A DNA stretch of 64,000 nt from Nocardioides jensenii JCM 1364 = NBRC 14755 (GTDB lineage Bacteria > Actinomycetota > Actinomycetes > Propionibacteriales > Nocardioidaceae). The stretch spans positions 1-64,000 of the forward strand of contig NZ_BCRJ01000039.1 in NCBI RefSeq assembly GCF_001552535.1, written 5' to 3'. Below the pieces are notes generated by a model. It was not told the DNA's origin. It was given only the letters and a program-made list of their open reading frames with translations, and made no database searches. Shown piece by piece: positions 1 to 64,000 of the stretch. Numbering within the stretch: position 1 is the first letter of the stretch; every line of letters begins with the position of its first letter. Both the position numbers and the translations under genes were made by a program.

Positions 1-689
1 TTCAGGTGGGCCTGGGCCACGTCGATGTCGGTGCCGGTGAACGGCGATGCTCCGCCGTTGAGGCAGGCCCACAGCAGGCACCCCAGTGAGTAGATGTCAC
101 TGGCCGGGGTGCCGGGGGAGCCCTGACTGCGTTCGGGGGCCAGCCACGCCCAGGTGCCGGCCACCGCCCCGGTCACGGTCAGACCGAGGCTGTCACCGGT
201 GCGGGCGATGCCGAAGTCGCACAGATAGACATGCGGTTCCGTCGAGTCCGCAGAACGGAGCAGGACGTTGGCAGGTTTCACGTCGCGGTGCACCACTCCC
301 GCCCGGTGGGCGTCGAACAACGCGTCGGCGACCTGGGCACAGATCCGGGCGGCCAACTGCGGGGGCAGCGGGCCGCGGCTGCGCAACAGCGCCCCGAGGT
401 CGCCACCGTCGACGTACTGGGTGGTGATGTAGACGGTGTCGTCGTGGACACCGTGGTCGAAGATCGACACGATGTGGGCCGAGTCGACCCTGGCCAGGGT
501 CGCCGCCTCGTGCGCGAACCGCTCCCGGAAGCTGGTGTCCGAGGCGAGCTGCGGCCACATCACCTTGAGCGCCACGGTGCGGTTCAGCTCGGTGTCCGTG
601 GCCAGGTGGACGACGCCCATGCCGCCGCTGCCGAGCTGACGCTCGATGCGGTAGCGGCCGAACCTCGCGCCCACGGTGCCGGGGGTCAT
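1..689 (-). CDS. Ser/Thr protein kinase, 3' end cut by window edge
   Basis: Eukaryotic-type (Hanks) serine/threonine kinase, read from ATG at 689 and still open at base 1, so about 229 residues are visible. Seen: a glycine-rich loop near residue 20 (GSGGMG), the lysine of VALK, the catalytic loop HRDVKPANVLL, the CDFG magnesium motif and the APER motif. The transmembrane and extracellular parts would lie outside the window. Its ATG overlaps the stop of the upstream kinase gene as ATGA, so translation is probably coupled. It is the last visible member of a four-kinase tandem array with very similar catalytic domains, which suggests local duplication. Substrate and ligand cannot be told from sequence. 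Confidence 0.9.
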   Translation of the reverse strand, partial: MTPGTVGARFGRYRIERQLGSGGMGVVHLATDTELNRTVALKVMWPQLASDTSFRERFAHEAATLARVDSAHIVSIFDHGVHDDTVYITTQYVDGGDLGALLRSRGPLPPQLAARICAQVADALFDAHRAGVVHRDVKPANVLLRSADSTEPHVYLCDFGIARTGDSLGLTVTGAVAGTWAWLAPERSQGSPGTPASDIYSLGCLLWACLNGGASPFTGTDIDVAQAHL

Positions 690-2701
690 GCGATCTCGTC
701 CAAGGCGTCGGGACTGTAGCCGCAGTCAGGGCAGGAGACCCAGTGGGTGAACGGGTCGAAGCCGGTGTCATTGCCGAGAGCGACACGGATCTCGGCGCGG
801 CCGTCCACCTCGGGCACCATCACGATGTCGGTGCGCCGGTCTCCGTTGACGTCGGAGGCGACCAGGATCGCCCCGTCGCCGTGGTCCTTGGGGTCCCGGA
901 TGCGCGGGCCACGGGCGAACCCGTCGTCGCCGTCCGGGGTCCAGATGCGCACGTCGGAGGTCTCGTAGTCGGGGACACGGACCACCAGCGACGCGACGTC
1001 GTCCCCGTCGTTGTCGACGGCGGCCAGGGCGATGTCGCGCGACGACCCGTCCACCCGCGGAGCTCTGGTCGAGGGGACGAAGCGCCCGCCGGTGGAGGTC
1101 AGCATGGCGATGCGGCCGTCGTACTCGATGCGCTTGCCGGCAAAGCTCTGCCCACCCGCGACCACACCGGCGACGTCGTCGTCGCCGTCACCGTCGAAGT
1201 CCCCGAGCGCCAATGTCTTGCCGTCGGACTCGAGCGGAGCGGTGCCCCAGTCGACGGCTCGGGTGAAGGTCCGGCCCCGGTTGAGTGCCACCCGAAGCTG
1301 GAGGGGTGCGTCGTAGTCCGGTGCGGCGCCGAACATGAAGTCGGCACGACCGTCACCGTTGAAGTCGCCGGCGGCGGTGAGGCTGCCTGTGGGGTCCACT
1401 CCGTCGATACGGTAGCCCGCGGTGCGGCCCGTGGCGAACGTGACGAAGATGACGGCCGACTTGACCTCCGCGGTGTCGTCCGCGCCGTCGCCGTCGAAGT
1501 CCGCCCGGAGCGTCGAGACGGACCCGGTGCCGGCGTCGGGCCCACGAACCTGGCCGTCGGCGGCACCGGAGAAGAGAATCGTGCGGGGGGCGGTGTCGAA
1601 GTCGAGCAGCTGGAGGTCGCCGTACCCGTCTCCGTCGAGGTCGCCGACGATCGCCTCGGGTTCGGGAGGCGTCGTGGGTGTGCTCGGTGACGGCTTCGCC
1701 GTCGGCTGGTCCGCACCGTGGTCGCCGGTGGCCCACCAGATGCCGGCCCCGGTCAGGGGAACCAGCACGAGCAGGGCCGCGAGCGCCGGCAGCCAGCGTC
1801 GACGACGGCGACGCGGCGTCGTCACCCTGGGCGCGTAGGTGTCGACGTCGGAGGCGTCGAAGCCGGCAGGTGCGAGATCGGCCAGGGCACGCAGGTCGCG
1901 GGCCATGAGGTCGGCCGACGGATAGCGCCGGGCCGGGTCCTTGGCCATCGAGCCGGCCAGGATGCGGTTCAGCAGTCGGGCAGCAGGGTCGGTGCCGTTG
2001 AACTGCGGCACCGGGGCGTTGCGATGCGCGAGCGCAACCTGCACGTCGGTGCCCGAGTACGGCGGCTGCCCGGTCACCGCCGCCCAGACCAGGCAGCCCA
2101 GGGCGTAGATGTCGCTCGAGGGAGTGGCCGGAGCCCCGAGGGAGCGCTCCGGGGCCAGGTAGGCCCAGGTGCCGGCCACACCGCCGGCCATGGTCAGGCC
2201 CTCCTGCTCGGTCTGCGCGATGCCGAAGTCGCACAGGTAGGCCTGCTGCTTGGGGTGGTCGGGGTCGCGGACCAGGATGTTGGCCGGCTTCACGTCACGG
2301 TGCACGATGCCGGCGCGGTGAGCATCGTCCAGGGCCGCGGCAATCTGCGCGGCGACGGCGGCCGCCATCGGCGGCGGCATCGGGCCACGCCGGTCGACCA
2401 GCTGACCGAGGTCCCCGCCGGCGATGAACTGGGTGGCGATGAACGGGACGCCGTCCTGCTCGCCGTGCTCGAAGATCTGCGTGATGTGCGGCGAGTTCAG
2501 GCGAGCCAGGGCATCGGCCTCGCGGTGGAACCGCTCCAGGAACTCCTCTGACCCGGCGAGCTCGGCCGACATCACCTTGAGGGCGACCGCGCGGCCGAGT
2601 CGGGTGTCGTGGGCGAGGAAGACCATGCCCATCCCACCTCGGCCGAGCAGTCGGTCGAGGTGGTAGCGGCCGAACTCCTGGCCGACCTTCGGTGGGGTCA
2701 C
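686..2701 (-). CDS. Membrane Ser/Thr kinase with extracellular FG-GAP/VCBS-like repeats
   Basis: About 671 residues. The GTG start at 2701 was chosen because it overlaps the previous gene's stop as GTGA; an in-frame ATG at 2752 would lie inside that gene. Order: kinase domain (about 1-270; GRGGMG loop, VALK, HRDVKPANIL, CDFG, APER), an Arg-rich stretch followed by one membrane helix (about 301-320), a Ser/Thr/Pro linker, then a C-terminal half with at least five DxDGDG- or DxNGDG-type motifs spaced as in FG-GAP/VCBS repeats, which bind Ca2+ and fold as beta-propellers. Inferred topology: cytoplasmic kinase, outside propeller-like sensor. PASTA domains, usual in PknB, are absent. The kinase call is firm; the sensor role is inference. 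Confidence 0.92.
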   Translation of the reverse strand: MTPPKVGQEFGRYHLDRLLGRGGMGMVFLAHDTRLGRAVALKVMSAELAGSEEFLERFHREADALARLNSPHITQIFEHGEQDGVPFIATQFIAGGDLGQLVDRRGPMPPPMAAAVAAQIAAALDDAHRAGIVHRDVKPANILVRDPDHPKQQAYLCDFGIAQTEQEGLTMAGGVAGTWAYLAPERSLGAPATPSSDIYALGCLVWAAVTGQPPYSGTDVQVALAHRNAPVPQFNGTDPAARLLNRILAGSMAKDPARRYPSADLMARDLRALADLAPAGFDASDVDTYAPRVTTPRRRRRRWLPALAALLVLVPLTGAGIWWATGDHGADQPTAKPSPSTPTTPPEPEAIVGDLDGDGYGDLQLLDFDTAPRTILFSGAADGQVRGPDAGTGSVSTLRADFDGDGADDTAEVKSAVIFVTFATGRTAGYRIDGVDPTGSLTAAGDFNGDGRADFMFGAAPDYDAPLQLRVALNRGRTFTRAVDWGTAPLESDGKTLALGDFDGDGDDDVAGVVAGGQSFAGKRIEYDGRIAMLTSTGGRFVPSTRAPRVDGSSRDIALAAVDNDGDDVASLVVRVPDYETSDVRIWTPDGDDGFARGPRIRDPKDHGDGAILVASDVNGDRRTDIVMVPEVDGRAEIRVALGNDTGFDPFTHWVSCPDCGYSPDALDEIA

Positions 2702-4776
2702 AGCGCCCGTCCGATCATGTGCCAGGACTCCTTGCAGTCCTTGTTGAGGCACTCGGGTGCGGCCCAGCGGCGTGGCTCGCTGAAGCTGGTCCCGGTCGAG
2801 GTCGCCACGTCGATCGTGACCGCACCGCCCTCGGCGGTGTGGAGGAGGACCGCGTCGGCGAGACCGTCACCGTTGACGTCGGAGGTGATCATGCGGTTGC
2901 TGCCCTCATCGGGGTCTGCGCCGGGATCGTTCGCCCAGGTGACGCCGGCCGAGACCTCGCCGTCCTCCACCTCGAAGACCTGCAGGGTGCTCGACTTCGC
3001 GGTGGCGTGGACGACGATCTCGTCGGTGCCGTCGCCGTCCACGTCGGCGACCTCGAGGGGCGAGGAGTACTCCTCGTCGCCGGTCACCGCGCGTCGCGAG
3101 CTGGCGGTGCCGAAGGAGTCGGCGTCAGAGATCATGACCTGCAGTTGCGGTGTGAGGTGCGGCCTGTCCTTGGTGGGCCTGGGCAGTCGACGCAGGACGA
3201 GGTCGGCGTCGCCGTCGCCGTCGATGTCTCCGGCGCTGAGGTATTCGCTGTAGTCCAACCAGCCCGGCACCACACCCCACTGCTCCGGATCGGTGAATCC
3301 CTCGTCGGAGCTGAGCGCGACCTCGACGATGAGGTCGGTCCGGGCGGCGTCGGGGTCCCGGCCGTAGGACAGGACCAGGTCGTCGCGGCCGTCGCCGTTC
3401 ACATCGGCCAACAGCGGATAGGCCTCCTCACGGTTGGCCTTCTTCGGAAACTCCGCCTCCGAGCGAGTGCCGTCGGCGGCCAGGATCTCCGCGGACAGCG
3501 CGTTCGTCTCGAGGTTCTCGTCGACACCGACCACGTCGACCAGGCCGTCACCGTCGACGTCTCCGCTCACGCTCAGGCCCTCGGTCTGGGTGCGGCGGAC
3601 CGGCGTGCCGAACCTCGTGCCGTCGGAGGTGAACAGGAAGTCGCGACCCTCCTTGTAGGCGTCGCCGAAGTTGTACCAACGGACGAGGACGTCGCCCTTG
3701 CCGTCTCCGTCCACGTCACCGAGGATCGCTGCCGGCTCATCCGAGTCGCCGGGCTCGTCGTCCTTCTGCCACACCGCGTACGCCGTACCGGCGGCGGCGA
3801 GCAGGGCGACCGCGACGGCGACCGGGAGCCAACGCCGACGCCCACGCCGGGCATGCGGCGCGCCGCCGGTGCCGGAGCGCACGGCGGTGCCGGTGTCGGT
3901 CGGCACGGTGGTCGAGGGGGCGGGCGCGACCAGGGCTCGGTCGCCGAACCGGGTGAGCGAGAGGAGGTCGGTGCGGAACTCCTCGGCGGTCGCGTAGCGG
4001 TCACCCGGGTTCTTGGCCAGTGCCCGGGCCAGCACCGCGTTGACCCGGGCCGTGACCGCGTCGTCGCCCACGAACTGGGGCACGGGCTGCTGCACCTGGG
4101 CCAGGGCCACCTCGACGTCGGAGCCGCCGTACGGCGCGTGACCGGTGAGCGTCGCCCACAGCACACAGCCGAGGGCGTAGATGTCGGAGGCCGGGGTGCC
4201 CGGATCGCCCTTGGTGCGTTCGGGAGCCAACCAGGCCCAACTGCCGGCGACGCCGCCGGTCCGGGTCAACCCGGTGGTGCCGGTGTGGGCGATGCCGAAG
4301 TCGCACAGGTAGGCGAAGGGCTCGGATCCGCGGTCGCGCAGCAGCACGTTGGTGGGCTTGACGTCTCGGTGCACGACGCCGGCGCGGTGGGCGTCGTCGA
4401 GCGCTCCGGCGATCTGGGCGCAGAGCGTGGCGGCGCGGGTCAGCGGCAGTGGGCCCTCGTCGCGCAGCACGTCGCCCAGGTCACCGCCGCGCACGAACTG
4501 GGTGGAGATCCACGGGACGCCGTCCTCGACGCCGTGGTCGTGGATGGTCACCACGTGCGGGGAGTCGAGCCTGGCCATCACGTCGGCCTCGCGCTCGAAG
4601 CGTTGGGTGAACTCGTCGTCACCGTGCAGGCGGCCGGCCATCACCTTCAACGCGACCGTGCGGTTGAGCCGGGTGTCGGTGGCCCGGAAGACCACGCCCA
4701 TGCCGCCCATGCCGATGCGCTCTTCGATCAGGTAGCGCCCGAAACGACTGCCGGGTGAGGGGGAGTTGAGGTTCAT
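2698..4776 (-). CDS. Membrane Ser/Thr kinase with extracellular FG-GAP/VCBS-like repeats
   Basis: 692 residues, ATG start, 13 bases after the stop of the upstream kinase gene. The N-terminal Hanks domain shows GMGGMG, VALK, HRDVKPTNVLL, CDFG and APER. One membrane helix at about 313-335 follows an Arg-rich stop-transfer stretch (RRGRRRW). The ectodomain has repeated DVDGDG, DVNGDG and DIDGDG calcium-loop motifs, as in FG-GAP/VCBS repeats. The C-terminus has a Cys pair (CLNKDC), a possible disulfide if exported. It is paralogous to the next gene with the same architecture; both keep the kinase and the repeat ectodomain. Probably an envelope sensor kinase; the ligand is unknown. Confidence 0.92.
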   Translation of the reverse strand: MNLNSPSPGSRFGRYLIEERIGMGGMGVVFRATDTRLNRTVALKVMAGRLHGDDEFTQRFEREADVMARLDSPHVVTIHDHGVEDGVPWISTQFVRGGDLGDVLRDEGPLPLTRAATLCAQIAGALDDAHRAGVVHRDVKPTNVLLRDRGSEPFAYLCDFGIAHTGTTGLTRTGGVAGSWAWLAPERTKGDPGTPASDIYALGCVLWATLTGHAPYGGSDVEVALAQVQQPVPQFVGDDAVTARVNAVLARALAKNPGDRYATAEEFRTDLLSLTRFGDRALVAPAPSTTVPTDTGTAVRSGTGGAPHARRGRRRWLPVAVAVALLAAAGTAYAVWQKDDEPGDSDEPAAILGDVDGDGKGDVLVRWYNFGDAYKEGRDFLFTSDGTRFGTPVRRTQTEGLSVSGDVDGDGLVDVVGVDENLETNALSAEILAADGTRSEAEFPKKANREEAYPLLADVNGDGRDDLVLSYGRDPDAARTDLIVEVALSSDEGFTDPEQWGVVPGWLDYSEYLSAGDIDGDGDADLVLRRLPRPTKDRPHLTPQLQVMISDADSFGTASSRRAVTGDEEYSSPLEVADVDGDGTDEIVVHATAKSSTLQVFEVEDGEVSAGVTWANDPGADPDEGSNRMITSDVNGDGLADAVLLHTAEGGAVTIDVATSTGTSFSEPRRWAAPECLNKDCKESWHMIGRAL

Positions 4777-4789
4777 GTCGCGCTTCGGG

Positions 4790-6475
4790 TCACAGTCCGT
4801 CAGGGCACCCGGCCGGCGGGTGCTGTGGGTCGCTGATGCAGGCGTAGTAGCTCGGGAGCGGCGGCTCGGTGTCCGGTCGGGGGAACAGCAGGTCGGGGTT
4901 CTGTGCGGTGGCGAGCAGGGTGTCGCCCGTGATGCGCACCTTGGACTTCAGCTTGTCGATGGCAGCGGATGCGGGCACTCGCTGGATCCGTTCCCCGACG
5001 GAGATCTCCGGCCGTCCGGTGGTCAGGTCGCCGGGAATGGAGACCCGGTGCGACAGCTCGGTGCTGCCGTCGATGTGGAACCAGGTCTCGAGGGCGACGG
5101 TGCCGTCGGCGGCGGTGAGCAGCCGGCAGGCCGACAGCTCGCTGTTGAGGTCCTTGCACGTCGCGGTCAGGGCGTACTTGTCGTCCGAGGGGATGTGGGA
5201 GACCCGCAGGCTGACCGAGTAGTCCTTGCTCCTGCTGTCGACGGTCCACTGGGTGGCGATGTCCCACTCGCTCGGGTCGAGGTCTCGGGGCATGCCGTCG
5301 ACGATGTTGCCCTGCGTCACGCTCCAGGTGTGGGCCTTCGGATCTTCGGGGGTCCCGGCAGGGAACAGGGCGACGATCGCGTCCGTGAGAACGGCGGCTC
5401 GCGACCCCGGCTCATCGGTGTCGGTGGGATCCGTCGTGGCGCTGGTCGTCTCGGTGGTCGTGTCGGTCGCCGGGGTGTCCGAGGTCGCACCGCTGCTCGG
5501 GTCGTCGGCACCGGGGTTGCTGTCGTCGTCGTTCTGCGCGATCGCCCACACGGCGCCCCCGACACCCAGGGCGATCACGAGTGCGGCGCAGGCCGCGATC
5601 AGGGCACCGCCCTTGCGTGGCCTCCGTGGAGCAGGTGGTGGCAGGGGTCGCGGCCCGTCGGCCAGGAGGGCCGCGCGGAACTCGCCGGCACTGGCGAACC
5701 GCTGGGTCGGGTCCTTGGCCATCGCTCGTTCCAGGACGGTGTTGAGGTGGCGGGCGTCGACCCCGGGTAGTTGTCTCACCGGAGCGTTCACGTGCGCCTG
5801 CGCCACCTGCAGGTCCGAGCCGGCGTACGGCGCATCACCGGTGAGGCACGCCCACAACACGCATCCGAGGGCGTAGATGTCGCTGGCCGGGGAGGCGGGG
5901 GCGCCGTTGAGTCGTTCGGGGGAGAGGTAGGCCCAGGACCCGGCGACCGCACCCGTCGCGGTCTGACCGTGCTGCCCGGGCAGGTCGCCGGCCTGCGCGA
6001 TACCGAAGTCGCAGAGATAGGTGAACAGTGAGGGCGCATCGGGATCGCGCACCAGCACGTTGGCCGGTTTGACGTCGCGGTGCACGATGCCGCTGCGGTG
6101 GGCGTCGTCGAGCGCCTCGGCCAGTTGGCCGACCAGTGCCACCGCTGCCGGGCGGGGCAGCGGACCGCGGCTCCGCAACAGGGCGCCCAGGTCGCCGCCA
6201 CCGACGAGCTGGGTGGCGATGTAGGCCGAGCCGTCGTGCTCGCCGTGCTCGAAGATCGACACGATGTGCGGCGAGTCGAGCCGGGCGAGGATCGAGGCCT
6301 CCCGCTGGAAGCGGGCGGCGAACCCGGGGTCCCCGGCGAGGTTGGAGGAGACCACCTTGAGTGCCACGCGCCGGCCTAGCCGGGTGTCCGTGGCAGCGAA
6401 GACCACACCCATGCCGCCAGAGCCCAGCCGCGACTCGATGCGGTAGGGCCCGAAATTGCTGCCAGGAGTCAACAT
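4790..6475 (-). CDS. Membrane Ser/Thr kinase with unique ectodomain
   Basis: 561 residues from ATG 6475; an upstream in-frame start at 6517 would only add a tail unlike its paralogues, whose proteins begin shortly before FGPYRIE-like sequence. First gene of the minus-strand kinase array. Kinase motifs: GSGGMG, VALK, HRDVKPANVL, CDFG, SPER. A membrane helix at about 287-312 is followed by a Thr/Ser/Asp-rich linker and a domain of about 200 residues with several cysteines (CKDLNSELSAC, and a Cys pair near the C-terminus). Unlike the next two genes it has no FG-GAP motifs, so the ectodomain was swapped or has diverged. Divergently transcribed from purD across 78 bases. Confidence 0.9.
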   Translation of the reverse strand: MLTPGSNFGPYRIESRLGSGGMGVVFAATDTRLGRRVALKVVSSNLAGDPGFAARFQREASILARLDSPHIVSIFEHGEHDGSAYIATQLVGGGDLGALLRSRGPLPRPAAVALVGQLAEALDDAHRSGIVHRDVKPANVLVRDPDAPSLFTYLCDFGIAQAGDLPGQHGQTATGAVAGSWAYLSPERLNGAPASPASDIYALGCVLWACLTGDAPYAGSDLQVAQAHVNAPVRQLPGVDARHLNTVLERAMAKDPTQRFASAGEFRAALLADGPRPLPPPAPRRPRKGGALIAACAALVIALGVGGAVWAIAQNDDDSNPGADDPSSGATSDTPATDTTTETTSATTDPTDTDEPGSRAAVLTDAIVALFPAGTPEDPKAHTWSVTQGNIVDGMPRDLDPSEWDIATQWTVDSRSKDYSVSLRVSHIPSDDKYALTATCKDLNSELSACRLLTAADGTVALETWFHIDGSTELSHRVSIPGDLTTGRPEISVGERIQRVPASAAIDKLKSKVRITGDTLLATAQNPDLLFPRPDTEPPLPSYYACISDPQHPPAGCPDGL

Positions 6476-6539
6476 GTCGGGCCCATCTTGCCTCACGCGG
6501 ATCCCGCAGACGCCCATGCACCACGCGGTGAGCGGTCGG

Positions 6540-6545
6540 TAGGAT
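6540..6545 (+). promoter_or_regulatory. purD -10 hexamer, leaderless start
   Basis: TAGGAT, 8 bases before the GTG of purD. Transcription would begin at or next to the start codon, and there is no Shine-Dalgarno sequence. The region is shared with the divergent kinase array. Confidence 0.55.
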
Positions 6546-6553
6546 CACCGCCC

Positions 6554-7822
6554 GTGAAGACTCTCGTCATCGGCACCGGCGGCCGCGAACACGCCCTCGT
6601 TCTCGCACTCGCCAACGACCCGGGGGTCACGGAGGTGCACGCGGCGCCGGGCAACCCGGGCATCGCTGCCGATGCCACCCTCCATGCGGTCGACCCCATG
6701 GACGGTGCCGCCGTTGCCGAGCTGGCCGTCGAGATCGGTGCGGACCTGGTCATCGTCGGACCGGAGGCGCCGCTGGTCGCCGGAGTCGCCGATGCGGTGA
6801 CCGGACGGGGCATCACCTGCTTCGGGCCGACCCTGGCCGCCGCGCGACTCGAGGGATCGAAGGCGTTCAGCAAGGAGGTGATGGCCGCGGCCGGTGTGCC
6901 GACCGCCGGTTCGCTCACCTGCACGACCCCGGATGAGGCCGCGGCCGCGCTGGACGCGTTCGGGGCGCCGTACGTCGTCAAGGACGATGCGTTGGCTGCC
7001 GGCAAGGGAGTGGTCGTCACCGGCGATCGCGACGAGGCCCTGGCCCACGCGGCCACCTGCGGCACCGTGGTGGTCGAGGAGTTCCTCGACGGTCCCGAGG
7101 TGTCGGTGTTCGCGGTCTGCGACGGCGCCACCGCCCACGCCCTGCGCCCGGCCCAGGACTTCAAGCGCATCTTCGACGGCGGTCGCGGCGCCAACACCGG
7201 CGGGATGGGGTCCTACACCCCGCTCACCTGGGCGCCCGGCGACCTCGCCGCGACGGTGCTCGAGACCGTCGTGCAGCCCACCCTCGACGAGATGGTTCGC
7301 CGCGGTACGCCGTTCCGCGGCTGCCTCTATGTGGGGCTCGCGCTGACCGAGGCCGGACCGAAGGTGATCGAGTTCAACGTGCGCTTCGGCGACCCCGACA
7401 TCCAGCCGGTGCTGGCCACGCTCGAGTCGCCGTTGGGCGAGCTGCTGCTCGCTGCCGCCCAGGGCCGGCTCGCCGAGGTGCCCGCCCCCACCTTCCGTGA
7501 CGACGCCTGCGTCACCGTGGTGCTGGCCTCCGCCGGCTATCCGGAGTCATCGTCGAAGGGTGACGTGATCACCGGTGTCGGTGCGGCCAACGGCGTCAAC
7601 GATGTCGACGTGATCCATGCGGGGACGGCGATCGTCGACGGATCGCTGGTGACCGCCGGCGGCCGGGTGCTCGCCGTACGCGCCGTGGGTTATGACGTCG
7701 ACGACGCTCGGGCGCGGGCCTATGCGGCTGCCGACCTGATCACGTTCGAGGGCATGCAGCGTCGCAGCGACATCGCCGCCGAACCGCTCGGTGTGGTCGA
7801 GGGTGCCGCCGCACGCGACTGA
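6554..7822 (+). CDS. purD: Phosphoribosylamine-glycine ligase
   Basis: GAR synthetase, second step of purine synthesis: phosphoribosylamine + glycine + ATP to GAR. 422 residues, the usual PurD length, with N-terminal VKTLVIGTGGREHAL (the GGREHA signature), a central ATP-grasp domain and the family motif RFGDPDIQPVL. The GTG at 6554 is chosen because the signature begins a few residues later and a TAGGAT -10 lies just upstream; extending to the ATG at 6488 would add unrelated residues and destroy the promoter. purB follows after about 80 bases, probably with its own promoter. Confidence 0.97.
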   Translation: MKTLVIGTGGREHALVLALANDPGVTEVHAAPGNPGIAADATLHAVDPMDGAAVAELAVEIGADLVIVGPEAPLVAGVADAVTGRGITCFGPTLAAARLEGSKAFSKEVMAAAGVPTAGSLTCTTPDEAAAALDAFGAPYVVKDDALAAGKGVVVTGDRDEALAHAATCGTVVVEEFLDGPEVSVFAVCDGATAHALRPAQDFKRIFDGGRGANTGGMGSYTPLTWAPGDLAATVLETVVQPTLDEMVRRGTPFRGCLYVGLALTEAGPKVIEFNVRFGDPDIQPVLATLESPLGELLLAAAQGRLAEVPAPTFRDDACVTVVLASAGYPESSSKGDVITGVGAANGVNDVDVIHAGTAIVDGSLVTAGGRVLAVRAVGYDVDDARARAYAAADLITFEGMQRRSDIAAEPLGVVEGAAARD

Positions 7823-7905
7823 TCCTGCGGATGACCGTGCGCGACTGTCTCTCGCCCGGGCGCATGATTCGGGAGGTCCCGCCACCCGTGGGAGAATCTG
7901 GCCTC

Positions 7906-9324
7906 GTGACCGTCCCCAACGTCCTCGCCACCCGCTATGCCGCCGCCGACCTCGCCGCGATCTGGTCCCCCGAGCACAAGATCGTGCTCGAGCGCCAGCT
8001 CTGGATCGCCGTGCTCAAGGCCCAGAAGGACCTCGGCATCGACGTGCCCGACGGTGTCGTCGAGGCCTACGAGAAGGTCGTGGACCAGGTCGATCTCGAC
8101 TCCATCGCCGCCCGTGAACGGATCACCCGCCACGACGTGAAGGCCCGCATCGAGGAGTTCTGCGCGCTGGCCGGCCACGAGCACATCCACAAGGGAATGA
8201 CGTCTCGCGACCTCACCGAGAACGTCGAGCAGCTCCAGGTGCGCCAGTCGCTCGAGCTGCTCCGCGACCGCGGCATCGCCACCTTGGCCCGGCTGGCCCG
8301 GCTGGCCACCGAGCACGAGACCACCGTGATGGCCGGCCGCTCCCACAACGTGGCGGCCCAGGCCACCACTCTCGGCAAGCGCTTCGCCACCGTCGCCGAC
8401 GAGATGCTGGTCGCGATCACCCGCATCGAGGAGCTGCTGGCCCGCTACCCGCTGCGCGGCATCAAGGGCCCGATGGGCACCGCCCAGGACATGCTCGACC
8501 TGCTCGACGGCGACGCCGCCAAGCTGGCCGACCTCGAGTCCCGGGTGGCCGCCCACCTCGGCTTCGACAACGTGCTCACCTCCGTCGGCCAGGTCTACCC
8601 GCGCTCGCTCGACTTCGAGGCCGTCTCCGCCCTCGTGCAGCTGGTCGCCGGCCCGTCCAACCTGGCCACCACGATCCGGCTGATGGCCGGCATCGAGCTG
8701 GTCACCGAGGGCTTCAAGGAGGGCCAGGTCGGCTCCTCGGCGATGCCCCACAAGATGAACACCCGCTCGTGCGAGCGGGTCAACGGCCTCGCCGTCATCC
8801 TGCGCGGCCACCTCTCCATGGTCGGCGAGCTGGCCGGTGACCAGTGGAACGAGGGCGACGTCTCCTGCTCGGTCGTACGCCGGGTGGCCCTGCCCGACGC
8901 GTTCTTCGCCGCCGACGGGTTGTTCCAGACCTTCCTCACGGTGCTCGACGAGTTCGGTGCGTTCCCGGCTGTGATCCAGCGCGAGCTCGACCGCTACCTG
9001 CCGTTCCTGGCCACCACCAAGGTGCTGATGAGTGCCGTGCGCAACGGCGTCGGGCGTGAGACCGCTCACGAGGCGATCAAGGAGAACGCGGTCGCCGTGG
9101 CCCTCGAGATGCGTCAGGGGCTGGCCGCCAACGACCTCTTCGACTGGCTTGCCGCCGATGAGCGGTTGGGCCTCACCAAGGACCAGATCGCCGCCCTGGT
9201 GGCCGATCCGATCGCCTTCACGGGTGCGGCGGTGGAGCAGACCCAGGCCGTCGTACGCCGGATCGCCGACGTGGTCGCCGAGCACCCCGAGGCGGCGGCC
9301 TACGCCCCCGGCGACATCCTCTGA
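7906..9324 (+). CDS. purB: Adenylosuccinate lyase
   Basis: Cleaves SAICAR to AICAR and adenylosuccinate to AMP, so it acts in both IMP and AMP synthesis. 472 residues from GTG 7906. The fumarase/aspartase superfamily signature SSAMPHKMN is at about residues 277-285; the Ser of this mobile loop is the expected catalytic base. GRSHNVAAQ and KGMTSRDLTEN active-site segments are also visible. A GAGAAT hexamer 8 bases upstream suits a leaderless start. Earlier in-frame starts (7831) only add residues not seen in the family. Confidence 0.97.
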   Translation: MTVPNVLATRYAAADLAAIWSPEHKIVLERQLWIAVLKAQKDLGIDVPDGVVEAYEKVVDQVDLDSIAARERITRHDVKARIEEFCALAGHEHIHKGMTSRDLTENVEQLQVRQSLELLRDRGIATLARLARLATEHETTVMAGRSHNVAAQATTLGKRFATVADEMLVAITRIEELLARYPLRGIKGPMGTAQDMLDLLDGDAAKLADLESRVAAHLGFDNVLTSVGQVYPRSLDFEAVSALVQLVAGPSNLATTIRLMAGIELVTEGFKEGQVGSSAMPHKMNTRSCERVNGLAVILRGHLSMVGELAGDQWNEGDVSCSVVRRVALPDAFFAADGLFQTFLTVLDEFGAFPAVIQRELDRYLPFLATTKVLMSAVRNGVGRETAHEAIKENAVAVALEMRQGLAANDLFDWLAADERLGLTKDQIAALVADPIAFTGAAVEQTQAVVRRIADVVAEHPEAAAYAPGDIL

Positions 9325-9346
9325 CCATGTGATCGGAGCCTCGTCA

Positions 9347-9372
9347 CAGGTTGCGTCATCGCTGGCAACCTG
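9347..9372. promoter_or_regulatory. Inverted repeat between purB and BCCT gene
   Basis: CAGGTTGC at 9347-9354 is mirrored by GCAACCTG at 9365-9372 with a 10-base spacer. No T-tract follows, so it is either a weak purB terminator or an operator for the transporter gene. GGTCAA/TTGACC (9377-9394) forms a second, smaller dyad next to it. Confidence 0.35.
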
Positions 9373-9420
9373 AAACGGTCAATGGGTTTTGACCCTTACG
9401 TCGAGGAGGCGCACTCCACA

Positions 9421-11247
9421 GTGACAGCCCAGCAAGATCCACCGCACTCCGCTTCCGAAGGTGTGGACCAACCCCACCCTGCCCTCGACTTCACTGCCGA
9501 GGTGGAGGCGGCCCAGGACACCTCCAAGCTCGACAAGGTCGTCTTCGGTGTCACCGCCGCGATCGCCATCGGCTTCCTGATCTGGGGCTTCGTCAGCACG
9601 GCGTCCCTGAACTCGTCGTCCTCCGATGCGCTCAGTTGGACGATGGAGTACCTCGGCTGGTTCTTCGTGATCACCGCGTCGGGCTTCGTGATCTTCGTGA
9701 TCTGGCTGGCCCTCGGAAAGTATGGCCACATCCCGCTCGGCCGCGACGGCGACGAACCCGAGTTCCGGACCTCGTCGTGGATCGCGATGATGTTCTCCGC
9801 CGGCATGGGCATCGGCCTGATGTTCTACGGCGTCAGCGAGCCGCTCACCTTCTTCGCCGGTGACGCGACCAACCCGAAGGAGCCCGCTGGCATCCCCGGC
9901 ACCGAGAATGCCGATCAGGTCGAGCTCGCGCGACAGGCGATGGCCCAGACGCTGTTCCACTGGACCCTGCACCCGTGGGCGATCTATGCCGTGGTCGGTC
10001 TCGCCATCTCGTACGGCGTCTTCCGCAAGGGCCGTCTGCAGCTGATCAGCTCGGCCTTCGAGCCGCTGCTCGGCAAGCACGTGCACGGCCCCATCGGCAA
10101 GGTCATCGACATGCTGGCGATCTTCGCCACCCTGTTCGGGTCGGCCGCCTCCCTGGGGCTCGGTGCCCTGCAGATCAAGGAGGGCGTCATGATCGTCGGG
10201 GGGATCAACGAGATCGGCAACGCCGTTCTGGTCGGCATCATCGTCTTCCTGACGATCTGCTTCATCCTCTCCGCGGTCTCGGGTGTCTCCAAGGGGATCC
10301 AGTACCTCTCGAACATCAACATGGTGTTGGCCCTGGTGTTGGCCCTGTTCGTCTTCTTCGTCGGCCCGACGATGTTCATCTTGAACTTCCTGCCCAGCGC
10401 CATGGCCGAATACGGCCAGTTGATGCCGCAGATGGCCGGCCGGGTCAACGGCCAGGGCGCTTACACCGAGTCCTGGCTGACCTTCTACACGGTCTTCTAC
10501 TGGGCCTGGTGGATCTCGTGGACGCCCTTCGTGGGCATGTTCATCGCGCGCATCTCGCGAGGCCGTACGATCCGTCAGTTCGTGACCGGTGTGCTGCTGG
10601 TGCCGAGCATGGTCAGCCTGGTCTGGTTCGCCATCTTCGGAGGCGCCGCGATCAAGTTCCAGATGCTCTTCGAGAGCGACCCGAAGAACCATGACGCCGT
10701 CTTCACGGGTGGGGCCGAGGCCCAGCTGTTCAACACTCTGGACCAGCTGCCGTTCTCGACCATTGCCACGGTGCTGGTGATCATCCTGGTCGGCATCTTC
10801 TTCGTGTCCGGCGCCGACGCGGCCTCGATCGTGATGGGGTCGCTCTCCCAGCACGGCGCCCTGGAGCCCAAGCGGCTCCCGGTCATCTTCTGGGGCGTGG
10901 CCACCGGTGCCGTCGCAGCGGTGATGCTGCTCGTCGGTGGAGACGAGGCCCTCAACGGGTTGAAACAGATCACGATCGTCGCCGCGGTGCCGTTCGTCTT
11001 CGTGATGGTGGGCCTGTGCGTCTCGCTGGTCAAGGACCTGTCCCACGACCCGCTGATCGTCCGTTCGGAATATGCCCGTCAGGCGGTGCACGACGCCGTG
11101 GTCACCGGTGTCACCGAGCATGGCGACGACTTCGTGATCGCGATCGAGGAGGCCGAGCCCGTCCCCGAGACCGAGTCGGATGACGACGTTGACGCGGTCG
11201 ACCGCGCGCAGTCGGCCGACCGGAGCGGCGGTTCCGACCCGGTCTAG
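9421..11247 (+). CDS. BCCT-family betaine/choline-type transporter
   Basis: Secondary transporter of the betaine/carnitine/choline family (BetP-like), importing a quaternary-amine osmolyte with Na+ or H+. GTG 9421 (608 residues) is preferred to ATG 9382 because GAGGAGG lies 11 bases upstream; the ATG has no ribosome site. About 12 hydrophobic segments are visible. The family signature is clear: aromatic box AWWISWTPFVGMFIARISRG in the eighth helix region, and GMGIGLMFYGVSEP near the start of the core. The C-terminal tail is acidic, whereas osmosensing BetP has a basic tail, so osmotic gating like BetP's is not assured. Substrate is inferred from family only. Confidence 0.93.
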   Translation: MTAQQDPPHSASEGVDQPHPALDFTAEVEAAQDTSKLDKVVFGVTAAIAIGFLIWGFVSTASLNSSSSDALSWTMEYLGWFFVITASGFVIFVIWLALGKYGHIPLGRDGDEPEFRTSSWIAMMFSAGMGIGLMFYGVSEPLTFFAGDATNPKEPAGIPGTENADQVELARQAMAQTLFHWTLHPWAIYAVVGLAISYGVFRKGRLQLISSAFEPLLGKHVHGPIGKVIDMLAIFATLFGSAASLGLGALQIKEGVMIVGGINEIGNAVLVGIIVFLTICFILSAVSGVSKGIQYLSNINMVLALVLALFVFFVGPTMFILNFLPSAMAEYGQLMPQMAGRVNGQGAYTESWLTFYTVFYWAWWISWTPFVGMFIARISRGRTIRQFVTGVLLVPSMVSLVWFAIFGGAAIKFQMLFESDPKNHDAVFTGGAEAQLFNTLDQLPFSTIATVLVIILVGIFFVSGADAASIVMGSLSQHGALEPKRLPVIFWGVATGAVAAVMLLVGGDEALNGLKQITIVAAVPFVFVMVGLCVSLVKDLSHDPLIVRSEYARQAVHDAVVTGVTEHGDDFVIAIEEAEPVPETESDDDVDAVDRAQSADRSGGSDPV

Positions 11248-11275
11248 CTCCTCGGCGGCAGCGCGGGAACGGACA

Positions 11276-11317
11276 ACGGGCCGCGACACACCGACGTACC
11301 GGTGTGTCGCGGCCCGT
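11276..11317. terminator. Bidirectional hairpin terminator
   Basis: A perfect 18-bp stem (11276-11293 with 11300-11317) and 6-base loop between the converging BCCT and mhuD genes. The T-run is weak on both sides. Confidence 0.75.
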
Positions 11318-11343
11318 TTCGTGTTCGGTGCGGGCTCGCCAGG

Positions 11344-11652
11344 TCAGGTCGCGGGCTTGACGTCCATCACGACGTCGAACTCCAACAGGTCCGCGCCGGA
11401 GGCCACCGGCTTGCCGTGCTCCCCGGAGTGGGCGGCGCGGGCGTCTCCGTCGCGCCAGGCGGCGAAGGACTCCTCGTCCTCCCATTGCGTCACCACGAAG
11501 TAGCGCTCCTCGCCGGCGGTGGGACGCAGCAGCTGGAAGCCGAGGAACCCGGGGGAGCTCTCCACGGTTCCCGCTCGGGCGGCGAAGCGCCGTTCGAGCT
11601 CGGCATGAGCCTGCGGGGGGACGTTGATGGCGTTGATCTTCACGACGGGCAT
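11344..11652 (-). CDS. mhuD: Heme-degrading monooxygenase, MhuD-like
   Basis: 102 residues, ABM ferredoxin-like fold, very like mycobacterial MhuD. That enzyme oxidatively opens heme to mycobilin and releases iron without CO. The residues needed in MhuD are at identical positions: Asn7, Trp66 and the heme-ligand His75, within the shared MPVVKINAI start and SPGFLGFQLLRP...GEERYFVVTQWE core. Acts as a cytoplasmic dimer in the family. The ATG is 7 bases after a TAGTGT -10, so the mRNA is probably leaderless. No DtxR-type box was seen here. Product (mycobilin or staphylobilin type) cannot be settled by sequence. Confidence 0.9.
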   Translation of the reverse strand: MPVVKINAINVPPQAHAELERRFAARAGTVESSPGFLGFQLLRPTAGEERYFVVTQWEDEESFAAWRDGDARAAHSGEHGKPVASGADLLEFDVVMDVKPAT

Positions 11653-11659
11653 GCCTCTG

Positions 11660-11665
11660 ACACTA
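11660..11665 (-). promoter_or_regulatory. mhuD -10 hexamer, leaderless start
   Basis: On the minus strand TAGTGT precedes the mhuD ATG by 7 bases (CAGAGGC), with no Shine-Dalgarno sequence between. Confidence 0.5.
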
Positions 11666-11676
11666 TCGGCCCCGTT

Positions 11677-12294
11677 TCAGACCAGGGCCTCGCCCTCGTG
11701 GGTGGCCAGCTTGCGGGCCACCTCGGTCCAGTCGGCGTGCCACACGTCCTCGGGCCCGGGTGGGAGCATCTCGTCCCACTCGACCGCCATGCTGCCGAGG
11801 ATGATCGGGAACCGGTCGGGCCGCGCGATGAACCACAGGTGCAGGTGGGCGCCACCGTCGCCCCAACGGCAGACGTGGACCCGTCCGATGTTGGGCAACC
11901 CGGCCATGATCCGCGACAGGCGCACCTGCAGCTGCCCGTACTCGGCGGCCATCTCCTCGTCGAGGTCATCGCCGTCGAGGTGTTCGACCGGGTGCAGCCA
12001 CAGCATCAGCGGAAGCCCGGTCGGCGCCTTGCCGCGGGTGACCTTCCAGTGTTCGTTGCGCCAGATCACCAGCTCGTCGCTGCCCTCGGCGCAGGTCCAG
12101 CAGGGCTTCCCGCCCTCTCCGTTGCGCGGCTCCTCGACAGCGACGGGAGGGGTGAGCACCTTCGGCTGCAGCGCGCCGTCGACCAGCTCCCAGGGGAAGA
12201 TGTCCCACTCGCCGACCGGCGGCATCGGCAGCCGCCCGCTCTCGTCGACGGCTGCGACGACGCGGGCGTAGATCTCTTCACTCGTCTGCGGCAT
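11677..12294 (-). CDS. HIT-like superfamily protein, possible nucleotide hydrolase/transferase
   Basis: 205 residues from ATG 12294. It resembles HIT/GalT-fold proteins: a CWTC metal-type Cys pair at about 73-76, NEHWKV, an HPVEH segment, and GDGGAHLHLWFIARP near residue 160. HIT enzymes use His-x-His-x-His; here the third position is Trp (HLHLW), so the nucleotidyl chemistry may be altered or lost, as in some GalT-like branches. It follows mhuD's promoter region tail to head but is a separate gene. A longer frame reaching 12558 only runs into the purC region and is rejected. Function not established. Confidence 0.6.
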   Translation of the reverse strand: MPQTSEEIYARVVAAVDESGRLPMPPVGEWDIFPWELVDGALQPKVLTPPVAVEEPRNGEGGKPCWTCAEGSDELVIWRNEHWKVTRGKAPTGLPLMLWLHPVEHLDGDDLDEEMAAEYGQLQVRLSRIMAGLPNIGRVHVCRWGDGGAHLHLWFIARPDRFPIILGSMAVEWDEMLPPGPEDVWHADWTEVARKLATHEGEALV

Positions 12295-12487
12295 GGACCC
12301 AGCCTGCCATGTGCTCGCCGGGGCACGAGGCTCGGATCGGGTGGGTCCGCCCGGCCGGCCACGACGTACGACGGCACCGCGGCCGAGCCGCCCCCACCGG
12401 CACCGCCGCGCTGGAAGCGGATGGTCGCGATCTTCCTGCCATGGATCACCGGACGGATGTCGTGGTGGCTGCACCGGTGAGCGCCGA

Positions 12488-12493
12488 TAGGCT
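12488..12493 (+). promoter_or_regulatory. purC -10 hexamer, leaderless start
   Basis: TAGGCT, 6 bases before the purC ATG; no ribosome-binding site. Confidence 0.5.
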
Positions 12494-12499
12494 CGGGCC

Positions 12500-13384
12500 A
12501 TGCTGAACATCCCGGAAGCGCCCGCCATCGACGGCACCACGCACCTGCACTCCGGCAAGGTCCGCGACCTCTACGGCATCGATGCCGGTGAGTTCGCCGG
12601 CCACCTGCTGATGGTGGCGAGTGACCGGATCAGCGCCTACGACTTCGTGCTCAGCTCCACGATCCCCGACAAGGGCGAGATCCTCACCCGGATGTCGCTG
12701 TGGTGGTTCGACGAGCTCGGCGCCGACCACCACGTGGTCTCCACCGATGTTCCCGAGTCGGTGAAGGGGCGAGCCGTGATCTGCGAGAGCCTCGAGATGT
12801 TCCCGGTCGAGTGCGTCGCCCGTGGCTACCTCACCGGCTCCGGTCTGCGGGAGTACGCCGACTCCGGCGAGGTGTGCGGCATCGCCCTCCCGGCCGGCCT
12901 CGAGGACGGCAGCCGACTGCCCGAGCCGATCTTCACACCGGCCACCAAGGCCGAGGTGGGCGACCACGACGAGAACGTCTCCTTCGACGCGGTCGTCGCC
13001 GCGATCGGCGCCGAGGATGCCGCGGCCCTGCGCGACCAGACTCTCGACATCTACGGCCGCGCCGAGGCGATCGCCCGCGACCGAGGGATCATCCTGGCCG
13101 ACACCAAGTTCGAGTTCGGTCGCCGCGAGAACGGCCTGATCGTGCTCGCCGACGAGGTGCTCACCCCCGACTCGTCACGGTTCTGGCCGGCCGACGAGTG
13201 GCAGCCCGGCCGTCCGCAGCCCTCCTACGACAAGGACGTCATCCGCAACTGGCTGACCTCACCGGCTTCCGGGTGGGACCGCACCTCGGGCGAGCAGCCA
13301 CCGGTGCTGCCCGACGAGGTGGTCGAGCTGACTCGCTCGAAGTACATCGAGGCCTACGAGCGGCTGACCGGCAACACCTGGTGA
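12500..13384 (+). CDS. purC: SAICAR synthetase
   Basis: Phosphoribosylaminoimidazole-succinocarboxamide synthase joins CAIR and aspartate with ATP in purine synthesis. 294 residues, full length. Visible motifs: HSGKVRDLY at the N-terminus (nucleotide loop), SDRISAYDF, GSGLREY, and IYGRAEAIARDRGIILADTKFEFG near the C-terminal third. Its stop overlaps the GTG of the following SRPBCC gene (GTGA), so the two are probably co-translated. Start from ATG supported by the close -10 hexamer. Confidence 0.97.
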   Translation: MLNIPEAPAIDGTTHLHSGKVRDLYGIDAGEFAGHLLMVASDRISAYDFVLSSTIPDKGEILTRMSLWWFDELGADHHVVSTDVPESVKGRAVICESLEMFPVECVARGYLTGSGLREYADSGEVCGIALPAGLEDGSRLPEPIFTPATKAEVGDHDENVSFDAVVAAIGAEDAAALRDQTLDIYGRAEAIARDRGIILADTKFEFGRRENGLIVLADEVLTPDSSRFWPADEWQPGRPQPSYDKDVIRNWLTSPASGWDRTSGEQPPVLPDEVVELTRSKYIEAYERLTGNTW

Positions 13385-13800
13385 CGTTCAACCTCGACGT
13401 CGATGTCGCCCGGCCACCTGCGGAGGTGTTCGCGTGGCTGGCCGATCTGCGCAACCGGCCCCGTTGGCAGGCCAGCCTGCGGGGGATCGAGCTCGCCGGT
13501 GAGCCGCCGTACGGCGTGGGCACCCGGTGGATCGACGTGACCTGGCCGGGGGTGCGTCCCCGCATGGAGGTCACCGGCTTCGAGCCGGGCATGTGGTGGG
13601 CCGAGCAGGGCAGGTGGCACGGGCTGGTCGTCGACCTCGTCCTCGAGTTCCTCCCGAGCGGTGCCGGTACGACGGTGCGGGCCACGGCCTCGACGCACGC
13701 ACCAGGCTGGCGTCGTCCGCTCGGCTGGGCACTCGATCGCATCGGCCCGGTGGCCGCGCGTGACGACCTGCGCCGGGCCGCCCGGCTGCTCGAGGGCTGA
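13381..13800 (+). CDS. SRPBCC family (polyketide cyclase/START-like) protein
   Basis: 139 residues. Small ligand-binding fold protein: N-terminal strand FNLDVDVARPPAEVFAWLADLRNRPRWQ is the typical SRPBCC beginning, followed by alternating strands and a long C-terminal helix. The family binds hydrophobic ligands in a cavity; no ligand can be named. Starts with GTG overlapping the purC stop by four bases, so it depends on the purC promoter and translation. There is no obvious link to purine synthesis. Confidence 0.8.
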   Translation: MTFNLDVDVARPPAEVFAWLADLRNRPRWQASLRGIELAGEPPYGVGTRWIDVTWPGVRPRMEVTGFEPGMWWAEQGRWHGLVVDLVLEFLPSGAGTTVRATASTHAPGWRRPLGWALDRIGPVAARDDLRRAARLLEG

Positions 13801-13948
13801 GGACGCGACCGCACGGTTTCGTCGCGACCTGCGTGGGCCGGTGCACGGTCCCGGTCACGTGGCTCCAGGGGAGTCGTGATGCGGTGCCGCGGTCGGGCCC
13901 CGGCTGTCCACCCGGTCAGCCGAGCGTTCGACCGTGACTGCTGCTGGA

Positions 13949-13954
13949 TAGGGT
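13949..13954 (+). promoter_or_regulatory. rnhA -10 hexamer, leaderless start
   Basis: TAGGGT, 7 bases before the ATG. The rest of 13801-13948 shows nothing else convincing. Confidence 0.45.
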
Positions 13955-13961
13955 CTGCGGC

Positions 13962-14435
13962 ATGAGTGAGGCCGCCGCGACCACCGCCCTGCCCGTCGTC
14001 GAGATGTGGACCGACGGGGCCTGCAAGGGCAACCCCGGAGTCGGGGGGTGGGGGGCGTGGATGCGCTCCGGCGGCCACGAGCGGGAGCTGTTCGGCGGCT
14101 CGCCGCTGACCACCAACAACCAGATGGAGCTGCAGGCCGTCATCGAGGGACTGACCGCGCTGACCCAGCGGTGCGAGGTCACCCTGCACGTCGACTCGAC
14201 GTACGTCATGAACGGCATGAAGTCGTGGATTGCTGGCTGGAAGCGCAACGGCTGGAAGACCTCGGCCAAGAAGCCGGTCAAGAACGTCGAGCTCTGGCAG
14301 GCCCTCGACGAGCAGGTCAACCGCCACGAGGTGCACTGGGTGTGGGTCAAGGGTCACGCCGGTGACCCGGGCAACGAGCGTGCTGACGAGTTGGCCAACA
14401 AGGGTGTCGAGCTCGTTCGTTCCGGCGTCCAGTGA
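13962..14435 (+). CDS. rnhA: Ribonuclease HI
   Basis: 157 residues, standard bacterial RNase HI, which cuts RNA in RNA-DNA hybrids. The metal-binding carboxylates are visible in order: Asp of [10 protein letters not shown] (about 18), Glu of NNQMELQAV (about 56), Asp of HVDSTYV (about 78), and the last Asp in NERADELAN (about 142), with the conserved His of [10 protein letters not shown] before it. The basic protrusion ([20 protein letters not shown]) that binds hybrid substrate is present. Single gene with its own promoter. Confidence 0.96.
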
Positions 14436-14485
14436 TCCGGTCCGGAATCGGAGACGTGTCTGTGACGGGGCGCACACCGGCAGGC

Positions 14486-14491
14486 TAGGTT
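14486..14491 (+). promoter_or_regulatory. Acyl-CoA ligase gene -10 hexamer, leaderless start
   Basis: TAGGTT, 6 bases before ATG 14498; supports that ATG over an upstream TTG at 14492. Confidence 0.5.
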
Positions 14492-14497
14492 TTGCGC

Positions 14498-16051
14498 ATG
14501 CTGAATCTCGCCTCGCTCCTGGACGACTCCGCCCGCAAGTACGCCGATCGCGACGCGATCATCCTCGGTGAGACGAGGTTGACCTACGCGCAAGTCAACG
14601 GCGCCGCCAACCAGGTGGCGAACCTGCTCGTCGAGCGTGGCGTGCAGCCGGGCGACAAGGTGGCGCTCAGCTGCCCGAACCTGCCGTACTTCTCGATCGT
14701 CTACTACGGCATCCTCAAGGCCGGCGCGACGGTCGTCCCCCTCAACGTGCTGCTCAAGGGCCGCGAGATCGCCTACCACCTCGACGACTCCGACGCGGTG
14801 GCGTACTTCTGCTTCGAGGGCACCCCCGACCTGCCGATGGCGCAGGAGGGCTCGGTCGGCTTCGAGCAGACGCCCGGCTGCACGCGGTTCTTCGTGATCA
14901 CCGCGGACCCCGCGGCGGGGTCGCCGATCGAGGGCGTCGAGACCTTGGGCCAGGCGCTGGCCGGGAAGTCGCCGGTCTTCGAGACCGTCGCCACCGAGGC
15001 CGACGACACGGCGGTGATCCTCTACACCTCCGGAACCACCGGACAGCCCAAGGGCGCGGAGCTGATGCACCGCAACATGCACTCCAACGCGACGGCGTCC
15101 GAGGAGCTCTTCGACGCCGAGGTGGACCGTCCCGACACCTACCTGTGCGTGTTGCCGCTCTTCCACTCGTTCGGGCAGACCGTGATCCAGAACGGGGCCT
15201 TCGCGTTCGGCGGCACGGTCGTGATGCTGCCGCGCTTCGAGGCCCAGGCGGCCCTGGGCTTGATGCTCAAGGAGAAGGTCACCTTCTTCGCCGGGGTGCC
15301 GACGATGTACTGGGGGCTCCTCGGTGCCCTCGAGGACGGCGTCGACGTCTCGGCCATCGCCAAGAACCTCCGGGTCGCCGCGGCCGGCGGCTCGGCACTG
15401 CCGGTCGAGGTGCACAAGGACTTCGAGGCGAAGTTCGGAGTCACCATCCTGGAGGGCTACGGCCTCTCCGAGACCTCGCCGGTGGCCAGCTTCTCGCCCT
15501 GGGGACGCGAGGTGCGCGTCGGCTCGATCGGCGTACCGATCCCTGGTGTGGAGATGAAGCTGATCGACGCCGAGTGGAACGAGCTCGAGCCCGGCGACGA
15601 CGTGGTGGGCGAGATCGCGGTCAAGGGGCCGAACATCATGAAGGGCTACTACGCCCGCCCCGACGCCACGGCCGAGGCGATCCACGACGACTGGTTCCGC
15701 ACCGGCGACCTCGGTCGCAAGGACGCCGATGGCTACTACTACATCGTCGACCGTTCGAAGGACATGATCATCCGCGGTGGCTTCAACGTCTATCCGCGTG
15801 AGATCGAAGAGGTGCTGATGACCCACGACGCGGTCTCGTTGGCGGCGGTGATCGGCGTCCCCCACGAGAGCCACGGCGAGGAGATCAAGGCGTTCGTGAT
15901 CCGCAACCCCGGGGCGACCACCACCGAGGCCGAGCTGATCGCGTGGGGCAAGGAGCAGATGGCCACCTACAAGTACCCACGCATCGTCGAGTACGTCGAC
16001 GCGTTGCCGATGACCGCGACCGGCAAGATCCTCAAGCGCGAACTCAGCTGA
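14498..16051 (+). CDS. Long-chain fatty-acid-CoA ligase-like enzyme
   Basis: 517 residues, ANL (AMP-forming) superfamily. The AMP-binding motif YTSGTTGQPKG is near residue 175; GYGLSETSP (A5) and YYIVDRSKDMIIRGGFNVYP (A8 hinge) follow. The C-terminal TATGKILKREL carries the catalytic lysine (A10). These fit a FadD-type acyl-CoA synthetase making acyl-CoA from free acid, ATP and CoA. Chain length or aromatic substrate is not readable. Its last codons overlap by 8 bases with the converging lipoprotein gene. Confidence 0.9.
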   Translation: MLNLASLLDDSARKYADRDAIILGETRLTYAQVNGAANQVANLLVERGVQPGDKVALSCPNLPYFSIVYYGILKAGATVVPLNVLLKGREIAYHLDDSDAVAYFCFEGTPDLPMAQEGSVGFEQTPGCTRFFVITADPAAGSPIEGVETLGQALAGKSPVFETVATEADDTAVILYTSGTTGQPKGAELMHRNMHSNATASEELFDAEVDRPDTYLCVLPLFHSFGQTVIQNGAFAFGGTVVMLPRFEAQAALGLMLKEKVTFFAGVPTMYWGLLGALEDGVDVSAIAKNLRVAAAGGSALPVEVHKDFEAKFGVTILEGYGLSETSPVASFSPWGREVRVGSIGVPIPGVEMKLIDAEWNELEPGDDVVGEIAVKGPNIMKGYYARPDATAEAIHDDWFRTGDLGRKDADGYYYIVDRSKDMIIRGGFNVYPREIEEVLMTHDAVSLAAVIGVPHESHGEEIKAFVIRNPGATTTEAELIAWGKEQMATYKYPRIVEYVDALPMTATGKILKRELS

Positions 16052-16967
16052 CGTAGGTCAGGTCGTCGACCAGCCACGCGCTGTCCTCGTTGACCAATGA
16101 GACGAGGAGCCGCTGGGTGCGGTCGACCGGCTTGCGCGCGGTCCTGTTCGTGACGGTGCCCGTCGTGGCGACCAGGACGGTGGCGCGGTCGCCGGAGAGG
16201 TCCTTGACCGCGGCCGCGGTCACCTCGGCCTGCATGACGCTCCGGTTCGCGCGGAGGAGCTTCTTCAGGCTGGGCAGTCCCTCGGTGTAGGTCTCACGGA
16301 AGCGACCGGTCGACAGCTCCGTCACCTTCTCGGTGTCGGTGTCCATCGTGCGGTGGTCGATGTTGTTGAACGCGGTGGCGAACTCGCTCGCGGCGTCGGC
16401 CACCTCGGCCCGCTCCGGATCGGGATCAGGGTCGGTGACCGGGCCGTCGCCCTCCAGGTCCTCGATCAACCACTCGTCGTTCGTCTCGGTCATGGTCACG
16501 AACAGGGTCACGGCCTCGAGCCGTGGGTTCTGTCCCTTCGGACGCCTCACCTGGTTGCCGAAGACCAGCAGCTTGATCGTGTCCCCGGCTCCGGTGATCA
16601 CGGCCTTGTCGACGACTGTGAACTCCGTGGAGGTGCGACTCTTCCGCACCTGCTGGTCGGTCTTCTCGTGCAGCTGCTCCAGCTCGGAGGCGAGTCGCGG
16701 ACTCAGGAAGGGTGCCGCCTCGTCGAGGACGTCGTCGTAGGCCGCGTAGTCATGGCTGAGCACCGCCTCGAGTCCCGAGCTCGCCTGGGCGAGAGCCTCG
16801 GTGCGGTCGGCCTCGCTCAGCGCGGTGCCAGACGGCGCGGGAGCCGCGGCGGGCCCGCGGCTGGAGACGGCCGGGTCCGTCGCCTCCGGCTCCGAGCAGG
16901 CCGCGATGCCGGTCAGGAGCAGGCAGGCGAGAGCGACGGTGGCGAGGGCGCGGCGGTCCGGAGTCAC
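16044..16967 (-). CDS. Putative lipoprotein of unknown function
   Basis: 307 residues from GTG 16967. The N-terminus is a lipoprotein signal: VTPDRR, a hydrophobic stretch, then the lipobox LTGIAAC with Cys near residue 23. After a Pro/Ala linker there are two segments of about 110 residues with similar patterns (Tyr/Asp helices then four strands ending in WLIEDL and WLVDDL), suggesting a duplicated NTF2-like or SnoaL-like fold. I do not recognise the family. Upstream in-frame ATGs (17198, 17057, 16998) would put the signal sequence in the middle of the protein. Confidence 0.75.
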   Translation of the reverse strand: MTPDRRALATVALACLLLTGIAACSEPEATDPAVSSRGPAAAPAPSGTALSEADRTEALAQASSGLEAVLSHDYAAYDDVLDEAAPFLSPRLASELEQLHEKTDQQVRKSRTSTEFTVVDKAVITGAGDTIKLLVFGNQVRRPKGQNPRLEAVTLFVTMTETNDEWLIEDLEGDGPVTDPDPDPERAEVADAASEFATAFNNIDHRTMDTDTEKVTELSTGRFRETYTEGLPSLKKLLRANRSVMQAEVTAAAVKDLSGDRATVLVATTGTVTNRTARKPVDRTQRLLVSLVNEDSAWLVDDLTYVS

Positions 16968-17058
16968 CGCGCCACTGTGCCCCACGGGGTCCGGAAACAT
17001 GCGCTGATCACACGCTGTGCTCAGGGTTTCCCCAGAAATGCGAGCAACGCTCACCGAC

Positions 17059-17250
17059 ATGACGACTCCTCCTGCTCCCCGCAAGCGCCGCCGTACCGTC
17101 CTGATGACCGCCGGGCTCACGGCGAGCGCCAGTGTGATCGCGGCTGCCGTGCTCGGCGCCCAGACCGACTCGTCGGGAACCTCTGGTGGCGAGAGCACCT
17201 CCGAGTCCGCCGCCCCGTGGTACGGCGATCCGCTGATCGAGGAGGAGTGA
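17059..17250 (+). CDS. Small secreted or membrane-anchored protein, hypothetical
   Basis: 63 residues from ATG 17059: PRKRRR, a hydrophobic helix of about 20 residues, then a Ser/Gly/Glu-rich tail ending in WYGDPLIEEE. This looks like a signal peptide or membrane anchor with a short exported tail. An earlier in-frame start (17017) is possible. It is divergent from the lipoprotein gene. No known family; coding status is inferred from composition and context only. Confidence 0.5.
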   Translation: MTTPPAPRKRRRTVLMTAGLTASASVIAAAVLGAQTDSSGTSGGESTSESAAPWYGDPLIEEE

Positions 17251-17272
17251 GCGGGTCAGGCGAAGGACCGGG

Positions 17273-17773
17273 TCATTCGAAGGGGTTCGGCAGTGCGCCG
17301 GGCAGACGACGCAGGATCTCCTGCGCGTTCAGCAGGTGCTTGTGCTCGACGAGCACCTCGTACTTCGTGGCGACGACGGCGCTGATCGAGGAGAAGTCGC
17401 GCCGTCCGCGGGTGCTGGCGAAGCCGATCAACCCCCACACCAGGCCGAACACGGCGCCCATCAGCGCAGTCGAGACGATCATCGCGAGGACGTTGCCGTC
17501 ACCGAACAGCGAGAAGATCAGCCCCACGAAGAGACCGAGCCACGCCCCCGACAGCACACCGGCCAGGGCGACCTTGCCGGTGGTGAGCCGTCCGGTGATC
17601 CGCTCCATCTGCTTCAGCTCGGTCCCGACGATCAGGCAGTTCTGCACCGGGAACTGTTCGTCGGAGAGGAAGTCGACGGCCCGTTGGGCGTCGGCGTACT
17701 TGTCGTAGACGGCCAGCGACTGAGGGAACTCGAGGGCGAGCCCGCTCGCGTTGGCGGGAGTGGGAGCTGGCAT
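17273..17773 (-). CDS. General stress protein 17M-like membrane protein
   Basis: 166 residues. The N-terminal half (FPQSLAVYDKYADAQRAVDFLSDEQFPVQNCLIVG) resembles the GSP17M/YflT domain of stress proteins. The middle has two Gly-rich membrane helices (AGVLSGAWLGLFVGLIFSLF and IVSTALMGAVFGLVWGL) like a glycine zipper. A short C-terminal hydrophilic tail contains EVLVEHKHLLNAQEIL. The start is ATG 17773, since a GTG/ATG six codons earlier adds only MGHHGV. A role in general stress response is family knowledge, not shown here. Confidence 0.75.
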   Translation of the reverse strand: MPAPTPANASGLALEFPQSLAVYDKYADAQRAVDFLSDEQFPVQNCLIVGTELKQMERITGRLTTGKVALAGVLSGAWLGLFVGLIFSLFGDGNVLAMIVSTALMGAVFGLVWGLIGFASTRGRRDFSSISAVVATKYEVLVEHKHLLNAQEILRRLPGALPNPFE

Positions 17774-17811
17774 GACTCCATGGTGCCCCACGCCGTCAAC
17801 AGTGCGGGCTC

Positions 17812-17817
17812 TAGACT
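17812..17817 (+). promoter_or_regulatory. purS operon -10 hexamer with leader
   Basis: TAGACT at 17812. The likely transcription start is near 17824, leaving a 33-base leader with AAGGAG at 17845-17850. This contrasts with the leaderless purD, purC, purL and purF. Confidence 0.5.
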
Positions 17818-17856
17818 GGGCGCGTTCCCCGCACCCCTTGCACCAAGGAGCCTCCC

Positions 17857-18129
17857 GTGGCCCGTGTCGTCGTCGACGTCATGCTCAAGCCCGAAATCCT
17901 CGACCCCCAGGGCAAGGCCGTGCACGGCGCACTGCCTCGACTGGGATTCGACGGTGTCGCCGATGTCCGTCAGGGCAAGCGGTTCGAGATCGATCTCGAC
18001 GGTGAGGTCACCGAGGAGAGGCTGGCCGAGGTGCACAAGATCGCCGAGACCCTGCTCTCGAACCCGGTGATCGAGGACTACGCGATCCACATCGAGGGCG
18101 ACGCGGCTCCCGGAAAGCGCCGCGCCTGA
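17857..18129 (+). CDS. purS: FGAM synthase subunit PurS
   Basis: 90 residues. Small subunit that joins PurL (758-residue type) and PurQ into the three-part FGAM synthase of Gram-positive bacteria. Typical sequence: [19 protein letters not shown], then [22 protein letters not shown] start with AAGGAG 7 bases upstream. Its stop overlaps the purQ ATG (TGATG), so subunit ratios are set by coupled translation. Confidence 0.97.
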
Positions 18130-18797
18130 TGAAGATCGGAGTCGTCACCTTCCCCGGGTCCCTCGATGACGTCGACGCCCAGCGCGCCGTGCGCCTCGGT
18201 GGCAACGAAGCGGTCGCGCTCTGGCACGGTGACCACGACCTCCAGGGCGTGGACGCGGTGGTGCTTCCCGGCGGCTTCTCCTACGGCGACTACCTGCGGT
18301 GCGGGGCGATCTCGCGCTTCTCGCCGGTGATGACCGAGGTCATCGCCGCGGCCGGCAGGGGGCTGCCCGTGCTCGGCATCTGCAACGGCTTCCAGATCCT
18401 CTGCGAGTCCCACCTGCTGCCGGGTGCGCTGATCCGCAACGACCACCGCAAGTTCGTCTGCCGCGACCAGCGCCTGCGCATCGAGAACAACCGCACCCCC
18501 TGGACCTCGTCGTACGACGACCGCGCCGAGATCACCATCGTGCTCAAGAACGGCGAGGGCTCCTATGTCGCCGACACCGAGACCCTCGACCGCCTCGAAG
18601 GCGAGGGACGGGTCGTCGCGCGCTACCTCGACGGCAACCCGAACGGCTCGCTGCGCGACATCGCCGGCATCACCAACGAGGCCGGCAACGTGGTCGGCCT
18701 GATGCCGCACCCCGAGCACGCGATCGAGGACCTCTGCGGCCCCGGCACCGACGGCCTCGGCTTCTTCACCGGCCTGGTCGAGAAGACATTCGCATGA
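18129..18797 (+). CDS. purQ: FGAM synthase glutaminase subunit PurQ
   Basis: 222 residues, class I glutamine amidotransferase that supplies ammonia to PurL. The nucleophile Cys is in [10 protein letters not shown] (about residue 86), and the His and Glu of the triad are in PHPEHA near the C-terminus. [16 protein letters not shown] is the oxyanion region. Separate short PurQ, consistent with the PurS/PurL/PurQ form. Its stop overlaps the start of the next gene (ATGA). Confidence 0.97.
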
Positions 18798-19240
18798 GCC
18801 CGTTGGCCCTGTTCCGCCGGGTCGCGATCGCCGAGGCGGTCACCTGGGCACTGCTGCTCGTCGGCATGTTCCTCAAGTACGTCACCGAGACGACCGAGCT
18901 CGGCGTCCGCATCTTCGGCATGGTCCACGGCGTCGTCTTCGTCGCCTACTGCCTGACCACGGTCGTGGTCTGGATCGACCAGAAGTGGACGTTCGGCCGT
19001 CTCGCGCTCGGCCTGGTCAGCGCCGTCCCGCCGTTCATGACGGTGTGGTTCGATCGCCATGCCGAGAAGGCCGGCGCCCTCGACTCCACGTGGCGGCTTC
19101 GGGCCGAACAGCCCACGGGCCAGCTCGAGAAGCCCACCGCCTGGGTGCTGCGCAATCCCGTGGCCGGTGCGTTGACCGGGCTGGTCGCGGTCGGCGTACT
19201 CACCGCCGTTGCCCTGACCGTCGGGCCGCCGGCAAGCTGA
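18794..19240 (+). CDS. DUF3817 integral membrane protein
   Basis: 148 residues with four hydrophobic helices. The arrangement fits DUF3817: an N-terminal [16 protein letters not shown] helix, [16 protein letters not shown], and [18 protein letters not shown] non-conserved tail ends in another membrane helix. Its ATG overlaps the purQ stop by four bases, so it is made with the purine enzymes. Members of this family often sit beside purine or tRNA genes in actinobacteria from memory; function unknown. Confidence 0.85.
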
Positions 19241-19262
19241 CCTGCCGACGACCCGACCAGGC

Positions 19263-20618
19263 TCAGTAGCGTCCGTCGCGCAGCCGTGCCCAGGCCGCCC
19301 GGTTCAGCACACCGGTGTCCGAGCTGCGCAGGTTGCGCTGCCACAGCTTCATCACGGACTCGGTGCGGGCGTCGAAGACTCCGGTCACCGGCACGTAGCG
19401 TCCGGTGGCCGCGGTCAGTGCCCGCTGCGCCAACCGAACCGGAGGGCCGGTGTGACCGCGCTTGACGGTGCGGTAGTTGCCGGTGCTGTTCAGCATCACC
19501 CAACTGCGCTTGGTCCAGGTCACCGAGACGCGGATGCCGCGCTGGCGCTGGAAGGCGTTGATCGCGGCGATCGTGGGTGCGTCGTACCTGCCGGTGATGG
19601 CGCCCGAGTAGAGCTTGACGTGGGTCAGCTGGCACTGGAGGGCCTTGACCGCCGTGACGTTCGACGGCGCGAGCCGCCTGTTCAACGCGGGGAACGAGGA
19701 GAGGTTGATGTTGGCCTTGCCGCGGCAGCTCAGCCCCTGGCGCCCTGCGATCGACCCCTTGCCGACGTCGAGGAAGTTGCTGTCGATGTTGATCGTGGTG
19801 CCGCCCCACGTCTCGTTGTGGCCGCCCCGGTACTGCTTGACCCGGCTGTGCGGCTGCCAGCCGTCCTCACGGATGTAGTTGGTCGAGGTGTTGGCCCGGC
19901 CGTCCCACCGGGCGATCCAGATCCGGTCGGGAAGGGTGAAGCGACCCGGTCGGTCGACCCGCGCGTCGTCGAGCATCTTGATGCCCGAGCCGGCGCTGGA
20001 GTAGACCCCCGAGACGTAGCCGAGGGCGTGCAGTCGACCCGTCCACGCGTGCAGGAAGTAGATCGCCGACTCGCGGCACGAGGTGATGGTGTGGTTGAAG
20101 CCCTCAAGGTCGTACCACAGCGTGCTGCCCGGGACGATGCCCAGGTTCTTGGCCGCGGCGACCGCCTTGTCGGCCTCGCGACGGCCCTGTCCACGCGCGG
20201 CCTGGTAGCTCTTGTAGCTGCTCGGCTTGATGGTCTCGTCGGTGCCGTAGCGCGGGAACCGGTCGAGGCAGTCGGCCTGCGGCCCGAGGGTGATCGGCAG
20301 GATCACCCAGCGGTTCGCGAGCTGGTGGCTGATCCAGCTCTTCGACAGGTTGGGTTGGCTGCGGCAGGCGCGGGACTCACCGGAGATGTAGATGCCGACC
20401 GCGGAGAACGGGGAGTGCTCCATCCAGGCGTTCATCTTCGCCTGGGTCGGGGCGACGCACTGGTCGAAGCCGTAGCCGGTGAAGTCGCCGGGGGTGACCC
20501 GGTTGGCCGCGTGCGCGGGGGCCGCGAGGGAGGTCAGTGCGAAGCCGGCGAGGGTGGCGGCGAGGCCGCTGGCGACGAGGCTTCGCAGTCGCGAGCGAGT
20601 CTGGGATTGGGGGCTCAT
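19263..20618 (-). CDS. Secreted DUF1906 glycoside-hydrolase-like protein with peptidoglycan-binding repeats
   Basis: 451 residues. The Sec signal peptide (RSRLRSLVASGLAATLAGFALTSLA, cut after APAHA) is followed by a DUF1906 domain (FTGYGFDQC start, GVYSSAG, LWYDLEGF, then RIWIARWDG), a TIM-barrel fold related to GH25-like lysozymes. Asp and Glu of YDLEGF are candidate catalytic acids. The C-terminal third has two PG-binding-1-like segments (VKALQCQLTHVKLYSGAITGRYDAPTIAAINAFQ... and VRLAQRALTAATGRYVPVTGVFD...). Probably a cell wall hydrolase or wall-binding protein. ATG 20618 has GGAG 7 bases upstream; TTG 20630 is less likely. Confidence 0.85.
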   Translation of the reverse strand: MSPQSQTRSRLRSLVASGLAATLAGFALTSLAAPAHAANRVTPGDFTGYGFDQCVAPTQAKMNAWMEHSPFSAVGIYISGESRACRSQPNLSKSWISHQLANRWVILPITLGPQADCLDRFPRYGTDETIKPSSYKSYQAARGQGRREADKAVAAAKNLGIVPGSTLWYDLEGFNHTITSCRESAIYFLHAWTGRLHALGYVSGVYSSAGSGIKMLDDARVDRPGRFTLPDRIWIARWDGRANTSTNYIREDGWQPHSRVKQYRGGHNETWGGTTINIDSNFLDVGKGSIAGRQGLSCRGKANINLSSFPALNRRLAPSNVTAVKALQCQLTHVKLYSGAITGRYDAPTIAAINAFQRQRGIRVSVTWTKRSWVMLNSTGNYRTVKRGHTGPPVRLAQRALTAATGRYVPVTGVFDARTESVMKLWQRNLRSSDTGVLNRAAWARLRDGRY

Positions 20619-20693
20619 GAGGGTCTCCAAGGGGGAAGGAACTGCGTCACCCTAACCACACAAGTCACAGCAGTAACAGTGGTTCGGTTGAAC

Positions 20694-20705
20694 TACAAAT
20701 CTGTA
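20694..20705. promoter_or_regulatory. AT-rich dyad between DUF1906 and purL genes
   Basis: TACA-aatc-TGTA in an AT-rich patch. The DUF1906 gene probably starts from TAGGGT on the minus strand near 20650-20655. Nothing else is clear in 20619-20786. Confidence 0.3.
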
Positions 20706-20786
20706 ATTCGTGCAGGTCAGCGGGGGTGTGACCGGATCGTCAGGTTCGCTGCCGAGTGCCCCGAACGGTCGTCGGCCCACCGGCCC

Positions 20787-20792
20787 TAGGAT
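20787..20792 (+). promoter_or_regulatory. purL -10 hexamer, leaderless start
   Basis: TAGGAT, 7 bases before GTG 20800. This decides between GTG 20800 and ATG 20791, which overlaps the hexamer itself. Confidence 0.5.
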
Positions 20793-20799
20793 GTGCGTC

Positions 20800-23076
20800 G
20801 TGCCTGAGACTTCCCGCCCTGTCCTCGACACCGTCGCTGTCGCCGCCGCCGACCCCACGCGTGAGCAGCCGTGGGCGGACCTCGGCCTGAAGGCCGACGA
20901 GTACGACCGCATCCGCGAGATCCTCGGCCGTCGGCCCACCAGCTCCGAGCTGGCGATGTACTCGGTGATGTGGTCGGAGCACTGCTCCTACAAGAGCTCC
21001 AAGGTGCACCTCAAGCAGTTCAGCGAGATCCCTCAGGAGACTCCTGTCGGCAAGATGCTGGCCGGCATCGGCGAGAACGCCGGCGTCATCGACATCGGCC
21101 AGGGCTACGCGGTCACCTTCAAGGTCGAGTCGCACAACCACCCGTCGTACGTCGAGCCCTACCAGGGCGCCGCGACCGGCGTCGGCGGCATCGTCCGCGA
21201 CATCCTCGCCATGGGCGCCCGACCGGTCGCCGTGATGGACCCGCTGCGCTTCGGCCCGCTCGACGCCGACGACACCCACCGCGTGCTGCCCGGCATCGTG
21301 GCCGGCGTCGGTGGCTACGGCAACTGCCTGGGCCTGCCGAACATCGGCGGCGAGGTCGTCTTCGACGAGACGTACGCCGGCAACCCGCTGGTCAACGCGC
21401 TCTCCATCGGCGTCCTCCGCCACGAGGACCTCCACCTCGCCAAGGCCTCCGGCGTCGGCAACCAGGTAATCCTCTACGGCGCCCGCACCGGCGGCGACGG
21501 CATCGGCGGGGTCTCCATCCTCGCCTCGGAGACCTTCGAGTCGACCGGTCCGGCCAAGCGGCCGAGCGTCCAGGTCGGCGACCCGTTCATGGAGAAGCTG
21601 CTCATCGAGTGCACCCTCGAGCTGTTCCAGGCTCGTGTGGTGGCCGGCATCCAGGACCTCGGTGGCGCCGGACTCTCGTGCGCCACCTCCGAGCTGGCCT
21701 CCGCCGGTGACGGCGGCATGCGCTGCTCTCTCGACAAGGTGCCGCTGCGCGACTCGACGCTCTCGCCGGAAGAGATCCTGATGAGCGAGTCGCAGGAGCG
21801 GATGATGGCCGTCGTCGAGCCCGGCGACGTCGACGCCTTCATGGCGATCTGCGAGAAGTGGGACGTCGAGGCCGTCGCGATCGGCGAGGTCACCGACACC
21901 GGACGCCTCGAGATCGACTGGAACGGCGAGCGTGTCGTCGACGTGCCGCCGCGTTCGGTGGCCCACGACGGGCCGACGTACAACCGGCCGTTCGCGCGCC
22001 CCGACTGGCAGGACGCCCTCCAGGCCGACGGTGCCGAGAAGCTGGCCCGCCCCGCGACCGGCGACGAGCTCAAGCAGACCCTGCTGCAGCTGATCGCCTC
22101 GCCGAACCTGTGCGACAAGTCGTGGGTCACCGACCAGTACGACCGCTACGTGCAGGGCAACACCGTGCTCGCCCAGCCGTCCGACTCCGGCATGATCCGC
22201 GTCGACGATCAGACCAACCTCGGGGTCGCGGTCTCCACCGACTGCAACGGCCGCTTCGCCAAGCTCGACCCGTACGCCGGCGCGCAGCTGGCGCTGGTCG
22301 AGTCCTACCGCAACGTGTCCACCGGTGGCGCGACGCCGATGGCGATCAGTGACTGCCTGAACTTCGGCTCGCCCGAGGACCCCGACGTGATGTGGCAGTT
22401 CGCCGAGGCCTGCCGCGGTCTCAAGGACGCCTGCCTCGAGCTCGGCATTCCGGTCACCGGCGGCAACGTCAGCCTCTACAACCAGACCGGCGAGACCGCG
22501 ATCCTGCCCACCCCGGTGGTCGCCGTGCTCGGCGTGATCGAGGACGTCACCCGGCGTACGCCGACCGGCTTCGAGGTCGAGGGCGAGCGCATCTTCCAGC
22601 TCGGTGCCACCCGGGAGGAGCTCTCCGGCTCCGAGTGGGCCCACGTCGTGCACGGCCACCTCGGTGGGCGTCCACCGCTGGTGGACCTGGCCGCCGAGAA
22701 GGCACTGAGTCAGCTGTTGGTCGAGGCGGTCGGCCTGGTCACCAGCGCCCACGACCTCTCCGACGGTGGTCTCGCCGTCGCGCTGGCCGAGTCCGCACTG
22801 CGCAACGGCATCGGCGCCGCGGTCGCCGTCCAGGGCGACGCGTTCGTCGACCTGTACGCCGAGTCAGCTGCCCGAGCGATCGTCACGGTTCCGGATGCCT
22901 CGGCCGACGCGCTGGTCGCGCTGGCCGAGAAGCACGGGGTGCCGTTGACCCCGCTCGGCCGCACCGGCGGCGCCGGCATCTCCGTCGAGGGTCCCGCGGG
23001 AGACACGCTGTTCGACGTCCCCGTCGAGGAGATCCGCGCCGCGTGGGTCGCGACCCTCCCTGCCGCGCTGGGCTGA
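20800..23076 (+). CDS. purL: FGAM synthase large subunit PurL
   Basis: 758 residues, the small PurL form that needs PurS and PurQ. It converts FGAR, glutamine-derived ammonia and ATP to FGAM. Motifs: [53 protein letters not shown]-like [17 protein letters not shown], and the second half [12 protein letters not shown] and [12 protein letters not shown], which show the internal duplication of the AIRS fold. The purSQ operon is 2 kb upstream, separated by the minus-strand DUF1906 gene. Confidence 0.97.
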
Positions 23077-23119
23077 CCCACAGGGTTTGGCCGCCCGCCA
23101 GGTGGGAATTCGTGGGCAC

Positions 23120-24268
23120 ATGAGAAATCGACCTGTGCTGATCGGCCTTGCCGCGGGCGCGTTGGCGCTGACGGTGGCCTGTTCCGGCTCCGACGACTCG
23201 GACGACTCCGACCACGTGGACAAGGCCGCGCCGCTCTCCAGTGGTTACAGCGTGCGGGCCGCCCTCGCCGAGATCCCCGATTCCGCCGTGGAGGGCGAGG
23301 TCCTGGTGCAGACCGCCGACCTGCGTGCTGCGACCGAGGCGGCCGGTGTGGAGTTCCCCACCGACGGCAGTCGCGAGGGGACGACACCCTGGTTGATGGC
23401 GCTGACCGACGGCGCCTCTGATCGACCCGCACCCGGCTTCGTTCCCCTCCCGGAGTCCTTCAACCTGCAGAGCGCGTCGCCCGACGACTTCGCCGGCGTT
23501 CTCGGGTGGTCCGTCCTGGACGTCGACTCGTTCGTGGAGCTCTCCGTGCCGCCCGGCCGCTTCGCCGTGGTCACCGGTGACTTCGACGACGACACGCTCT
23601 CCGGCGACCTGACCGAGGTCGAGGACGGCATCGTGACCGACCGTGAGGGCGAGGACTTCGAGAACGACCTGGCCTCCGTCAACGCCACGAACCCACTCGG
23701 CGTGCCCACCCGGCTGGCCAGGCAGGATGACCGGATCGCGCTCGGCACGTCGACCCCCGCCGTCCGGTCCTGGCTCGACGGCGGGGACACCCTGGCCGAC
23801 GACGACGCCCTGGCCGCGGTCGCCGGTGCGCTCGACGACGAGGACGTGGTCTCAGCAGTGCTGACCCACGTCGAGGGTGGGCAGGACCCGGCGGCCGCGC
23901 TCGGCTCCCAGGCGAGCCCGGAACAGCTGAAGGCACTCTCGGAGCAGATCGACGGCTTCGTGCCCGATGACCCGTTCGACGCGGTCGGCATCGGTTGGGC
24001 GGTCGACGACGGCAAGGCGGAGGTTCACGTCGCCTACCACTTCGAGTCCGACGACGCCGCGACCGATGGTGCCAAGGTGCTGGAGAAGACCTACCGCGAG
24101 GGGGTCAGCGTGGTCTCGCAGACGCCGTTCAGCGACTACCTGTCGGTCGACGACGTCGAGACGGACGACTCCGTGGTCACCGTCTCGGTCACGCCCGCCG
24201 ACGACAACCGGGACGGTTTCCTCTACCAGGCACTCGTGCAGCGCGAGCTCCTGTTCGTCTCCCGCTGA
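23120..24268 (+). CDS. Putative lipoprotein, unknown function
   Basis: 382 residues from ATG 23120. Lipoprotein signal MRNRPVLIGLAAGALALTVAC with Cys at 21, followed by an acidic Ser/Asp linker. The mature part is acidic, with phrases such as PLPESFNLQSASPDDFAGVLGWSVLDVDSFVELSVPPGRFAVVTGDFD, and looks globular. No known domain recognised. It starts 44 bases after the purL stop and might be cotranscribed. The next gene converges on its end. Confidence 0.75.
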   Translation: MRNRPVLIGLAAGALALTVACSGSDDSDDSDHVDKAAPLSSGYSVRAALAEIPDSAVEGEVLVQTADLRAATEAAGVEFPTDGSREGTTPWLMALTDGASDRPAPGFVPLPESFNLQSASPDDFAGVLGWSVLDVDSFVELSVPPGRFAVVTGDFDDDTLSGDLTEVEDGIVTDREGEDFENDLASVNATNPLGVPTRLARQDDRIALGTSTPAVRSWLDGGDTLADDDALAAVAGALDDEDVVSAVLTHVEGGQDPAAALGSQASPEQLKALSEQIDGFVPDDPFDAVGIGWAVDDGKAEVHVAYHFESDDAATDGAKVLEKTYREGVSVVSQTPFSDYLSVDDVETDDSVVTVSVTPADDNRDGFLYQALVQRELLFVSR

Positions 24269-24290
24269 CCCTCCCACGCGAGCCACGCCG

Positions 24291-25094
24291 TCAGGAGGAG
24301 TTGCGCATCGCCCGCAGGCCGATGCAGACGCCGAGTGCCGCCACGACGGCCGAGCCCGCGAACCCGGCGGCGATCGTGTCGATCGGGTAGTTGCCGGCGA
24401 AGAGCTCCCGCACGGCCTCGACGACGTACGTCAGCGGGTTGAGGTCGGAGGCGATCTCGAGCCACCGCGGCGCACCGTCGAGGGGCAGCAGGATGCCGGC
24501 CAGCAGCAGCACCGGGAAGATCAGCGTCTGCTGCACGGTCCAGAAGACCCACTCGCTGTCCCTCGAGGCCAGGGCCAGGGCGAACGACAACGCGCCGACA
24601 CCGATGCTGAACAGCGACAGGATGACGACGCCGACGAGTACGCCGCCCAGGTGCAGGTCGAAGCTGAACGGTGTGACGACCAGCAGGATGATCGCGGTCT
24701 GCATCAGCATCGGCACGACCTCCTTCAGGGCCCGCCCGACCAGCAGTGACGAGCGGCTCAACGGAGAGACCAGCAGTCGCTCGTGCGACCCGGTGAGCAT
24801 CTCGTTGGTCAGGTTGGCCCCGGTGAAGGAGGCGCCCATCAGGCAGGTCATCGCCACGATGCCGGGCACGAACCACTGCAGCGCGGAGCCGTCGGGAGTC
24901 TCGGGGAGCAGTGGCGCGAACAGCCCGAGGAAGACCAGTGGCTGCACCATCGCGAAGAGCACCGACGCCGGCTCGCGCAGCACCGGCTTCAGCTCGCGGG
25001 TCATCACGTTCCAGGTGTCGGCCCAGAATCCGTTGACCGGGCTGTCCGGCGTCGTCTGCCGGACGGGGGTGGGGGTCAGGACTGCGGTGCTCAT
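24291..25094 (-). CDS. ABC-2 type transporter permease
   Basis: 267 residues, six membrane helices. ABC-2 family (DrrB-like): VMTRELKPVLREPASVLFAMVQPLVFLGLF at the start, a conserved LNPLTYVVEAVRELFAG motif before the last helix. Exports a drug or lipid-like compound as a partner of the ATPase gene just upstream, whose stop it overlaps (ATGA). Substrate unknown. Confidence 0.92.
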   Translation of the reverse strand: MSTAVLTPTPVRQTTPDSPVNGFWADTWNVMTRELKPVLREPASVLFAMVQPLVFLGLFAPLLPETPDGSALQWFVPGIVAMTCLMGASFTGANLTNEMLTGSHERLLVSPLSRSSLLVGRALKEVVPMLMQTAIILLVVTPFSFDLHLGGVLVGVVILSLFSIGVGALSFALALASRDSEWVFWTVQQTLIFPVLLLAGILLPLDGAPRWLEIASDLNPLTYVVEAVRELFAGNYPIDTIAAGFAGSAVVAALGVCIGLRAMRNSS

Positions 25095-26134
25095 GCTGCT
25101 TCCTCCGTGTGGTTCGAGTGGTCGGTCGTGGTCGAGCCGTCGGTGGCGCCAACCGCCTGCTCCTGTGCTTCGCGCAGGCTGCGCCCGGTCAGGTTGAGGA
25201 ACACGTCGTCGAGCGTGGGGCGGGCGACCTCGATGCTGCGGGGGGCCATCCCACGACGGTCCAGCTCGACGAGCAGTCCGGGTGCGATCTCGTGCCCGCC
25301 GGCCACCCGCACGGTGACCACGTCGTGGTCGCGCTCGACGACCGCGCCGTCGATGCGGGCCGCCTGCTCGGCGGCCACGGTGGCGTCGATGTCGTCGACC
25401 AGTCCGATGGTGAGCAGGTCACCGAGTCCGGACTTCAGCGACTGTGCGGTGTCGTCGGCGATCACGGTGCCGTGGTCGATCACGATCACCCGCTCGGCCA
25501 GCGCATCGGCCTCGTCGAGGTAGTGCGTGGTCAGCACGATCGTGGACCCGGTCGAGGCGTGAAGCCGCTCGATCTGGGCCTGCAGGTTGGCCCGGTTCTG
25601 CGGGTCCAGCCCGGTCGAGGGCTCGTCGAGGAAGAGCACCCGGGGCAGGTGCACGAGGCCCATCGCGATGTCGAGGCGCCGGCGCTGGCCTCCGGAGAGC
25701 GTGGAGACCTTGCGGTCCGCGACCGCGGACAGGTCGAGGTCCTCGATCAGCTCGTCGGCCCGGGCGTGGGCGTCGGCGCGGGAGAGCCCGTGCGCCCGGC
25801 CCTGGCTGACCAGCTCGTCCCGGCCGCGCTGGACGTGCCCGGCGCCGTTGCCCTGCCCGACGAAGCCGATCGCCCGGCGTACCTCGCGCTGCCCGGAGAC
25901 CACGTCGTGGCCGGCGACGGTGGCGGTGCCGGACGTCGGCGGGATCAGCGTGGTGAGCATCCGCAGGGTGGTGGACTTGCCCGCGCCGTTGGGGCCGAGG
26001 AAGGCGACCAGCTCGCCCTGGCCGATCTCGAGATCGAGGCCGCGAACCGCCTCGACCGTGTGCTTGCGTGTCGTGAAGTGCCGGGTCAGCCCCCGGGTCG
26101 CGATCACGGGTCCGGTCATCGTGTGTGTGGTCAT
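25091..26134 (-). CDS. ABC transporter ATP-binding protein, DrrA type
   Basis: 347 residues. Walker A GPNGAGKST near residue 48, Q-loop, signature LSGGQRRRLD, Walker B VLFLDEPSTGLD and switch His of LTTHYLDEA, all intact. The C-terminal extension of about 100 residues is like DrrA/NodI-type exporters. It forms an exporter with the following ABC-2 permease. The divergent WYL regulator starts 63 bases away and probably controls this pair. Confidence 0.94.
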   Translation of the reverse strand: MTTHTMTGPVIATRGLTRHFTTRKHTVEAVRGLDLEIGQGELVAFLGPNGAGKSTTLRMLTTLIPPTSGTATVAGHDVVSGQREVRRAIGFVGQGNGAGHVQRGRDELVSQGRAHGLSRADAHARADELIEDLDLSAVADRKVSTLSGGQRRRLDIAMGLVHLPRVLFLDEPSTGLDPQNRANLQAQIERLHASTGSTIVLTTHYLDEADALAERVIVIDHGTVIADDTAQSLKSGLGDLLTIGLVDDIDATVAAEQAARIDGAVVERDHDVVTVRVAGGHEIAPGLLVELDRRGMAPRSIEVARPTLDDVFLNLTGRSLREAQEQAVGATDGSTTTDHSNHTEEAA

Positions 26135-26155
26135 GACGGAGACGATTCCGGAGAT

Positions 26156-26190
26156 TCAGGCCACTTCCTGACCGCTATCAGAATTAGTCT
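26156..26190. promoter_or_regulatory. Operator candidate and WYL gene -10
   Basis: TCAGG (26156-26160) and CCTGA (26167-26171) form an inverted repeat with a 6-base gap between the divergent ABC operon and the WYL gene. TAGTCT at 26185-26190 is 7 bases before the WYL ATG, so that mRNA is probably leaderless. Confidence 0.4.
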
Positions 26191-26197
26191 GGACGAC

Positions 26198-27145
26198 ATG
26201 AACACCAGCGCCCGGATGCTGCGTCTCCTCTCCCTGTTGCAGACCCACCGCTACTGGCCCGGCGGCGAGCTCGCCGACCGGCTCGAGGTCAGCGCGCGCA
26301 CCCTGCGCCGCGACATCGACCGGCTGCGCGAGCTCGGCTATCCCGTCGACGCGGCTCGTGGCGTGGCCGGGGGCTACCAGCTGCAGGTCGGCTCGACCCT
26401 TCCTCCGCTGCTCCTCGAGGACGAGGAGGCGGTCGCCATCGCGGTCGGCCTGCGCACCGCCGCGGCCGGAGCCGTCGACGGCATGGAGGAGACCTCGCTG
26501 CAGGCCCTGACCAAGGTGATCTCGTTGATGCCGCCGCGGCTGCGTCGCCGGATGGACGCGCTGAAGTCCCAGACCGTGCCCGCCCCGTCGTACGGCCCGA
26601 GCATCGACGCGACCACGCTGACCACCCTCGCGCAGGGGTGCCGCGACCAGGAGACGGTGCGGTTCGGCTACACCGCCAAGGCAGCCGAGCAGACCCAGCG
26701 CCATGTCGAGCCGCGCCGGCTGGTCTCGATCGGGCGGCGGTGGTACCTGGTCGCCTGGGACCGCGGCCGCGACGACTGGCGCAGCTTCCGGGTCGACCGG
26801 ATCGGCGCGGTCGAGCTGACCGGCAACCGCTTCCTGCCGCGCGACCTGCCCGCCGACGACGAGCTCGCCTTCGTCCGGGCCGGCTTCAAGTCCATCCCGC
26901 GCCGGTACGACGTCCGCGTGCGGTTCGTGGCCCCGCTGGAGGTCGTGGCCGCTGTCGTCGGCAGATGGGCCGAGCTGTCCAGCGACGGTGAGACCACCCT
27001 GATGAAGATGCAGGTCGACGACTTCTTCTGGCCACTGGCCGTGCTCGGGTCGGTTCCCGCCGACTTCACCGTCGAACAGCCGCCGGAGCTCGTCGAGGCC
27101 GTCGCCGCGAACGCGACCCGGATGGCCCGCTCGGTCCGCCCCTGA
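26198..27145 (+). CDS. WYL-domain transcriptional regulator
   Basis: 315 residues. An N-terminal helix-turn-helix (RMLRLLSLLQTHRYWPGGELADRLEVSARTLRRDIDRLRELGYPV) of DeoR/YafY type, then a WYL domain (FGYTAKAAEQTQRHVEPRRLVSIGRRWYLVAWDRGRDDWRSFRVDRI) and a WCX-like C-terminal part. WYL proteins sense ligands and bind DNA. Divergent from the ABC exporter, which it likely controls together with itself. ATG chosen from the close -10; earlier in-frame starts lie in the antisense of the ATPase gene. Confidence 0.93.
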   Translation: MNTSARMLRLLSLLQTHRYWPGGELADRLEVSARTLRRDIDRLRELGYPVDAARGVAGGYQLQVGSTLPPLLLEDEEAVAIAVGLRTAAAGAVDGMEETSLQALTKVISLMPPRLRRRMDALKSQTVPAPSYGPSIDATTLTTLAQGCRDQETVRFGYTAKAAEQTQRHVEPRRLVSIGRRWYLVAWDRGRDDWRSFRVDRIGAVELTGNRFLPRDLPADDELAFVRAGFKSIPRRYDVRVRFVAPLEVVAAVVGRWAELSSDGETTLMKMQVDDFFWPLAVLGSVPADFTVEQPPELVEAVAANATRMARSVRP

Positions 27146-27167
27146 GCCGACACCGGAGTATGGACCC

Positions 27168-27533
27168 GTGGCCAAACAACTCGTCCCCGCCGACCAGGCC
27201 GCCGTCGATGCCGCAGTGGCCCGGTGGCGGGGGAGTCGCGACGCACCGGACCGCGCCGATCTGAGGCTGCTGACCAAGCACTTCCTGGCGCTGCTGCAAC
27301 AACGCGCCCCCGGCAACTCCGTCGAGGTCCGCGTGCCGCCGTACGCCGCCGTGCAGGTGATCCCCGGCGTCCGCCACACCCGGGGTACGCCGCCAGCGGT
27401 CGTCGAGCTGAACGCCGAGACCTGGATCGCCCTGGCCACCGGCGAGCTGGCGTTCGCCGAGGCCGAGCACGACGGCCGGGTGCGCGCCAGTGGTGAGCGG
27501 GCCGACCTCACGCCCCACCTGCCGCTGGGCTGA
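27168..27533 (+). CDS. Sterol carrier family (SCP-like) protein
   Basis: 121 residues. It resembles the actinobacterial SCP2-fold domain also seen at the end of mycothiol-dependent maleylpyruvate isomerase-like proteins: AVQVIPGVRHTRGTPPAVVELNAETWIALATGELAFAEA, with a strand-rich core and a final helix. Binds a hydrophobic ligand by family analogy. GTG start 6 bases after GAGTAT. It stands alone between the WYL gene and the dehydrogenase. Confidence 0.7.
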   Translation: MAKQLVPADQAAVDAAVARWRGSRDAPDRADLRLLTKHFLALLQQRAPGNSVEVRVPPYAAVQVIPGVRHTRGTPPAVVELNAETWIALATGELAFAEAEHDGRVRASGERADLTPHLPLG

Positions 27534-27562
27534 GCGCGTCGTCGGCCCACTACGGTGGATCC

Positions 27563-28471
27563 ATGGCCGGGATCGTCGCAGTGCTGCCCACCGAAGAGCT
27601 TCGTGAGGACGTGGGGCCGGTCGACGGCGTCGACGTCCTCGTCGGCGACCCGGGCGACCGGGCGGCCGAGGTGGAGGTGCTGGTCGCCGATTACCCGACC
27701 AGCCCCGGTGGGGTGGACGACGTGGCGCGGTTCCCCAACCTGCGCGTGGTGCAGCTCCAGTCCGCCGGTTACGACGCGGTGCTGGGCCGGATCCCGGACG
27801 GCGTCACCCTGGCCAACGCCACCGGCGTCCACGATGACGCCACCGCCGAGCTGGCCCTGGGCCTGACCATCTCAGCCCTGCGCGGCATTCCGGAGGCCGT
27901 GCGCGCCCACGGCACCTGGACGCCGATGCCCGTGCGTCGTTCGCTGGCCGACAGTCGGGTGCTGATCCTGGGCTACGGCTCGATCGGCCGCGCCATCGCC
28001 GAGCGGATGGTCGCCGCGAAGGCGGTCGTCACCGGGGTCGCCTCCCGCCGTCGTGAGCAGCCCGACGACCTGGTCGGTCAGGTGCACGGCATCGACGAGA
28101 TCGCCGCCCTGCTCCCCGGCACCCACGTCGTGGTCAACGTGCTGCCGCACAACCGGGCGACGCAGGCCCTGGTCGACGACGCGTTCCTGTCCGGTCTCGA
28201 CGACGGCGCCCTCGTGGTCAACGTCGGTCGCGGCCCCACCGTCGACACCGACGCGGTCCTCGCTCACGCCGGACGACTTCGGTTCGCCCTCGACGTCACC
28301 GACCCCGAGCCGCTCCCCGACGGCCACCCGCTCTGGCAGTCGCCCGACGTCCTGATCACCCCACACATGGCCGGCGGCACCACCGCGATGCCGCCCCGGA
28401 TCGCGGCCCTGGTGCGCGACCAGCTGCAACGGCACGTCGCGGGCGAGCCGCTGCGCAACGTCGTCACCTGA
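27563..28471 (+). CDS. D-isomer-specific 2-hydroxyacid dehydrogenase
   Basis: 302 residues. NAD(P)-binding fold with GYGSIG (about residue 138) and, further on, NVGRGPTVDTDAV carrying the catalytic Arg, the Glu of DPEPLP, and the His of LITPHMAGGT. Substrate not determinable; the family reduces 2-keto acids such as glyoxylate, hydroxypyruvate or phosphoglycerate. TACGGT lies 6 bases before the ATG. Confidence 0.9.
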   Translation: MAGIVAVLPTEELREDVGPVDGVDVLVGDPGDRAAEVEVLVADYPTSPGGVDDVARFPNLRVVQLQSAGYDAVLGRIPDGVTLANATGVHDDATAELALGLTISALRGIPEAVRAHGTWTPMPVRRSLADSRVLILGYGSIGRAIAERMVAAKAVVTGVASRRREQPDDLVGQVHGIDEIAALLPGTHVVVNVLPHNRATQALVDDAFLSGLDDGALVVNVGRGPTVDTDAVLAHAGRLRFALDVTDPEPLPDGHPLWQSPDVLITPHMAGGTTAMPPRIAALVRDQLQRHVAGEPLRNVVT

Positions 28472-28516
28472 CGAAACCCGCGCGACGCCGCGGTCACCCT
28501 CCTGCGAGAATGCGGC

Positions 28517-29740
28517 ATGCGCACCATCAAGCAGAGCCAGAAGCTGAAGAACGTCCGGTACGACGTCCGCGGGCCGATCCTCGTCGAGGCACAGCGGCTG
28601 GAGGCCCAGGGCCACCGGATCCTCAAGCTCAACATCGGCAACCCGGCACCGTTCGGGTTCGAGGCTCCGGAGGCCATCGTGGCCGACATGGTGCACCACC
28701 TGCCCGACGCGCAGGGCTACTCCGACTCCCGCGGCATCTTCTCGGCCCGCACCGCGGTCGCTCAGTACTACCAGTCCCGTGGTCTCCAGCACGCCCACGT
28801 CGACGACATCTTCATCGGCAACGGGGTCTCCGAGCTGATCTCGATGGTGCTGCAGGCGTTCGTCGACGACGGCAACGAGATCCTGGTGCCGGCGCCGGAC
28901 TACCCGCTGTGGACCGGTGCGGTCTCGCTGTCCGGCGGCACTCCCGTGCACTACCTGTGCGACGAGGAGAACGACTGGATGCCCGACCTCGAGGACATCG
29001 AGTCCAAGATCACCGAGAACACCCACGGCCTGGTCATCATCAACCCGAACAACCCGACGGGTGCGGTCTACAGCGAGGAGACCGTCAAGGCGCTGGTCGA
29101 CATCGCCCGCCGCCACGACCTGGTCATCTTCAGCGACGAGATCTACGAGAAGATCCTCTTCAACGGCGCCACGCACCACCACACCGCCGCCTACACCGGC
29201 GACGACGTGCTCTGCCTGACGTTCAGTGGGTTGTCCAAGGCCTACCGGGTGTGCGGCTACCGCGCCGGCTGGCTGATGGTCTCCGGTCCCAAGCACCTGG
29301 CCGGAGACTTCCTCGAGGGGCTGACCCTGGTCGCCAACATGCGCATGTGTGCCAATGTGCCGGCCCAGCACGCGATCCAGACCGCGCTCGGCGGCTACCA
29401 GTCGATCGAGGAGTTCATCGGCCCCGGCGGCCGGTTCTACGAGCAGAGCATGCTGGCCCACAAGCTGCTCAACGACATCCCCGGCGTCAGCTCGGTCGAG
29501 CCGAAGGGGGCGCTCTACTGCTTCCCCAGGCTCGATCCCGACGTCTACCCGATCAAGGACGACGAGGAGTTCGTGATCGACCTGCTGCGCGCCAAGCACA
29601 TCCTGGTCACCCACGGCACCGGCTTCAACTGGCCCACCCCCGACCACTTCCGGCTGGTCACGCTGCCCGACGTCGCGATGCTCGAGGAGGCGATCGGTCG
29701 GATCGCGGAGTTCCTCGCCGAGTACCGCGCCACCGTCTGA
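28517..29740 (+). CDS. alaA: Alanine-synthesizing aminotransferase, AlaA-like
   Basis: 407 residues, fold type I PLP transaminase. It matches E. coli AlaA closely from memory: NVRYDVRGPI, LNIGNPAPFGFEAPE, AQGYSDSRGIFSAR, GNGVSELI, PAPDYPLWTGAVSLSGG, INPNNPTGAVYS, DEIYEKILFNG. The PLP lysine is in SGLSKAYR (about residue 243), and Arg of the carboxylate pocket is in DHFRLVTLP. Converts pyruvate and glutamate to alanine and 2-oxoglutarate. Starts 5 bases after a GAGAAT hexamer. Confidence 0.93.
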   Translation: MRTIKQSQKLKNVRYDVRGPILVEAQRLEAQGHRILKLNIGNPAPFGFEAPEAIVADMVHHLPDAQGYSDSRGIFSARTAVAQYYQSRGLQHAHVDDIFIGNGVSELISMVLQAFVDDGNEILVPAPDYPLWTGAVSLSGGTPVHYLCDEENDWMPDLEDIESKITENTHGLVIINPNNPTGAVYSEETVKALVDIARRHDLVIFSDEIYEKILFNGATHHHTAAYTGDDVLCLTFSGLSKAYRVCGYRAGWLMVSGPKHLAGDFLEGLTLVANMRMCANVPAQHAIQTALGGYQSIEEFIGPGGRFYEQSMLAHKLLNDIPGVSSVEPKGALYCFPRLDPDVYPIKDDEEFVIDLLRAKHILVTHGTGFNWPTPDHFRLVTLPDVAMLEEAIGRIAEFLAEYRATV

Positions 29741-29806
29741 GCCTCGCCCGGGCTCGGCGCAGGGGCCACGGAGCGACCACCTGATATTTCGGACATCACT
29801 CACACT

Positions 29807-29831
29807 TAGGATTAAGGTAAGCCGAACCTTA
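29807..29831 (+). promoter_or_regulatory. Iron-importer promoter with DtxR/IdeR-type box
   Basis: A TAGGAT -10 at 29807-29812 is directly followed by TAAGGTAAGCCGAACCTTA (29813-29831). That sequence matches the consensus TTAGGTTAGGCTAACCTAA at 14 of 19 positions and is a near-palindrome itself. The box covers the expected transcription start, so metal-loaded repressor would block initiation when iron is ample. GAGG (29837-29840) serves the ATG at 29847. Confidence 0.8.
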
Positions 29832-29846
29832 GTCGTGAGGAATGCC

Positions 29847-30854
29847 ATGTCGCCCCGTTTCGTCGCCGCCGCCGTACCCCTGCTCCTGCTGAGCGGCCTG
29901 CTCAGCGCCTGCAGTGAGGACGACGGACCCTCGATCACCGTCTACAACGCCCAGCACGAGGAGCTCCTCGAGGAGCTGGTGCCGATCTTCGAGGACGAGA
30001 CCGGCATCGACGTCAAGCTGCGCAACGGCAAGGACTTCGAGCTGGCCAACCAGATCGTGACCGAGGGGGAGGCCTCGCCGGCCGACGTGTTCCTCACCGA
30101 GAACTCTCCGGCGATGTCCCTGGTCGAGTCCGAGGGCCTGTTCTCGCCGCTCCCGGCCGACACGCTCGCCCTGACCCCGAAGCAGTTCCGTCCGGTCAGC
30201 GGCAGCTGGACCGGCTTCGCGGCCCGCTCCACCGTGGTGATGTACAACAAGGACGACATCGCGCCCGAGGACCTGCCGACGAGCATCCTCGACTTCGCGA
30301 AACCGGAGTGGAAGGGCAAGGTCTCCTTCTCGCCGACCGGCGCCGACTTCCAGGCCATCGTCTCCGCCGTGCTCGAGCTCGAGGGCGAGGACGCCACCAA
30401 GGAGTGGCTGGTGGGCCTGGCCGAGAACGGCGAGGTCTACGACGGCAACAACATCGTGATGCAGTCGGTCAACGACGGCGAGACGCCGACCGGCATCGCC
30501 TACCACTACTACTGGTACCGCGACCAGAAGGAGTCCGGCGAGAACAGCTCGAACACCGAGCTCTACTTCTTCGGCAACCAGGACCCGGGCGCCTTCGTGA
30601 GCGTCTCCGGCGCCGGCGTGCTCGAGTCCAGCGACAAGCAGGAGGACGCCCAGGAGTTCGTGAAGTTCCTGGTCGACAAGACCGGCCAGCAGGCCCTGGC
30701 CGACAGCTACGCGCTGGAGTACCCGCTCAACCCGGCGGCGGAGCTCGAGCCCCTGGTCAAGCCGTTCGGCGAGCTGGAGCCGCCCACGGTCGACGTCTCG
30801 AAGCTCAACGGGCCCAAGGTCATCGAGCTGATGCAGGGCGCCGGACTGATCTGA
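29847..30854 (+). CDS. Ferric iron ABC transporter substrate-binding lipoprotein
   Basis: 335 residues from ATG 29847, which has GAGG 6 bases upstream (a GTG at 29835 is less likely). Lipobox LLSGLLSAC, Cys at about 22. The mature protein is an FbpA/AfuA-type binding protein: ITVYNAQHEELLEELVPIFEDETGIDVKLR at the start, ADVFLTENSPAMSLVESEGLFSPL, YNKDDIAPEDLP, and a Tyr-rich YHYYWYR with candidate ferric-ion tyrosines. Captures Fe3+ at the membrane outer face for the two following genes. Stop overlaps the permease start (TGATG). Promoter carries a DtxR-type box. Confidence 0.9.
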   Translation: MSPRFVAAAVPLLLLSGLLSACSEDDGPSITVYNAQHEELLEELVPIFEDETGIDVKLRNGKDFELANQIVTEGEASPADVFLTENSPAMSLVESEGLFSPLPADTLALTPKQFRPVSGSWTGFAARSTVVMYNKDDIAPEDLPTSILDFAKPEWKGKVSFSPTGADFQAIVSAVLELEGEDATKEWLVGLAENGEVYDGNNIVMQSVNDGETPTGIAYHYYWYRDQKESGENSSNTELYFFGNQDPGAFVSVSGAGVLESSDKQEDAQEFVKFLVDKTGQQALADSYALEYPLNPAAELEPLVKPFGELEPPTVDVSKLNGPKVIELMQGAGLI

Positions 30855-32431
30855 TGACCACCACCGTCGATCCGCCTCGCATGTCGCGGCGGGTGCACGA
30901 CGGGGCACCCGTGGCGCTCCTGCTCATCGGAGTCGCCGTCGCACTGTTCGCGCTGATCCCGCTCCTCCACGTCGTGCAGTACGCCGCCACGGTGGATCCC
31001 GGCGTCGCCAGGGAGCAGCTGTTCCGCCCACGCATCGGCATGCTGCTGCGCAACACCCTCGGCCTGATGGTCGCCTGTGTCGCGGCCAGCATCGTGGTCT
31101 CCGTCGCCTGCGCCTGGCTCGTGGTCCGGACCGATCTTCCGCTGGCCGGCCTGTGGCACGTGCTCCTGACCGCGCCACTCGCCGTACCCGCCTTCGTCAA
31201 CGGCTTCGGCTGGGTCTCGCTGACCCACGCCGTCGAGGGCTTCGGCGGGGCAGTGATGGTCGTGACGCTGTCCTACTTCCCGTTCGTCTACCTGCCGGTG
31301 TGCGCTGCGCTGCGCGGCCTCGATCCCGCCCACGAGGAGATCGCCGCCTCCGTGGGCCTGACCCGCGCGGCCACGTTCGTGCGGGTCGTGCTGCCGCAGC
31401 TGCGCCCGGCGATCCTGGGCGGATCGCTCCTGGTGGCACTGCACATGTTCTCCGAGTTCGGCGCCCTGAAGACGCTTCGCTTCCCGACCTTCACCACCGC
31501 GATCTACGACCAGTTCAACACCACGTTCAACGGCCCCGCCGCCCACCTGTCGTCCGCCGTGCTGGTGCTGCTGTGCCTCGTCGTGCTGCTGGTCGAGCTG
31601 CGGCTGCGCGGCCGACGCCGCTATGCGCGCACGAGCAGCGGCAGCCCGCGCACCGCCGACCGGGCACCTCTCGGCGGTCTGCGGTGGCCGGTCCTGGTGG
31701 TGCCCGTCGCCGTCACCGGCCTCGCCCTGGGCGTGCCGATCTACAGCCTGGTCCACTGGATGCAGGTCGGCTCCTCGACCGGCAACGGGCTCGACCAGCT
31801 CGTGCCCACCGCGATCACGACCGTGTCGTACGCCGCCGTGGGTGCGTTGTTGTCAGTCGTCCTGGCACTGCCCGTCGGCCTGCTCGTCGTACGCCACCAG
31901 TCGCTGGCCGGCACCCTGGTCGAACGCAGCACCTACACCGCCAACGCGCTCCCCGGCATCGTGGTCGCCCTGGCGTTGATCACGGTCACCATCGAATACG
32001 CCACCGGCCTCTACCAGACCGCGATCGTGCTCGTGGCGGCGTACCTGATCATGTTCATGTCGCGGGCCGTGGTCAGCGTGCGCGCCTCGCTGGAGCAGGC
32101 GCCGCCGGTCCTGGAGAGCGTCGCCCGGTCCCTGGGCCTGGGAGGGGTGGCCACCACGTGGCGGGTCACCGTCCCGATCGTGATGCCCGGCATCGGCGCC
32201 GGCGCGGCCCTGGTCTTCATCGCCATCTGCACCGAGCTGACCGCCACACTGCTCCTCGCGCCGCTCGAGACCCAGACCCTGGCCACCGAGTTCTGGTCGC
32301 AGTCCTCGGCCCTCGCGTACGGCGCCGCGGCGCCGTACGCCCTGCTGATGATCGTGATCTCGATGCCGGCGGTCTACCTCCTTAGCCGTACGACGCAGGG
32401 GCAGCGCCCCGGAAGGCCGGTCACACCATGA
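30854..32431 (+). CDS. Ferric iron ABC transporter, fused permease
   Basis: 525 residues, about 12 membrane helices. Two homologous halves each with the binding-protein-dependent transport loop (EEIAASVGLTRAATFVRVVLPQLRPAI and ESVARSLGLGGVATTWRVTVPIVMPG), the EAA motif contacting the ATPase. This fused arrangement is that of FbpB/AfuB iron permeases. It overlaps the binding-protein stop and ends with CCATGA, where ATGA opens the 18-residue micro-ORF of the 53-bp duplication. Confidence 0.93.
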   Translation: MTTTVDPPRMSRRVHDGAPVALLLIGVAVALFALIPLLHVVQYAATVDPGVAREQLFRPRIGMLLRNTLGLMVACVAASIVVSVACAWLVVRTDLPLAGLWHVLLTAPLAVPAFVNGFGWVSLTHAVEGFGGAVMVVTLSYFPFVYLPVCAALRGLDPAHEEIAASVGLTRAATFVRVVLPQLRPAILGGSLLVALHMFSEFGALKTLRFPTFTTAIYDQFNTTFNGPAAHLSSAVLVLLCLVVLLVELRLRGRRRYARTSSGSPRTADRAPLGGLRWPVLVVPVAVTGLALGVPIYSLVHWMQVGSSTGNGLDQLVPTAITTVSYAAVGALLSVVLALPVGLLVVRHQSLAGTLVERSTYTANALPGIVVALALITVTIEYATGLYQTAIVLVAAYLIMFMSRAVVSVRASLEQAPPVLESVARSLGLGGVATTWRVTVPIVMPGIGAGAALVFIAICTELTATLLLAPLETQTLATEFWSQSSALAYGAAAPYALLMIVISMPAVYLLSRTTQGQRPGRPVTP

Positions 32432-32533
32432 GCACCCCAGACAAATCCTCGCTGCGCTCCGGTTTGCCCGGGGACCCCGCATGAGCACCCCAGACAAATC
32501 CTCGCTGCGCTCCGGTTTGCCCGGGGACCCCGC
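32428..32533 (+). repeat. Perfect 53-bp tandem duplication carrying two 18-residue micro-ORFs
   Basis: Copy 1 is 32428-32480, copy 2 is 32481-32533, with no mismatch. Each begins ATGAGCACC and encodes an 18-residue frame beginning MSTPDKSS, ending GDPA. The stop of each micro-ORF overlaps the next ATG as ATGA: permease stop/first micro-ORF, first/second, second/ATPase ATG at 32534. As 53 is not a multiple of three, each copy shifts frame and the chain still works. Each copy also contains CTCGCTGCGCTC, which reads GAGCGCAGCGAG in reverse. No ribosome-binding site precedes the ATPase, so it probably depends on this chain. Confidence 0.85.
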
Positions 32534-33559
32534 ATGAGTGTCCTCGACGTACGCGGGCTCACCCGCAGCTTCGGAGCGGTTCGCGCCCTGGCCGGGGTCG
32601 ACCTGACCATCGCGGACGGCGAGGTGCTGGCCGTGCTCGGCCCGTCGGGCTGCGGCAAGACGACCCTGTTGCGCACCATCGCCGGGTTCATGCCGGGTGA
32701 CGCCGGCGAGGTCATCCTGGGCGATCGACCGGTGCTGGTCGAGGGTCGCTCGAAGGTCGCGACCCGCCACCGCAACGTCGGCTACGTCCCCCAGGAGGGG
32801 GCGCTCTTCCCGCACCTGGACGTTGCCGCGAACATCACGTTCGGGCTGGACCGCGCTGAACGCCGGAAGGCCGACATCGGTGAGCTGCTCGAGCTGCTCG
32901 GCCTCGACCCGACGCTGGCCCGGCGCTCGCCGCACGAACTCTCCGGTGGCCAGCAGCAGCGCGTCGCCGTGGCCCGCGCCCTGGCTCGCAAGCCCTCCCT
33001 GCTGCTCCTCGACGAGCCGTTCTCCTCCCTCGACGCATCGCTGCGCGAGGCCACAGGGCGCGCCGTCGTCCGCGCGGTCAGGGCCACCGGGGCGGCCGCC
33101 CTGCTGGTCACGCACGATCAGAACGAAGCCTTGTCACTGGCCGACGTGGTCGCGGTGATGTCGGCCGGGCGCGTGGTCCAGGTGGGCGCACCCCTGGAGG
33201 TCTATGCCCGCCCCGCCACACCGTTCGTGGCCTCCTTCGTCGGCAGTGGGTCGGTCCTGCCGGCCACCATCACCGGCGGCGTTGCCGTCTCCGTCATCGG
33301 CAGCTTCCCGGTCTCGGGGCAGGCCGACGGCGACGTCGGCCTCTTCGTGCGCCCCGAGCAGGTACGCCTCGATGAGGCCGGCGAGGTCGAGGCGACGGTC
33401 GCCGGGTTCGACTTCTACGGTCACGACGCCTGCCTGCACCTGTCGGTCGGCGACCACGAGGTGCTCTGCCGGGTCCGGGGCGATCGTGTGCCGGGCGAGG
33501 GGCAGCGGGTCCGGATCAGTGTCGACGGCGCGGCCACGGTCTTCGAGCGTGCGACATGA
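32534..33559 (+). CDS. Ferric iron ABC transporter ATP-binding protein
   Basis: 341 residues, FbpC-like. Walker A GPSGCGKTT (about 37), signature LSGGQQQRVAVARALA, Walker B LLLLDEPFSSLD and switch His of LVTHDQNEA are intact. The C-terminal domain has a TOBE-like OB fold (RPEQVRLDEAGEVEATVAGFDFYGHD). Drives the fused permease upstream. Starts where the second 53-bp repeat ends, coupled through ATGA, and its stop overlaps the start of the next gene (ATGA). Confidence 0.93.
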   Translation: MSVLDVRGLTRSFGAVRALAGVDLTIADGEVLAVLGPSGCGKTTLLRTIAGFMPGDAGEVILGDRPVLVEGRSKVATRHRNVGYVPQEGALFPHLDVAANITFGLDRAERRKADIGELLELLGLDPTLARRSPHELSGGQQQRVAVARALARKPSLLLLDEPFSSLDASLREATGRAVVRAVRATGAAALLVTHDQNEALSLADVVAVMSAGRVVQVGAPLEVYARPATPFVASFVGSGSVLPATITGGVAVSVIGSFPVSGQADGDVGLFVRPEQVRLDEAGEVEATVAGFDFYGHDACLHLSVGDHEVLCRVRGDRVPGEGQRVRISVDGAATVFERAT

Positions 33560-36165
33560 CGATCACCGGATCCGCCCCGTCTCCTCTGCGCCATCCCTTC
33601 GGTGACCTCGCCCGGTTCCGCGACCGGGCCGCCCTGGTCACCGCTGACGGGCAGGTCACCTACGCCGAGCTGGCGGACCGGGTGTCCGCGCGGGCGGAGG
33701 CCTGGCTCGACTGCCGACGGCTGGTGCTGCTCAGCGGCGCCAACACCGTCGACTTCGTGGTGTCCTACCTGGCCGCGCTCGCCGCCGGCTGCCCGGTGGC
33801 CGTGCTCCCGGGGTCCGGGGACACCCTGGCCGCGGTGACCCGCGCGTGGGACCCCGACATCGTCGTGCGCTGCCCGCCGGAGGGCGGCGCGGTCGACGAC
33901 GTACGCCGAACCGGCAGCACTCACCACCTGCACCCCGACCTTGGGCTGTTGCTCTCGACCTCCGGGTCGACCGGCTCGCCGAAGCTGGTGCGCCTCTCGC
34001 AGGACAACCTGACCAGCAACGCGGCGAGCATCGCCGACTACCTGGGCCTCACCGACGCCGACTGCGGCATCACCAGCCTGCCGTTGCACTACTGCTACGG
34101 CCTCTCCGTCCTGCACAGCCACCTCAGCGTCGGGGCGGCCGTCGCGCTCACCGAGACCTCCGTCGTCGACCACTGTTTCTGGGAGCTGTTCGAGCGGGCC
34201 GGCGTCACCGGCCTCTCCGGGGTGCCGCACACCTTCGACCTGCTCGACCACACCGGCTTCGCCGACCGGACCCTGCCCCGCCTGCGCTACGTCACCCAGG
34301 CCGGCGGCAAGCTGGAGGCCGAGCGGGTGCGCGGCTACCACCGCGCCGGCCGTCGCGCCGGCTGGGACTTCTACGTGATGTACGGCCAGACCGAGGCCAC
34401 CGCGCGGATGGCCTACCTCCCGCCAGATCTCGCCGAGGCGTGGCCACAGGCGATCGGCCGTGCCGTCCCGGGTGGCTCGCTCCGGCTCGAACCCGTCGAG
34501 GGTGCGGGCGGGGGTATCGGCGAGCTGGTCTACGCCGGGCCCAACGTGATGATGGGGTACGCCGAGCACCCCGGAGACCTGGCCCTCGACGCCATGCCTG
34601 GTGAGCTGCGCACCGGCGACCTGGCCCGCGAGCTGCCGCACGGCCTGTTCGAGGTGGTCGGCCGCAGCAGTCGCTTCACCAAGGTGTTCGGGCTGAGGGT
34701 CAACCTCGACGACATCGAGGCGCACCTCGCCGCGCACGGCATCACCGCCCGGTGTGTCGGGGTCGAGGGCAGCATCGACGTGTTCGTCACACGTCGACGC
34801 GACGTACGACCGGCCCGCGAGCTGGCCGCCGGCCTGTGCGGCGTACCCACCTGGGTGGTGAGCGTGCGTCGAGTCGCCGCGCTGCCACGCACGCCCAGCG
34901 GCAAGGTCGACTACCGGCGGCTGGGCGAGCTGGCTGCTGCCTCTCGTGGCAACGACCCCGCCCCGCAGGGGGTGGACGTCGCCGACCTGTGCGAGCTCTA
35001 TGCCCGCGTGCTGGACCGCGACGACGTGACCGCGGACGACAGCTTCGCCGGTCTGGGCGCCGACTCGCTGTCGTTCGTCGAGATGTCGGTGCGTCTGGGG
35101 GAGCGGGTCGACCCGCTGCCGCCGGACTGGCACCACCTACCGATTCGTGAGATCGCAGGGGGAGCCGGGACTCGCAGCAGGTGGGGCACCTCCCTCGACA
35201 CGACCGTCCTGCTGCGGGCTGTCTCGACCGTGTTGATCGTCGGCTCCCACGTCGAGCTCTTCGACCTGACCGGCGGCGCCCACCTGCTGCTGATCCTGGC
35301 CGGCTACAACCTGGCCCGCTTCCACCTCGGCGCCGGGACGACCAGGGCCACGCCGGCCCGCATGGGCTGGGCGCTGGTCGCGATCCTGCTGCCCAGCGTG
35401 CTGTGGATCGGTGCGGTGACGGTGCTCTTCGGTGACTATGACCTGAGCACCGTGGCCTTCCTGAACTGGGCGTTCGGCTCGGAGACGTGGGACGACCGGT
35501 GGCGGTTCTGGTTCCTCGAGTGCCTGGTGTGGATCCTGGCCGGGGTGGCGGTGCTCTTCACGTCTCCGCGGGTACGCCGACTCGAGGCCCGGCACCCCTT
35601 CGGCTTCGCGTTGGCCTTCTTCGCCGCTGCCATGGCGCTGCGCTGCACACTGACCGGTTGGACCGCCGACGACCTCGACCACTACCTGGCTCCGGTCGTG
35701 GTCTGGTGCGTGGCGTTGGGCTGGCTGGCCGCGCGGGCTCGTTCGCTGCCGCAACGGATTCTGGTCAGCGTGCTCGGCGTCCTGGCCGTGATCGACTTCT
35801 TCGGCGAACCCTCACGCGAACGCGTGGTCTGGGCCGGGTTGCTGGTCGGCCTGTGGATCCCGGCGGTCCGGTTGCCCCGGGCTGCCGCGTGGCTGGTCGG
35901 TGTGCTGGCCACGAGCTCCCTGGCGGTCTACCTGACGCACTGGCAGGTCTACCCGCACCTCGAGGTCGACCACCCGTGGCTGGCGCTGTTCGCCTCGCTC
36001 GCCGTCGGGGTGGCCTACCACTACGCGAGCAAGCCTCTGGTCGCCGCCGTACGCCGCCTTGGCCCCGCCCGCGTGCAACGCGGGGTCACGGTCGCTCCAC
36101 ACGCGGCGTACGACGGGCGAAGCGTCAGCACCACCGCACAAGAGCGCGGACGCGTGCGGCGCTAG
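33556..36165 (+). CDS. Fused adenylation / carrier / acyltransferase membrane protein
   Basis: 869 residues in three parts. Residues 1 to about 455 are an ANL adenylation domain: STSGSTGSPKLV, YGQTEATARMAYLP, and TPSGKVDY near the end with the catalytic Lys. About 475-545 is a peptidyl-carrier domain, with the phosphopantetheine Ser in LGADSLSF. The rest has some ten membrane helices, resembling acyltransferase-3 (DUF1624-like), with SSLAVYLTHWQV near the end, whose His is typical. No condensation domain. It overlaps the iron ATPase by four bases, so it is made under iron limitation. Inference: activates a carboxylic acid, loads it on the carrier, and transfers it across or within the membrane. 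Acid and acceptor unknown. Confidence 0.85.
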   Translation: MTITGSAPSPLRHPFGDLARFRDRAALVTADGQVTYAELADRVSARAEAWLDCRRLVLLSGANTVDFVVSYLAALAAGCPVAVLPGSGDTLAAVTRAWDPDIVVRCPPEGGAVDDVRRTGSTHHLHPDLGLLLSTSGSTGSPKLVRLSQDNLTSNAASIADYLGLTDADCGITSLPLHYCYGLSVLHSHLSVGAAVALTETSVVDHCFWELFERAGVTGLSGVPHTFDLLDHTGFADRTLPRLRYVTQAGGKLEAERVRGYHRAGRRAGWDFYVMYGQTEATARMAYLPPDLAEAWPQAIGRAVPGGSLRLEPVEGAGGGIGELVYAGPNVMMGYAEHPGDLALDAMPGELRTGDLARELPHGLFEVVGRSSRFTKVFGLRVNLDDIEAHLAAHGITARCVGVEGSIDVFVTRRRDVRPARELAAGLCGVPTWVVSVRRVAALPRTPSGKVDYRRLGELAAASRGNDPAPQGVDVADLCELYARVLDRDDVTADDSFAGLGADSLSFVEMSVRLGERVDPLPPDWHHLPIREIAGGAGTRSRWGTSLDTTVLLRAVSTVLIVGSHVELFDLTGGAHLLLILAGYNLARFHLGAGTTRATPARMGWALVAILLPSVLWIGAVTVLFGDYDLSTVAFLNWAFGSETWDDRWRFWFLECLVWILAGVAVLFTSPRVRRLEARHPFGFALAFFAAAMALRCTLTGWTADDLDHYLAPVVVWCVALGWLAARARSLPQRILVSVLGVLAVIDFFGEPSRERVVWAGLLVGLWIPAVRLPRAAAWLVGVLATSSLAVYLTHWQVYPHLEVDHPWLALFASLAVGVAYHYASKPLVAAVRRLGPARVQRGVTVAPHAAYDGRSVSTTAQERGRVRR

Positions 36166-36168
36166 TGT
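36163..36168 (+). promoter_or_regulatory. M20 peptidase -10 hexamer, leaderless start
   Basis: TAGTGT, 7 bases before ATG 36176. It overlaps the last codon of the fusion gene, so the peptidase probably has its own promoter and is not bound to the iron operon. Confidence 0.5.
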
Positions 36169-36175
36169 GCTGCGC

Positions 36176-37528
36176 ATGACATCGATCGACGCCATCCGTT
36201 CCCGTCTCACCGAGTTGATGCCCGCGATCCGGGCCGACCTCGAGGACCTCGTCCGCATCGAGTCCGTCAGCGCCGACCCGGCGCGAGCGGCCGAGGTGCA
36301 GCGCAGTGCCGAGAAGACCCGCGACCTGTTCGCCGCCGAGGGCTTCGACGTGCAGATCCTCAGCGCCGACGGGGGAGCCCCCGCCGTGGTGGCGAAGAAG
36401 CGCGCAACCGCGGGAGACCCGGCGAGCGCGAAGACCGTGCTGCTCTACGCGCACCACGACGTCCAGCCCGAGAACGACCACGCCGAGTGGAACACCGCGC
36501 CGTTCGAGCCCACCGAGGTGGGCGACCGGCTCTACGGCCGCGGCGCCGCGGACGACAAGGCGGGCATCGCCGCTCACCTGGCCGCGCTGCGCGTCCTCGG
36601 CGACGAGCTCCCGGTCAACGTGGTCGTCTTCGTCGAGGGTGAGGAGGAGGTCGGCTCCGACTCGCTGCCCGCCTTCCTCGACGAGTTCAAGGACCAGCTC
36701 GAGGCCGACGTCATCGTGATCGCAGACTCCGGCAACTGGGACATCGGCGTCCCGGCCCTGACCACCAGCCTGCGTGGCCTGGTCCGCGCCGACGTCGAGG
36801 TCCGCACGCTCACCCATGCTGTCCACTCCGGCATGTGGGGCGGGCTGGCCCCCGACGCGCTGATCGCGTTGAGCCGCCTGATCGCCTCTCTGCACGACGA
36901 CGAGGGCAACGTTGCCGTCGAGGGCCTGTACGCCGGCCCGGCCGCCGACGTCGACTACCCCGAGGAGCGTCTGCGTGCCGAGTCCGGTGCCGTGCCCGGT
37001 CTGGAGTGGATCGGCACCGGCACCGCCGTCGAGCGCCTGTGGACCAAGCCCTCGTTGAGCATCACCGGTCTCGACGCGCCCAAGGTCGACGGTGCCAGCA
37101 ACACCCTGGTCGCCGCGGCCCGGGCCAAGATCTCCCTGCGCGTCGCGCCTGGCGACACCACCGCCAACGCCGCGGAGTGCCTACGCAAGCACGTCGGGGC
37201 CAACGTGCCGTGGGGCGCGGAGCACACGTTCACGATCGTCGACACCGGTGAGGCGACACAGATCGACGCCACCGGGCCGGCGTACGACGTGGCCCGCGAC
37301 GCGTTCACCCAGGCCTGGGACGGCACCGCACCGGTCGACATGGGCGTCGGCGGGTCCATCCCGTTCATCGCCGCGTTCCTCGAGGCCTTCCCGCAGGCCA
37401 GCGTGCTGGTCACCGGTGTCGAGGACCCCGACACCCGCGCCCACGGCGCCAACGAGGGCCTGCACCTGGCCGAGTTCGAGCGGGTCTGCGTGGCCGAGGC
37501 GCTGCTGTTGGCCAACCTGGCCGACTGA
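36176..37528 (+). CDS. M20-family dipeptidase/metallopeptidase
   Basis: 450 residues. Two-zinc M20 peptidase (CNDP/PepV/DapE-like). The HxD of LYAHHDVQP and the Asp of YGRGAADDKAG are metal-site residues, and EGEEEVGS carries the general base and ligand Glu. The lid domain follows at about 195-310. The last His ligand is likely in EDPDTRAHGANEGLH. Substrate probably a dipeptide or N-acyl amino acid. Starting at ATG 36176 fits the -10; an upstream in-frame start at 36059 lies within the fusion gene. Confidence 0.92.
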   Translation: MTSIDAIRSRLTELMPAIRADLEDLVRIESVSADPARAAEVQRSAEKTRDLFAAEGFDVQILSADGGAPAVVAKKRATAGDPASAKTVLLYAHHDVQPENDHAEWNTAPFEPTEVGDRLYGRGAADDKAGIAAHLAALRVLGDELPVNVVVFVEGEEEVGSDSLPAFLDEFKDQLEADVIVIADSGNWDIGVPALTTSLRGLVRADVEVRTLTHAVHSGMWGGLAPDALIALSRLIASLHDDEGNVAVEGLYAGPAADVDYPEERLRAESGAVPGLEWIGTGTAVERLWTKPSLSITGLDAPKVDGASNTLVAAARAKISLRVAPGDTTANAAECLRKHVGANVPWGAEHTFTIVDTGEATQIDATGPAYDVARDAFTQAWDGTAPVDMGVGGSIPFIAAFLEAFPQASVLVTGVEDPDTRAHGANEGLHLAEFERVCVAEALLLANLAD

Positions 37529-37553
37529 GCCCACCCCGTACCTTCACCGGAGA

Positions 37554-37588
37554 GTCCTCAGGATCTTCGCGCGTCGAAACCTGAGGAC
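37554..37588. promoter_or_regulatory. Inverted repeat downstream of M20 gene
   Basis: GTCCTCAGG (37554-37562) and CCTGAGGAC (37580-37588) with 17 bases between. It may end the M20 transcript or be an operator for the Mo-enzyme genes. 37589-37760 shows no other clear element apart from purine-rich bases before the ATG at 37761. Confidence 0.4.
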
Positions 37589-37760
37589 GCTTCGGTGGCA
37601 CGGGTGCCGTGGGTCGACGACGAGGCCGGCCTCCAACATTTGGACGCTGGTACGTGCCGAAACATCACGGCTGTGCGCACAATGAACGGCAGGGAGGGAG
37701 CTCACCCCGTGCGGGAGCCCGGTTGAGGGACCGGAGCCCGCACAGAGGAGGACTCCCGCA

Positions 37761-40127
37761 ATGTCGCAGCACTCGGGCACGACAAGCCCCCACACAGAGG
37801 ACACACGAGCCGTCGACGGATCCGCCGTCGCCGACGACTCGCGCGGCACGAGCCGCCGCCACTTCCTCGGCTACGTGCTCGGTGGCACCACGCTGATGGC
37901 GGCCGCCGACCTGGGCCTGTTCGCCTCCCCCGCGGAGGCCACGATCCCGACGATCCCCTCGATACCCGAGCTCTACGACCTCAACGACTTGCTCACCCAT
38001 GCCGCGATGCCGACGGCGAACCTGATCGCGATCAGCGTCAACGAGGACGGCACCGCCTCCTTCGCGCTGCCCCGCGCAGAGGTCGGGCAGGGCATCACCA
38101 CCTCGACCGCGATGATCATCGCCGAGGAGCTGGAGCTGCCGCTCGACAAGGTGAGGATCACGCTGGCGCCGGCCCGGCCCGAGCTGCTGTTCAACCAGCT
38201 CACCGGCGGCTCCAACACCACGATCTCGACCTACACCCCGATCCGGGTGGCGGCGGCGATCGCGAAGCTGGAGCTGCTCAAGGCGGCCGCGATCCTGCTC
38301 GGCGACACGATCGGCAACCTGGTCGCCAAGGGCGGCGTCATCGAGGCACCCGACGGTTCGAGCGTGACCTACGGCGAGCTGGCCAGGAAGGCGGCCAGCC
38401 CGACCACGAAGAAGGTCGAGGTCGACCTCAAGTCGAGCGCCGGGTTCGGCATCGTCGGTACGCCGCAGAACCGGATCGACGCGATCGACGCGGTCACCGG
38501 CACCAAGACCTACACCACCGACCTGCAGGTGCCCGACGCGCTGCCGACGATGATCTGCCGGGCGCCCACGCTCAACGGCATCCCGCTGGCGATCGAGAAC
38601 AAGGCCGAGGTGCTCGCCCTGGCCGGCGTCACCGACGTCGCACTGATCGACACCGGGGTGGCGGTGCGCGCCGAGACCTTCGGTCAGGCCATCGACGGGG
38701 TCCGCGCGCTCAAGGTGCGCTGGCAGGACGGCCCGGTCGCGGGGGAGTCCGACGCGAGCGTGCTCACGCGCCTGAAGAAGGCCGAGCTGCCGATGCCGGC
38801 GCTGCCGAAGAACCCGCTGGCCAAGACGGTCTCGGCCGACTTCACGTTCTGGTTCCGCAGCAACTCCGCGATGGACACCAACTCGGCCGTGGCCGACGTA
38901 CGCAACGGCAAGGCCACCGTCTGGGCGGGGCTGAAGTCACCGATCATCGCCAAGCAGGCGATTGCGAAGGAGCTGGGCCTCGGCGAGGCCGACGTCGAGG
39001 TCAACGTAGTGCAGTCCGGAGGCTCGTTCGGACGCCGTCTCTTCCACGACGCCGCGCTCGAGGCGGCCAAGGCCTCCAAGGCGATCGGCAAGCCGGTCAA
39101 GCTGATGTGGCACCGGGCCGACGACGCCCGGGTCGGCCGCGCCCACCCGATGGCCACCTCGCGGGTGCGGGCCAGCCTGCTGGGCAACGAGGTGCTGGCC
39201 TTCCACCAGTCGCACACCAGTGTCGAGACTGACTTCCGCCACGGCCTCGGCGAGATCGTCACCGCGATGGCCGCCGACCTCCCGGCGGGTCTGGGCAACC
39301 TCGGGTTCGCGGAGACCATCTTCACGCTCACCCAGGAGGTGCCCTACAACTTCGGGGTCGTGCTGCAGACCCTGGCCGAGACCGACGGCCGGTTCAACAC
39401 CGGCAGCATGCGCAACATCTACTCACCCGACGTGCGCTGCGCCAACGAGCTGATGGTCGACCTGCTGGCCAAGGAGGCCAAGCTCGACCCCTACACGTTC
39501 CGCCGCAAGATGCTGCGCATCAAGGCGGTGCGCGGGGTGCTCGACAAGGTCGCCGAGGTTGGCGAGTGGGGCAAGGCGATGCCGGCCGGCACCGCCCAGG
39601 GCATCGCGATCCACAAGGAGTACAAGGGAGTCAGTGCCTGTCTGGTCGAGATCGACTGCCGGCCCGAGACCGTCAACCGGAAGGTCCGCGACGCGGTCAC
39701 CGGGCCCCGGGTCACCAAGGTGACGTACGCCGTCGACGTGGGCCTGCCGATCAACCCACGAGGGCTTGAGGCCCAGATGCAGGGCGGCATCAACGACGGC
39801 ATCGCGCTGGCCCTGACCTCGAGTCTGCACCTGCGTGAGGGCCACTTCATGGAGGGCAGCTGGGACAACTACTTCTACACCCGGCAGTGGAACACGCCGC
39901 CCGAGGTGAACGTGATCGTGATGCCCCCGTCCTCCGACCAGCCGGGTGGTGCAGGGGAGGCCGGCGTCGCGGCCAGCTTCGCCGCGGTCGCCTGTGCCTA
40001 CGCCCGGGCCACCGGCACCGTGCCGACCGAGTTCCCGATCAACCACGGCGAGATCTCCTTCGAGGAGAAGCCACGGGTCCCACCCGTGCCGCAGTCACCG
40101 ACCGACGGCCTCGACCACACCTACTGA
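37761..40127 (+). CDS. Isoquinoline 1-oxidoreductase-like molybdenum subunit
   Basis: 788 residues. Molybdopterin-binding large subunit of the xanthine oxidase superfamily, IorB/aldehyde dehydrogenase type. The N-terminus is a twin-arginine signal (SRRHFLGYVLGG, then ASPAEA), so a folded enzyme is exported. Motifs: VGQGITTSTAMIIAEELE near residue 105, QSGGSFGRRLF, and GGAGEAGVAASFAAV at the end with the catalytic Glu. A start here fits GAGGAGG a few bases upstream. Pairs with the 2Fe-2S gene directly downstream. No FAD subunit or c-type cytochrome is nearby. Substrate is an aldehyde or N-heterocycle by family, not shown. Confidence 0.9.
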   Translation: MSQHSGTTSPHTEDTRAVDGSAVADDSRGTSRRHFLGYVLGGTTLMAAADLGLFASPAEATIPTIPSIPELYDLNDLLTHAAMPTANLIAISVNEDGTASFALPRAEVGQGITTSTAMIIAEELELPLDKVRITLAPARPELLFNQLTGGSNTTISTYTPIRVAAAIAKLELLKAAAILLGDTIGNLVAKGGVIEAPDGSSVTYGELARKAASPTTKKVEVDLKSSAGFGIVGTPQNRIDAIDAVTGTKTYTTDLQVPDALPTMICRAPTLNGIPLAIENKAEVLALAGVTDVALIDTGVAVRAETFGQAIDGVRALKVRWQDGPVAGESDASVLTRLKKAELPMPALPKNPLAKTVSADFTFWFRSNSAMDTNSAVADVRNGKATVWAGLKSPIIAKQAIAKELGLGEADVEVNVVQSGGSFGRRLFHDAALEAAKASKAIGKPVKLMWHRADDARVGRAHPMATSRVRASLLGNEVLAFHQSHTSVETDFRHGLGEIVTAMAADLPAGLGNLGFAETIFTLTQEVPYNFGVVLQTLAETDGRFNTGSMRNIYSPDVRCANELMVDLLAKEAKLDPYTFRRKMLRIKAVRGVLDKVAEVGEWGKAMPAGTAQGIAIHKEYKGVSACLVEIDCRPETVNRKVRDAVTGPRVTKVTYAVDVGLPINPRGLEAQMQGGINDGIALALTSSLHLREGHFMEGSWDNYFYTRQWNTPPEVNVIVMPPSSDQPGGAGEAGVAASFAAVACAYARATGTVPTEFPINHGEISFEEKPRVPPVPQSPTDGLDHTY

Positions 40128-40143
40128 GGAGAAGGATCCGACC

Positions 40144-40638
40144 ATGCCTGAACAGAGCTTCGTCCTCAACGGCGAGAAGGTCACGGTCGACGTGGCTGAC
40201 GACGTCCGCGTGCTGTGGGTGCTGCGTGACCTGCTGGGGGTCACCGGCCCGAAGTACGGCTGCGGCATCAACGTCTGCAAGGCCTGTACGTCGCACATCA
40301 ACGGCAAGGCGTTCAACCCCTGCTCGGTGCCGGTCGGCGAGGTCGGTGACGACGACGAGATCACCACCATCGAGGGGCTGCCCGACACCGCACCGGAGGA
40401 CCAACGCGGCCCCCACGGGCTGCACCCGATGCAGGAGGCGTGGCTCGAGCGCGACGTCGCCCAGTGCGGCTACTGCCAGCCGGGGCAGATCATGGCCGCG
40501 GTCGCGGTCGTACGACGAGCGCGCGACGAAGGTCGTCAGGTGACTGACGCCGACCTCGACGGCATCCGCAACATCTGTCGCTGCGGCACCTACACCCGGA
40601 TCCGTGAGGCGATCCGCGCCGGCGAGCAGTCGATGTAG
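40144..40638 (+). CDS. 2Fe-2S subunit of isoquinoline-oxidoreductase-like enzyme
   Basis: 164 residues. N-terminal plant-ferredoxin-type cluster: YGCGINVCKACTSHINGKAFNPC with four cysteines, and the C-terminal 2Fe-2S domain QCGYCQPGQIM and CRCGTYTRIREAI. The motif CGINVCKAC has Lys where many members have Gly. No Tat signal of its own, so it is likely carried out by its partner. ATG with GAGGAGAAGG about 7 bases upstream. Transfers electrons from the molybdenum site to an unidentified acceptor. Confidence 0.93.
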   Translation: MPEQSFVLNGEKVTVDVADDVRVLWVLRDLLGVTGPKYGCGINVCKACTSHINGKAFNPCSVPVGEVGDDDEITTIEGLPDTAPEDQRGPHGLHPMQEAWLERDVAQCGYCQPGQIMAAVAVVRRARDEGRQVTDADLDGIRNICRCGTYTRIREAIRAGEQSM

Positions 40639-40650
40639 TCGAGCGGCCGG

Positions 40651-42480
40651 TCAGTCGTCTGTCGGGCTGGCCGGCAGAGTGACCGTGAACGTGCTGCCCG
40701 CGCCGAGCCTGGAGTCGACCTCGATCCGGCCGCCGTGCCGCTGCACGATGCGTTGCACGATCGCGAGGCCGAGCCCGGTGCCGGGCTGCTGGAGGGCCTC
40801 GGGGTTCGTGGAGCGGAAGAACTCGCCGAAGAGTCCCTCCCGGTCCTCCTCCGAGATGCCCAACCCGTCGTCGTGGACGGCCAACGTGACGGTGGCCGCG
40901 GCTGGGCCGTCGGTGGACGCGGTCAGCGTGATCGTGACGGTGCCGCCTTGGCGGGAGTACTTCACGGCGTTGCTGACCAGGTTGAGGCACACCCGGTCGA
41001 GCTCGGGGGCCTCGCCGGTGGCGATCACCGGATCGGGGGCCACCACCTCGACCTTGAGGCCGCGGCGTCCGCTCTCCAGGCTCATCAGCTCGACGGCGTT
41101 GTCGACCAGCTGGCGCAGGGGCACCGGCGAGGCGTTCACCGGCCGGTGCGGATCGCCGACCCGGGAGAGCAGCAGCAGGTCGACCACGAGGCCCTCGAGG
41201 CGCTGGGCGTTGCGCTGCACGACGTTGAGTGCGCCTCGGGTGTCGGCGTCGACGTCGGCGTCCTCGACCAGCTCGAGGTAGCCCAGGATGCCGGTCAGTG
41301 GTGCCCGGAACTCGTGGGTGATCGTCGAGATCAGCTGGCTCTTGTAGGCCTCGAGGGTGCGGACCTCCTCGAGCAGGCGTCGCTCGCGTTCGAAGGTGCG
41401 GGCGTTGAAGGCGGCCCGCCCGAGGTCCTGGCCGACCTCGCGGGCCCATTGCAGCTCGGCGCCGCTCCACTCGCGCGAGCCCGGGTTGCGGGTCAGCGTC
41501 ATCAGGCCGAGGCACTCGTCGCCGGCACCGAGCGGCACGAACAGTGCCGTGGCGACGTTGATCGTGGCGAGGTAGTCGAGGATCGCGGCGCGGCGCGGCG
41601 CCGTGAGGACACCGGCGTCGGGACGCTCGGGTGAGATGACCACGACCTCGCCGGCGGCCCAGGCGTCACCGGCCGTGGCGTTGGCGATCTCGACGACCGC
41701 CGGAGGGAGCACGACGGCGCGGTCGTCGGTCGAATAGATCGTGTTGGGTCCGCGGCCGTAGTTGTCGAAGGCCTGCAGCCACATGCCCTGCGCCTCGAAC
41801 CCGGTGATGATCTCGGGGCGGGCGACCGCGATCAGCTGGTCGAGCGAGAGCTCGCCGCTGGCCACGCGCATGATCCGACGGGAGGCCTTGGCCAGGCGCA
41901 GCTGCTCGGCGGCGCGCTCGCGCTCCAGCAACGCCCCGACGACGCGGGAGGAGATGTCGACGTACCGCCGGAGCAGGGTCTGTTGCCGGGGGCCGGGGCG
42001 TAGTCCGTCGAGGGGCAGGTCGACCGAGAGCACTCCGCGCAGGGCGCCGTCATCGTCGAGCAGGGGCGCGAACAGCAGGTCGAGGGGGCGCCACGCGTCG
42101 GCGTGCTCCAAGGGTGTGTAGTCCGGGATCCAGCCGAGGCCGTCGTTGCGCCCGGCGACCGCCTCGTGCGGCACGAACCGCAACGTGCCCCACCCGACGG
42201 AGTCGGCCAGGGCCTGGTCGAACTCGGAGCGGCGCAGGGTGGTGCCCAGCAACGTGGCCTCGGCGTCCTTGTTCCCGGCGACGGCGACGACCTCGAGGTC
42301 TCCGTTCTCGCGCAGCACCGACAGTGCGGCGACGCCGAAGCCGGCGAGCTCGCACACGCCCTCGGCGATGATCCGCATGGAGTCCTCGAGCACCTGCTCG
42401 GACCAGGCGCCCGACAGAATACGTTCGAAGCCGACCTGGTCGTCCCGGCCGGACGGCCCGGTGGTGCTCCCGTCTGACAT
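40651..42480 (-). CDS. GAF-domain sensor histidine kinase
   Basis: 609 residues from ATG 42480 with GGGGAGGGAC upstream; -10 candidate TATCCT near 42506-42501. Two GAF-like regions (about 40-185 and 210-365) precede the dimerisation domain with phosphorylated His in TITHEFRAPLTGILGYLEL (about residue 385) and a HATPase domain with NLVSNAVKYS (N box), DDGLGISEED (G1) and GTGLGLAIVQ (G2). No membrane helix is evident, so it is cytoplasmic. No response regulator gene lies beside it, an orphan. Extra upstream frame in antisense purF was rejected. Confidence 0.92.
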   Translation of the reverse strand: MSDGSTTGPSGRDDQVGFERILSGAWSEQVLEDSMRIIAEGVCELAGFGVAALSVLRENGDLEVVAVAGNKDAEATLLGTTLRRSEFDQALADSVGWGTLRFVPHEAVAGRNDGLGWIPDYTPLEHADAWRPLDLLFAPLLDDDGALRGVLSVDLPLDGLRPGPRQQTLLRRYVDISSRVVGALLERERAAEQLRLAKASRRIMRVASGELSLDQLIAVARPEIITGFEAQGMWLQAFDNYGRGPNTIYSTDDRAVVLPPAVVEIANATAGDAWAAGEVVVISPERPDAGVLTAPRRAAILDYLATINVATALFVPLGAGDECLGLMTLTRNPGSREWSGAELQWAREVGQDLGRAAFNARTFERERRLLEEVRTLEAYKSQLISTITHEFRAPLTGILGYLELVEDADVDADTRGALNVVQRNAQRLEGLVVDLLLLSRVGDPHRPVNASPVPLRQLVDNAVELMSLESGRRGLKVEVVAPDPVIATGEAPELDRVCLNLVSNAVKYSRQGGTVTITLTASTDGPAAATVTLAVHDDGLGISEEDREGLFGEFFRSTNPEALQQPGTGLGLAIVQRIVQRHGGRIEVDSRLGAGSTFTVTLPASPTDD

Positions 42481-42564
42481 GTGTCCCTCCCCGAACCGCA
42501 AGGATAGGGCGAGGGTGGGCGGCGCCACAGTTCGGTCGATTCTGCGCGTCGTGCCGGCGGCACC

Positions 42565-42570
42565 TAGACT
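42565..42570 (+). promoter_or_regulatory. purF -10 hexamer, leaderless start
   Basis: TAGACT, 6 bases before GTG 42577. It supports GTG 42577 over the downstream ATGs at 42595 and 42625. Confidence 0.5.
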
Positions 42571-42576
42571 TGGGTC

Positions 42577-44154
42577 GTGCCCCAGCCCAGCAGCATGCGC
42601 AAGGGTGGCGACGGTCGCCTCACCATGGCCCTCGACCCCCAGGACCAGGGTCCCCAGGACGCCTGCGGCGTCTTCGGCGTCTGGGCCCCCGGTGAGGACG
42701 TCTCCAAGCTCACCTACTACGGCATCTTCGCCCTGCAGCACCGCGGGCAGGAGTCGGCCGGCATCGCGGTCAGCAACGGCCGCCAGATCCTCGTCTACAA
42801 GGACATGGGCCTGGTCTCCCAGGTCTTCGACGAGTCGACGCTCGAGGCGCTGAAGGGCTTCCTCGCGATCGGCCACTGCCGCTACTCCACCACGGGCGCC
42901 AGCACGTGGACCAACGCCCAGCCGACGTTCCAGCCCACCGCGCACGGCTCGATCGCCCTGGCCCACAACGGCAACCTGACCAACACCGCCGACCTCGCCC
43001 AGATGGTCGACGACCTGGCCGGCCTCGACGGCGAGCTCGACCTGCACGTGCGCAAGCCCGAGGCCGCCACCAACGACACCAGTGTGGTCACCGCGCTGCT
43101 CGCCCACCACCCCGACAGCACCGTCGAGGAGAAGGCGATGGAGCTGCTCCCGCAGGTCAAGGGAGCCTTCTGCTTCGTCTGGATGGACGAGAACACGCTG
43201 TACGCCGCCCGCGACCCCCAAGGCATCCGCCCGCTGGTGCTGGGTCGGTTGGAGCGCGGCTGGGTGGTCGCCTCCGAGACCGCGGCCCTCGACATCGTCG
43301 GCGCCTCGTTCATCCGCGAGATCGAGCCCGGCGAGATGGTGATCATCGACGAGGACGGCCTGCGCTCGCGCACCTTCGCCGAGGCCGCGCCCAAGCACTG
43401 CCTGTTCGAGTTCGTCTACCTCGCCCGCCCCGACACCCGCATGACCGGCCAGCGCGTGCACAGTGTGCGCGTCGAGATCGGTCGCCGGTTGGCCAGGGAG
43501 TTCCCGGCGGACGCCGACCTGGTCATCCCGGTTCCCGAGTCCGGGACTCCCTCCGCGATCGGCTTCGCCGAGGAGTCCGGCATCCCCTACGGCGTCGGCC
43601 TGGTCAAGAACTCCTACGTCGGCCGCACGTTCATCCAGCCCAGCCAGACCATCCGACAGCTCGGCATCCGGCTCAAGCTCAACCCGCTGCGCGACATCAT
43701 CGAGGGCAAGCGACTCGTGGTCGTCGACGACTCGATCGTGCGCGGCAACACCCAGCGCGCGCTGATCCGCATGTTGCGTGAGGCCGGGGCCAAGGAGGTG
43801 CACGTGCGCATCTCGAGCCCGCCGGTGAAGTGGCCGTGCTTCTACGGCATCGACTTCGCGACCCGTGCCGAGCTGATCGCCAACGGCCTCTCCACCGACG
43901 AGATCTGTCGCTCGATCGACGCCGACTCGCTGGCCTACATCGGGCTCGAGGAGCTGGTCGAGGCGACCGAAGTCCCGATGGACCACCTCTGCCGGGCCTG
44001 CTTCGACGGAACCTACCCGGTGCCGTTGCCCGACCCCGAGCACCTCGGCAAGAGCCTGCTCGAGCCGTCGATCCTGCCGATCGAGGTGGAGGCCGAGGGG
44101 CTGGCCACCTCGCTGACCGGGTTCGGTGCCAACGACGCGCTCGAGCGTCCCTGA
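42577..44154 (+). CDS. purF: Amidophosphoribosyltransferase
   Basis: 525 residues, first committed step of purine synthesis (PRPP + glutamine to phosphoribosylamine). Cys of DACGVFGV, about residue 30, is the Ntn nucleophile; the preceding residues would be the cleaved propeptide. The PRPP-binding loop is VVVDDSIVRGNT (about 384-395). C-terminal CRACFDGTYPVPLP may hold Fe-S ligands as in B. subtilis PurF. Next gene is purM, 70 bases away. Confidence 0.97.
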   Translation: MPQPSSMRKGGDGRLTMALDPQDQGPQDACGVFGVWAPGEDVSKLTYYGIFALQHRGQESAGIAVSNGRQILVYKDMGLVSQVFDESTLEALKGFLAIGHCRYSTTGASTWTNAQPTFQPTAHGSIALAHNGNLTNTADLAQMVDDLAGLDGELDLHVRKPEAATNDTSVVTALLAHHPDSTVEEKAMELLPQVKGAFCFVWMDENTLYAARDPQGIRPLVLGRLERGWVVASETAALDIVGASFIREIEPGEMVIIDEDGLRSRTFAEAAPKHCLFEFVYLARPDTRMTGQRVHSVRVEIGRRLAREFPADADLVIPVPESGTPSAIGFAEESGIPYGVGLVKNSYVGRTFIQPSQTIRQLGIRLKLNPLRDIIEGKRLVVVDDSIVRGNTQRALIRMLREAGAKEVHVRISSPPVKWPCFYGIDFATRAELIANGLSTDEICRSIDADSLAYIGLEELVEATEVPMDHLCRACFDGTYPVPLPDPEHLGKSLLEPSILPIEVEAEGLATSLTGFGANDALERP

Positions 44155-44224
44155 CCCAGCACGCACGCCAGCCATTCGACGCCGGCCACTCGGCGCCGGC
44201 GATCAGAAAGCAAAGGGAAGCCAC

Positions 44225-45316
44225 GTGACCGACCAGCCCACCGATGAGTCCGCACGCGGGGCGTACGCCGAGGCCGGCGTCTCCATCGAGGCCGCTGACC
44301 GCGCCATCGACCTGATGAAGGGCTGGGTCGAGAAGGCCCGCCGTCCCGAGATGATCGGCGGGTTGGGTGGCTTCGCCGGGCTCTTCGACGCCTCGGCCCT
44401 GAAGGGCTACGAGCGCCCGCTGCTGGCCACCTCCACCGACGGCGTCGGCACCAAGGTGGCCATCGCCCAGGCGATGGACAAGCACGACACGATCGGGTTC
44501 GACCTGGTCGGCATGGTCGTCGACGACCTGGTCGTCTGCGGTGCCGAGCCTCTCTTCATGACCGACTACATCGCCACCGGCCGGGTCATCCCCGAGCGGA
44601 TCGCCGCGATCGTCAAGGGCATCGCGGAGGCGTGTGTCGAGGCCGGCTGCGCGCTGGTCGGCGGCGAGACCGCGGAGCACCCCGGCCTGCTGGCCCCCGA
44701 CGAGTACGACGTGGCCGGCGCGACCACCGGTGTGGTCGAGGCCGACAAGCTGCTCGGCCCCGGCCGGGTCCGTCCCGGCGACGTGGTGATCGCGATGGAG
44801 GCCTCCGGCCTGCACTCCAACGGCTACTCGCTGGTGCGCCACGTCCTGCTCGGCGCCGGCAACAAGGACGGTGCCGGCTGGCAGCTCGACCGACACGTCG
44901 ACGAGCTCGGCCGCACCCTCGGCGAGGAGCTCCTCGAGCCGACCCGCATCTACGCCAAGGCCTGCCTGGCGTTGGCCGACCAGACCCAGACGCACGCGAT
45001 GTCGCACGTCACCGGTGGCGGCCTGGCCGCGAACCTGGCCCGGGTCATGCCCGCGGAGCTCTCCGCGACGATCGACCGCTCCACCTGGACGCCGCAGCCG
45101 GTGTTCGACCTGGTCCGCCGGGTGGGCGAGGTGGCCCAGGCGGACCTCGAGCAGACGCTCAACTGTGGCGTCGGCATGGTCTCCCTGACCGCCCCCGACG
45201 ACGTCGACAAGGCGATCGAGGTGCTGGCCGGCTTCGGCGTACGCGCCTGGGTGGCCGGGTCGGTTGCGGCCGGTGACGGCACGGTGAATCTGGTCGGACA
45301 GCACGCCGGTTGGTGA
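44225..45316 (+). CDS. purM: AIR synthetase
   Basis: Phosphoribosylformylglycinamidine cyclo-ligase, 363 residues from GTG 44225 with AAAGGGAAG upstream. Converts FGAM to AIR. Motifs: YAEAGVSIEAADRAI, LLATSTDGVGTKVAIA, MVVDDLVVCGAEPLFMTDYIA, GETAEHPGLLAPDEYDVAG, HVTGGGLAANLARV. Has a leader, unlike purF. purF-purM-DUF3073-valine dehydrogenase-bldC order matches what I recall from Streptomyces. Confidence 0.97.
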   Translation: MTDQPTDESARGAYAEAGVSIEAADRAIDLMKGWVEKARRPEMIGGLGGFAGLFDASALKGYERPLLATSTDGVGTKVAIAQAMDKHDTIGFDLVGMVVDDLVVCGAEPLFMTDYIATGRVIPERIAAIVKGIAEACVEAGCALVGGETAEHPGLLAPDEYDVAGATTGVVEADKLLGPGRVRPGDVVIAMEASGLHSNGYSLVRHVLLGAGNKDGAGWQLDRHVDELGRTLGEELLEPTRIYAKACLALADQTQTHAMSHVTGGGLAANLARVMPAELSATIDRSTWTPQPVFDLVRRVGEVAQADLEQTLNCGVGMVSLTAPDDVDKAIEVLAGFGVRAWVAGSVAAGDGTVNLVGQHAGW

Positions 45317-45347
45317 TTTTCCCGCGGGAATCGGGTTTTGATGGACC

Positions 45348-45383
45348 TGGGTGTGCGGGAACACCCACCGCTCGGGTAGCGTT
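45348..45383 (+). promoter_or_regulatory. DUF3073 promoter candidate, SigR/SigH-like, with dyad
   Basis: GGGAAC (45357-45362), an 18-base gap and GTTG (from 45381), close to the GGGAAT-N18-GTT form of redox/heat ECF promoters. A vegetative TAGCGT -10 (45377-45382) is an alternative. The dyad TGGGTGT...ACACCCA (45348-45367) overlaps it. About 80 bases of leader follow. Confidence 0.4.
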
Positions 45384-45470
45384 GTCCTCACGAGAAATAG
45401 ACCAAGGAGCCCGGGAGTCTCGGCGTCACTGCCGTGAGTTCCCGGCCAAGCGCGCGAAGGGGTCGATCCT

Positions 45471-45659
45471 ATGGGACGCGGCCGGGCCAAGGCCAAGCAG
45501 ACCAAGGTCGCACGCGACCTGAAGTACCGCACTCACGAGACGGACTTCGGGGCGCTCGCCCAGGAACTGCACGGAAGCACTGCTGAGAGCAATCAGCAGC
45601 CGCCGGAATCAGCGTCGGACGACGAGTACGACGACTGGTCGTCCGACTCGCGCGACTGA
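45471..45659 (+). CDS. DUF3073 family protein
   Basis: 62 residues: MGRGRAKAKQTKVARDLKYRTHETD, then a polar acidic tail (DDEYDDWSSDSRD). This matches actinobacterial DUF3073, a basic head with acidic tail, no membrane helix. Function unknown. Its place between purM and valine dehydrogenase is conserved in Streptomyces from memory. Ends before a strong hairpin terminator. Confidence 0.93.
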   Translation: MGRGRAKAKQTKVARDLKYRTHETDFGALAQELHGSTAESNQQPPESASDDEYDDWSSDSRD

Positions 45660-45673
45660 CGCACCCACCTGTG

Positions 45674-45721
45674 GGTTGAGTGCTCAGGTGGCTGCCTCGG
45701 CAATCACCTGAGCACTCAACC
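45674..45721. terminator. Bidirectional hairpin terminator
   Basis: Perfect 17-bp stem (45674-45690 with 45705-45721) and 14-base loop between converging DUF3073 and dehydrogenase genes. No long T-run. Confidence 0.7.
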
Positions 45722-45729
45722 GGCGTGTC

Positions 45730-46803
45730 TCAGGACAGCCAGAGGCCGCGCAGGCGACCGACGTCGCGCATGCGACGTTCGGCGAGCCGGTCGGCAGCGA
45801 TCGCCGGCGGTACGCCGTCCGTCCGTGCGGTCTCGAAGACCGCGCGGGTGGTGTCGAAGATGCCGCTGGCGCGCTGCTGGGCGCGATCGAAGACGAAGCC
45901 CTCGAGCTCGTCGGCGACCTGGATCAGGCCGCCGGCGTTCACGCAGTAGTCGGGCGCGTAGAGGATGCCGCGATCGGCGAGCGCCTTCTCGATCCCCGGG
46001 TGGGCGAGCTGGTTGTTCGCGGCACCGCAGATGACTGTCGCCGACAGCACGTCGACGACGGCGTCCGTGATCGCCCCGCCGAGGGCACACGGCGCGTAGA
46101 CGTCGAGCGCTGAGGCGACCAGTGCCTCGGTCGACTCCACCACGGTCACGGCGGGCAGCTCGTCACGGATACGGTCGATGGCCGGCTGCCAGACGTCGGT
46201 GACCACCACGGACGCGCCGTCCTCGACGAGGCGGCGGGCCAGGTGGTGCCCGACCTTGCCGACGCCGGCGATGCCGACGGTGCGACCGCCCAGGGTCGGT
46301 TCGCCCCATGTGGCCTCGGCGGCAGCACGCATCCCCTGGAAGACGCCGTACGCGGTGAGCACCGAGCTGTCGCCGGCGCCACCGTGGGCGACGGTGCGAC
46401 CCGTGACGTAGGAGCACTCGCGGGCGATCTCGTCCATGTCGACGCTGAACGTGCCGACGTCGCAGGCCGTGTAGTACCGACCGTTCAGGGACTCGACGAA
46501 GCGTCCGTAGGCACGCAGGAGGGCTTCGCTCTTGAGGGTGTTCGGGTCGCCGATGATCACCGCCTTGCCACCGCCGAGGTCGAGCCCGGCGAGGGCGGCC
46601 TTGTAGGACATCCCGCGGGAGAGGTTGAGCACGTCGGTGACCGCGTCGGCGGTGTCGGCGTACGGGTAGAAGCGGGTGCCGCCGAGGGCGGGGCCGAGGG
46701 CGGTGGAGTGGACGGCGATGATCGCCTTGAGTCCGCTGGGCTCGTCGTGGCAGAAGACGACTTGCTCGTGCTCGGAGTCGAACACGTCAGGGGTGGGGGT
46801 CAC
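45730..46803 (-). CDS. Valine/leucine dehydrogenase
   Basis: 357 residues. Glu/Leu/Phe/Val dehydrogenase: oxidative deamination of a branched-chain amino acid with NAD. N-terminal catalytic domain with GPALGGTRF and the Lys of [20 protein letters not shown]; second NAD fold with GVGKVG (about 183-188). Similar to Streptomyces Vdh by order and length. GTG start with AAAGGTC upstream. Overall the enzyme feeds branched acyl precursors. A precise amino acid preference is inference. Confidence 0.88.
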
Positions 46804-46952
46804 GGTTGGCGACCTTTCTGTGCGTGGCGCCGCGGGGGTGGTGCGGTGCCGTCGGTGGTCGGGCCTGCGAGGGTGACGCAGGTCTCACTCCACTGTATTG
46901 AATTCATCCGCCTCCAGCGAAAACGCCGGTGACCCGTCGGCTTGGGAGAGAC

Positions 46953-46969
46953 GTTTGGCTATGGCAAAC
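46953..46969. promoter_or_regulatory. Dyad upstream of bldC
   Basis: GTTTG-gctatgg-CAAAC, 40 bases before the bldC ATG, flanked by GAGAG and CTC that extend it imperfectly. Candidate operator (autoregulation?) or part of the promoter. 46804-46952 shows nothing else clear. Confidence 0.35.
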
Positions 46970-47008
46970 TCTCGGGTGAACCGGACATTTCACATCGAAA
47001 GAGGATTC

Positions 47009-47200
47009 ATGAACTCCCCCCAGTCGGACGCGGAGAACCTGCTCACGCCGTCCGAGGTCGCTGCCCTGTTCCGCGTGGACCCCAAGACCGTGACCAGGTG
47101 GGCGAAGGCCGGGAAGATCGGCTCGATCCGCACGCTCGGGGGCCACCGTCGCTTCCGTGAGTCCGAGGTCATGGAGTTGCTCGGATCCAACGAGCAGTGA
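47009..47200 (+). CDS. bldC: BldC, MerR-type developmental regulator
   Basis: 63 residues from ATG 47009 with GAAAGAGG upstream: LLTPSEVAALFRVDPKTVTRWAKAGKIGSIRTLGGHRRFRESEVMELL is the winged helix of BldC, which is very conserved. No effector domain, as in BldC. In Streptomyces it delays entry into development by binding direct repeats near many promoters. Converging kinase gene begins immediately after its stop. Confidence 0.95.
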   Translation: MNSPQSDAENLLTPSEVAALFRVDPKTVTRWAKAGKIGSIRTLGGHRRFRESEVMELLGSNEQ

Positions 47201-48202
47201 TCAGCGCACCAGCTCGGTGATGCCGTAGGCGGCCCCGAAGGTGCCGGCCAGCACGAGCACGCAGACCAGGGCCAGCAGCCAGCCGGGCATCCCGGAACCG
47301 GGCTCGGAGTCGTGGCGCACAGGGACGGTCGCGGGCGCGGCCTGCCGCGCCGTGGTCGGCGTGCTCCGGTGGGCAGAGGGGTCGGTCAGGGCCGAGCGGA
47401 GCGCGGTGGAGAACGACGCCACGTCCGGCCAGCGGTCCTCGGGGTCGGCGGCCAGCGCACGGGCCAGCACGCTGTCGACCGCCGGTGGCAACGGTGCGAG
47501 GACGGAGGGCGCAACCGGCACCTTGGCGTCGGCCAGCGAGCCGATGCCGCCCTCACGGGCCAGCTTGCCGGTGAGCATCTGGTAGGCCACCGCGCCCAGC
47601 GCGTGCACGTCGGCGCGAGTGTCCAGCGGTGCGCCGGTCGCCTGCTCGGGGGCCATGTAGGCCGGTGTGCCGACCACCTGGGTCAGGCCGCTGGCGTGCA
47701 ACATCGCCTTGGCCACGCCGAGGTCGGCGACCAGCAGCTTGGTGGCCCCGGTATCGGTGACGGATGCGCCGCGTGAGCTGAGCAGCAGGTTGTGGGGCTT
47801 GATGTCGCGGTGGATCACACCGTGCCCGTGCAGCACGGAGAGCCCCGCGGCGGCCTGGTCGACGAGATCGATGACCTGTGCCGGCGGCATCGGCCTTCCC
47901 GGCTCGAGCAGGGTGGCCAGGGAGCCGCGGTCGGCGTACGACATCACGAAGTACGGCGTGCCGTCGGCCTCGCCGATGTCGTAGACCCGCACCACGTGGT
48001 CGGAGTCGGCCCGGCGCAGGATGCGCGCCTCCTCCAGGAACCGGTCGCGAACGTCGTAGCGCTGGGCCCAGTTCTCCGCGAGCGCCTTCACGGCGACGTC
48101 GGAGTCGAGTTCGTCGTCGTGGTAGAGCCAGACGGTGGCGAACCCACCGACACCGATGCGGCCCACCCGCTGGAGACGACCGAGGCGCTCTGGCAGGGAC
48201 AC
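47201..48202 (-). CDS. Ser/Thr protein kinase with C-terminal membrane anchor
   Basis: 333 residues, GTG start. Kinase domain: GRIGVGGFATVW, VAVKAL, HRDIKPHNLLL, APEQ. The magnesium motif is DLG (LLVADLGVAK) instead of DFG, as in some active kinases. A Pro/Ser linker and one membrane helix at the very C-terminus (PGWLLALVCVLVLAGTFGAAYGI) anchor it with almost no outside part, so it cannot sense ligands directly. Divergent from the ECF sigma factor gene; may control it. Confidence 0.9.
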   Translation of the reverse strand: MSLPERLGRLQRVGRIGVGGFATVWLYHDDELDSDVAVKALAENWAQRYDVRDRFLEEARILRRADSDHVVRVYDIGEADGTPYFVMSYADRGSLATLLEPGRPMPPAQVIDLVDQAAAGLSVLHGHGVIHRDIKPHNLLLSSRGASVTDTGATKLLVADLGVAKAMLHASGLTQVVGTPAYMAPEQATGAPLDTRADVHALGAVAYQMLTGKLAREGGIGSLADAKVPVAPSVLAPLPPAVDSVLARALAADPEDRWPDVASFSTALRSALTDPSAHRSTPTTARQAAPATVPVRHDSEPGSGMPGWLLALVCVLVLAGTFGAAYGITELVR

Positions 48203-48252
48203 GATGGGTATTGTGCCGCACGAAGCCGTCCGGGAGCCTTCAGGGGGAACGC

Positions 48253-48813
48253 ATGTCCAGCACCACCGCCGAACCGCCCGACCTCGAGGAGCTGGCCGTC
48301 CGCGCTGCGGCCGGTGACCGTGAGGCGCTCGAGGACCTGCTCGCGGGCATCCAACCGCGGGTACGCCGCATCTGCGGCCGGATGCTGCTCTATCCGGAGG
48401 ACGCCGAGGAGGCAGCCCAGGACGTGCTGCTGCTCGTGGCCACCAAGATCCACACCTTCAACGGCCGCAGCAAGTTCACCACCTGGTTGCACTCGGTGGC
48501 CTCGAACAGCGCGCGGTCGACCTACCGCAGCCTCAAGCGGCGGGCCGCCGAGCGGCCCACCGACGAGATGCCGGTGCATGCCGACCCGCGCACCACCAGC
48601 GTGATCGCCGGCAGCCGGCTCGACCTGCTGGAGGCCCTCGAGGTGCTGGGGTCGACGCACCCGGAGCTGGTCGAGCCGCTGGTGCTTCGTGACGTGCAGG
48701 AGCTCGACTACAACGAGATCTCGCGGCTGCTCGACACCCCGCTGGGCACGATCAAGTCACGCATCCACTCGGCCCGCAACGCGGTCCGACCGCTGCTGCG
48801 CACCCACGAGTGA
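48253..48813 (+). CDS. ECF-like RNA polymerase sigma-70 factor
   Basis: 186 residues from ATG 48253 with GGGGGAA upstream. Region 2 (PRVRRICGRMLLYPEDAEEAAQDVLLLVATKIHTFNGRSKFTTWLHSVASNSARS) and region 4 (DYNEISRLLDTPLGTIKSRIHSARNAVRPLL) are typical of ECF sigma factors; N-terminal 25 residues are extra. No anti-sigma gene follows; the neighbour is a divergent membrane kinase, suggesting phosphorylation control like SigR-type or STK-linked ECF groups. -10 candidate TATTGT at 48208. Confidence 0.9.
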   Translation: MSSTTAEPPDLEELAVRAAAGDREALEDLLAGIQPRVRRICGRMLLYPEDAEEAAQDVLLLVATKIHTFNGRSKFTTWLHSVASNSARSTYRSLKRRAAERPTDEMPVHADPRTTSVIAGSRLDLLEALEVLGSTHPELVEPLVLRDVQELDYNEISRLLDTPLGTIKSRIHSARNAVRPLLRTHE

Positions 48814-48886
48814 CCCGTCGTGAGTTCGTCGACCCGTCGTGAGTTCGGGCCGACCCGTCGTGAGTTCGTCGAACTCACGACGGGTC
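48812..48886. repeat. Triple 17-bp direct repeat with inverted copy, hairpin terminator
   Basis: GACCCGTCGTGAGTTCG occurs at 48812-48828, 48831-48847 and 48852-48868; its reverse complement is at 48870-48886. The last two form a near-perfect hairpin able to end the sigma factor and the converging gene. The first copy starts inside the sigma gene's stop codon. Confidence 0.8.
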
Positions 48887-48888
48887 GA

Positions 48889-50016
48889 TCAGCCGGCTGA
48901 GCCGAGGACGACGGCCCGGTCCGAGTCGACCTCGACCTCGCACTCACCCTTGAGCGTGCAGCGGTAGATCACGCCGCCGTTGAAGTCGCTGTCCTTGTAG
49001 GCGTGCACGAAGATCGCGTCGTTGGTGGCCCACTCGGCCGTCGCGGCGAGCTCGGGTGCCTTGATCAGGTCGGTCTGCTTGCCAGTGGAGGAGTCGATGA
49101 CCAGGAACTCCACGGGACCGAAGCCCTCGGTCTGCTGCGGGATGCCGAGGATCTCCGTGCCGTCGGGGCTGAACTGCGCGAGAGCTCCGTTCGGACGGAT
49201 GTCGCAGTTCTTCCACCACTTGTCCTCGCCGATCACCGCGCCTCCGTGCAGGCACCACGGCGACAACGTCTCGACCGACGCGACCAGGTCGCCCTGGGGT
49301 GAGGCGCCGGCTGGGTTGAAGCCGTCCTTGACCTTGAACTGCGACTTGTCGTAAAGGTTCCAGCCGATCAGTGTCTGGTCAGCGGTGGTGGTCGCCCAGG
49401 TGGTGATCACGTCGTCGCGGTTGGCGAAGACGGCTCCGCCGACGGGGTCGCCCTTGGCCTTCACGCCGATGGTGTCAGTCACCTCGCCCGAGCGTGCGTC
49501 GCGCACCTGGTAGGTGTCGGCGTCCTTGAACTTGGCGACGAGGGAGTCGCCGTCGGTGTTGACGTCGTAGGGCCCGAAGAGCTCGCCGATCGGTGTCGTC
49601 GCGCCGTCCGGGTCGACGAAGGTGGCTCGGTAGTCGGGGACCTGCGGACTCAGCGACTCCACGACCAGCCAACCGCCGGCAACTCGATGGAGGCCGACCA
49701 CGTCGGCAACCTTGAAGCCTGACACCAACACCTCGGTGTCGCCGTCGTGGAGGGTTCCGCCCTCGAGGTAGAGCAGCTCGCCTTGATTGCTGTCGGGTGC
49801 CTGGTCGCTTGACTGACCTTCGTCCGGGGTCGTGCTCGGCTCACCCGTCGGCGTGTCGGTCCCGGTCGTGGGGGTGCCCCCGGACTCGGTCGAGCCGCTG
49901 CTCGACTTCGCCCCCTGGTCGTCGCCTTCGAGGATTCCGGAAGAGGCGGCGTAGGTGCCGCCGACGATCCCGAGGACGGCGGCCGAGGCAATGGCCATCG
50001 TCGTGATGCGGTTCAT
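48889..50016 (-). CDS. Secreted/anchored beta-propeller-like protein
   Basis: 375 residues from ATG 50016, overlapping the preceding gene's stop (ATGA). N-terminal helix MNRITTMAIASAAVLGIVGGTYAAS is a signal or anchor; a Ser/Thr/Gly/Pro linker of about 50 residues follows. The rest shows WD40/YVTN-like repeats of four strands (GGWLVVESLSPQVPDYRATF, GALAQFSPDGTEILGIP, PVEFLVIDSSTGKQTDLI). Cys pairs (CLHGG...CDIR, CTLKGEC) suggest disulfides. Function unknown. Confidence 0.75.
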   Translation of the reverse strand: MNRITTMAIASAAVLGIVGGTYAASSGILEGDDQGAKSSSGSTESGGTPTTGTDTPTGEPSTTPDEGQSSDQAPDSNQGELLYLEGGTLHDGDTEVLVSGFKVADVVGLHRVAGGWLVVESLSPQVPDYRATFVDPDGATTPIGELFGPYDVNTDGDSLVAKFKDADTYQVRDARSGEVTDTIGVKAKGDPVGGAVFANRDDVITTWATTTADQTLIGWNLYDKSQFKVKDGFNPAGASPQGDLVASVETLSPWCLHGGAVIGEDKWWKNCDIRPNGALAQFSPDGTEILGIPQQTEGFGPVEFLVIDSSTGKQTDLIKAPELAATAEWATNDAIFVHAYKDSDFNGGVIYRCTLKGECEVEVDSDRAVVLGSAG

Positions 50017-51419
50017 GGTCGGTCCTGTCTGTCGTCCGTTGGCGTGAGGTCTGATGCTCCGGCCGACGATTCGGTTCGCCCCGTGGGAGGTGAGGCCCGC
50101 AACACGACGAAGTCTCCGTGGGTCCCGTAGCCGGGCAGCTCGCCGGCGTACGTCGTACCGTCGAAGGTCAGCATCAGGGCGGAGCCGTCGGCGAGCTCGA
50201 CCACCGAGGGCCAGGGCAGGTTCGTGGGGTGGTCCGCCTCGAGCGCGCCGACCTCGGCCAGGTCGAGATCGAAGACCGGGAAGCGGCGACGTTGACCACG
50301 CCGCCCTTGTGGTCCGTCGCTGGCCAGCACCCGCCAGTCGCCGTCGACGCGGGCCAGCAGCGTGCCTTCGGTGGCGCGCCGGTCGGTGGCCGCGCCCAGC
50401 AGTCGCCACCCCTCCAGCCGACCGGGCTCCGCGGCGCGGGCCAGTGCCGGGTAGAAGTCGAAGAACTTGCGCGCCGCGACGAAGGCGAGGTGCCAGTGGC
50501 CCTCGATCCGGGCCAGGTGCGGGTCCCAGGTGCCGACCACCGGCGGGGGCAGCGCGTGGTCCGGCAGGCTCACCGGGGCGGAGTCGAGGACGTGCTCGCC
50601 CTCGAGCAGGTCGGCGTCGGTGATGGCCAGGGTGATCCCGACCCGGCGTTGCGCCTCGGGTGCGTGGTCGAAGGTCGCCCAGGTGCTGGTGGCCACGAGC
50701 CACCGGTCGCCGTCGCGGACCAGGTGGGTGGCGTGGTCGCCGCGGACCACTCCTTCGCGACGGAACCACAGGTCGCTGCGGTGCTCGACCGCGAACGTCG
50801 TCGGGTCGAAGGCCCACACCCCGCATCGCCCGGTGCCGAAGAACCCGGGCCCGGCATGGGTCAGCGCCAGGAACAGCAGTCCGTCGCGTTCGTACGGCGT
50901 TCCGTCGGCATGCGTCACCACGTGGACGTCGCGTACGCCGAGCTGCCCGCTCGCGCCGGATCGCCAGTGGGCGACCGGGGAGGCCTGGTCGCGTTGTCGC
51001 GGCTGCCACCCCACCTCGGGAGAGAGCGTGGCCGGGTCGACGTCGTGGTCCAGCTCGACCTTTCCACGGGCTGTCCAGACGTCGTCGTGACGGGTCAGGA
51101 CGGTCACCTGCCGACCGGTCAGCATGACGCCGAGGGCGTCCGGGGGAGTGGGCGGTCGTCCGTGTCGCCTGCTGCGGTGGTGGCTGGTGTGGCCGGCCGG
51201 GTCGGTCAGGTCGACGCCGGCCAGTCGCCGGCCGCCGTCGTACCAGCCCTCGAGGCGAAACCCCTCCGCGCCGAAGCCGGCCACCACGCGGCCGGCCACG
51301 TCGTGGGTCGAGAGCTCGACCTCGATGGCGGCGAACGGGGCGACGAAGCCGCTGGTGCGTTCGCGGCCCACGAGGCTCACCGGGCGGCTCCGGTGCACCT
51401 CCTCGAATCTCGACCACAC
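50013..51419 (-). CDS. Hypothetical protein, possible beta-propeller
   Basis: 468 residues from GTG 51419, which lies 7 bases after TAGGGT; an alternative GTG at 51428 would overlap that hexamer. Soluble, no signal. Segments such as GVWAFDPTTFAVEHRSDLWF, THLVRDGDRWLVATSTWATFDHAP, GTWDPHLARIEGHWHLAFVA, DWRVLASDGPQ and PWPSVVELADGSALMLTFDGT resemble blades of five-bladed propellers of GH43/GH62-type, but no catalytic triad is identified. Translationally coupled to the secreted propeller gene downstream. Confidence 0.6.
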   Translation of the reverse strand: MWSRFEEVHRSRPVSLVGRERTSGFVAPFAAIEVELSTHDVAGRVVAGFGAEGFRLEGWYDGGRRLAGVDLTDPAGHTSHHRSRRHGRPPTPPDALGVMLTGRQVTVLTRHDDVWTARGKVELDHDVDPATLSPEVGWQPRQRDQASPVAHWRSGASGQLGVRDVHVVTHADGTPYERDGLLFLALTHAGPGFFGTGRCGVWAFDPTTFAVEHRSDLWFRREGVVRGDHATHLVRDGDRWLVATSTWATFDHAPEAQRRVGITLAITDADLLEGEHVLDSAPVSLPDHALPPPVVGTWDPHLARIEGHWHLAFVAARKFFDFYPALARAAEPGRLEGWRLLGAATDRRATEGTLLARVDGDWRVLASDGPQGRRGQRRRFPVFDLDLAEVGALEADHPTNLPWPSVVELADGSALMLTFDGTTYAGELPGYGTHGDFVVLRASPPTGRTESSAGASDLTPTDDRQDRP

Positions 51420-51457
51420 GCCCTGCACCCTATGCCGGTCGCGGACCGACGAGTGGA

Positions 51458-54019
51458 TCAGCGCAGCCGGCTCAGATAGCCGGCGGCCCGCTTCACGTCA
51501 CGCATCCGGCTCTCCCAGGTCACCCCGACCACGGTCAGTACGAGACCGATCGTCCCGATCAGCGCCCACTGCGGGAGGACCGAGGCGTACGTCGCCTCGC
51601 GCAGCACCAGCAGCAGGCCAACGGTGGCGCCGGCGACCAGCGGAGCGGACCAGCGAAGGGTGATGCCTATGCCGAGCACCAGCAGGCAGGCGACGCCCAG
51701 CAGCGCGGCACGCAGGGAGACGGGATCGGTCAGGGCGACCAGCAGGGAGGGCACCAGCGCCAGGCTCAGGCCCGGCCCCAGGGCACGCGGGCTGGGCAGC
51801 CGGTCGTGTCGGGCGCCGAGGTGCATGCGGAGCACGCCGACAGCCATCAGTACGACGGCCAGGGGCAGCGTGTAGGCCTCGACGGTCTCCACACCGACCT
51901 GCTCGAGGCGCACCCACTGGGCGACCACCATCAGGCCCAGTCCGAGCCAACCCAGCCCACGGCGGTGGGCGTTCAGCAGCGCGGAGAGATGAGCCAGCAC
52001 GGCGGCCAGGGTGAGGTCGACGGCGAGCCAGGTCTGGGCGACGCCGGAGCCCTCGACGAGCGAGACCGCGACCGTCACGACCGCCACCAGGGCGACCGGG
52101 AGCTCTCGCTCCGGGCGGGCGCCGAGCACCGCCCAGGCTCCGAGGGCGCCCAGCACCGGGATCGCCCGCCAGGTCGCGTCCACGCCGGCCAGGTCCAAGG
52201 CGGTCCACAGGAACACGGCGGCAACCGGGGCGAACGCCAGGTCGCCCAGCTGCCGAACGAGCGGCCGTCGCGCCGTAGTCGTGGCGAGCGCCGCGACGGT
52301 TGACAGGCCGGTGGTGACCGCGGTCAGGCCCTCGCTCTGGAACGAGGCCACTAGGGCCAGCCCGGCGGTCAGGACACCGAGCACGAGCGCCGTCGTACCG
52401 AGCTCCACCGCCGAGCGGGCACTCAGGGCCGACAACGCCAAACCGGTCACCAGCAACAGGGCGATCATGACCGACAGTGGGGCGCCGTACAACGCCGGCA
52501 GCAGGGTCAGTGACGCCACGACGACCAGGCCGACGGGAGCCACGACTCGCCGCAGCGACACCTCGGTCAGCTGGTTGACGGTGACCCATCCCGCGAGCAG
52601 GACGCCGAAGGTGGCGACTGGCAGGAGCAACGGCCAGTGCCAGGCCAGGTCCGGACGCTCGAGCGCATGCCCGGCCCGGACCGTCCAGACCTCGTGGACC
52701 ATCAGGGCGTCGAGCGCGGTGCCGGCCAGGAACGTGGCCGAACCGAGGAGTCCGAGTCCGGCGAGCACCGCGGGCAGTGCCACGACGGGACGCCAGGCCC
52801 GGGCCAGGAGGGTGGTGGCGGCAGCGGCGACCAGGACCACGGTCAGCGCGACCAGCGTCACGATCGTCCCGGACTCGTCGGCGGCCGGCAGTGTTGCCAG
52901 AGCGGTGACCAGGGCAACGCCGGCAGCGGCCCCGGCAATTCGGGCGGGCTCGGGAAGCCGACGGGTCGGCCCGACCGGCAGGGCCACGGATGCTGCGATG
53001 CCGGCTGCGAGCAGGGCTGGCCACACCTGGAACCCTCCCCAGACACCTGTCACGGTGGGCGGGACGTCGATGCGGATCAGACCCACGACCAGCAGTTCCA
53101 GCCAGGCCAGGCCGGCTCCCACCAGCACCACGACCGTGGCGATCGGGAGTCGGAGGCGGTGGCAGCCCCACGCCGCACCGACCTGCAGGACGAACCATGC
53201 CAGCGCCGACACCGCGATCAGGTCGAGACCACGGCCCTCGCCGTTGATCACCGTCGACGTCAGGCCGCCGGTGCCGAGAACCACGCCCAGGCCGCCGATC
53301 AGCTGGGCGCTGATCAGCCGGCCGACCGTCCCGGCGCGCAGCAGGTGGGCGCCGCCCAGGCCGGCCAGTGCCAGCGTCGCACCGATCACGAACGTGAACG
53401 TGTCGTGGTCGATCTCGCCGAGCCAACCGGAGGAGCGGGCGCCGAACACATCGAGCGTGAGCAGCCCCAGGGCCAGGGTCGTGAACGACTCGGCGCCGGC
53501 CCGGAGATCGGCGCGGGCCAGCAGCCAGGCTCCGCCGGCCGCAGCCAGGGTCAGGGCAAGGAGTACGACGGTCCGCCCGCCGACGCCGAGCGCCGACCAG
53601 GCGACGGCCAGGAAGACCAGCGCGGCCACGAGCAGGCAGGTGGCGCCCAGGCCGAGCAGGATCCGTGGCACGGAGGCGCTGCTCATCCCGCTGCCCACCC
53701 CGCGACGCGGAGCGGCCGGGGCTGCCGGGTAGGGCGTCAGGTCGGCCGAGAAGGAGCCGGCCAGACCCGGTGACGAGAGGCCGGGCGCGGACAGGCCTGC
53801 TGCCACCGCGTGGGGGCGAGCCGGCGTACGCGCGACCGTGGAGTTCGCGGAGAGCTCGGCCAGCTGCCGCACGAGCGTGTCGGCGCGGGTGAGAGTGGCG
53901 AAGAGCTGCAGGGCCACCGAGCCCGTCAACGTGGTGCGGCACTGGGCGCAGCCGGTGCTGCCGGCGGTGACGACGGAGCGGCACACGGGGCAGGCCTCGG
54001 GATCGGCGTATCGGAACAT
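51458..54019 (-). CDS. SCO7613-like polytopic membrane protein with zinc ribbon
   Basis: 853 residues. The N-terminus CPVCRS...CAQCRT is a zinc ribbon. Residues about 30-105 form an Ala/Pro/Ser linker, then some 22 hydrophobic helices in a nearly unbroken run. The architecture is that of the Streptomyces SCO7613-like family, whose function is unknown. Start ATG 54019 has GGTGGAG upstream; longer in-frame starts (54070) precede the zinc ribbon without conservation. Possibly cotranscribed with the gene downstream, 38 bases away. Confidence 0.8.
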   Translation of the reverse strand: MFRYADPEACPVCRSVVTAGSTGCAQCRTTLTGSVALQLFATLTRADTLVRQLAELSANSTVARTPARPHAVAAGLSAPGLSSPGLAGSFSADLTPYPAAPAAPRRGVGSGMSSASVPRILLGLGATCLLVAALVFLAVAWSALGVGGRTVVLLALTLAAAGGAWLLARADLRAGAESFTTLALGLLTLDVFGARSSGWLGEIDHDTFTFVIGATLALAGLGGAHLLRAGTVGRLISAQLIGGLGVVLGTGGLTSTVINGEGRGLDLIAVSALAWFVLQVGAAWGCHRLRLPIATVVVLVGAGLAWLELLVVGLIRIDVPPTVTGVWGGFQVWPALLAAGIAASVALPVGPTRRLPEPARIAGAAAGVALVTALATLPAADESGTIVTLVALTVVLVAAAATTLLARAWRPVVALPAVLAGLGLLGSATFLAGTALDALMVHEVWTVRAGHALERPDLAWHWPLLLPVATFGVLLAGWVTVNQLTEVSLRRVVAPVGLVVVASLTLLPALYGAPLSVMIALLLVTGLALSALSARSAVELGTTALVLGVLTAGLALVASFQSEGLTAVTTGLSTVAALATTTARRPLVRQLGDLAFAPVAAVFLWTALDLAGVDATWRAIPVLGALGAWAVLGARPERELPVALVAVVTVAVSLVEGSGVAQTWLAVDLTLAAVLAHLSALLNAHRRGLGWLGLGLMVVAQWVRLEQVGVETVEAYTLPLAVVLMAVGVLRMHLGARHDRLPSPRALGPGLSLALVPSLLVALTDPVSLRAALLGVACLLVLGIGITLRWSAPLVAGATVGLLLVLREATYASVLPQWALIGTIGLVLTVVGVTWESRMRDVKRAAGYLSRLR

Positions 54020-54153
54020 GACTCCACCCTGCCTCTCCCGAGCCGTTCCCACCCCGTCCGAGCGACTCAACCGAGGTGAGTGGCCGTACTCAGCCGCGGT
54101 AGCCGCTCGCCGTCGACCGGGATGATCGCGTCATGTCGCCACCCTCGCCTGCT

Positions 54154-54206
54154 CCGGACCTGCACCGGACCTGCACCGGACCTGCACCGGACCTGCACCG
54201 GACCTG
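54154..54206 (+). repeat. 11-bp tandem repeat, about 4.8 copies
   Basis: CCGGACCTGCA repeated four times perfectly (54154-54197) and once partially. It is in the 54020-54346 gap between the zinc-ribbon membrane gene and tRNA-Phe, where I see no gene. 11 bp is one helical turn, so copies face the same side. Confidence 0.9.
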
Positions 54207-54311
54207 TGACGGTCCTCGGTGGGACCCGGGCCAGGCCGGGGTGGCGGGGCGTGGGGTGGGTCTGTGGGTCACCATCGAGTGCCCGATGCCCCCGGAGGGC
54301 CGGAAATGAAA

Positions 54312-54344
54312 CGAAGCCGCGGTCCCGGGGGAACCGCGGCTTCG
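54312..54344 (-). terminator. Terminator after tRNA-Phe
   Basis: 12-bp stem (54312-54323 with 54333-54344), 9-base loop. On the minus strand it is followed by TTTCATTT. Confidence 0.75.
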
Positions 54345-54346
54345 AG

Positions 54347-54423
54347 TGGTGGCCAGGGGCGGGGTCGAACCGCCGACCTACCGATTTTCAGTCGGTCGCT
54401 CGTACCAACTGAGCTACCTGGCC
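54347..54423 (-). tRNA. tRNA-Phe (GAA)
   Basis: Minus strand: acceptor GGCCAGG/CCTGGCC, D arm GCTC/GAGC, anticodon loop CTGAAAA (GAA) in stem ACCGA/TCGGT, T arm GGCGG/CCGCC. 3' CCA is encoded (54347-54349). Its own terminator lies just downstream. Confidence 0.97.
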
Positions 54424-54522
54424 GGGCCGCGGAGAAGATTACCCCAGACCCGGGGGTTCGGTGAAAACGTGCATCGCTTTGGTGACTGCCGTCGCCTGCC
54501 CCTATGCTGTATCGGCAGTCCA

Positions 54523-54595
54523 GCCCCCATCGTCTAGTGGCCTAGGACGTCGCCCTTTCACGGCGGTAGCACGGGTTCGAATCCCGTTGGGGGTG
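54523..54595 (+). tRNA. tRNA-Glu (TTC)
   Basis: Acceptor GCCCCCA/TGGGGGT (first pair G-U), anticodon loop CTTTCAC (TTC), stem CGCC/GGCG, T loop TTCGAAT. Discriminator G at 54595; CCA is not encoded. Divergent from tRNA-Phe, first of a plus-strand pair. Confidence 0.97.
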
Positions 54596-54689
54596 CTCGT
54601 TGAGCAGCGGTTTTCGCCCGATTGGGTGGCACCGGCCCGCATGGGTTATTGTTCAGCGCGCTTCCAGTGCAGACTGGCAAGCACAACCT

Positions 54690-54763
54690 GGCCCCGTAGC
54701 GCAGTTGGTTAGCGCGCCGCCCTGTCACGGCGGAGGCCGCGGGTTCGAGTCCCGTCGGGGTCG
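54690..54763 (+). tRNA. tRNA-Asp (GTC)
   Basis: Acceptor GGCCCCG/CGGGGTC, anticodon loop CTGTCAC (GTC) in stem CCGCC/GGCGG, T loop TTCGAGT. Discriminator G at 54763, CCA not encoded. Followed by a strong terminator. Confidence 0.97.
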
Positions 54764-54768
54764 CAGAT

Positions 54769-54803
54769 GCGAGGTCCACGCGCAAGCGTGGGCCTCGCTT
54801 TTT
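54769..54803 (+). terminator. Rho-independent terminator after tRNA-Asp
   Basis: 13-bp stem (54769-54781 with 54786-54798, one G-U pair), GCAA tetraloop, then five T. Confidence 0.92.
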
Positions 54804-54811
54804 CGTTGCCC

Positions 54812-54817
54812 TACCGT
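54812..54817 (+). promoter_or_regulatory. Metallopeptidase gene -10, leaderless start
   Basis: TACCGT, 7 bases before GTG 54825. Confidence 0.5.
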
Positions 54818-54824
54818 GGGCACC

Positions 54825-55208
54825 GTGACGGACGAAGAATCACCGGTTGAGCCGCGCGGAGTCGAACTCGACCGCGGCGGCTTCGAGGCCCTCGTGGACC
54901 GGGCGCTCGACGACATCCCCGACGAGATCGCCGCCCTGGTGGAGAACCTCGTCGTGCTCGTCGAGGACGAGCCGCCCGCGGACGACCCCGACCTGCTGGG
55001 GCTCTACGACGGCGTCGCGCTGACCGACCGCCTGTCCAACCACGCCGGTGCACTGCCCGACCGGGTGTTCGTGTTCCGCAACCCGCTGCAGGAGATGTGC
55101 GCGAGCGAGGACGAGCTCGTCGACGAGGTCCGGATCACCGTGGTGCACGAGATCGCGCACCACTTCGGGATCGGTGAGGCCGAGCTGCACCGCCTGGGCT
55201 ACGCCTGA
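54825..55208 (+). CDS. Zincin-like metallopeptidase family protein
   Basis: 127 residues. The motif HEIAHHFG (about residue 110) is the HExxH zinc site of the DUF1025/zincin-like family; upstream RVFVFRNPLQEMC and DEVRITVVHE are typical. Short, cytoplasmic. Glu of HEIAHH is the expected catalytic base, third ligand probably Glu or His in GIGEAELHRLGY. Substrate unknown. Leaderless GTG start supported by TACCGT. Confidence 0.88.
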   Translation: MTDEESPVEPRGVELDRGGFEALVDRALDDIPDEIAALVENLVVLVEDEPPADDPDLLGLYDGVALTDRLSNHAGALPDRVFVFRNPLQEMCASEDELVDEVRITVVHEIAHHFGIGEAELHRLGYA

Positions 55209-55215
55209 GCCGAGG

Positions 55216-55542
55216 TCAGGCCTGGGTCGCGAACCCGAGAGCACAGGCGGTCAGTGAGAGCACCAGCGTGAGCACGACGTACGTCGTCCCGCGGCGGGCG
55301 CCGAGCCGCGAGGTCTGCACCGCGAAGGACGAGTAGGTCGTGAGGCCGCCGCAGAAGCCCACGCCGAGCAGGGCCATGGTGTGGCCGGTCAACCCGAGCG
55401 CGGAGAGCACCCCGAGCGCGAACGACCCGACCACGTTGACCAGCAGGGTGCCGATCGGGAGGTCGCGGTCGAGGACGTGCCCGGTGACGTAGCGCAGCGG
55501 CGCTCCGACGGCGGCCCCGAGGGCGACCAGGAGCACGGTCAT
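55216..55542 (-). CDS. crcB: Fluoride channel Fluc, second subunit
   Basis: 108 residues, four membrane helices. CrcB/Fluc features: GTLLVNVVGSFALGV with the key Asn, GFCGGLTTYSSF with the central TTYS motif. Exports F- as a dual-topology dimer. Its ATG overlaps the upstream crcB stop (ATGA); two adjacent copies form an antiparallel heterodimer in many Gram-positives. Confidence 0.93.
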   Translation of the reverse strand: MTVLLVALGAAVGAPLRYVTGHVLDRDLPIGTLLVNVVGSFALGVLSALGLTGHTMALLGVGFCGGLTTYSSFAVQTSRLGARRGTTYVVLTLVLSLTACALGFATQA

Positions 55543-55958
55543 TCGTCGCCCTCCTCGTCGTCGAACTCCTGCTGGGCCGCCGGTGTCGACCAGCGGTGGG
55601 CGAACTCGACCGCGACCATCGCCGCGGCCAGTGTGCCGAGCACGTAGGCGCCGGCCATCCCGGTCGAGCCGTCGGCCACCAGGGCACGGGCCTCCTCGCA
55701 GTAGGTGCTCAGGGTCGTGTAGCCGCCGAGCACCCCGGTGCCGAGAAACAGCGGCAGCACCGGGTGACGGCGTACGACGGCCAGTGCCGGCAGCAGCGCC
55801 AGGAGCAGGCACCCGGTGACGTTGATCGCGAACGTGGTCCACGGGAAGCCGAGACCGTCGGGGACGAGATCCGAGAGACCCCAACGGGCGCTGGCGCCCA
55901 GGGCGCCGCCGAGGGCGACGGCCGCGACGTGCGCGGGGGTGAGGGGCGGGCGACTCAA
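55539..55958 (-). CDS. crcB: Fluoride channel Fluc, first subunit
   Basis: 139 residues from a TTG start at 55958 which overlaps the previous gene's stop (TTGA), making it the likely start. CrcB features: GFPWTTFAINVTGCLLLA, GVLGGYTTLSTYCEEA; a polar acidic C-terminal tail (QEFDDEEGDE). Partner to the next gene. Both follow an anti-sigma-like ATPase gene; no fluoride riboswitch was recognised. Confidence 0.92.
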   Translation of the reverse strand: MSRPPLTPAHVAAVALGGALGASARWGLSDLVPDGLGFPWTTFAINVTGCLLLALLPALAVVRRHPVLPLFLGTGVLGGYTTLSTYCEEARALVADGSTGMAGAYVLGTLAAAMVAVEFAHRWSTPAAQQEFDDEEGDE

Positions 55959-56944
55959 CGGATGGTGTGCTCGGGTCGATCGACGCTCTGCGTGCCCAGC
56001 CAGGGCAGCGGCGAGGCGCCGCCGCTCTGGCGGACGAGCTCGCCGAGGAACCAGCTCTGGAAGCGGCGCTGCTGGTCGGTGGAGGCCAGGGAGAGCATCC
56101 GCTCGGCCCGGCAGAAGGAGTCGGCCAGCTCGAGGACGTCGATCATCTGCTCGACCACCCGGTAGGCCTCGGGCGCGATCACCAACCGGATCGAGGCGGT
56201 GCGGGCACCGGCGTCGATGGCGCGATGGATCTCGTCGATGCCCAGGGTCTGCTGGACCTCCTCGCCGAACCGGGCGAACAGGTCGGTCAGCGTCTTGGCC
56301 ACGGGGTAGTCCTCCTCGTGGGCCAGGGACAGCAGCCGCAGCTCACGGCGTACGTCGCGGAAGTGGCGCCGCCACTCGACATAGAGGTCGATCGGGAACG
56401 AGGGGTAGTCGATGACGAGACCGTCGCCGATGCGCACCCGGGGAGGACGACCGGTGGACGCACTGTTGGAGACGTAGACCTGACCGGCCAGGTTGGGCTC
56501 CTCGACCGGCTCGTCGGCGGGTTCGAACCAGACCACCTTGCCGTCGTCGAGCAGCTCGGCCCCCCAGGCGTGTGACGACATCGCCACCATGCCCAGCCCA
56601 CGGCCGATGGTGGCCAGCAGCTCGTCCTCGTGCGTCATCCGGTGGTTGGGCGCCGGTGGTGTGCGGGACCCGTCGAGCACCTCGATGCGGGGGTGCCGCC
56701 GGGTGCCCCGGATCCGGACCTGGATCGGGGGGTCGCCATGCAGCAGTGCGTTGGTGACCAGCTCGGAGACGCCCAGCTCGGCGCTGTCGACCAGGTCGGA
56801 GCGCTCGAGCTCACGGCACGCCGAAGCCACCCAGCGGCGGGCATCCGAAACGGACCGCGGGCTGGATTCCAGCGGCAGCGCACCCCTACTCAGCGGCAAT
56901 CTCTCACCTTGTGTCGGGTTGTCGGTGACCCCATCTTGGGCCAC
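55955..56944 (-). CDS. Anti-sigma-like HATPase-domain protein
   Basis: 329 residues. The first 150 contain an RsbW/SpoIIAB-type ATPase: SVSDARRWVASACRELERSDLVDSAELGVSELVTNALLHGDPPIQVRI with the N box (ELVTNALLH), and GRGLGMVAMSSHAWGAELLDDGKVVWF as G box. The C-terminal 170 residues are a helical domain I do not recognise (FRDVRRELRLLSLAHEEDYPVAKTLTDLF). Streptomyces has many such HATPases acting on sigma or anti-anti-sigma factors. GTG start; coupled to crcB by TTGA overlap. Confidence 0.8.
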   Translation of the reverse strand: MAQDGVTDNPTQGERLPLSRGALPLESSPRSVSDARRWVASACRELERSDLVDSAELGVSELVTNALLHGDPPIQVRIRGTRRHPRIEVLDGSRTPPAPNHRMTHEDELLATIGRGLGMVAMSSHAWGAELLDDGKVVWFEPADEPVEEPNLAGQVYVSNSASTGRPPRVRIGDGLVIDYPSFPIDLYVEWRRHFRDVRRELRLLSLAHEEDYPVAKTLTDLFARFGEEVQQTLGIDEIHRAIDAGARTASIRLVIAPEAYRVVEQMIDVLELADSFCRAERMLSLASTDQQRRFQSWFLGELVRQSGGASPLPWLGTQSVDRPEHTIR

Positions 56945-57128
56945 AGGGGGTGGTCATGCCCAGCATCGCGGCGGTTGAAACCTGAAGCACCGATTTTCTC
57001 GAAAAGTTTCTCGTGGCGGCCTCCTGGCGGCCGGCGGGCAGGCCCGTTTCGGAGAAAACGAGCGAGGGTGGGATCATGGGGTACGGCAAGCAAGACGTCG
57101 TACACGTGATCAGAAAGGCCAGTGGGGA

Positions 57129-58586
57129 ATGGCAAGCAACAACGGCAAGCACCAGGTGGTCGTGATCGGCTCCGGGTTCGGCGGGCTGTTCGGCACCAAG
57201 GCCCTCAAGCGGTCCGACGTCGAGGTCACCATGGTCGCCAAGACCACCCACCACCTCTTCCAGCCCCTGCTCTACCAGGTCGCCACCGGCATCCTGTCGC
57301 AGGGCGAGATCGCGCCGCCGACCCGTGAGGTCCTGGCCAAGCAGAAGAACGCCCAGGTCCTGCTCGGCACGGTCACCGACGTCGACCTCGAGGCGAAGAC
57401 CGTCACCCACCACGTGCTGGGTCGCGAGACCGTCTCCCACTACGACTCGCTGATCGTGGCGGCCGGGGCGAGCCAGTCCTACTTCGGCAACGACCACTTC
57501 GCCGAGTTCGCCCCCGGCATGAAGAGCATCGACGACGCCCTCGAGCTGCGCGGCCGCATCTTCGGCGCCTTCGAGATGGCCGAGAACGCCGCCCGCCGCG
57601 GCGAGGCCTACGACCACCTGCTGACCTTCGTGGTCGTGGGCGCCGGCCCGACCGGTGTCGAGATGGCCGGCCAGATCGCCGAGCTGGCCCACAAGACCCT
57701 CAAGCGCGACTTCCGCAGCATCGACACCAAGCAGGCCCGGATCATCCTCGTCGACGCGGCGCCCCAGGTGCTGCCGCCGTTCGGTGCCAAGCTCGGCGCC
57801 AAGGCCAAGAGCGAGCTCGAGAAGATCGGCGTCGAGGTCCAGCTCGGCGCGATGGTGACCAGCGTCGACGAGCGCGGTCTCGAGCTGAAGGACAAGGACG
57901 GCACGATCCGTCGCATCGACTCGGTCGCCAAGATCTGGGCCGCCGGCGTGCAGGCGAACCCGATCGGCAAGACACTCTCGGAGCAGACCGGCGCGCCGCT
58001 GGACCGCGCCGGTCGCATCGCGGTCAACCCCGACCTCACCCTCCCGGGTCACCCCGAGGTGTTCGTGCTCGGCGACATGATCGCCCTCGACAACCTGCCG
58101 GGCGTCGCCCAGGTGGCGATCCAGGGCGCGAAGTACGCCGCCAAGGAGATCGACCACCGGCTCAAGGGCAAGGCCCCGCAGCAGCCCTTCAAGTACTTCG
58201 ACAAGGGCTCGATGGCGATCATCAGCAAGTTCCGCGCGGTCGCCAGCGTCGGCAAGCTGAAGCTCAACGGTTCGATCGCCTGGCTGATGTGGCTGGGCGT
58301 CCACCTGATCTACCTGACCGGCTTCAAGAACCGCATCGGAGCCCTGCTGAGCTGGGCGATCACGTTCATCGGCAACGACCGCTCCGAGCGGACCGTCACC
58401 GAGCAGCAGATCTTCGCCCGGGTGGCGTTGGAGCGGCTGGGTGGCGGAGCCAAGGACCTGGTCAGCGAGCCCGGCGAGTTCGACGCCAAGCTCGAGGCCC
58501 GGCGCACCGAGCTGGAGAGGGTGGCTGCCGAGGAGGCGCGCCTGACCGACGAGGGCCAGCGCGGCGTCCACGCCGACGCCGGCTGA
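57129..58586 (+). CDS. ndh: Type II NADH dehydrogenase (NDH-2)
   Basis: 485 residues. FAD dinucleotide fold GSGFGGLFG at the N-terminus, NAD fold VVVGAGPTGVEMAGQIAEL (about 175-193), AKTTHHLFQPLLYQVATG (quinone/FAD region), VFVLGDMIAL. The C-terminal amphipathic membrane-binding helices (GSIAWLMWLGVHLIYLTGFKNRIGALLSWAITFIG) anchor it on the inner face, reducing menaquinone without pumping protons. Possible Shine-Dalgarno AGTGGGGA. Divergent from the HATPase gene, 184 bases apart. Confidence 0.93.
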   Translation: MASNNGKHQVVVIGSGFGGLFGTKALKRSDVEVTMVAKTTHHLFQPLLYQVATGILSQGEIAPPTREVLAKQKNAQVLLGTVTDVDLEAKTVTHHVLGRETVSHYDSLIVAAGASQSYFGNDHFAEFAPGMKSIDDALELRGRIFGAFEMAENAARRGEAYDHLLTFVVVGAGPTGVEMAGQIAELAHKTLKRDFRSIDTKQARIILVDAAPQVLPPFGAKLGAKAKSELEKIGVEVQLGAMVTSVDERGLELKDKDGTIRRIDSVAKIWAAGVQANPIGKTLSEQTGAPLDRAGRIAVNPDLTLPGHPEVFVLGDMIALDNLPGVAQVAIQGAKYAAKEIDHRLKGKAPQQPFKYFDKGSMAIISKFRAVASVGKLKLNGSIAWLMWLGVHLIYLTGFKNRIGALLSWAITFIGNDRSERTVTEQQIFARVALERLGGGAKDLVSEPGEFDAKLEARRTELERVAAEEARLTDEGQRGVHADAG

Positions 58587-58587
58587 G

Positions 58588-59244
58588 CTACTCGAAGGAC
58601 TCCTGCTTCGGGCCGTCGGCTCGTTCGCGTGCCCAGCGGGGCAGGATGAACACGCCCTCGGCGTGGACCGTCGGGCCGTCGGCGTCGCCGATGTGTCCCT
58701 CGACGTAGGTCTTGACGCCCTCGACCTTGACGATCGCGCCCTCGGCGTGGAGCGGGCCCAGAGGCGTGCCGCGTCGGTAGCTGAGGGTGAGCCGCCCGGT
58801 CATGCCGGGTGAGCCGCCGGCCGCGGCCGCCTCGCCGCAGATCTGGTCGAGGATCAGGGCGCTGACTCCGCCGTGCACCAGGCCGGGCGGCCCTTCGTAG
58901 GCGGCGCCCAGGGTGAAGTCGGCCCACGCCCGGCCCTGCTCGGATCGCTCGATCAGCAAGGGCGGTGCGATCGGGTTGCGGACGCCGATGACGCTGTTGC
59001 CCCAGTTGCGCATCGAGCCGTCGCCACCGACGGTGACCCCGTAGGAGCCGTCGAGCTGACTGGCACGGAGCCGGGAGGTGAGTGCATCGATCTCGGCGCG
59101 GACCGCCGCCAGCTCCTCATGCTCGACGGTGCTGCGGACGACCGCGTCGACGAGCTCACGGGTGCTCTGGGCCAGGCCTCCGGCGACCTCGCGTTCGCGT
59201 TCGATCTCCTCGGGGCTGAGGTCCTCGGACCGGTAGTTGAACAT
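58588..59244 (-). CDS. PaaI-type hotdog thioesterase
   Basis: 218 residues from ATG 59244, 7 bases after TAGGGT. N-terminal helical part of 90 residues (EEIEREREVAGGLAQSTRELVDAVVRSTVEHEELAAVRAEI), then a hotdog domain with HGGVSALILDQICGEAAA (about 138-155) as in PaaI/YbgC thioesterases. Likely hydrolyses an acyl- or aryl-CoA. Conserved Asp (LDQ) is the catalytic candidate. Confidence 0.85.
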   Translation of the reverse strand: MFNYRSEDLSPEEIEREREVAGGLAQSTRELVDAVVRSTVEHEELAAVRAEIDALTSRLRASQLDGSYGVTVGGDGSMRNWGNSVIGVRNPIAPPLLIERSEQGRAWADFTLGAAYEGPPGLVHGGVSALILDQICGEAAAAGGSPGMTGRLTLSYRRGTPLGPLHAEGAIVKVEGVKTYVEGHIGDADGPTVHAEGVFILPRWARERADGPKQESFE

Positions 59245-59251
59245 GCTGCTC

Positions 59252-59257
59252 ACCCTA
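59252..59257 (-). promoter_or_regulatory. Thioesterase -10 hexamer, leaderless start
   Basis: Minus-strand TAGGGT, 7 bases before ATG 59244. Confidence 0.45.
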
Positions 59258-59319
59258 GAGGTTGGGCTCCGCACATATTTAGTTGTGTCCTGCCTTCGGG
59301 ACGTGATGGGTTGTCCCGC

Positions 59320-59844
59320 ATGACCGAGCTCGTGCCGCCCTCACCCGACCTGTACGACTCCTGGCTCGCGGCCGAGGAGGATTTCGGGGACGAGCACCGT
59401 GACGGCTCCGGTGCGTTCGGCGGGCGGGAGAGCACGGAGCGGTCGTCGTACGACCTGATGGTGGCGCAGCGCCTGGCGGAGGGCGACCCGGCCACCCCGA
59501 TGCCCGAGGATCGGGTGCACTGCACCTACCTCTGGATGGTCGAGGACGGCGAGTTCGTCGGCTACCTGGCGATCCGGCACTCGCTGACGCCGTTCCTGCT
59601 CGAGGAGGGCGGCCACATCGGCTATTCGGTGCGGCCCTCCCGGCGGCGCGAGGGGCATGCCACGCGGGCGCTGGCCCTGTCGCTGCCGGTCGCCGCGTCG
59701 CTGGGCATCGACCGGGTGCTGGTCACCTGCGACGAGGACAACGCCGGGTCGCGGCGCACCATCGAGAAGAACGGTGGCGTGTTCGAGGACGTACGCCGGG
59801 GCAAGCGTCGCTACTGGATCGCCGTGGGGAGCTCAGTGGGCTGA
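59320..59844 (+). CDS. GNAT family N-acetyltransferase
   Basis: 174 residues from ATG 59320. Acetyl-CoA binding strand-loop: HIGYSVRPSRRREGHATRALALSL (motif A; RRxxxGHAT), followed by VLVTCDEDNAGSRRTIEKNGGVFEDV (motif B). N-terminal 50 residues are family-variable. Target unknown. Its last 12 bases overlap the converging gene's end. Confidence 0.85.
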   Translation: MTELVPPSPDLYDSWLAAEEDFGDEHRDGSGAFGGRESTERSSYDLMVAQRLAEGDPATPMPEDRVHCTYLWMVEDGEFVGYLAIRHSLTPFLLEEGGHIGYSVRPSRRREGHATRALALSLPVAASLGIDRVLVTCDEDNAGSRRTIEKNGGVFEDVRRGKRRYWIAVGSSVG

Positions 59845-61539
59845 GCCGCCCCGGAAGCGCTCGAGCACCTGGGTGAACTCCTCGGGGTCGACCATGGTGG
59901 GGTTGACCACGTACGGCGGCATGCCGGTGCGGTGGATCAGCACCTTCCAGCCACGGTGCCCGGGCGTGCCGACCGTCTCGAAGTCGGTGTAGCTGCTGGT
60001 CAGGTCGAAGCGGTGATGACTGTCGTGGGTGCGGATGTCGAGGTTGCCGCGCTCGACGACCACCGTGGGCGGGGCGGCGGTGGAGTGCGCGCTCCAGATG
60101 ACGAAGGTGATCAGCGCGGCGACGGCGGCCACGGCGATGTTCGTCGTCGTGCGGTCCTGCCACGCCTGCCAGGCCAGGAACGCGGTGGCGACCACGCCGA
60201 CGGCGAGCAGAACCAGGAGCAAGGTCTGGGTGCTGCGCTGCGGTGAGAGCTCGATGGTCTCGTGGTTCAGGTCCGGTTGACGGCTCGGAGGCTCCGGCTT
60301 CCTCGGGGTCGCTGCCGAGGGCACTGGCTCGGGCCGTGGCTCGGGCTGGGCCGGTTCGGGTCGGACGGTCTCGGGCTGCACGGTCTCGGGTCGGACGGTC
60401 TCGGGTCGGATGGTCTCGGGTGGGACGGTCTCGGGTCGGGTGGCTGCGGCGACCATGGCGGCGATGCTCGCGCCCGAGATCTCCCGGGTGGGTGACAGCG
60501 GCTCGGGCTGGTCGGGCTCGACCGCGGGCTCGACCTGTGCTGGTCGGTGCTCGGTCGGCCGGGGCGGGTCGGGGACGCTGGGCTTGCGGATCGTGCGGGT
60601 GCTGTCGGCCCGCGCGGTTGCCGCGGCCAGGATCTCTTCGAGGGTCTCGTAGCGCCGCTCGGGTTCGGGGTCAGGCCCGGGCTCGGGCCGGGTCGCCACG
60701 GGTGGGTCGGTGGGCTCTGCGGCTTCGCCGGTGGCGCGGAGGACGGCGGCCAGGGCCGGTCCGGCAACGGCGCTGTCGGTGATCCGCGGGGACTCGACAC
60801 CGGCGGTCGCGACCGCAGGCGTCTCGGCAGACGGCTCGGCAGGGGTCTGGGTCGGTTCGGCCGGTTCCGTCACGTCGCTCGCCCCGTTCGTCGGGGTCGG
60901 GTCTGAGGCCGGCTGCGGAGCCGGAGCTGCGTCGTCGCGAACGTCCATCGGTGTGGGGATGGGCGTGGGCGCGAGCCGGCGACGGCCGGTCAGGCGATCC
61001 GAGAGTCGACCACGCGGCCGCTCGTGCGTCGAGTCGTCGCCGGCAGGCCCCTCGCGCAGGGCGGCGAACACGTCGACCGGGCTCGACGGGGTGAAGTCGT
61101 CGACCTCGACGTCACGGGTGGGCAGCAGCGATCGTGCTGCCGGTGGTTCGAGCTCGGTCTGCGGCTCTGCGTCGGAGTCGGGTCCGGCGTCAGCCTCGAC
61201 CATGTGCGCAGGTTCGGCATCCGCCTCGACCTGCGGGTCTGACTCGGGCTCGCTCTGCGGGTCTGACTCGGGCTCGGCCTGCGGGTCTGACTCTGACTGT
61301 GGCTCGGGCTCGCTCGCGGGGTCGGGCTCGGGTTCGGGCTCGGGCTCGGGTTCGGGCTCGGGCTCGGGCTCGGAGAGGCCGAGCACCTCCTCGATCGGCG
61401 CGGTCAGCGGATCTGGCGCGGCCTGGTCGTCCTGGCCGTGTCGCAGCGTCGGGCGTGGGTCGGCAGCCGGTTCGTGGCTGACCAGCCAACGGTCGATCAA
61501 GCCCGGCTCAACAGGCTCGTCGCGCGAAGGGGATCCCAT
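59833..61539 (-). CDS. Glu/Pro-rich repeat membrane protein, unknown function
   Basis: 568 residues from ATG 61539, 8 bases after a TAGTTT hexamer. Cytoplasmic or outside part of about 430 residues is low-complexity: (EP)8 at residues 57-72, SEPESDP-like units, and an RPETV/QPETV/PPETI tandem stretch around residue 375-400. Two membrane helices (about 438-455 and 465-485) precede a 75-residue folded tail (HRFDLTSSYTDFETVGTPGHRGWKVLIHRTG), perhaps PH-like. Rapid expansion of repeats suggests slippage. No named family. Confidence 0.75.
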   Translation of the reverse strand: MGSPSRDEPVEPGLIDRWLVSHEPAADPRPTLRHGQDDQAAPDPLTAPIEEVLGLSEPEPEPEPEPEPEPEPDPASEPEPQSESDPQAEPESDPQSEPESDPQVEADAEPAHMVEADAGPDSDAEPQTELEPPAARSLLPTRDVEVDDFTPSSPVDVFAALREGPAGDDSTHERPRGRLSDRLTGRRRLAPTPIPTPMDVRDDAAPAPQPASDPTPTNGASDVTEPAEPTQTPAEPSAETPAVATAGVESPRITDSAVAGPALAAVLRATGEAAEPTDPPVATRPEPGPDPEPERRYETLEEILAAATARADSTRTIRKPSVPDPPRPTEHRPAQVEPAVEPDQPEPLSPTREISGASIAAMVAAATRPETVPPETIRPETVRPETVQPETVRPEPAQPEPRPEPVPSAATPRKPEPPSRQPDLNHETIELSPQRSTQTLLLVLLAVGVVATAFLAWQAWQDRTTTNIAVAAVAALITFVIWSAHSTAAPPTVVVERGNLDIRTHDSHHRFDLTSSYTDFETVGTPGHRGWKVLIHRTGMPPYVVNPTMVDPEEFTQVLERFRGGSAH

Positions 61540-61607
61540 GTCAGAGAAAACTAGTCAATCGGCGCGACGTTATGGGGACGATCAGCCATTGAGACGGTCA
61601 TGACGAG

Positions 61608-61680
61608 TAGGCCCTGTGGGACTCGAACCCACAACCAACGGATTAAAAGTCCGGAGCTCTGCCAATTGAGCTAAGGGCCC
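61608..61680 (-). tRNA. tRNA-Lys (TTT)
   Basis: Acceptor GGGCCCT/AGGGCCT (first pair G-U), anticodon loop CTTTTAA (TTT) in stem CCGGA/TCCGT, T arm TTGTGGGTTCGAGTCCCACA. Discriminator A at 61608, CCA not encoded. Confidence 0.97.
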
Positions 61681-61831
61681 GGAGGACCAGGTCGTCGTAC
61701 GACTGCCTGATCCGCGGTGGAACAGGGTATCCCGCCGCGATTGCGGTTCCTGTTACACCCCTGTCGCGAAGAGTTCACCTCATCCCGAGAATTCGATGGG
61801 TCGTGACGGTTTCTTTTCTCTAGGGGATTGG

Positions 61832-62008
61832 TAGTGTCATGCCTACATCAGATGCAAGTTCCAGTACGGCTGACGCCCTTGGAGTTTGTGATCCAACGGC
61901 GTTTCTTCTTCGTGGGCCTGCTTCTACGAGTCGGAGCGACGTATCACCGCAGCTGATGTGGGGTTGTCGCAGTGATGACCTCTCGCCCCGACAAAGGAGT
62001 AACGAGCA
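61832..62008 (+). promoter_or_regulatory. Cold shock gene promoter and long 5' leader
   Basis: 61681-62008 holds no gene. TAGTGT (61832-61837) is a likely -10; transcription from about 61844 gives a 165-base AT-richer leader with AAAGGAG (61993-61999) before the ATG. Long leaders of cspA genes fold differently in the cold, so thermal control is likely but unshown here. Confidence 0.45.
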
Positions 62009-62212
62009 ATGGCTCAGGGCACCGTCAAGTGGTTCAACGCTGAGAAGGGCTTCGGCTTCATCGCCCAGGAGGACGGCGGCGACGACGTCTTCGTGCACTA
62101 CTCGGCCATCCAGACCAACGGCTACAAGTCGCTGGACGAGAACCAGAAGGTCGAGTTCGACGTCACCCAGGGCCCCAAGGGCCCGCAGGCGGAGAACGTT
62201 CGCCCGCTCTGA
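62009..62212 (+). CDS. Cold shock protein, CspA family
   Basis: 67 residues: [34 protein letters not shown] with RNP1 (KGFGFI) and RNP2 (VFVHY), the nucleic acid binding aromatics. RNA chaperone. Strong Shine-Dalgarno AAAGGAG. Followed by a strong hairpin terminator. Confidence 0.97.
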
Positions 62213-62262
62213 TCGAATCGATCGAGCACGACACGAAGAAGGTCCACTGACCTGACTTCACA

Positions 62263-62305
62263 CCGTTGGCCCCAGCCTCAGGCTGGGGCCAACGGGTCAT
62301 TTTCG
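62263..62305 (+). terminator. Terminator after cold shock gene
   Basis: About 14-16-bp stem (62264-62277 with 62281-62294), tiny loop, then GTCATTTT. Confidence 0.88.
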
Positions 62306-62416
62306 AGTCATTTTGTGGAAACAAGGATGTTTCGGCCCCACCCATGCAGGGCAGCATGGGACATGGAGCATGCCCAGAGCAGGGCTTGGGGGGCGCTCCA
62401 TTGAAAGGGAGGCAGC

Positions 62417-62602
62417 GTGCACGACCAGTTCGACGTCACGCTCGAGGACCAGGAGCTGCTGGAGGAGGTCGAGTTGACCACCAGCCTGATCATCGCGGCA
62501 AGTGAGTCCGACCAGTCGCTGACCCAGGAGCAGATCGACGAGATCCTGGGCGTGACTCCGGCAACCGCCGAGGCTGCGGTCGCCGACGAGGCGACCGAGT
62601 AG
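62417..62602 (+). CDS. Small acidic protein, unknown function
   Basis: 61 residues, GTG start with AAAGGGAGG 8 bases upstream. Sequence HDQFDVTLEDQELLEEVELTTSLIIAASESDQSLTQEQIDEILGV is strongly acidic and helical, no membrane helix. Conserved-looking in this position behind csp from memory only. A terminator follows, so it is a monocistron of its own. Confidence 0.7.
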   Translation: MHDQFDVTLEDQELLEEVELTTSLIIAASESDQSLTQEQIDEILGVTPATAEAAVADEATE

Positions 62603-62623
62603 TCGGCACGCCGTACGACGTGA

Positions 62624-62660
62624 CAGGGCCGGCCCGTTCGGGGCCGGCCCTGTTCTTTGT
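62624..62660 (+). terminator. Terminator before copper operon
   Basis: 12-bp perfect stem (62624-62635 with 62641-62652), 5-base loop, then TTCTTTGTCTT. Confidence 0.9.
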
Positions 62661-62671
62661 CTTGCCATGCT

Positions 62672-62690
62672 TACCCTAGGGGGGTACCCT
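62672..62690 (+). promoter_or_regulatory. CsoR operator overlapping csoR -10
   Basis: TACCC-TAGGG-GGGTA (62672-62686) is the G/C-rich dyad bound by CsoR; TACCCT (62685-62690) within its right end is the -10, 7 bases before the csoR ATG. Apo-CsoR would block RNA polymerase; Cu(I) would release it. Confidence 0.7.
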
Positions 62691-62697
62691 ATTGAAC

Positions 62698-62991
62698 ATG
62701 ACCGAACATCAGCACGGCTACATCCACCGCAAGGACGACTACCTCAAGCGGCTCAAGCGGATCGAGGGCCAGGCCCGAGGACTCCAGCGCATGGTCGAGG
62801 AGGAGAAGTACTGCATCGACATCCTCACGCAGGTCTCCGCGATGACCAAGGCGCTCCACGCCGTCTCGATCGGCCTGCTCGAGGAGCACATGGGTCACTG
62901 CGTCGTGGATGCCGCGCGCGTCGGCGACATGGAGGCGGCCGAGAAGGTCAAGGAAGCCACCGACGCCATCGCCCGCCTGATCCGTTCCTGA
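62698..62991 (+). CDS. csoR: Copper-sensing repressor CsoR
   Basis: 97 residues, all-helical DUF156/CsoR family. Cu(I) ligands Cys39, His64 and Cys68 (C-H-C) are present, so copper rather than nickel (RcnR) or formaldehyde sensing. Basic helix DYLKRLKRIEGQARGLQRM binds DNA. ATG 62698 chosen; TTG 62692 overlaps the promoter. Likely leaderless and autoregulated. First gene of a copper operon with copZ and a secreted protein. Confidence 0.93.
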   Translation: MTEHQHGYIHRKDDYLKRLKRIEGQARGLQRMVEEEKYCIDILTQVSAMTKALHAVSIGLLEEHMGHCVVDAARVGDMEAAEKVKEATDAIARLIRS

Positions 62992-63034
62992 CCCCCGACC
63001 CGAACACCTGCCCCCTGAACCTGAGGAGAGTCCC

Positions 63035-63241
63035 ATGTCTCACACCAGCACCTGGGCCGTCACCGGCATGACCTGCGGCCACTGCGTCGCCTCCGTCACC
63101 GAAGAGCTCGAGGAGGTGCCCGGCGTCGAAGCCGTCGAGGTCACCCTCGAGAGCGGCGCCGTGGTGATCACGAGTGACCAGCCCCTCGATCGCGGGGCCG
63201 TCGAGGCCGCCGTGACCGAGGCCGGCTACCAGCTGACATGA
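63035..63241 (+). CDS. copZ: Copper chaperone CopZ-like
   Basis: 68 residues. HMA domain with GMTCGHC metal motif and ferredoxin-like fold. Moves Cu(I) to a partner ATPase, probably coded beyond the window. TGAGGAGAG ribosome site 6 bases before the ATG. Stop overlaps the start of the next gene by ATGA. Confidence 0.95.
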   Translation: MSHTSTWAVTGMTCGHCVASVTEELEEVPGVEAVEVTLESGAVVITSDQPLDRGAVEAAVTEAGYQLT

Positions 63242-64000
63242 GCACGCTCGGGCGCATCGCAGCATTCGCCGTCGGTCTCGCCGTCGTCTTCGGTCTCGCC
63301 GTCTACGTTGGCCGGGCCGCCGGACCCGACGTCACCGATGAGGTGGCGAATGAGGAGCACGACGGCATGGGCGACATGGAGGACATGTCCGGTGAGCCCG
63401 GCGGGGATCACGCCGACGGCGACCACGGTGCGGCGTACCAGCTGGACCTGGCCCGGCCCGAGGTCGAACCCGGCCGCCGCACGGTCGACTTCACGATCGT
63501 CGACGAGCACGGCGATCCGCTGCTCGACTACGACGTGGTGCACGAGAAGCGGCTGCACCTGGTCGTGATCGGGACTCCGAGCCTCACCGACTTCCAGCAC
63601 GTGCACCCGACGATGGCCGCCGACGGGCGCTGGACCGCGCGGCTCGCACTCGCTCCCGGCAGCTATCAGGTCTATGCCGACGCGACCACGGGTGGCGAGA
63701 ACTTCGTCGCCAACACCGAGCTGACCGTCACCGGTCACCACCCCCGGCCCGCGCCGGTGCCGGCCGCGACCGTGCTCGAGCGCACCGGCCCGTATGCCGT
63801 CGCGATGACCCGTGGCGAGGGCCGGGTGACCTTCACGATCTCGCGCGCCGGCAAGCCGGTCACCGAGCTCGAGCCCTACCTGGGCGCGAACGGGCACCTG
63901 GTGGTGATCGAGACCGCCGGGTTCGACTACCTGCACGCCCACCCCCTCGACGGCCCGCCCGGCCCGCAGGTCTCCTTCGAGGTCGCCGAATCGGCCGAAC
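63238..64000 (+). CDS. Secreted His/Met-rich copper-resistance protein, 3' cut
   Basis: Open at the window end; 254 residues visible. Membrane helix or signal (RIAAFAVGLAVVFGLAVYVG), then a His/Met/Asp-rich segment (EEHDGMGDMEDMSGEPGGDHADGDHG) able to bind copper, then a domain with KRLHLVVIGTPSLTDFQHVHP and a repeat near the C-terminus (HLVVIETAGFDYLHAHP). Two YtkA/FixH-like units. Next to csoR-copZ, so probably copper binding outside the membrane. Confidence 0.8.
   Translation, partial: MSTLGRIAAFAVGLAVVFGLAVYVGRAAGPDVTDEVANEEHDGMGDMEDMSGEPGGDHADGDHGAAYQLDLARPEVEPGRRTVDFTIVDEHGDPLLDYDVVHEKRLHLVVIGTPSLTDFQHVHPTMAADGRWTARLALAPGSYQVYADATTGGENFVANTELTVTGHHPRPAPVPAATVLERTGPYAVAMTRGEGRVTFTISRAGKPVTELEPYLGANGHLVVIETAGFDYLHAHPLDGPPGPQVSFEVAESAE

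Follow-up and report, generated by a model that had tools for sequence, protein, structure and literature searches.

Bacterial receptor Ser/Thr kinases with an extracellular propeller or a PknH-type sensor are already known (PMC3601408, PMC1262709). PknD of Mycobacterium tuberculosis is described as a cytoplasmic kinase joined by a membrane helix to an extracellular six-bladed propeller, a plan predicted for five of the kinases reported here (PMC3601408, PMC1262709). The PknD propeller, however, is of the NHL type, whereas these array kinases carry FG-GAP/VCBS propellers with Ca-type loops, are present in multiple copies and have fast-changing ectodomains; no NHL repeat was matched in them by Pfam at E<=1, FG-GAP being assigned instead. 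PASTA kinases (PknB, StkP, Stk1) have a related kinase domain, but the array kinases lack PASTA repeats, and the NCBIfam PASTA-kinase model scored 274 bits on array kinase B against a cut-off of 450, matching the kinase part alone. The nearest solved sequence relative of the array propellers, and a strong fold match, is UmbA4 (9oee) from the umbrella particles of Streptomyces coelicolor, which reportedly shares with them conserved Ca-type loops and divergent pocket positions, and has the six blades predicted for them. UmbA4 is not a kinase receptor, however, but a lectin secreted as part of an antibacterial particle. In its available text, a paper on the VCBS propeller superfamily names a kinase once only, PknD (PMC8023676). 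A search of the open-access literature, with most subscription papers outside its scope, returned no report of FG-GAP or VCBS Ser/Thr receptor kinases; what appears to be new here is the combination of FG-GAP/VCBS heads with an otherwise known propeller receptor-kinase plan.

We analysed a stretch of 64,000 nucleotides of Nocardioides jensenii (hereafter, the window) that begins contig C39 of a 5.1-Mb assembly in 187 contigs. According to the open reading frame list and Pfam, positions 1-6475 contain four minus-strand genes, A-D, each with a Hanks-type kinase domain and, apart from the truncation of A, intact in appearance (Table 1). PF00069 exceeded the Pfam cut-off in all four, confirming the original prediction of four membrane Ser/Thr kinases in tandem. 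Its further claims of FG-GAP repeats in two genes and of stop/start overlaps joining three also held: PF13517 and PF01839 are above cut-off in B and C (as well as in the remainder of A, discussed below), and the overlaps are GTGA at C/B and ATGA at B/A, while D ends 13 bp upstream of C without overlap. No Pfam PASTA match was obtained in A-D, and the description of these proteins as envelope sensors without PASTA domains holds up by architecture. The D ectodomain received no Pfam assignment. A scan of positions 6300-6800 revealed no sigma-70-type promoter, although such a scan says little for this organism. Elsewhere in the window, at 47201-48202, a further membrane Ser/Thr kinase adjoins a divergent reading frame, which we take to be sigma-factor-like.

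Table 1. Features of the kinase array and its flanks (window positions, unless a locus is named).
Feature	Position	Strand	Remark
Gene A, N-terminal kinase part, 229 aa, truncated by contig end	3..689	-	Remainder probably on contig C146
Gene B, kinase + TM + six-loop FG-GAP propeller, 671 aa, GTG start	686..2701	-	Overlaps start of A
B transmembrane helix, residues about 304-324	1730..1792	-	
B FG-GAP/VCBS propeller, residues about 354-657	731..1642	-	
B Ca-type loops			Start residues 354, 401, 446, 501, 563, 617
Gene C, kinase + TM + FG-GAP propeller, 692 aa	2698..4776	-	Overlaps start of B
C propeller region, as taken into ectodomain alignment	2701..3741	-	
Gene D, kinase + TM + four-Cys alpha/beta domain, 561 aa	4790..6475	-	
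D folded ectodomain	4793..5413	-	4 Cys conserved in 11/11 aligned family members
Divergent intergenic region, kinase array to purD	6476..6556	none	
purD (GARS), slot flank	6557..7822	+	
purA, other slot flank, on contig C146	L046 9688-10977		

Gene A had been listed as the kinase whose outside part was not visible. At the end of contig C146 (locus L046), a 387-aa open frame encodes a hydrophobic helix followed by an FG-GAP propeller, without a kinase; two more FG-GAP kinases, first F and then E, separate it from purA. The A kinase part and this C146 half have a common closest relative, G105_16917 (75% and 59% identity, respectively), compared with which about 66 residues are absent between them. 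Because the two halves share their best relative, and because purA lies upstream of purD in 111/111 genomes having both on one contig, the join of C39 to C146 is very likely. It is unproven and rests on synteny and homology: no overlap was found between the contig ends, and the missing piece of gene A was sought and not located. Read past base 1 in this way, gene A very probably continues on C146, with its transmembrane helix and FG-GAP propeller there. The full locus is then probably purA, E F A B C D, purD (D, C, B, A, F, E counted from purD); that is, the predicted array is real, but probably comprises six kinases rather than four, part of them off contig C39. All six (A-F) retain the catalytic VALK, HRDVKPxN and DFG motifs, and hence the VAxK, HRD and DFG residues of Hanks-type kinases. 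The outside parts, said originally to differ from gene to gene, are mostly of one type: A, B, C, E and F share an FG-GAP/VCBS ectodomain with six Ca-type loops, predicted to form a six-bladed propeller, and D is the sole exception.

Across Nocardioides, the purA-purD junction behaves as a slot of variable content. We took purA from 115 of the 117 genomes in which it was matched (the partial matches in G004 and G093 were omitted; G031 had no match) and purD from each of the 115 genomes in which it was matched (a second match in G101 and a second piece in G023 were omitted). In four of the 115 genomes contributing purA (G000, G095, G076 and G115), purD is missing from the purA contig; G115, where propeller kinases lie near purA and purD is on a different contig, was not counted. 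Across the remaining 111 genomes, the gap between the two genes was at most 250 bp in 43, 250-1000 bp in 15 and 1-10 kb in 53. Inserts longer than 700 bp numbered 61, and were examined as 60 fetched inserts plus, separately, that of G105, a close relative with three kinases in the slot. Kinase ORFs were present in 22 of the 60 inserts (one in 11, two in 11), giving 33 ORFs, all antiparallel to purD and 31 of them bearing FG-GAP motifs. The highest number of slot kinases observed is that of the window's genome, with probably six.

Several further arrangements were observed. In G011, G039, G052, G072, G110 and G113, purD is inverted relative to purA, yet still its neighbour. A second propeller-kinase pair is encoded on contig C111 of the window's genome (L047 8543-12786), adjoining a DnaK-like gene, and its counterpart in G105 (locus L118) is a second array of four. 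A kinase-like frame with an internal TGA at L052 (G000:C24:62602-63450) is probably a decayed gene. In another family of the order (G296, G314, G329, G331, G343 and G375), FG-GAP propellers were found in frames of about 1340-1440 aa.

Assignment of the array ectodomains to the FG-GAP/VCBS group is based on family matches together with repeated DxDxDG loops, six of which align, and agrees with the original prediction. The structure predicted for the product of gene B (mean pLDDT 82.0, pTM 0.63) combines a PknA/B-like kinase with a propeller having six Ca-type loops and six strands, one after each loop. Kinases filled the structural match list for the full-length model, with PknA, PknB and PknE among the solved kinases closest to B. 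Compared with UmbA4, the B model gave Z 27.3 over 316 residues, in a row that spans model residues 177-671, so that the propeller by itself was poorly assessed in this comparison. When the propeller profile was compared with solved structures, UmbA4 was matched at E 3e-39 and the runner-up at E 3.6e-15. The same profile also detected CRTAC1, integrins and polysaccharide lyases, so that the superfamily is not confined to lectins.

The six-bladed propeller of UmbA4 is described as binding a teichuronic-acid-like wall polymer (PMC13274773), and because UmbA4 is the nearest solved relative of the array propellers, we favour a reading in which these sense glycopolymers. A possible, though doubtful, alternative is that the propellers serve, in the manner of integrins or PknD, as scaffolds that bind proteins or peptides, and that the kinases sense contact or protein complexes. 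Such a role would fit the profile matches to integrin alpha chains and CRTAC1, and the propeller of PknD, described as having no known ligand, has been proposed to form a binding cup (PMC3601408); however, the best relative by far is a glycan-binding propeller, and the integrin alpha propeller has seven blades (PMC8023676), compared with six Ca-type loops here.

Conservation is unevenly distributed within these proteins. Among 46 aligned proteins, six Ca-type loops are kept in 25, five in 17 and four in 4, and the loops are the most conserved part, their mean entropy being 1.03 bits, compared with 1.37 in the kinase and 2.77 elsewhere in the propeller. (Alignment A3 differs from A1 in that the G033 C11 kinase row was dropped and the C146 half of A added.) A coarse, strand-level comparison with UmbA4 showed conserved and variable strand positions alternating, as expected of any propeller. 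For seven ortholog pairs, dN/dS was 0.06-0.23 in the kinases and 0.27-0.82 in the ectodomains, with no pair above 1; a pseudokinase pair gave similar values for kinase and ectodomain (0.36, 0.42), and the purA control gave 0.005-0.17 (five pairs; missing for one of six tried). These data point to a conserved loop scaffold beneath a fast-changing remainder of the propeller, in which high dN/dS can reflect relaxed constraint as an alternative to diversifying selection.

The same measurements bear on whether the slot is a mere insertion hotspot between housekeeping genes, its kinases having no common function and drifting under weak constraint. The inserts are indeed diverse in content: a response-regulator/PAS/histidine-kinase hybrid occupies 12 of the 60 (L210 1391-3280 and 11 other loci), and 5 of the 33 slot kinase ORFs have no recognisable HRD motif. 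We nevertheless consider this explanation improbable, given the intact catalytic residues of all six array kinases, the low kinase dN/dS, the conserved Ca-type loops and the fixed orientation of the kinase ORFs. In five of its 12 inserts, the PAS-histidine-kinase hybrid co-occurs with Ser/Thr kinases.

The original prediction had explained the array by gene duplication with ectodomain swapping. We compared trees of 56 kinase rows and 47 propeller rows, drawn from the fetched loci and so a subset of all kinase matches. The trees have 26 of 44 splits in common, whereas 200 label shuffles gave a mean of 0.245 and a maximum of 2. Each tree recovers the trios {A, E, G105_16917}, {B, F, G105_14850} and {C, G003, G105_12677}; well-supported conflicts are confined to one orthologous group. 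Path lengths over all pairs correlate weakly between the trees (Spearman 0.16), perhaps as a result of saturation and degenerate kinases. The two histories thus largely agree, close to the full concordance set beforehand as the outcome contrary to swapping, and we rejected swapping among the propeller kinases. Duplication, on the other hand, is upheld: B groups with F, and A groups with E, and therefore a two-gene block (B-A) was probably duplicated to give F-E. Block duplication followed by fast ectodomain divergence would, on this comparison, account for the propeller kinases.

Gene D requires separate treatment. Its ectodomain had been called Cys-rich, a candidate description that we rejected, as it contains only 4 Cys in about 249 residues, although these are invariant among the aligned members. 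The D domain is confidently predicted to adopt an alpha/beta fold (pLDDT 88.6); Pfam and PDB profile searches yielded nothing significant, and Foldseek no match at E<=0.001. Like D, the PknH sensor (4esq) is a kinase ectodomain, and it is described as having two disulfides (PMC3601408), but its fold match to the D model is weak (Z 6.9 over 132 residues, 12% identity), other structures score at least as high (4tmd, itself a weak match at Z 8.2), and the two are not matched at sequence level in Pfam or PDB. The D domain was detected in 8 of 196 genomes searched, the window's own included, on four backbones: (i) a predicted active kinase, (ii) a pseudokinase, (iii) an N-terminal helical region, in six proteins, and (iv) three other transmembrane proteins, having neither a kinase or pseudokinase nor that region. 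The pseudokinase, in G103, shares the four-Cys domain and has a propeller kinase as its neighbour in the purA-purD slot. Because the D kinase groups with it in the kinase tree (support 93/69 on a long branch, and not firm), D may be a long-established lineage and not the product of a recent swap at this locus. At L147, L148 and L149, D-domain proteins with the N-terminal helical region, which is unnamed, adjoin a further gene, presumably response-regulator-like.

A weaker form of the swapping claim survives for D, its domain being found on several backbones. As an account of the whole array, in which one kinase module was joined repeatedly to different ectodomains, swapping could draw on these four backbone kinds and on the position of D next to propeller kinases, but with kinase and propeller trees in agreement and FG-GAP motifs on nearly all slot kinase ORFs, we regard it as very unlikely.

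With about even confidence, we propose that the locus is a purA-purD slot holding an array of probably six receptor kinases that read surface glycopolymers, the ligand being inferred from the relatives of the propeller. In five of them, a PknA/B-like kinase inside the cell would be linked through a single membrane helix to a six-bladed VCBS propeller outside it, and the sixth, D, would present its small four-cysteine domain outside. Each propeller, its blades stabilised by Ca2+, would recognise one specific surface glycopolymer, probably from the wall of the cell itself or of its neighbours; binding would bring kinase domains together for trans-phosphorylation, passing a signal inward. Signalling by dimerisation is described for PknD and PknB (PMC3601408). 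Duplication of the B-A block to give F-E, and rapid ectodomain change, would have retuned specificity. More speculatively, and with rather low confidence, the system could correspond, in bacteria, to the lectin receptor kinases of plants: kinases of variable copy number with fast-evolving propellers would read hypervariable teichuronic-acid-type wall glycopolymers, so as to distinguish own surfaces from foreign ones or to detect glycan-directed attack, and pseudokinases would serve as decoys or modulators.

For one genus, the analysis describes signalling proteins housed in a purA-purD slot of variable content. The ligands of bacterial receptor kinases are mostly unknown, and here a kinase ectodomain is tied to a solved glycan-binding propeller; with a series of orthologs and paralogs in which the kinases are conserved and the heads diverge, sensing by propeller kinases would become a testable question.
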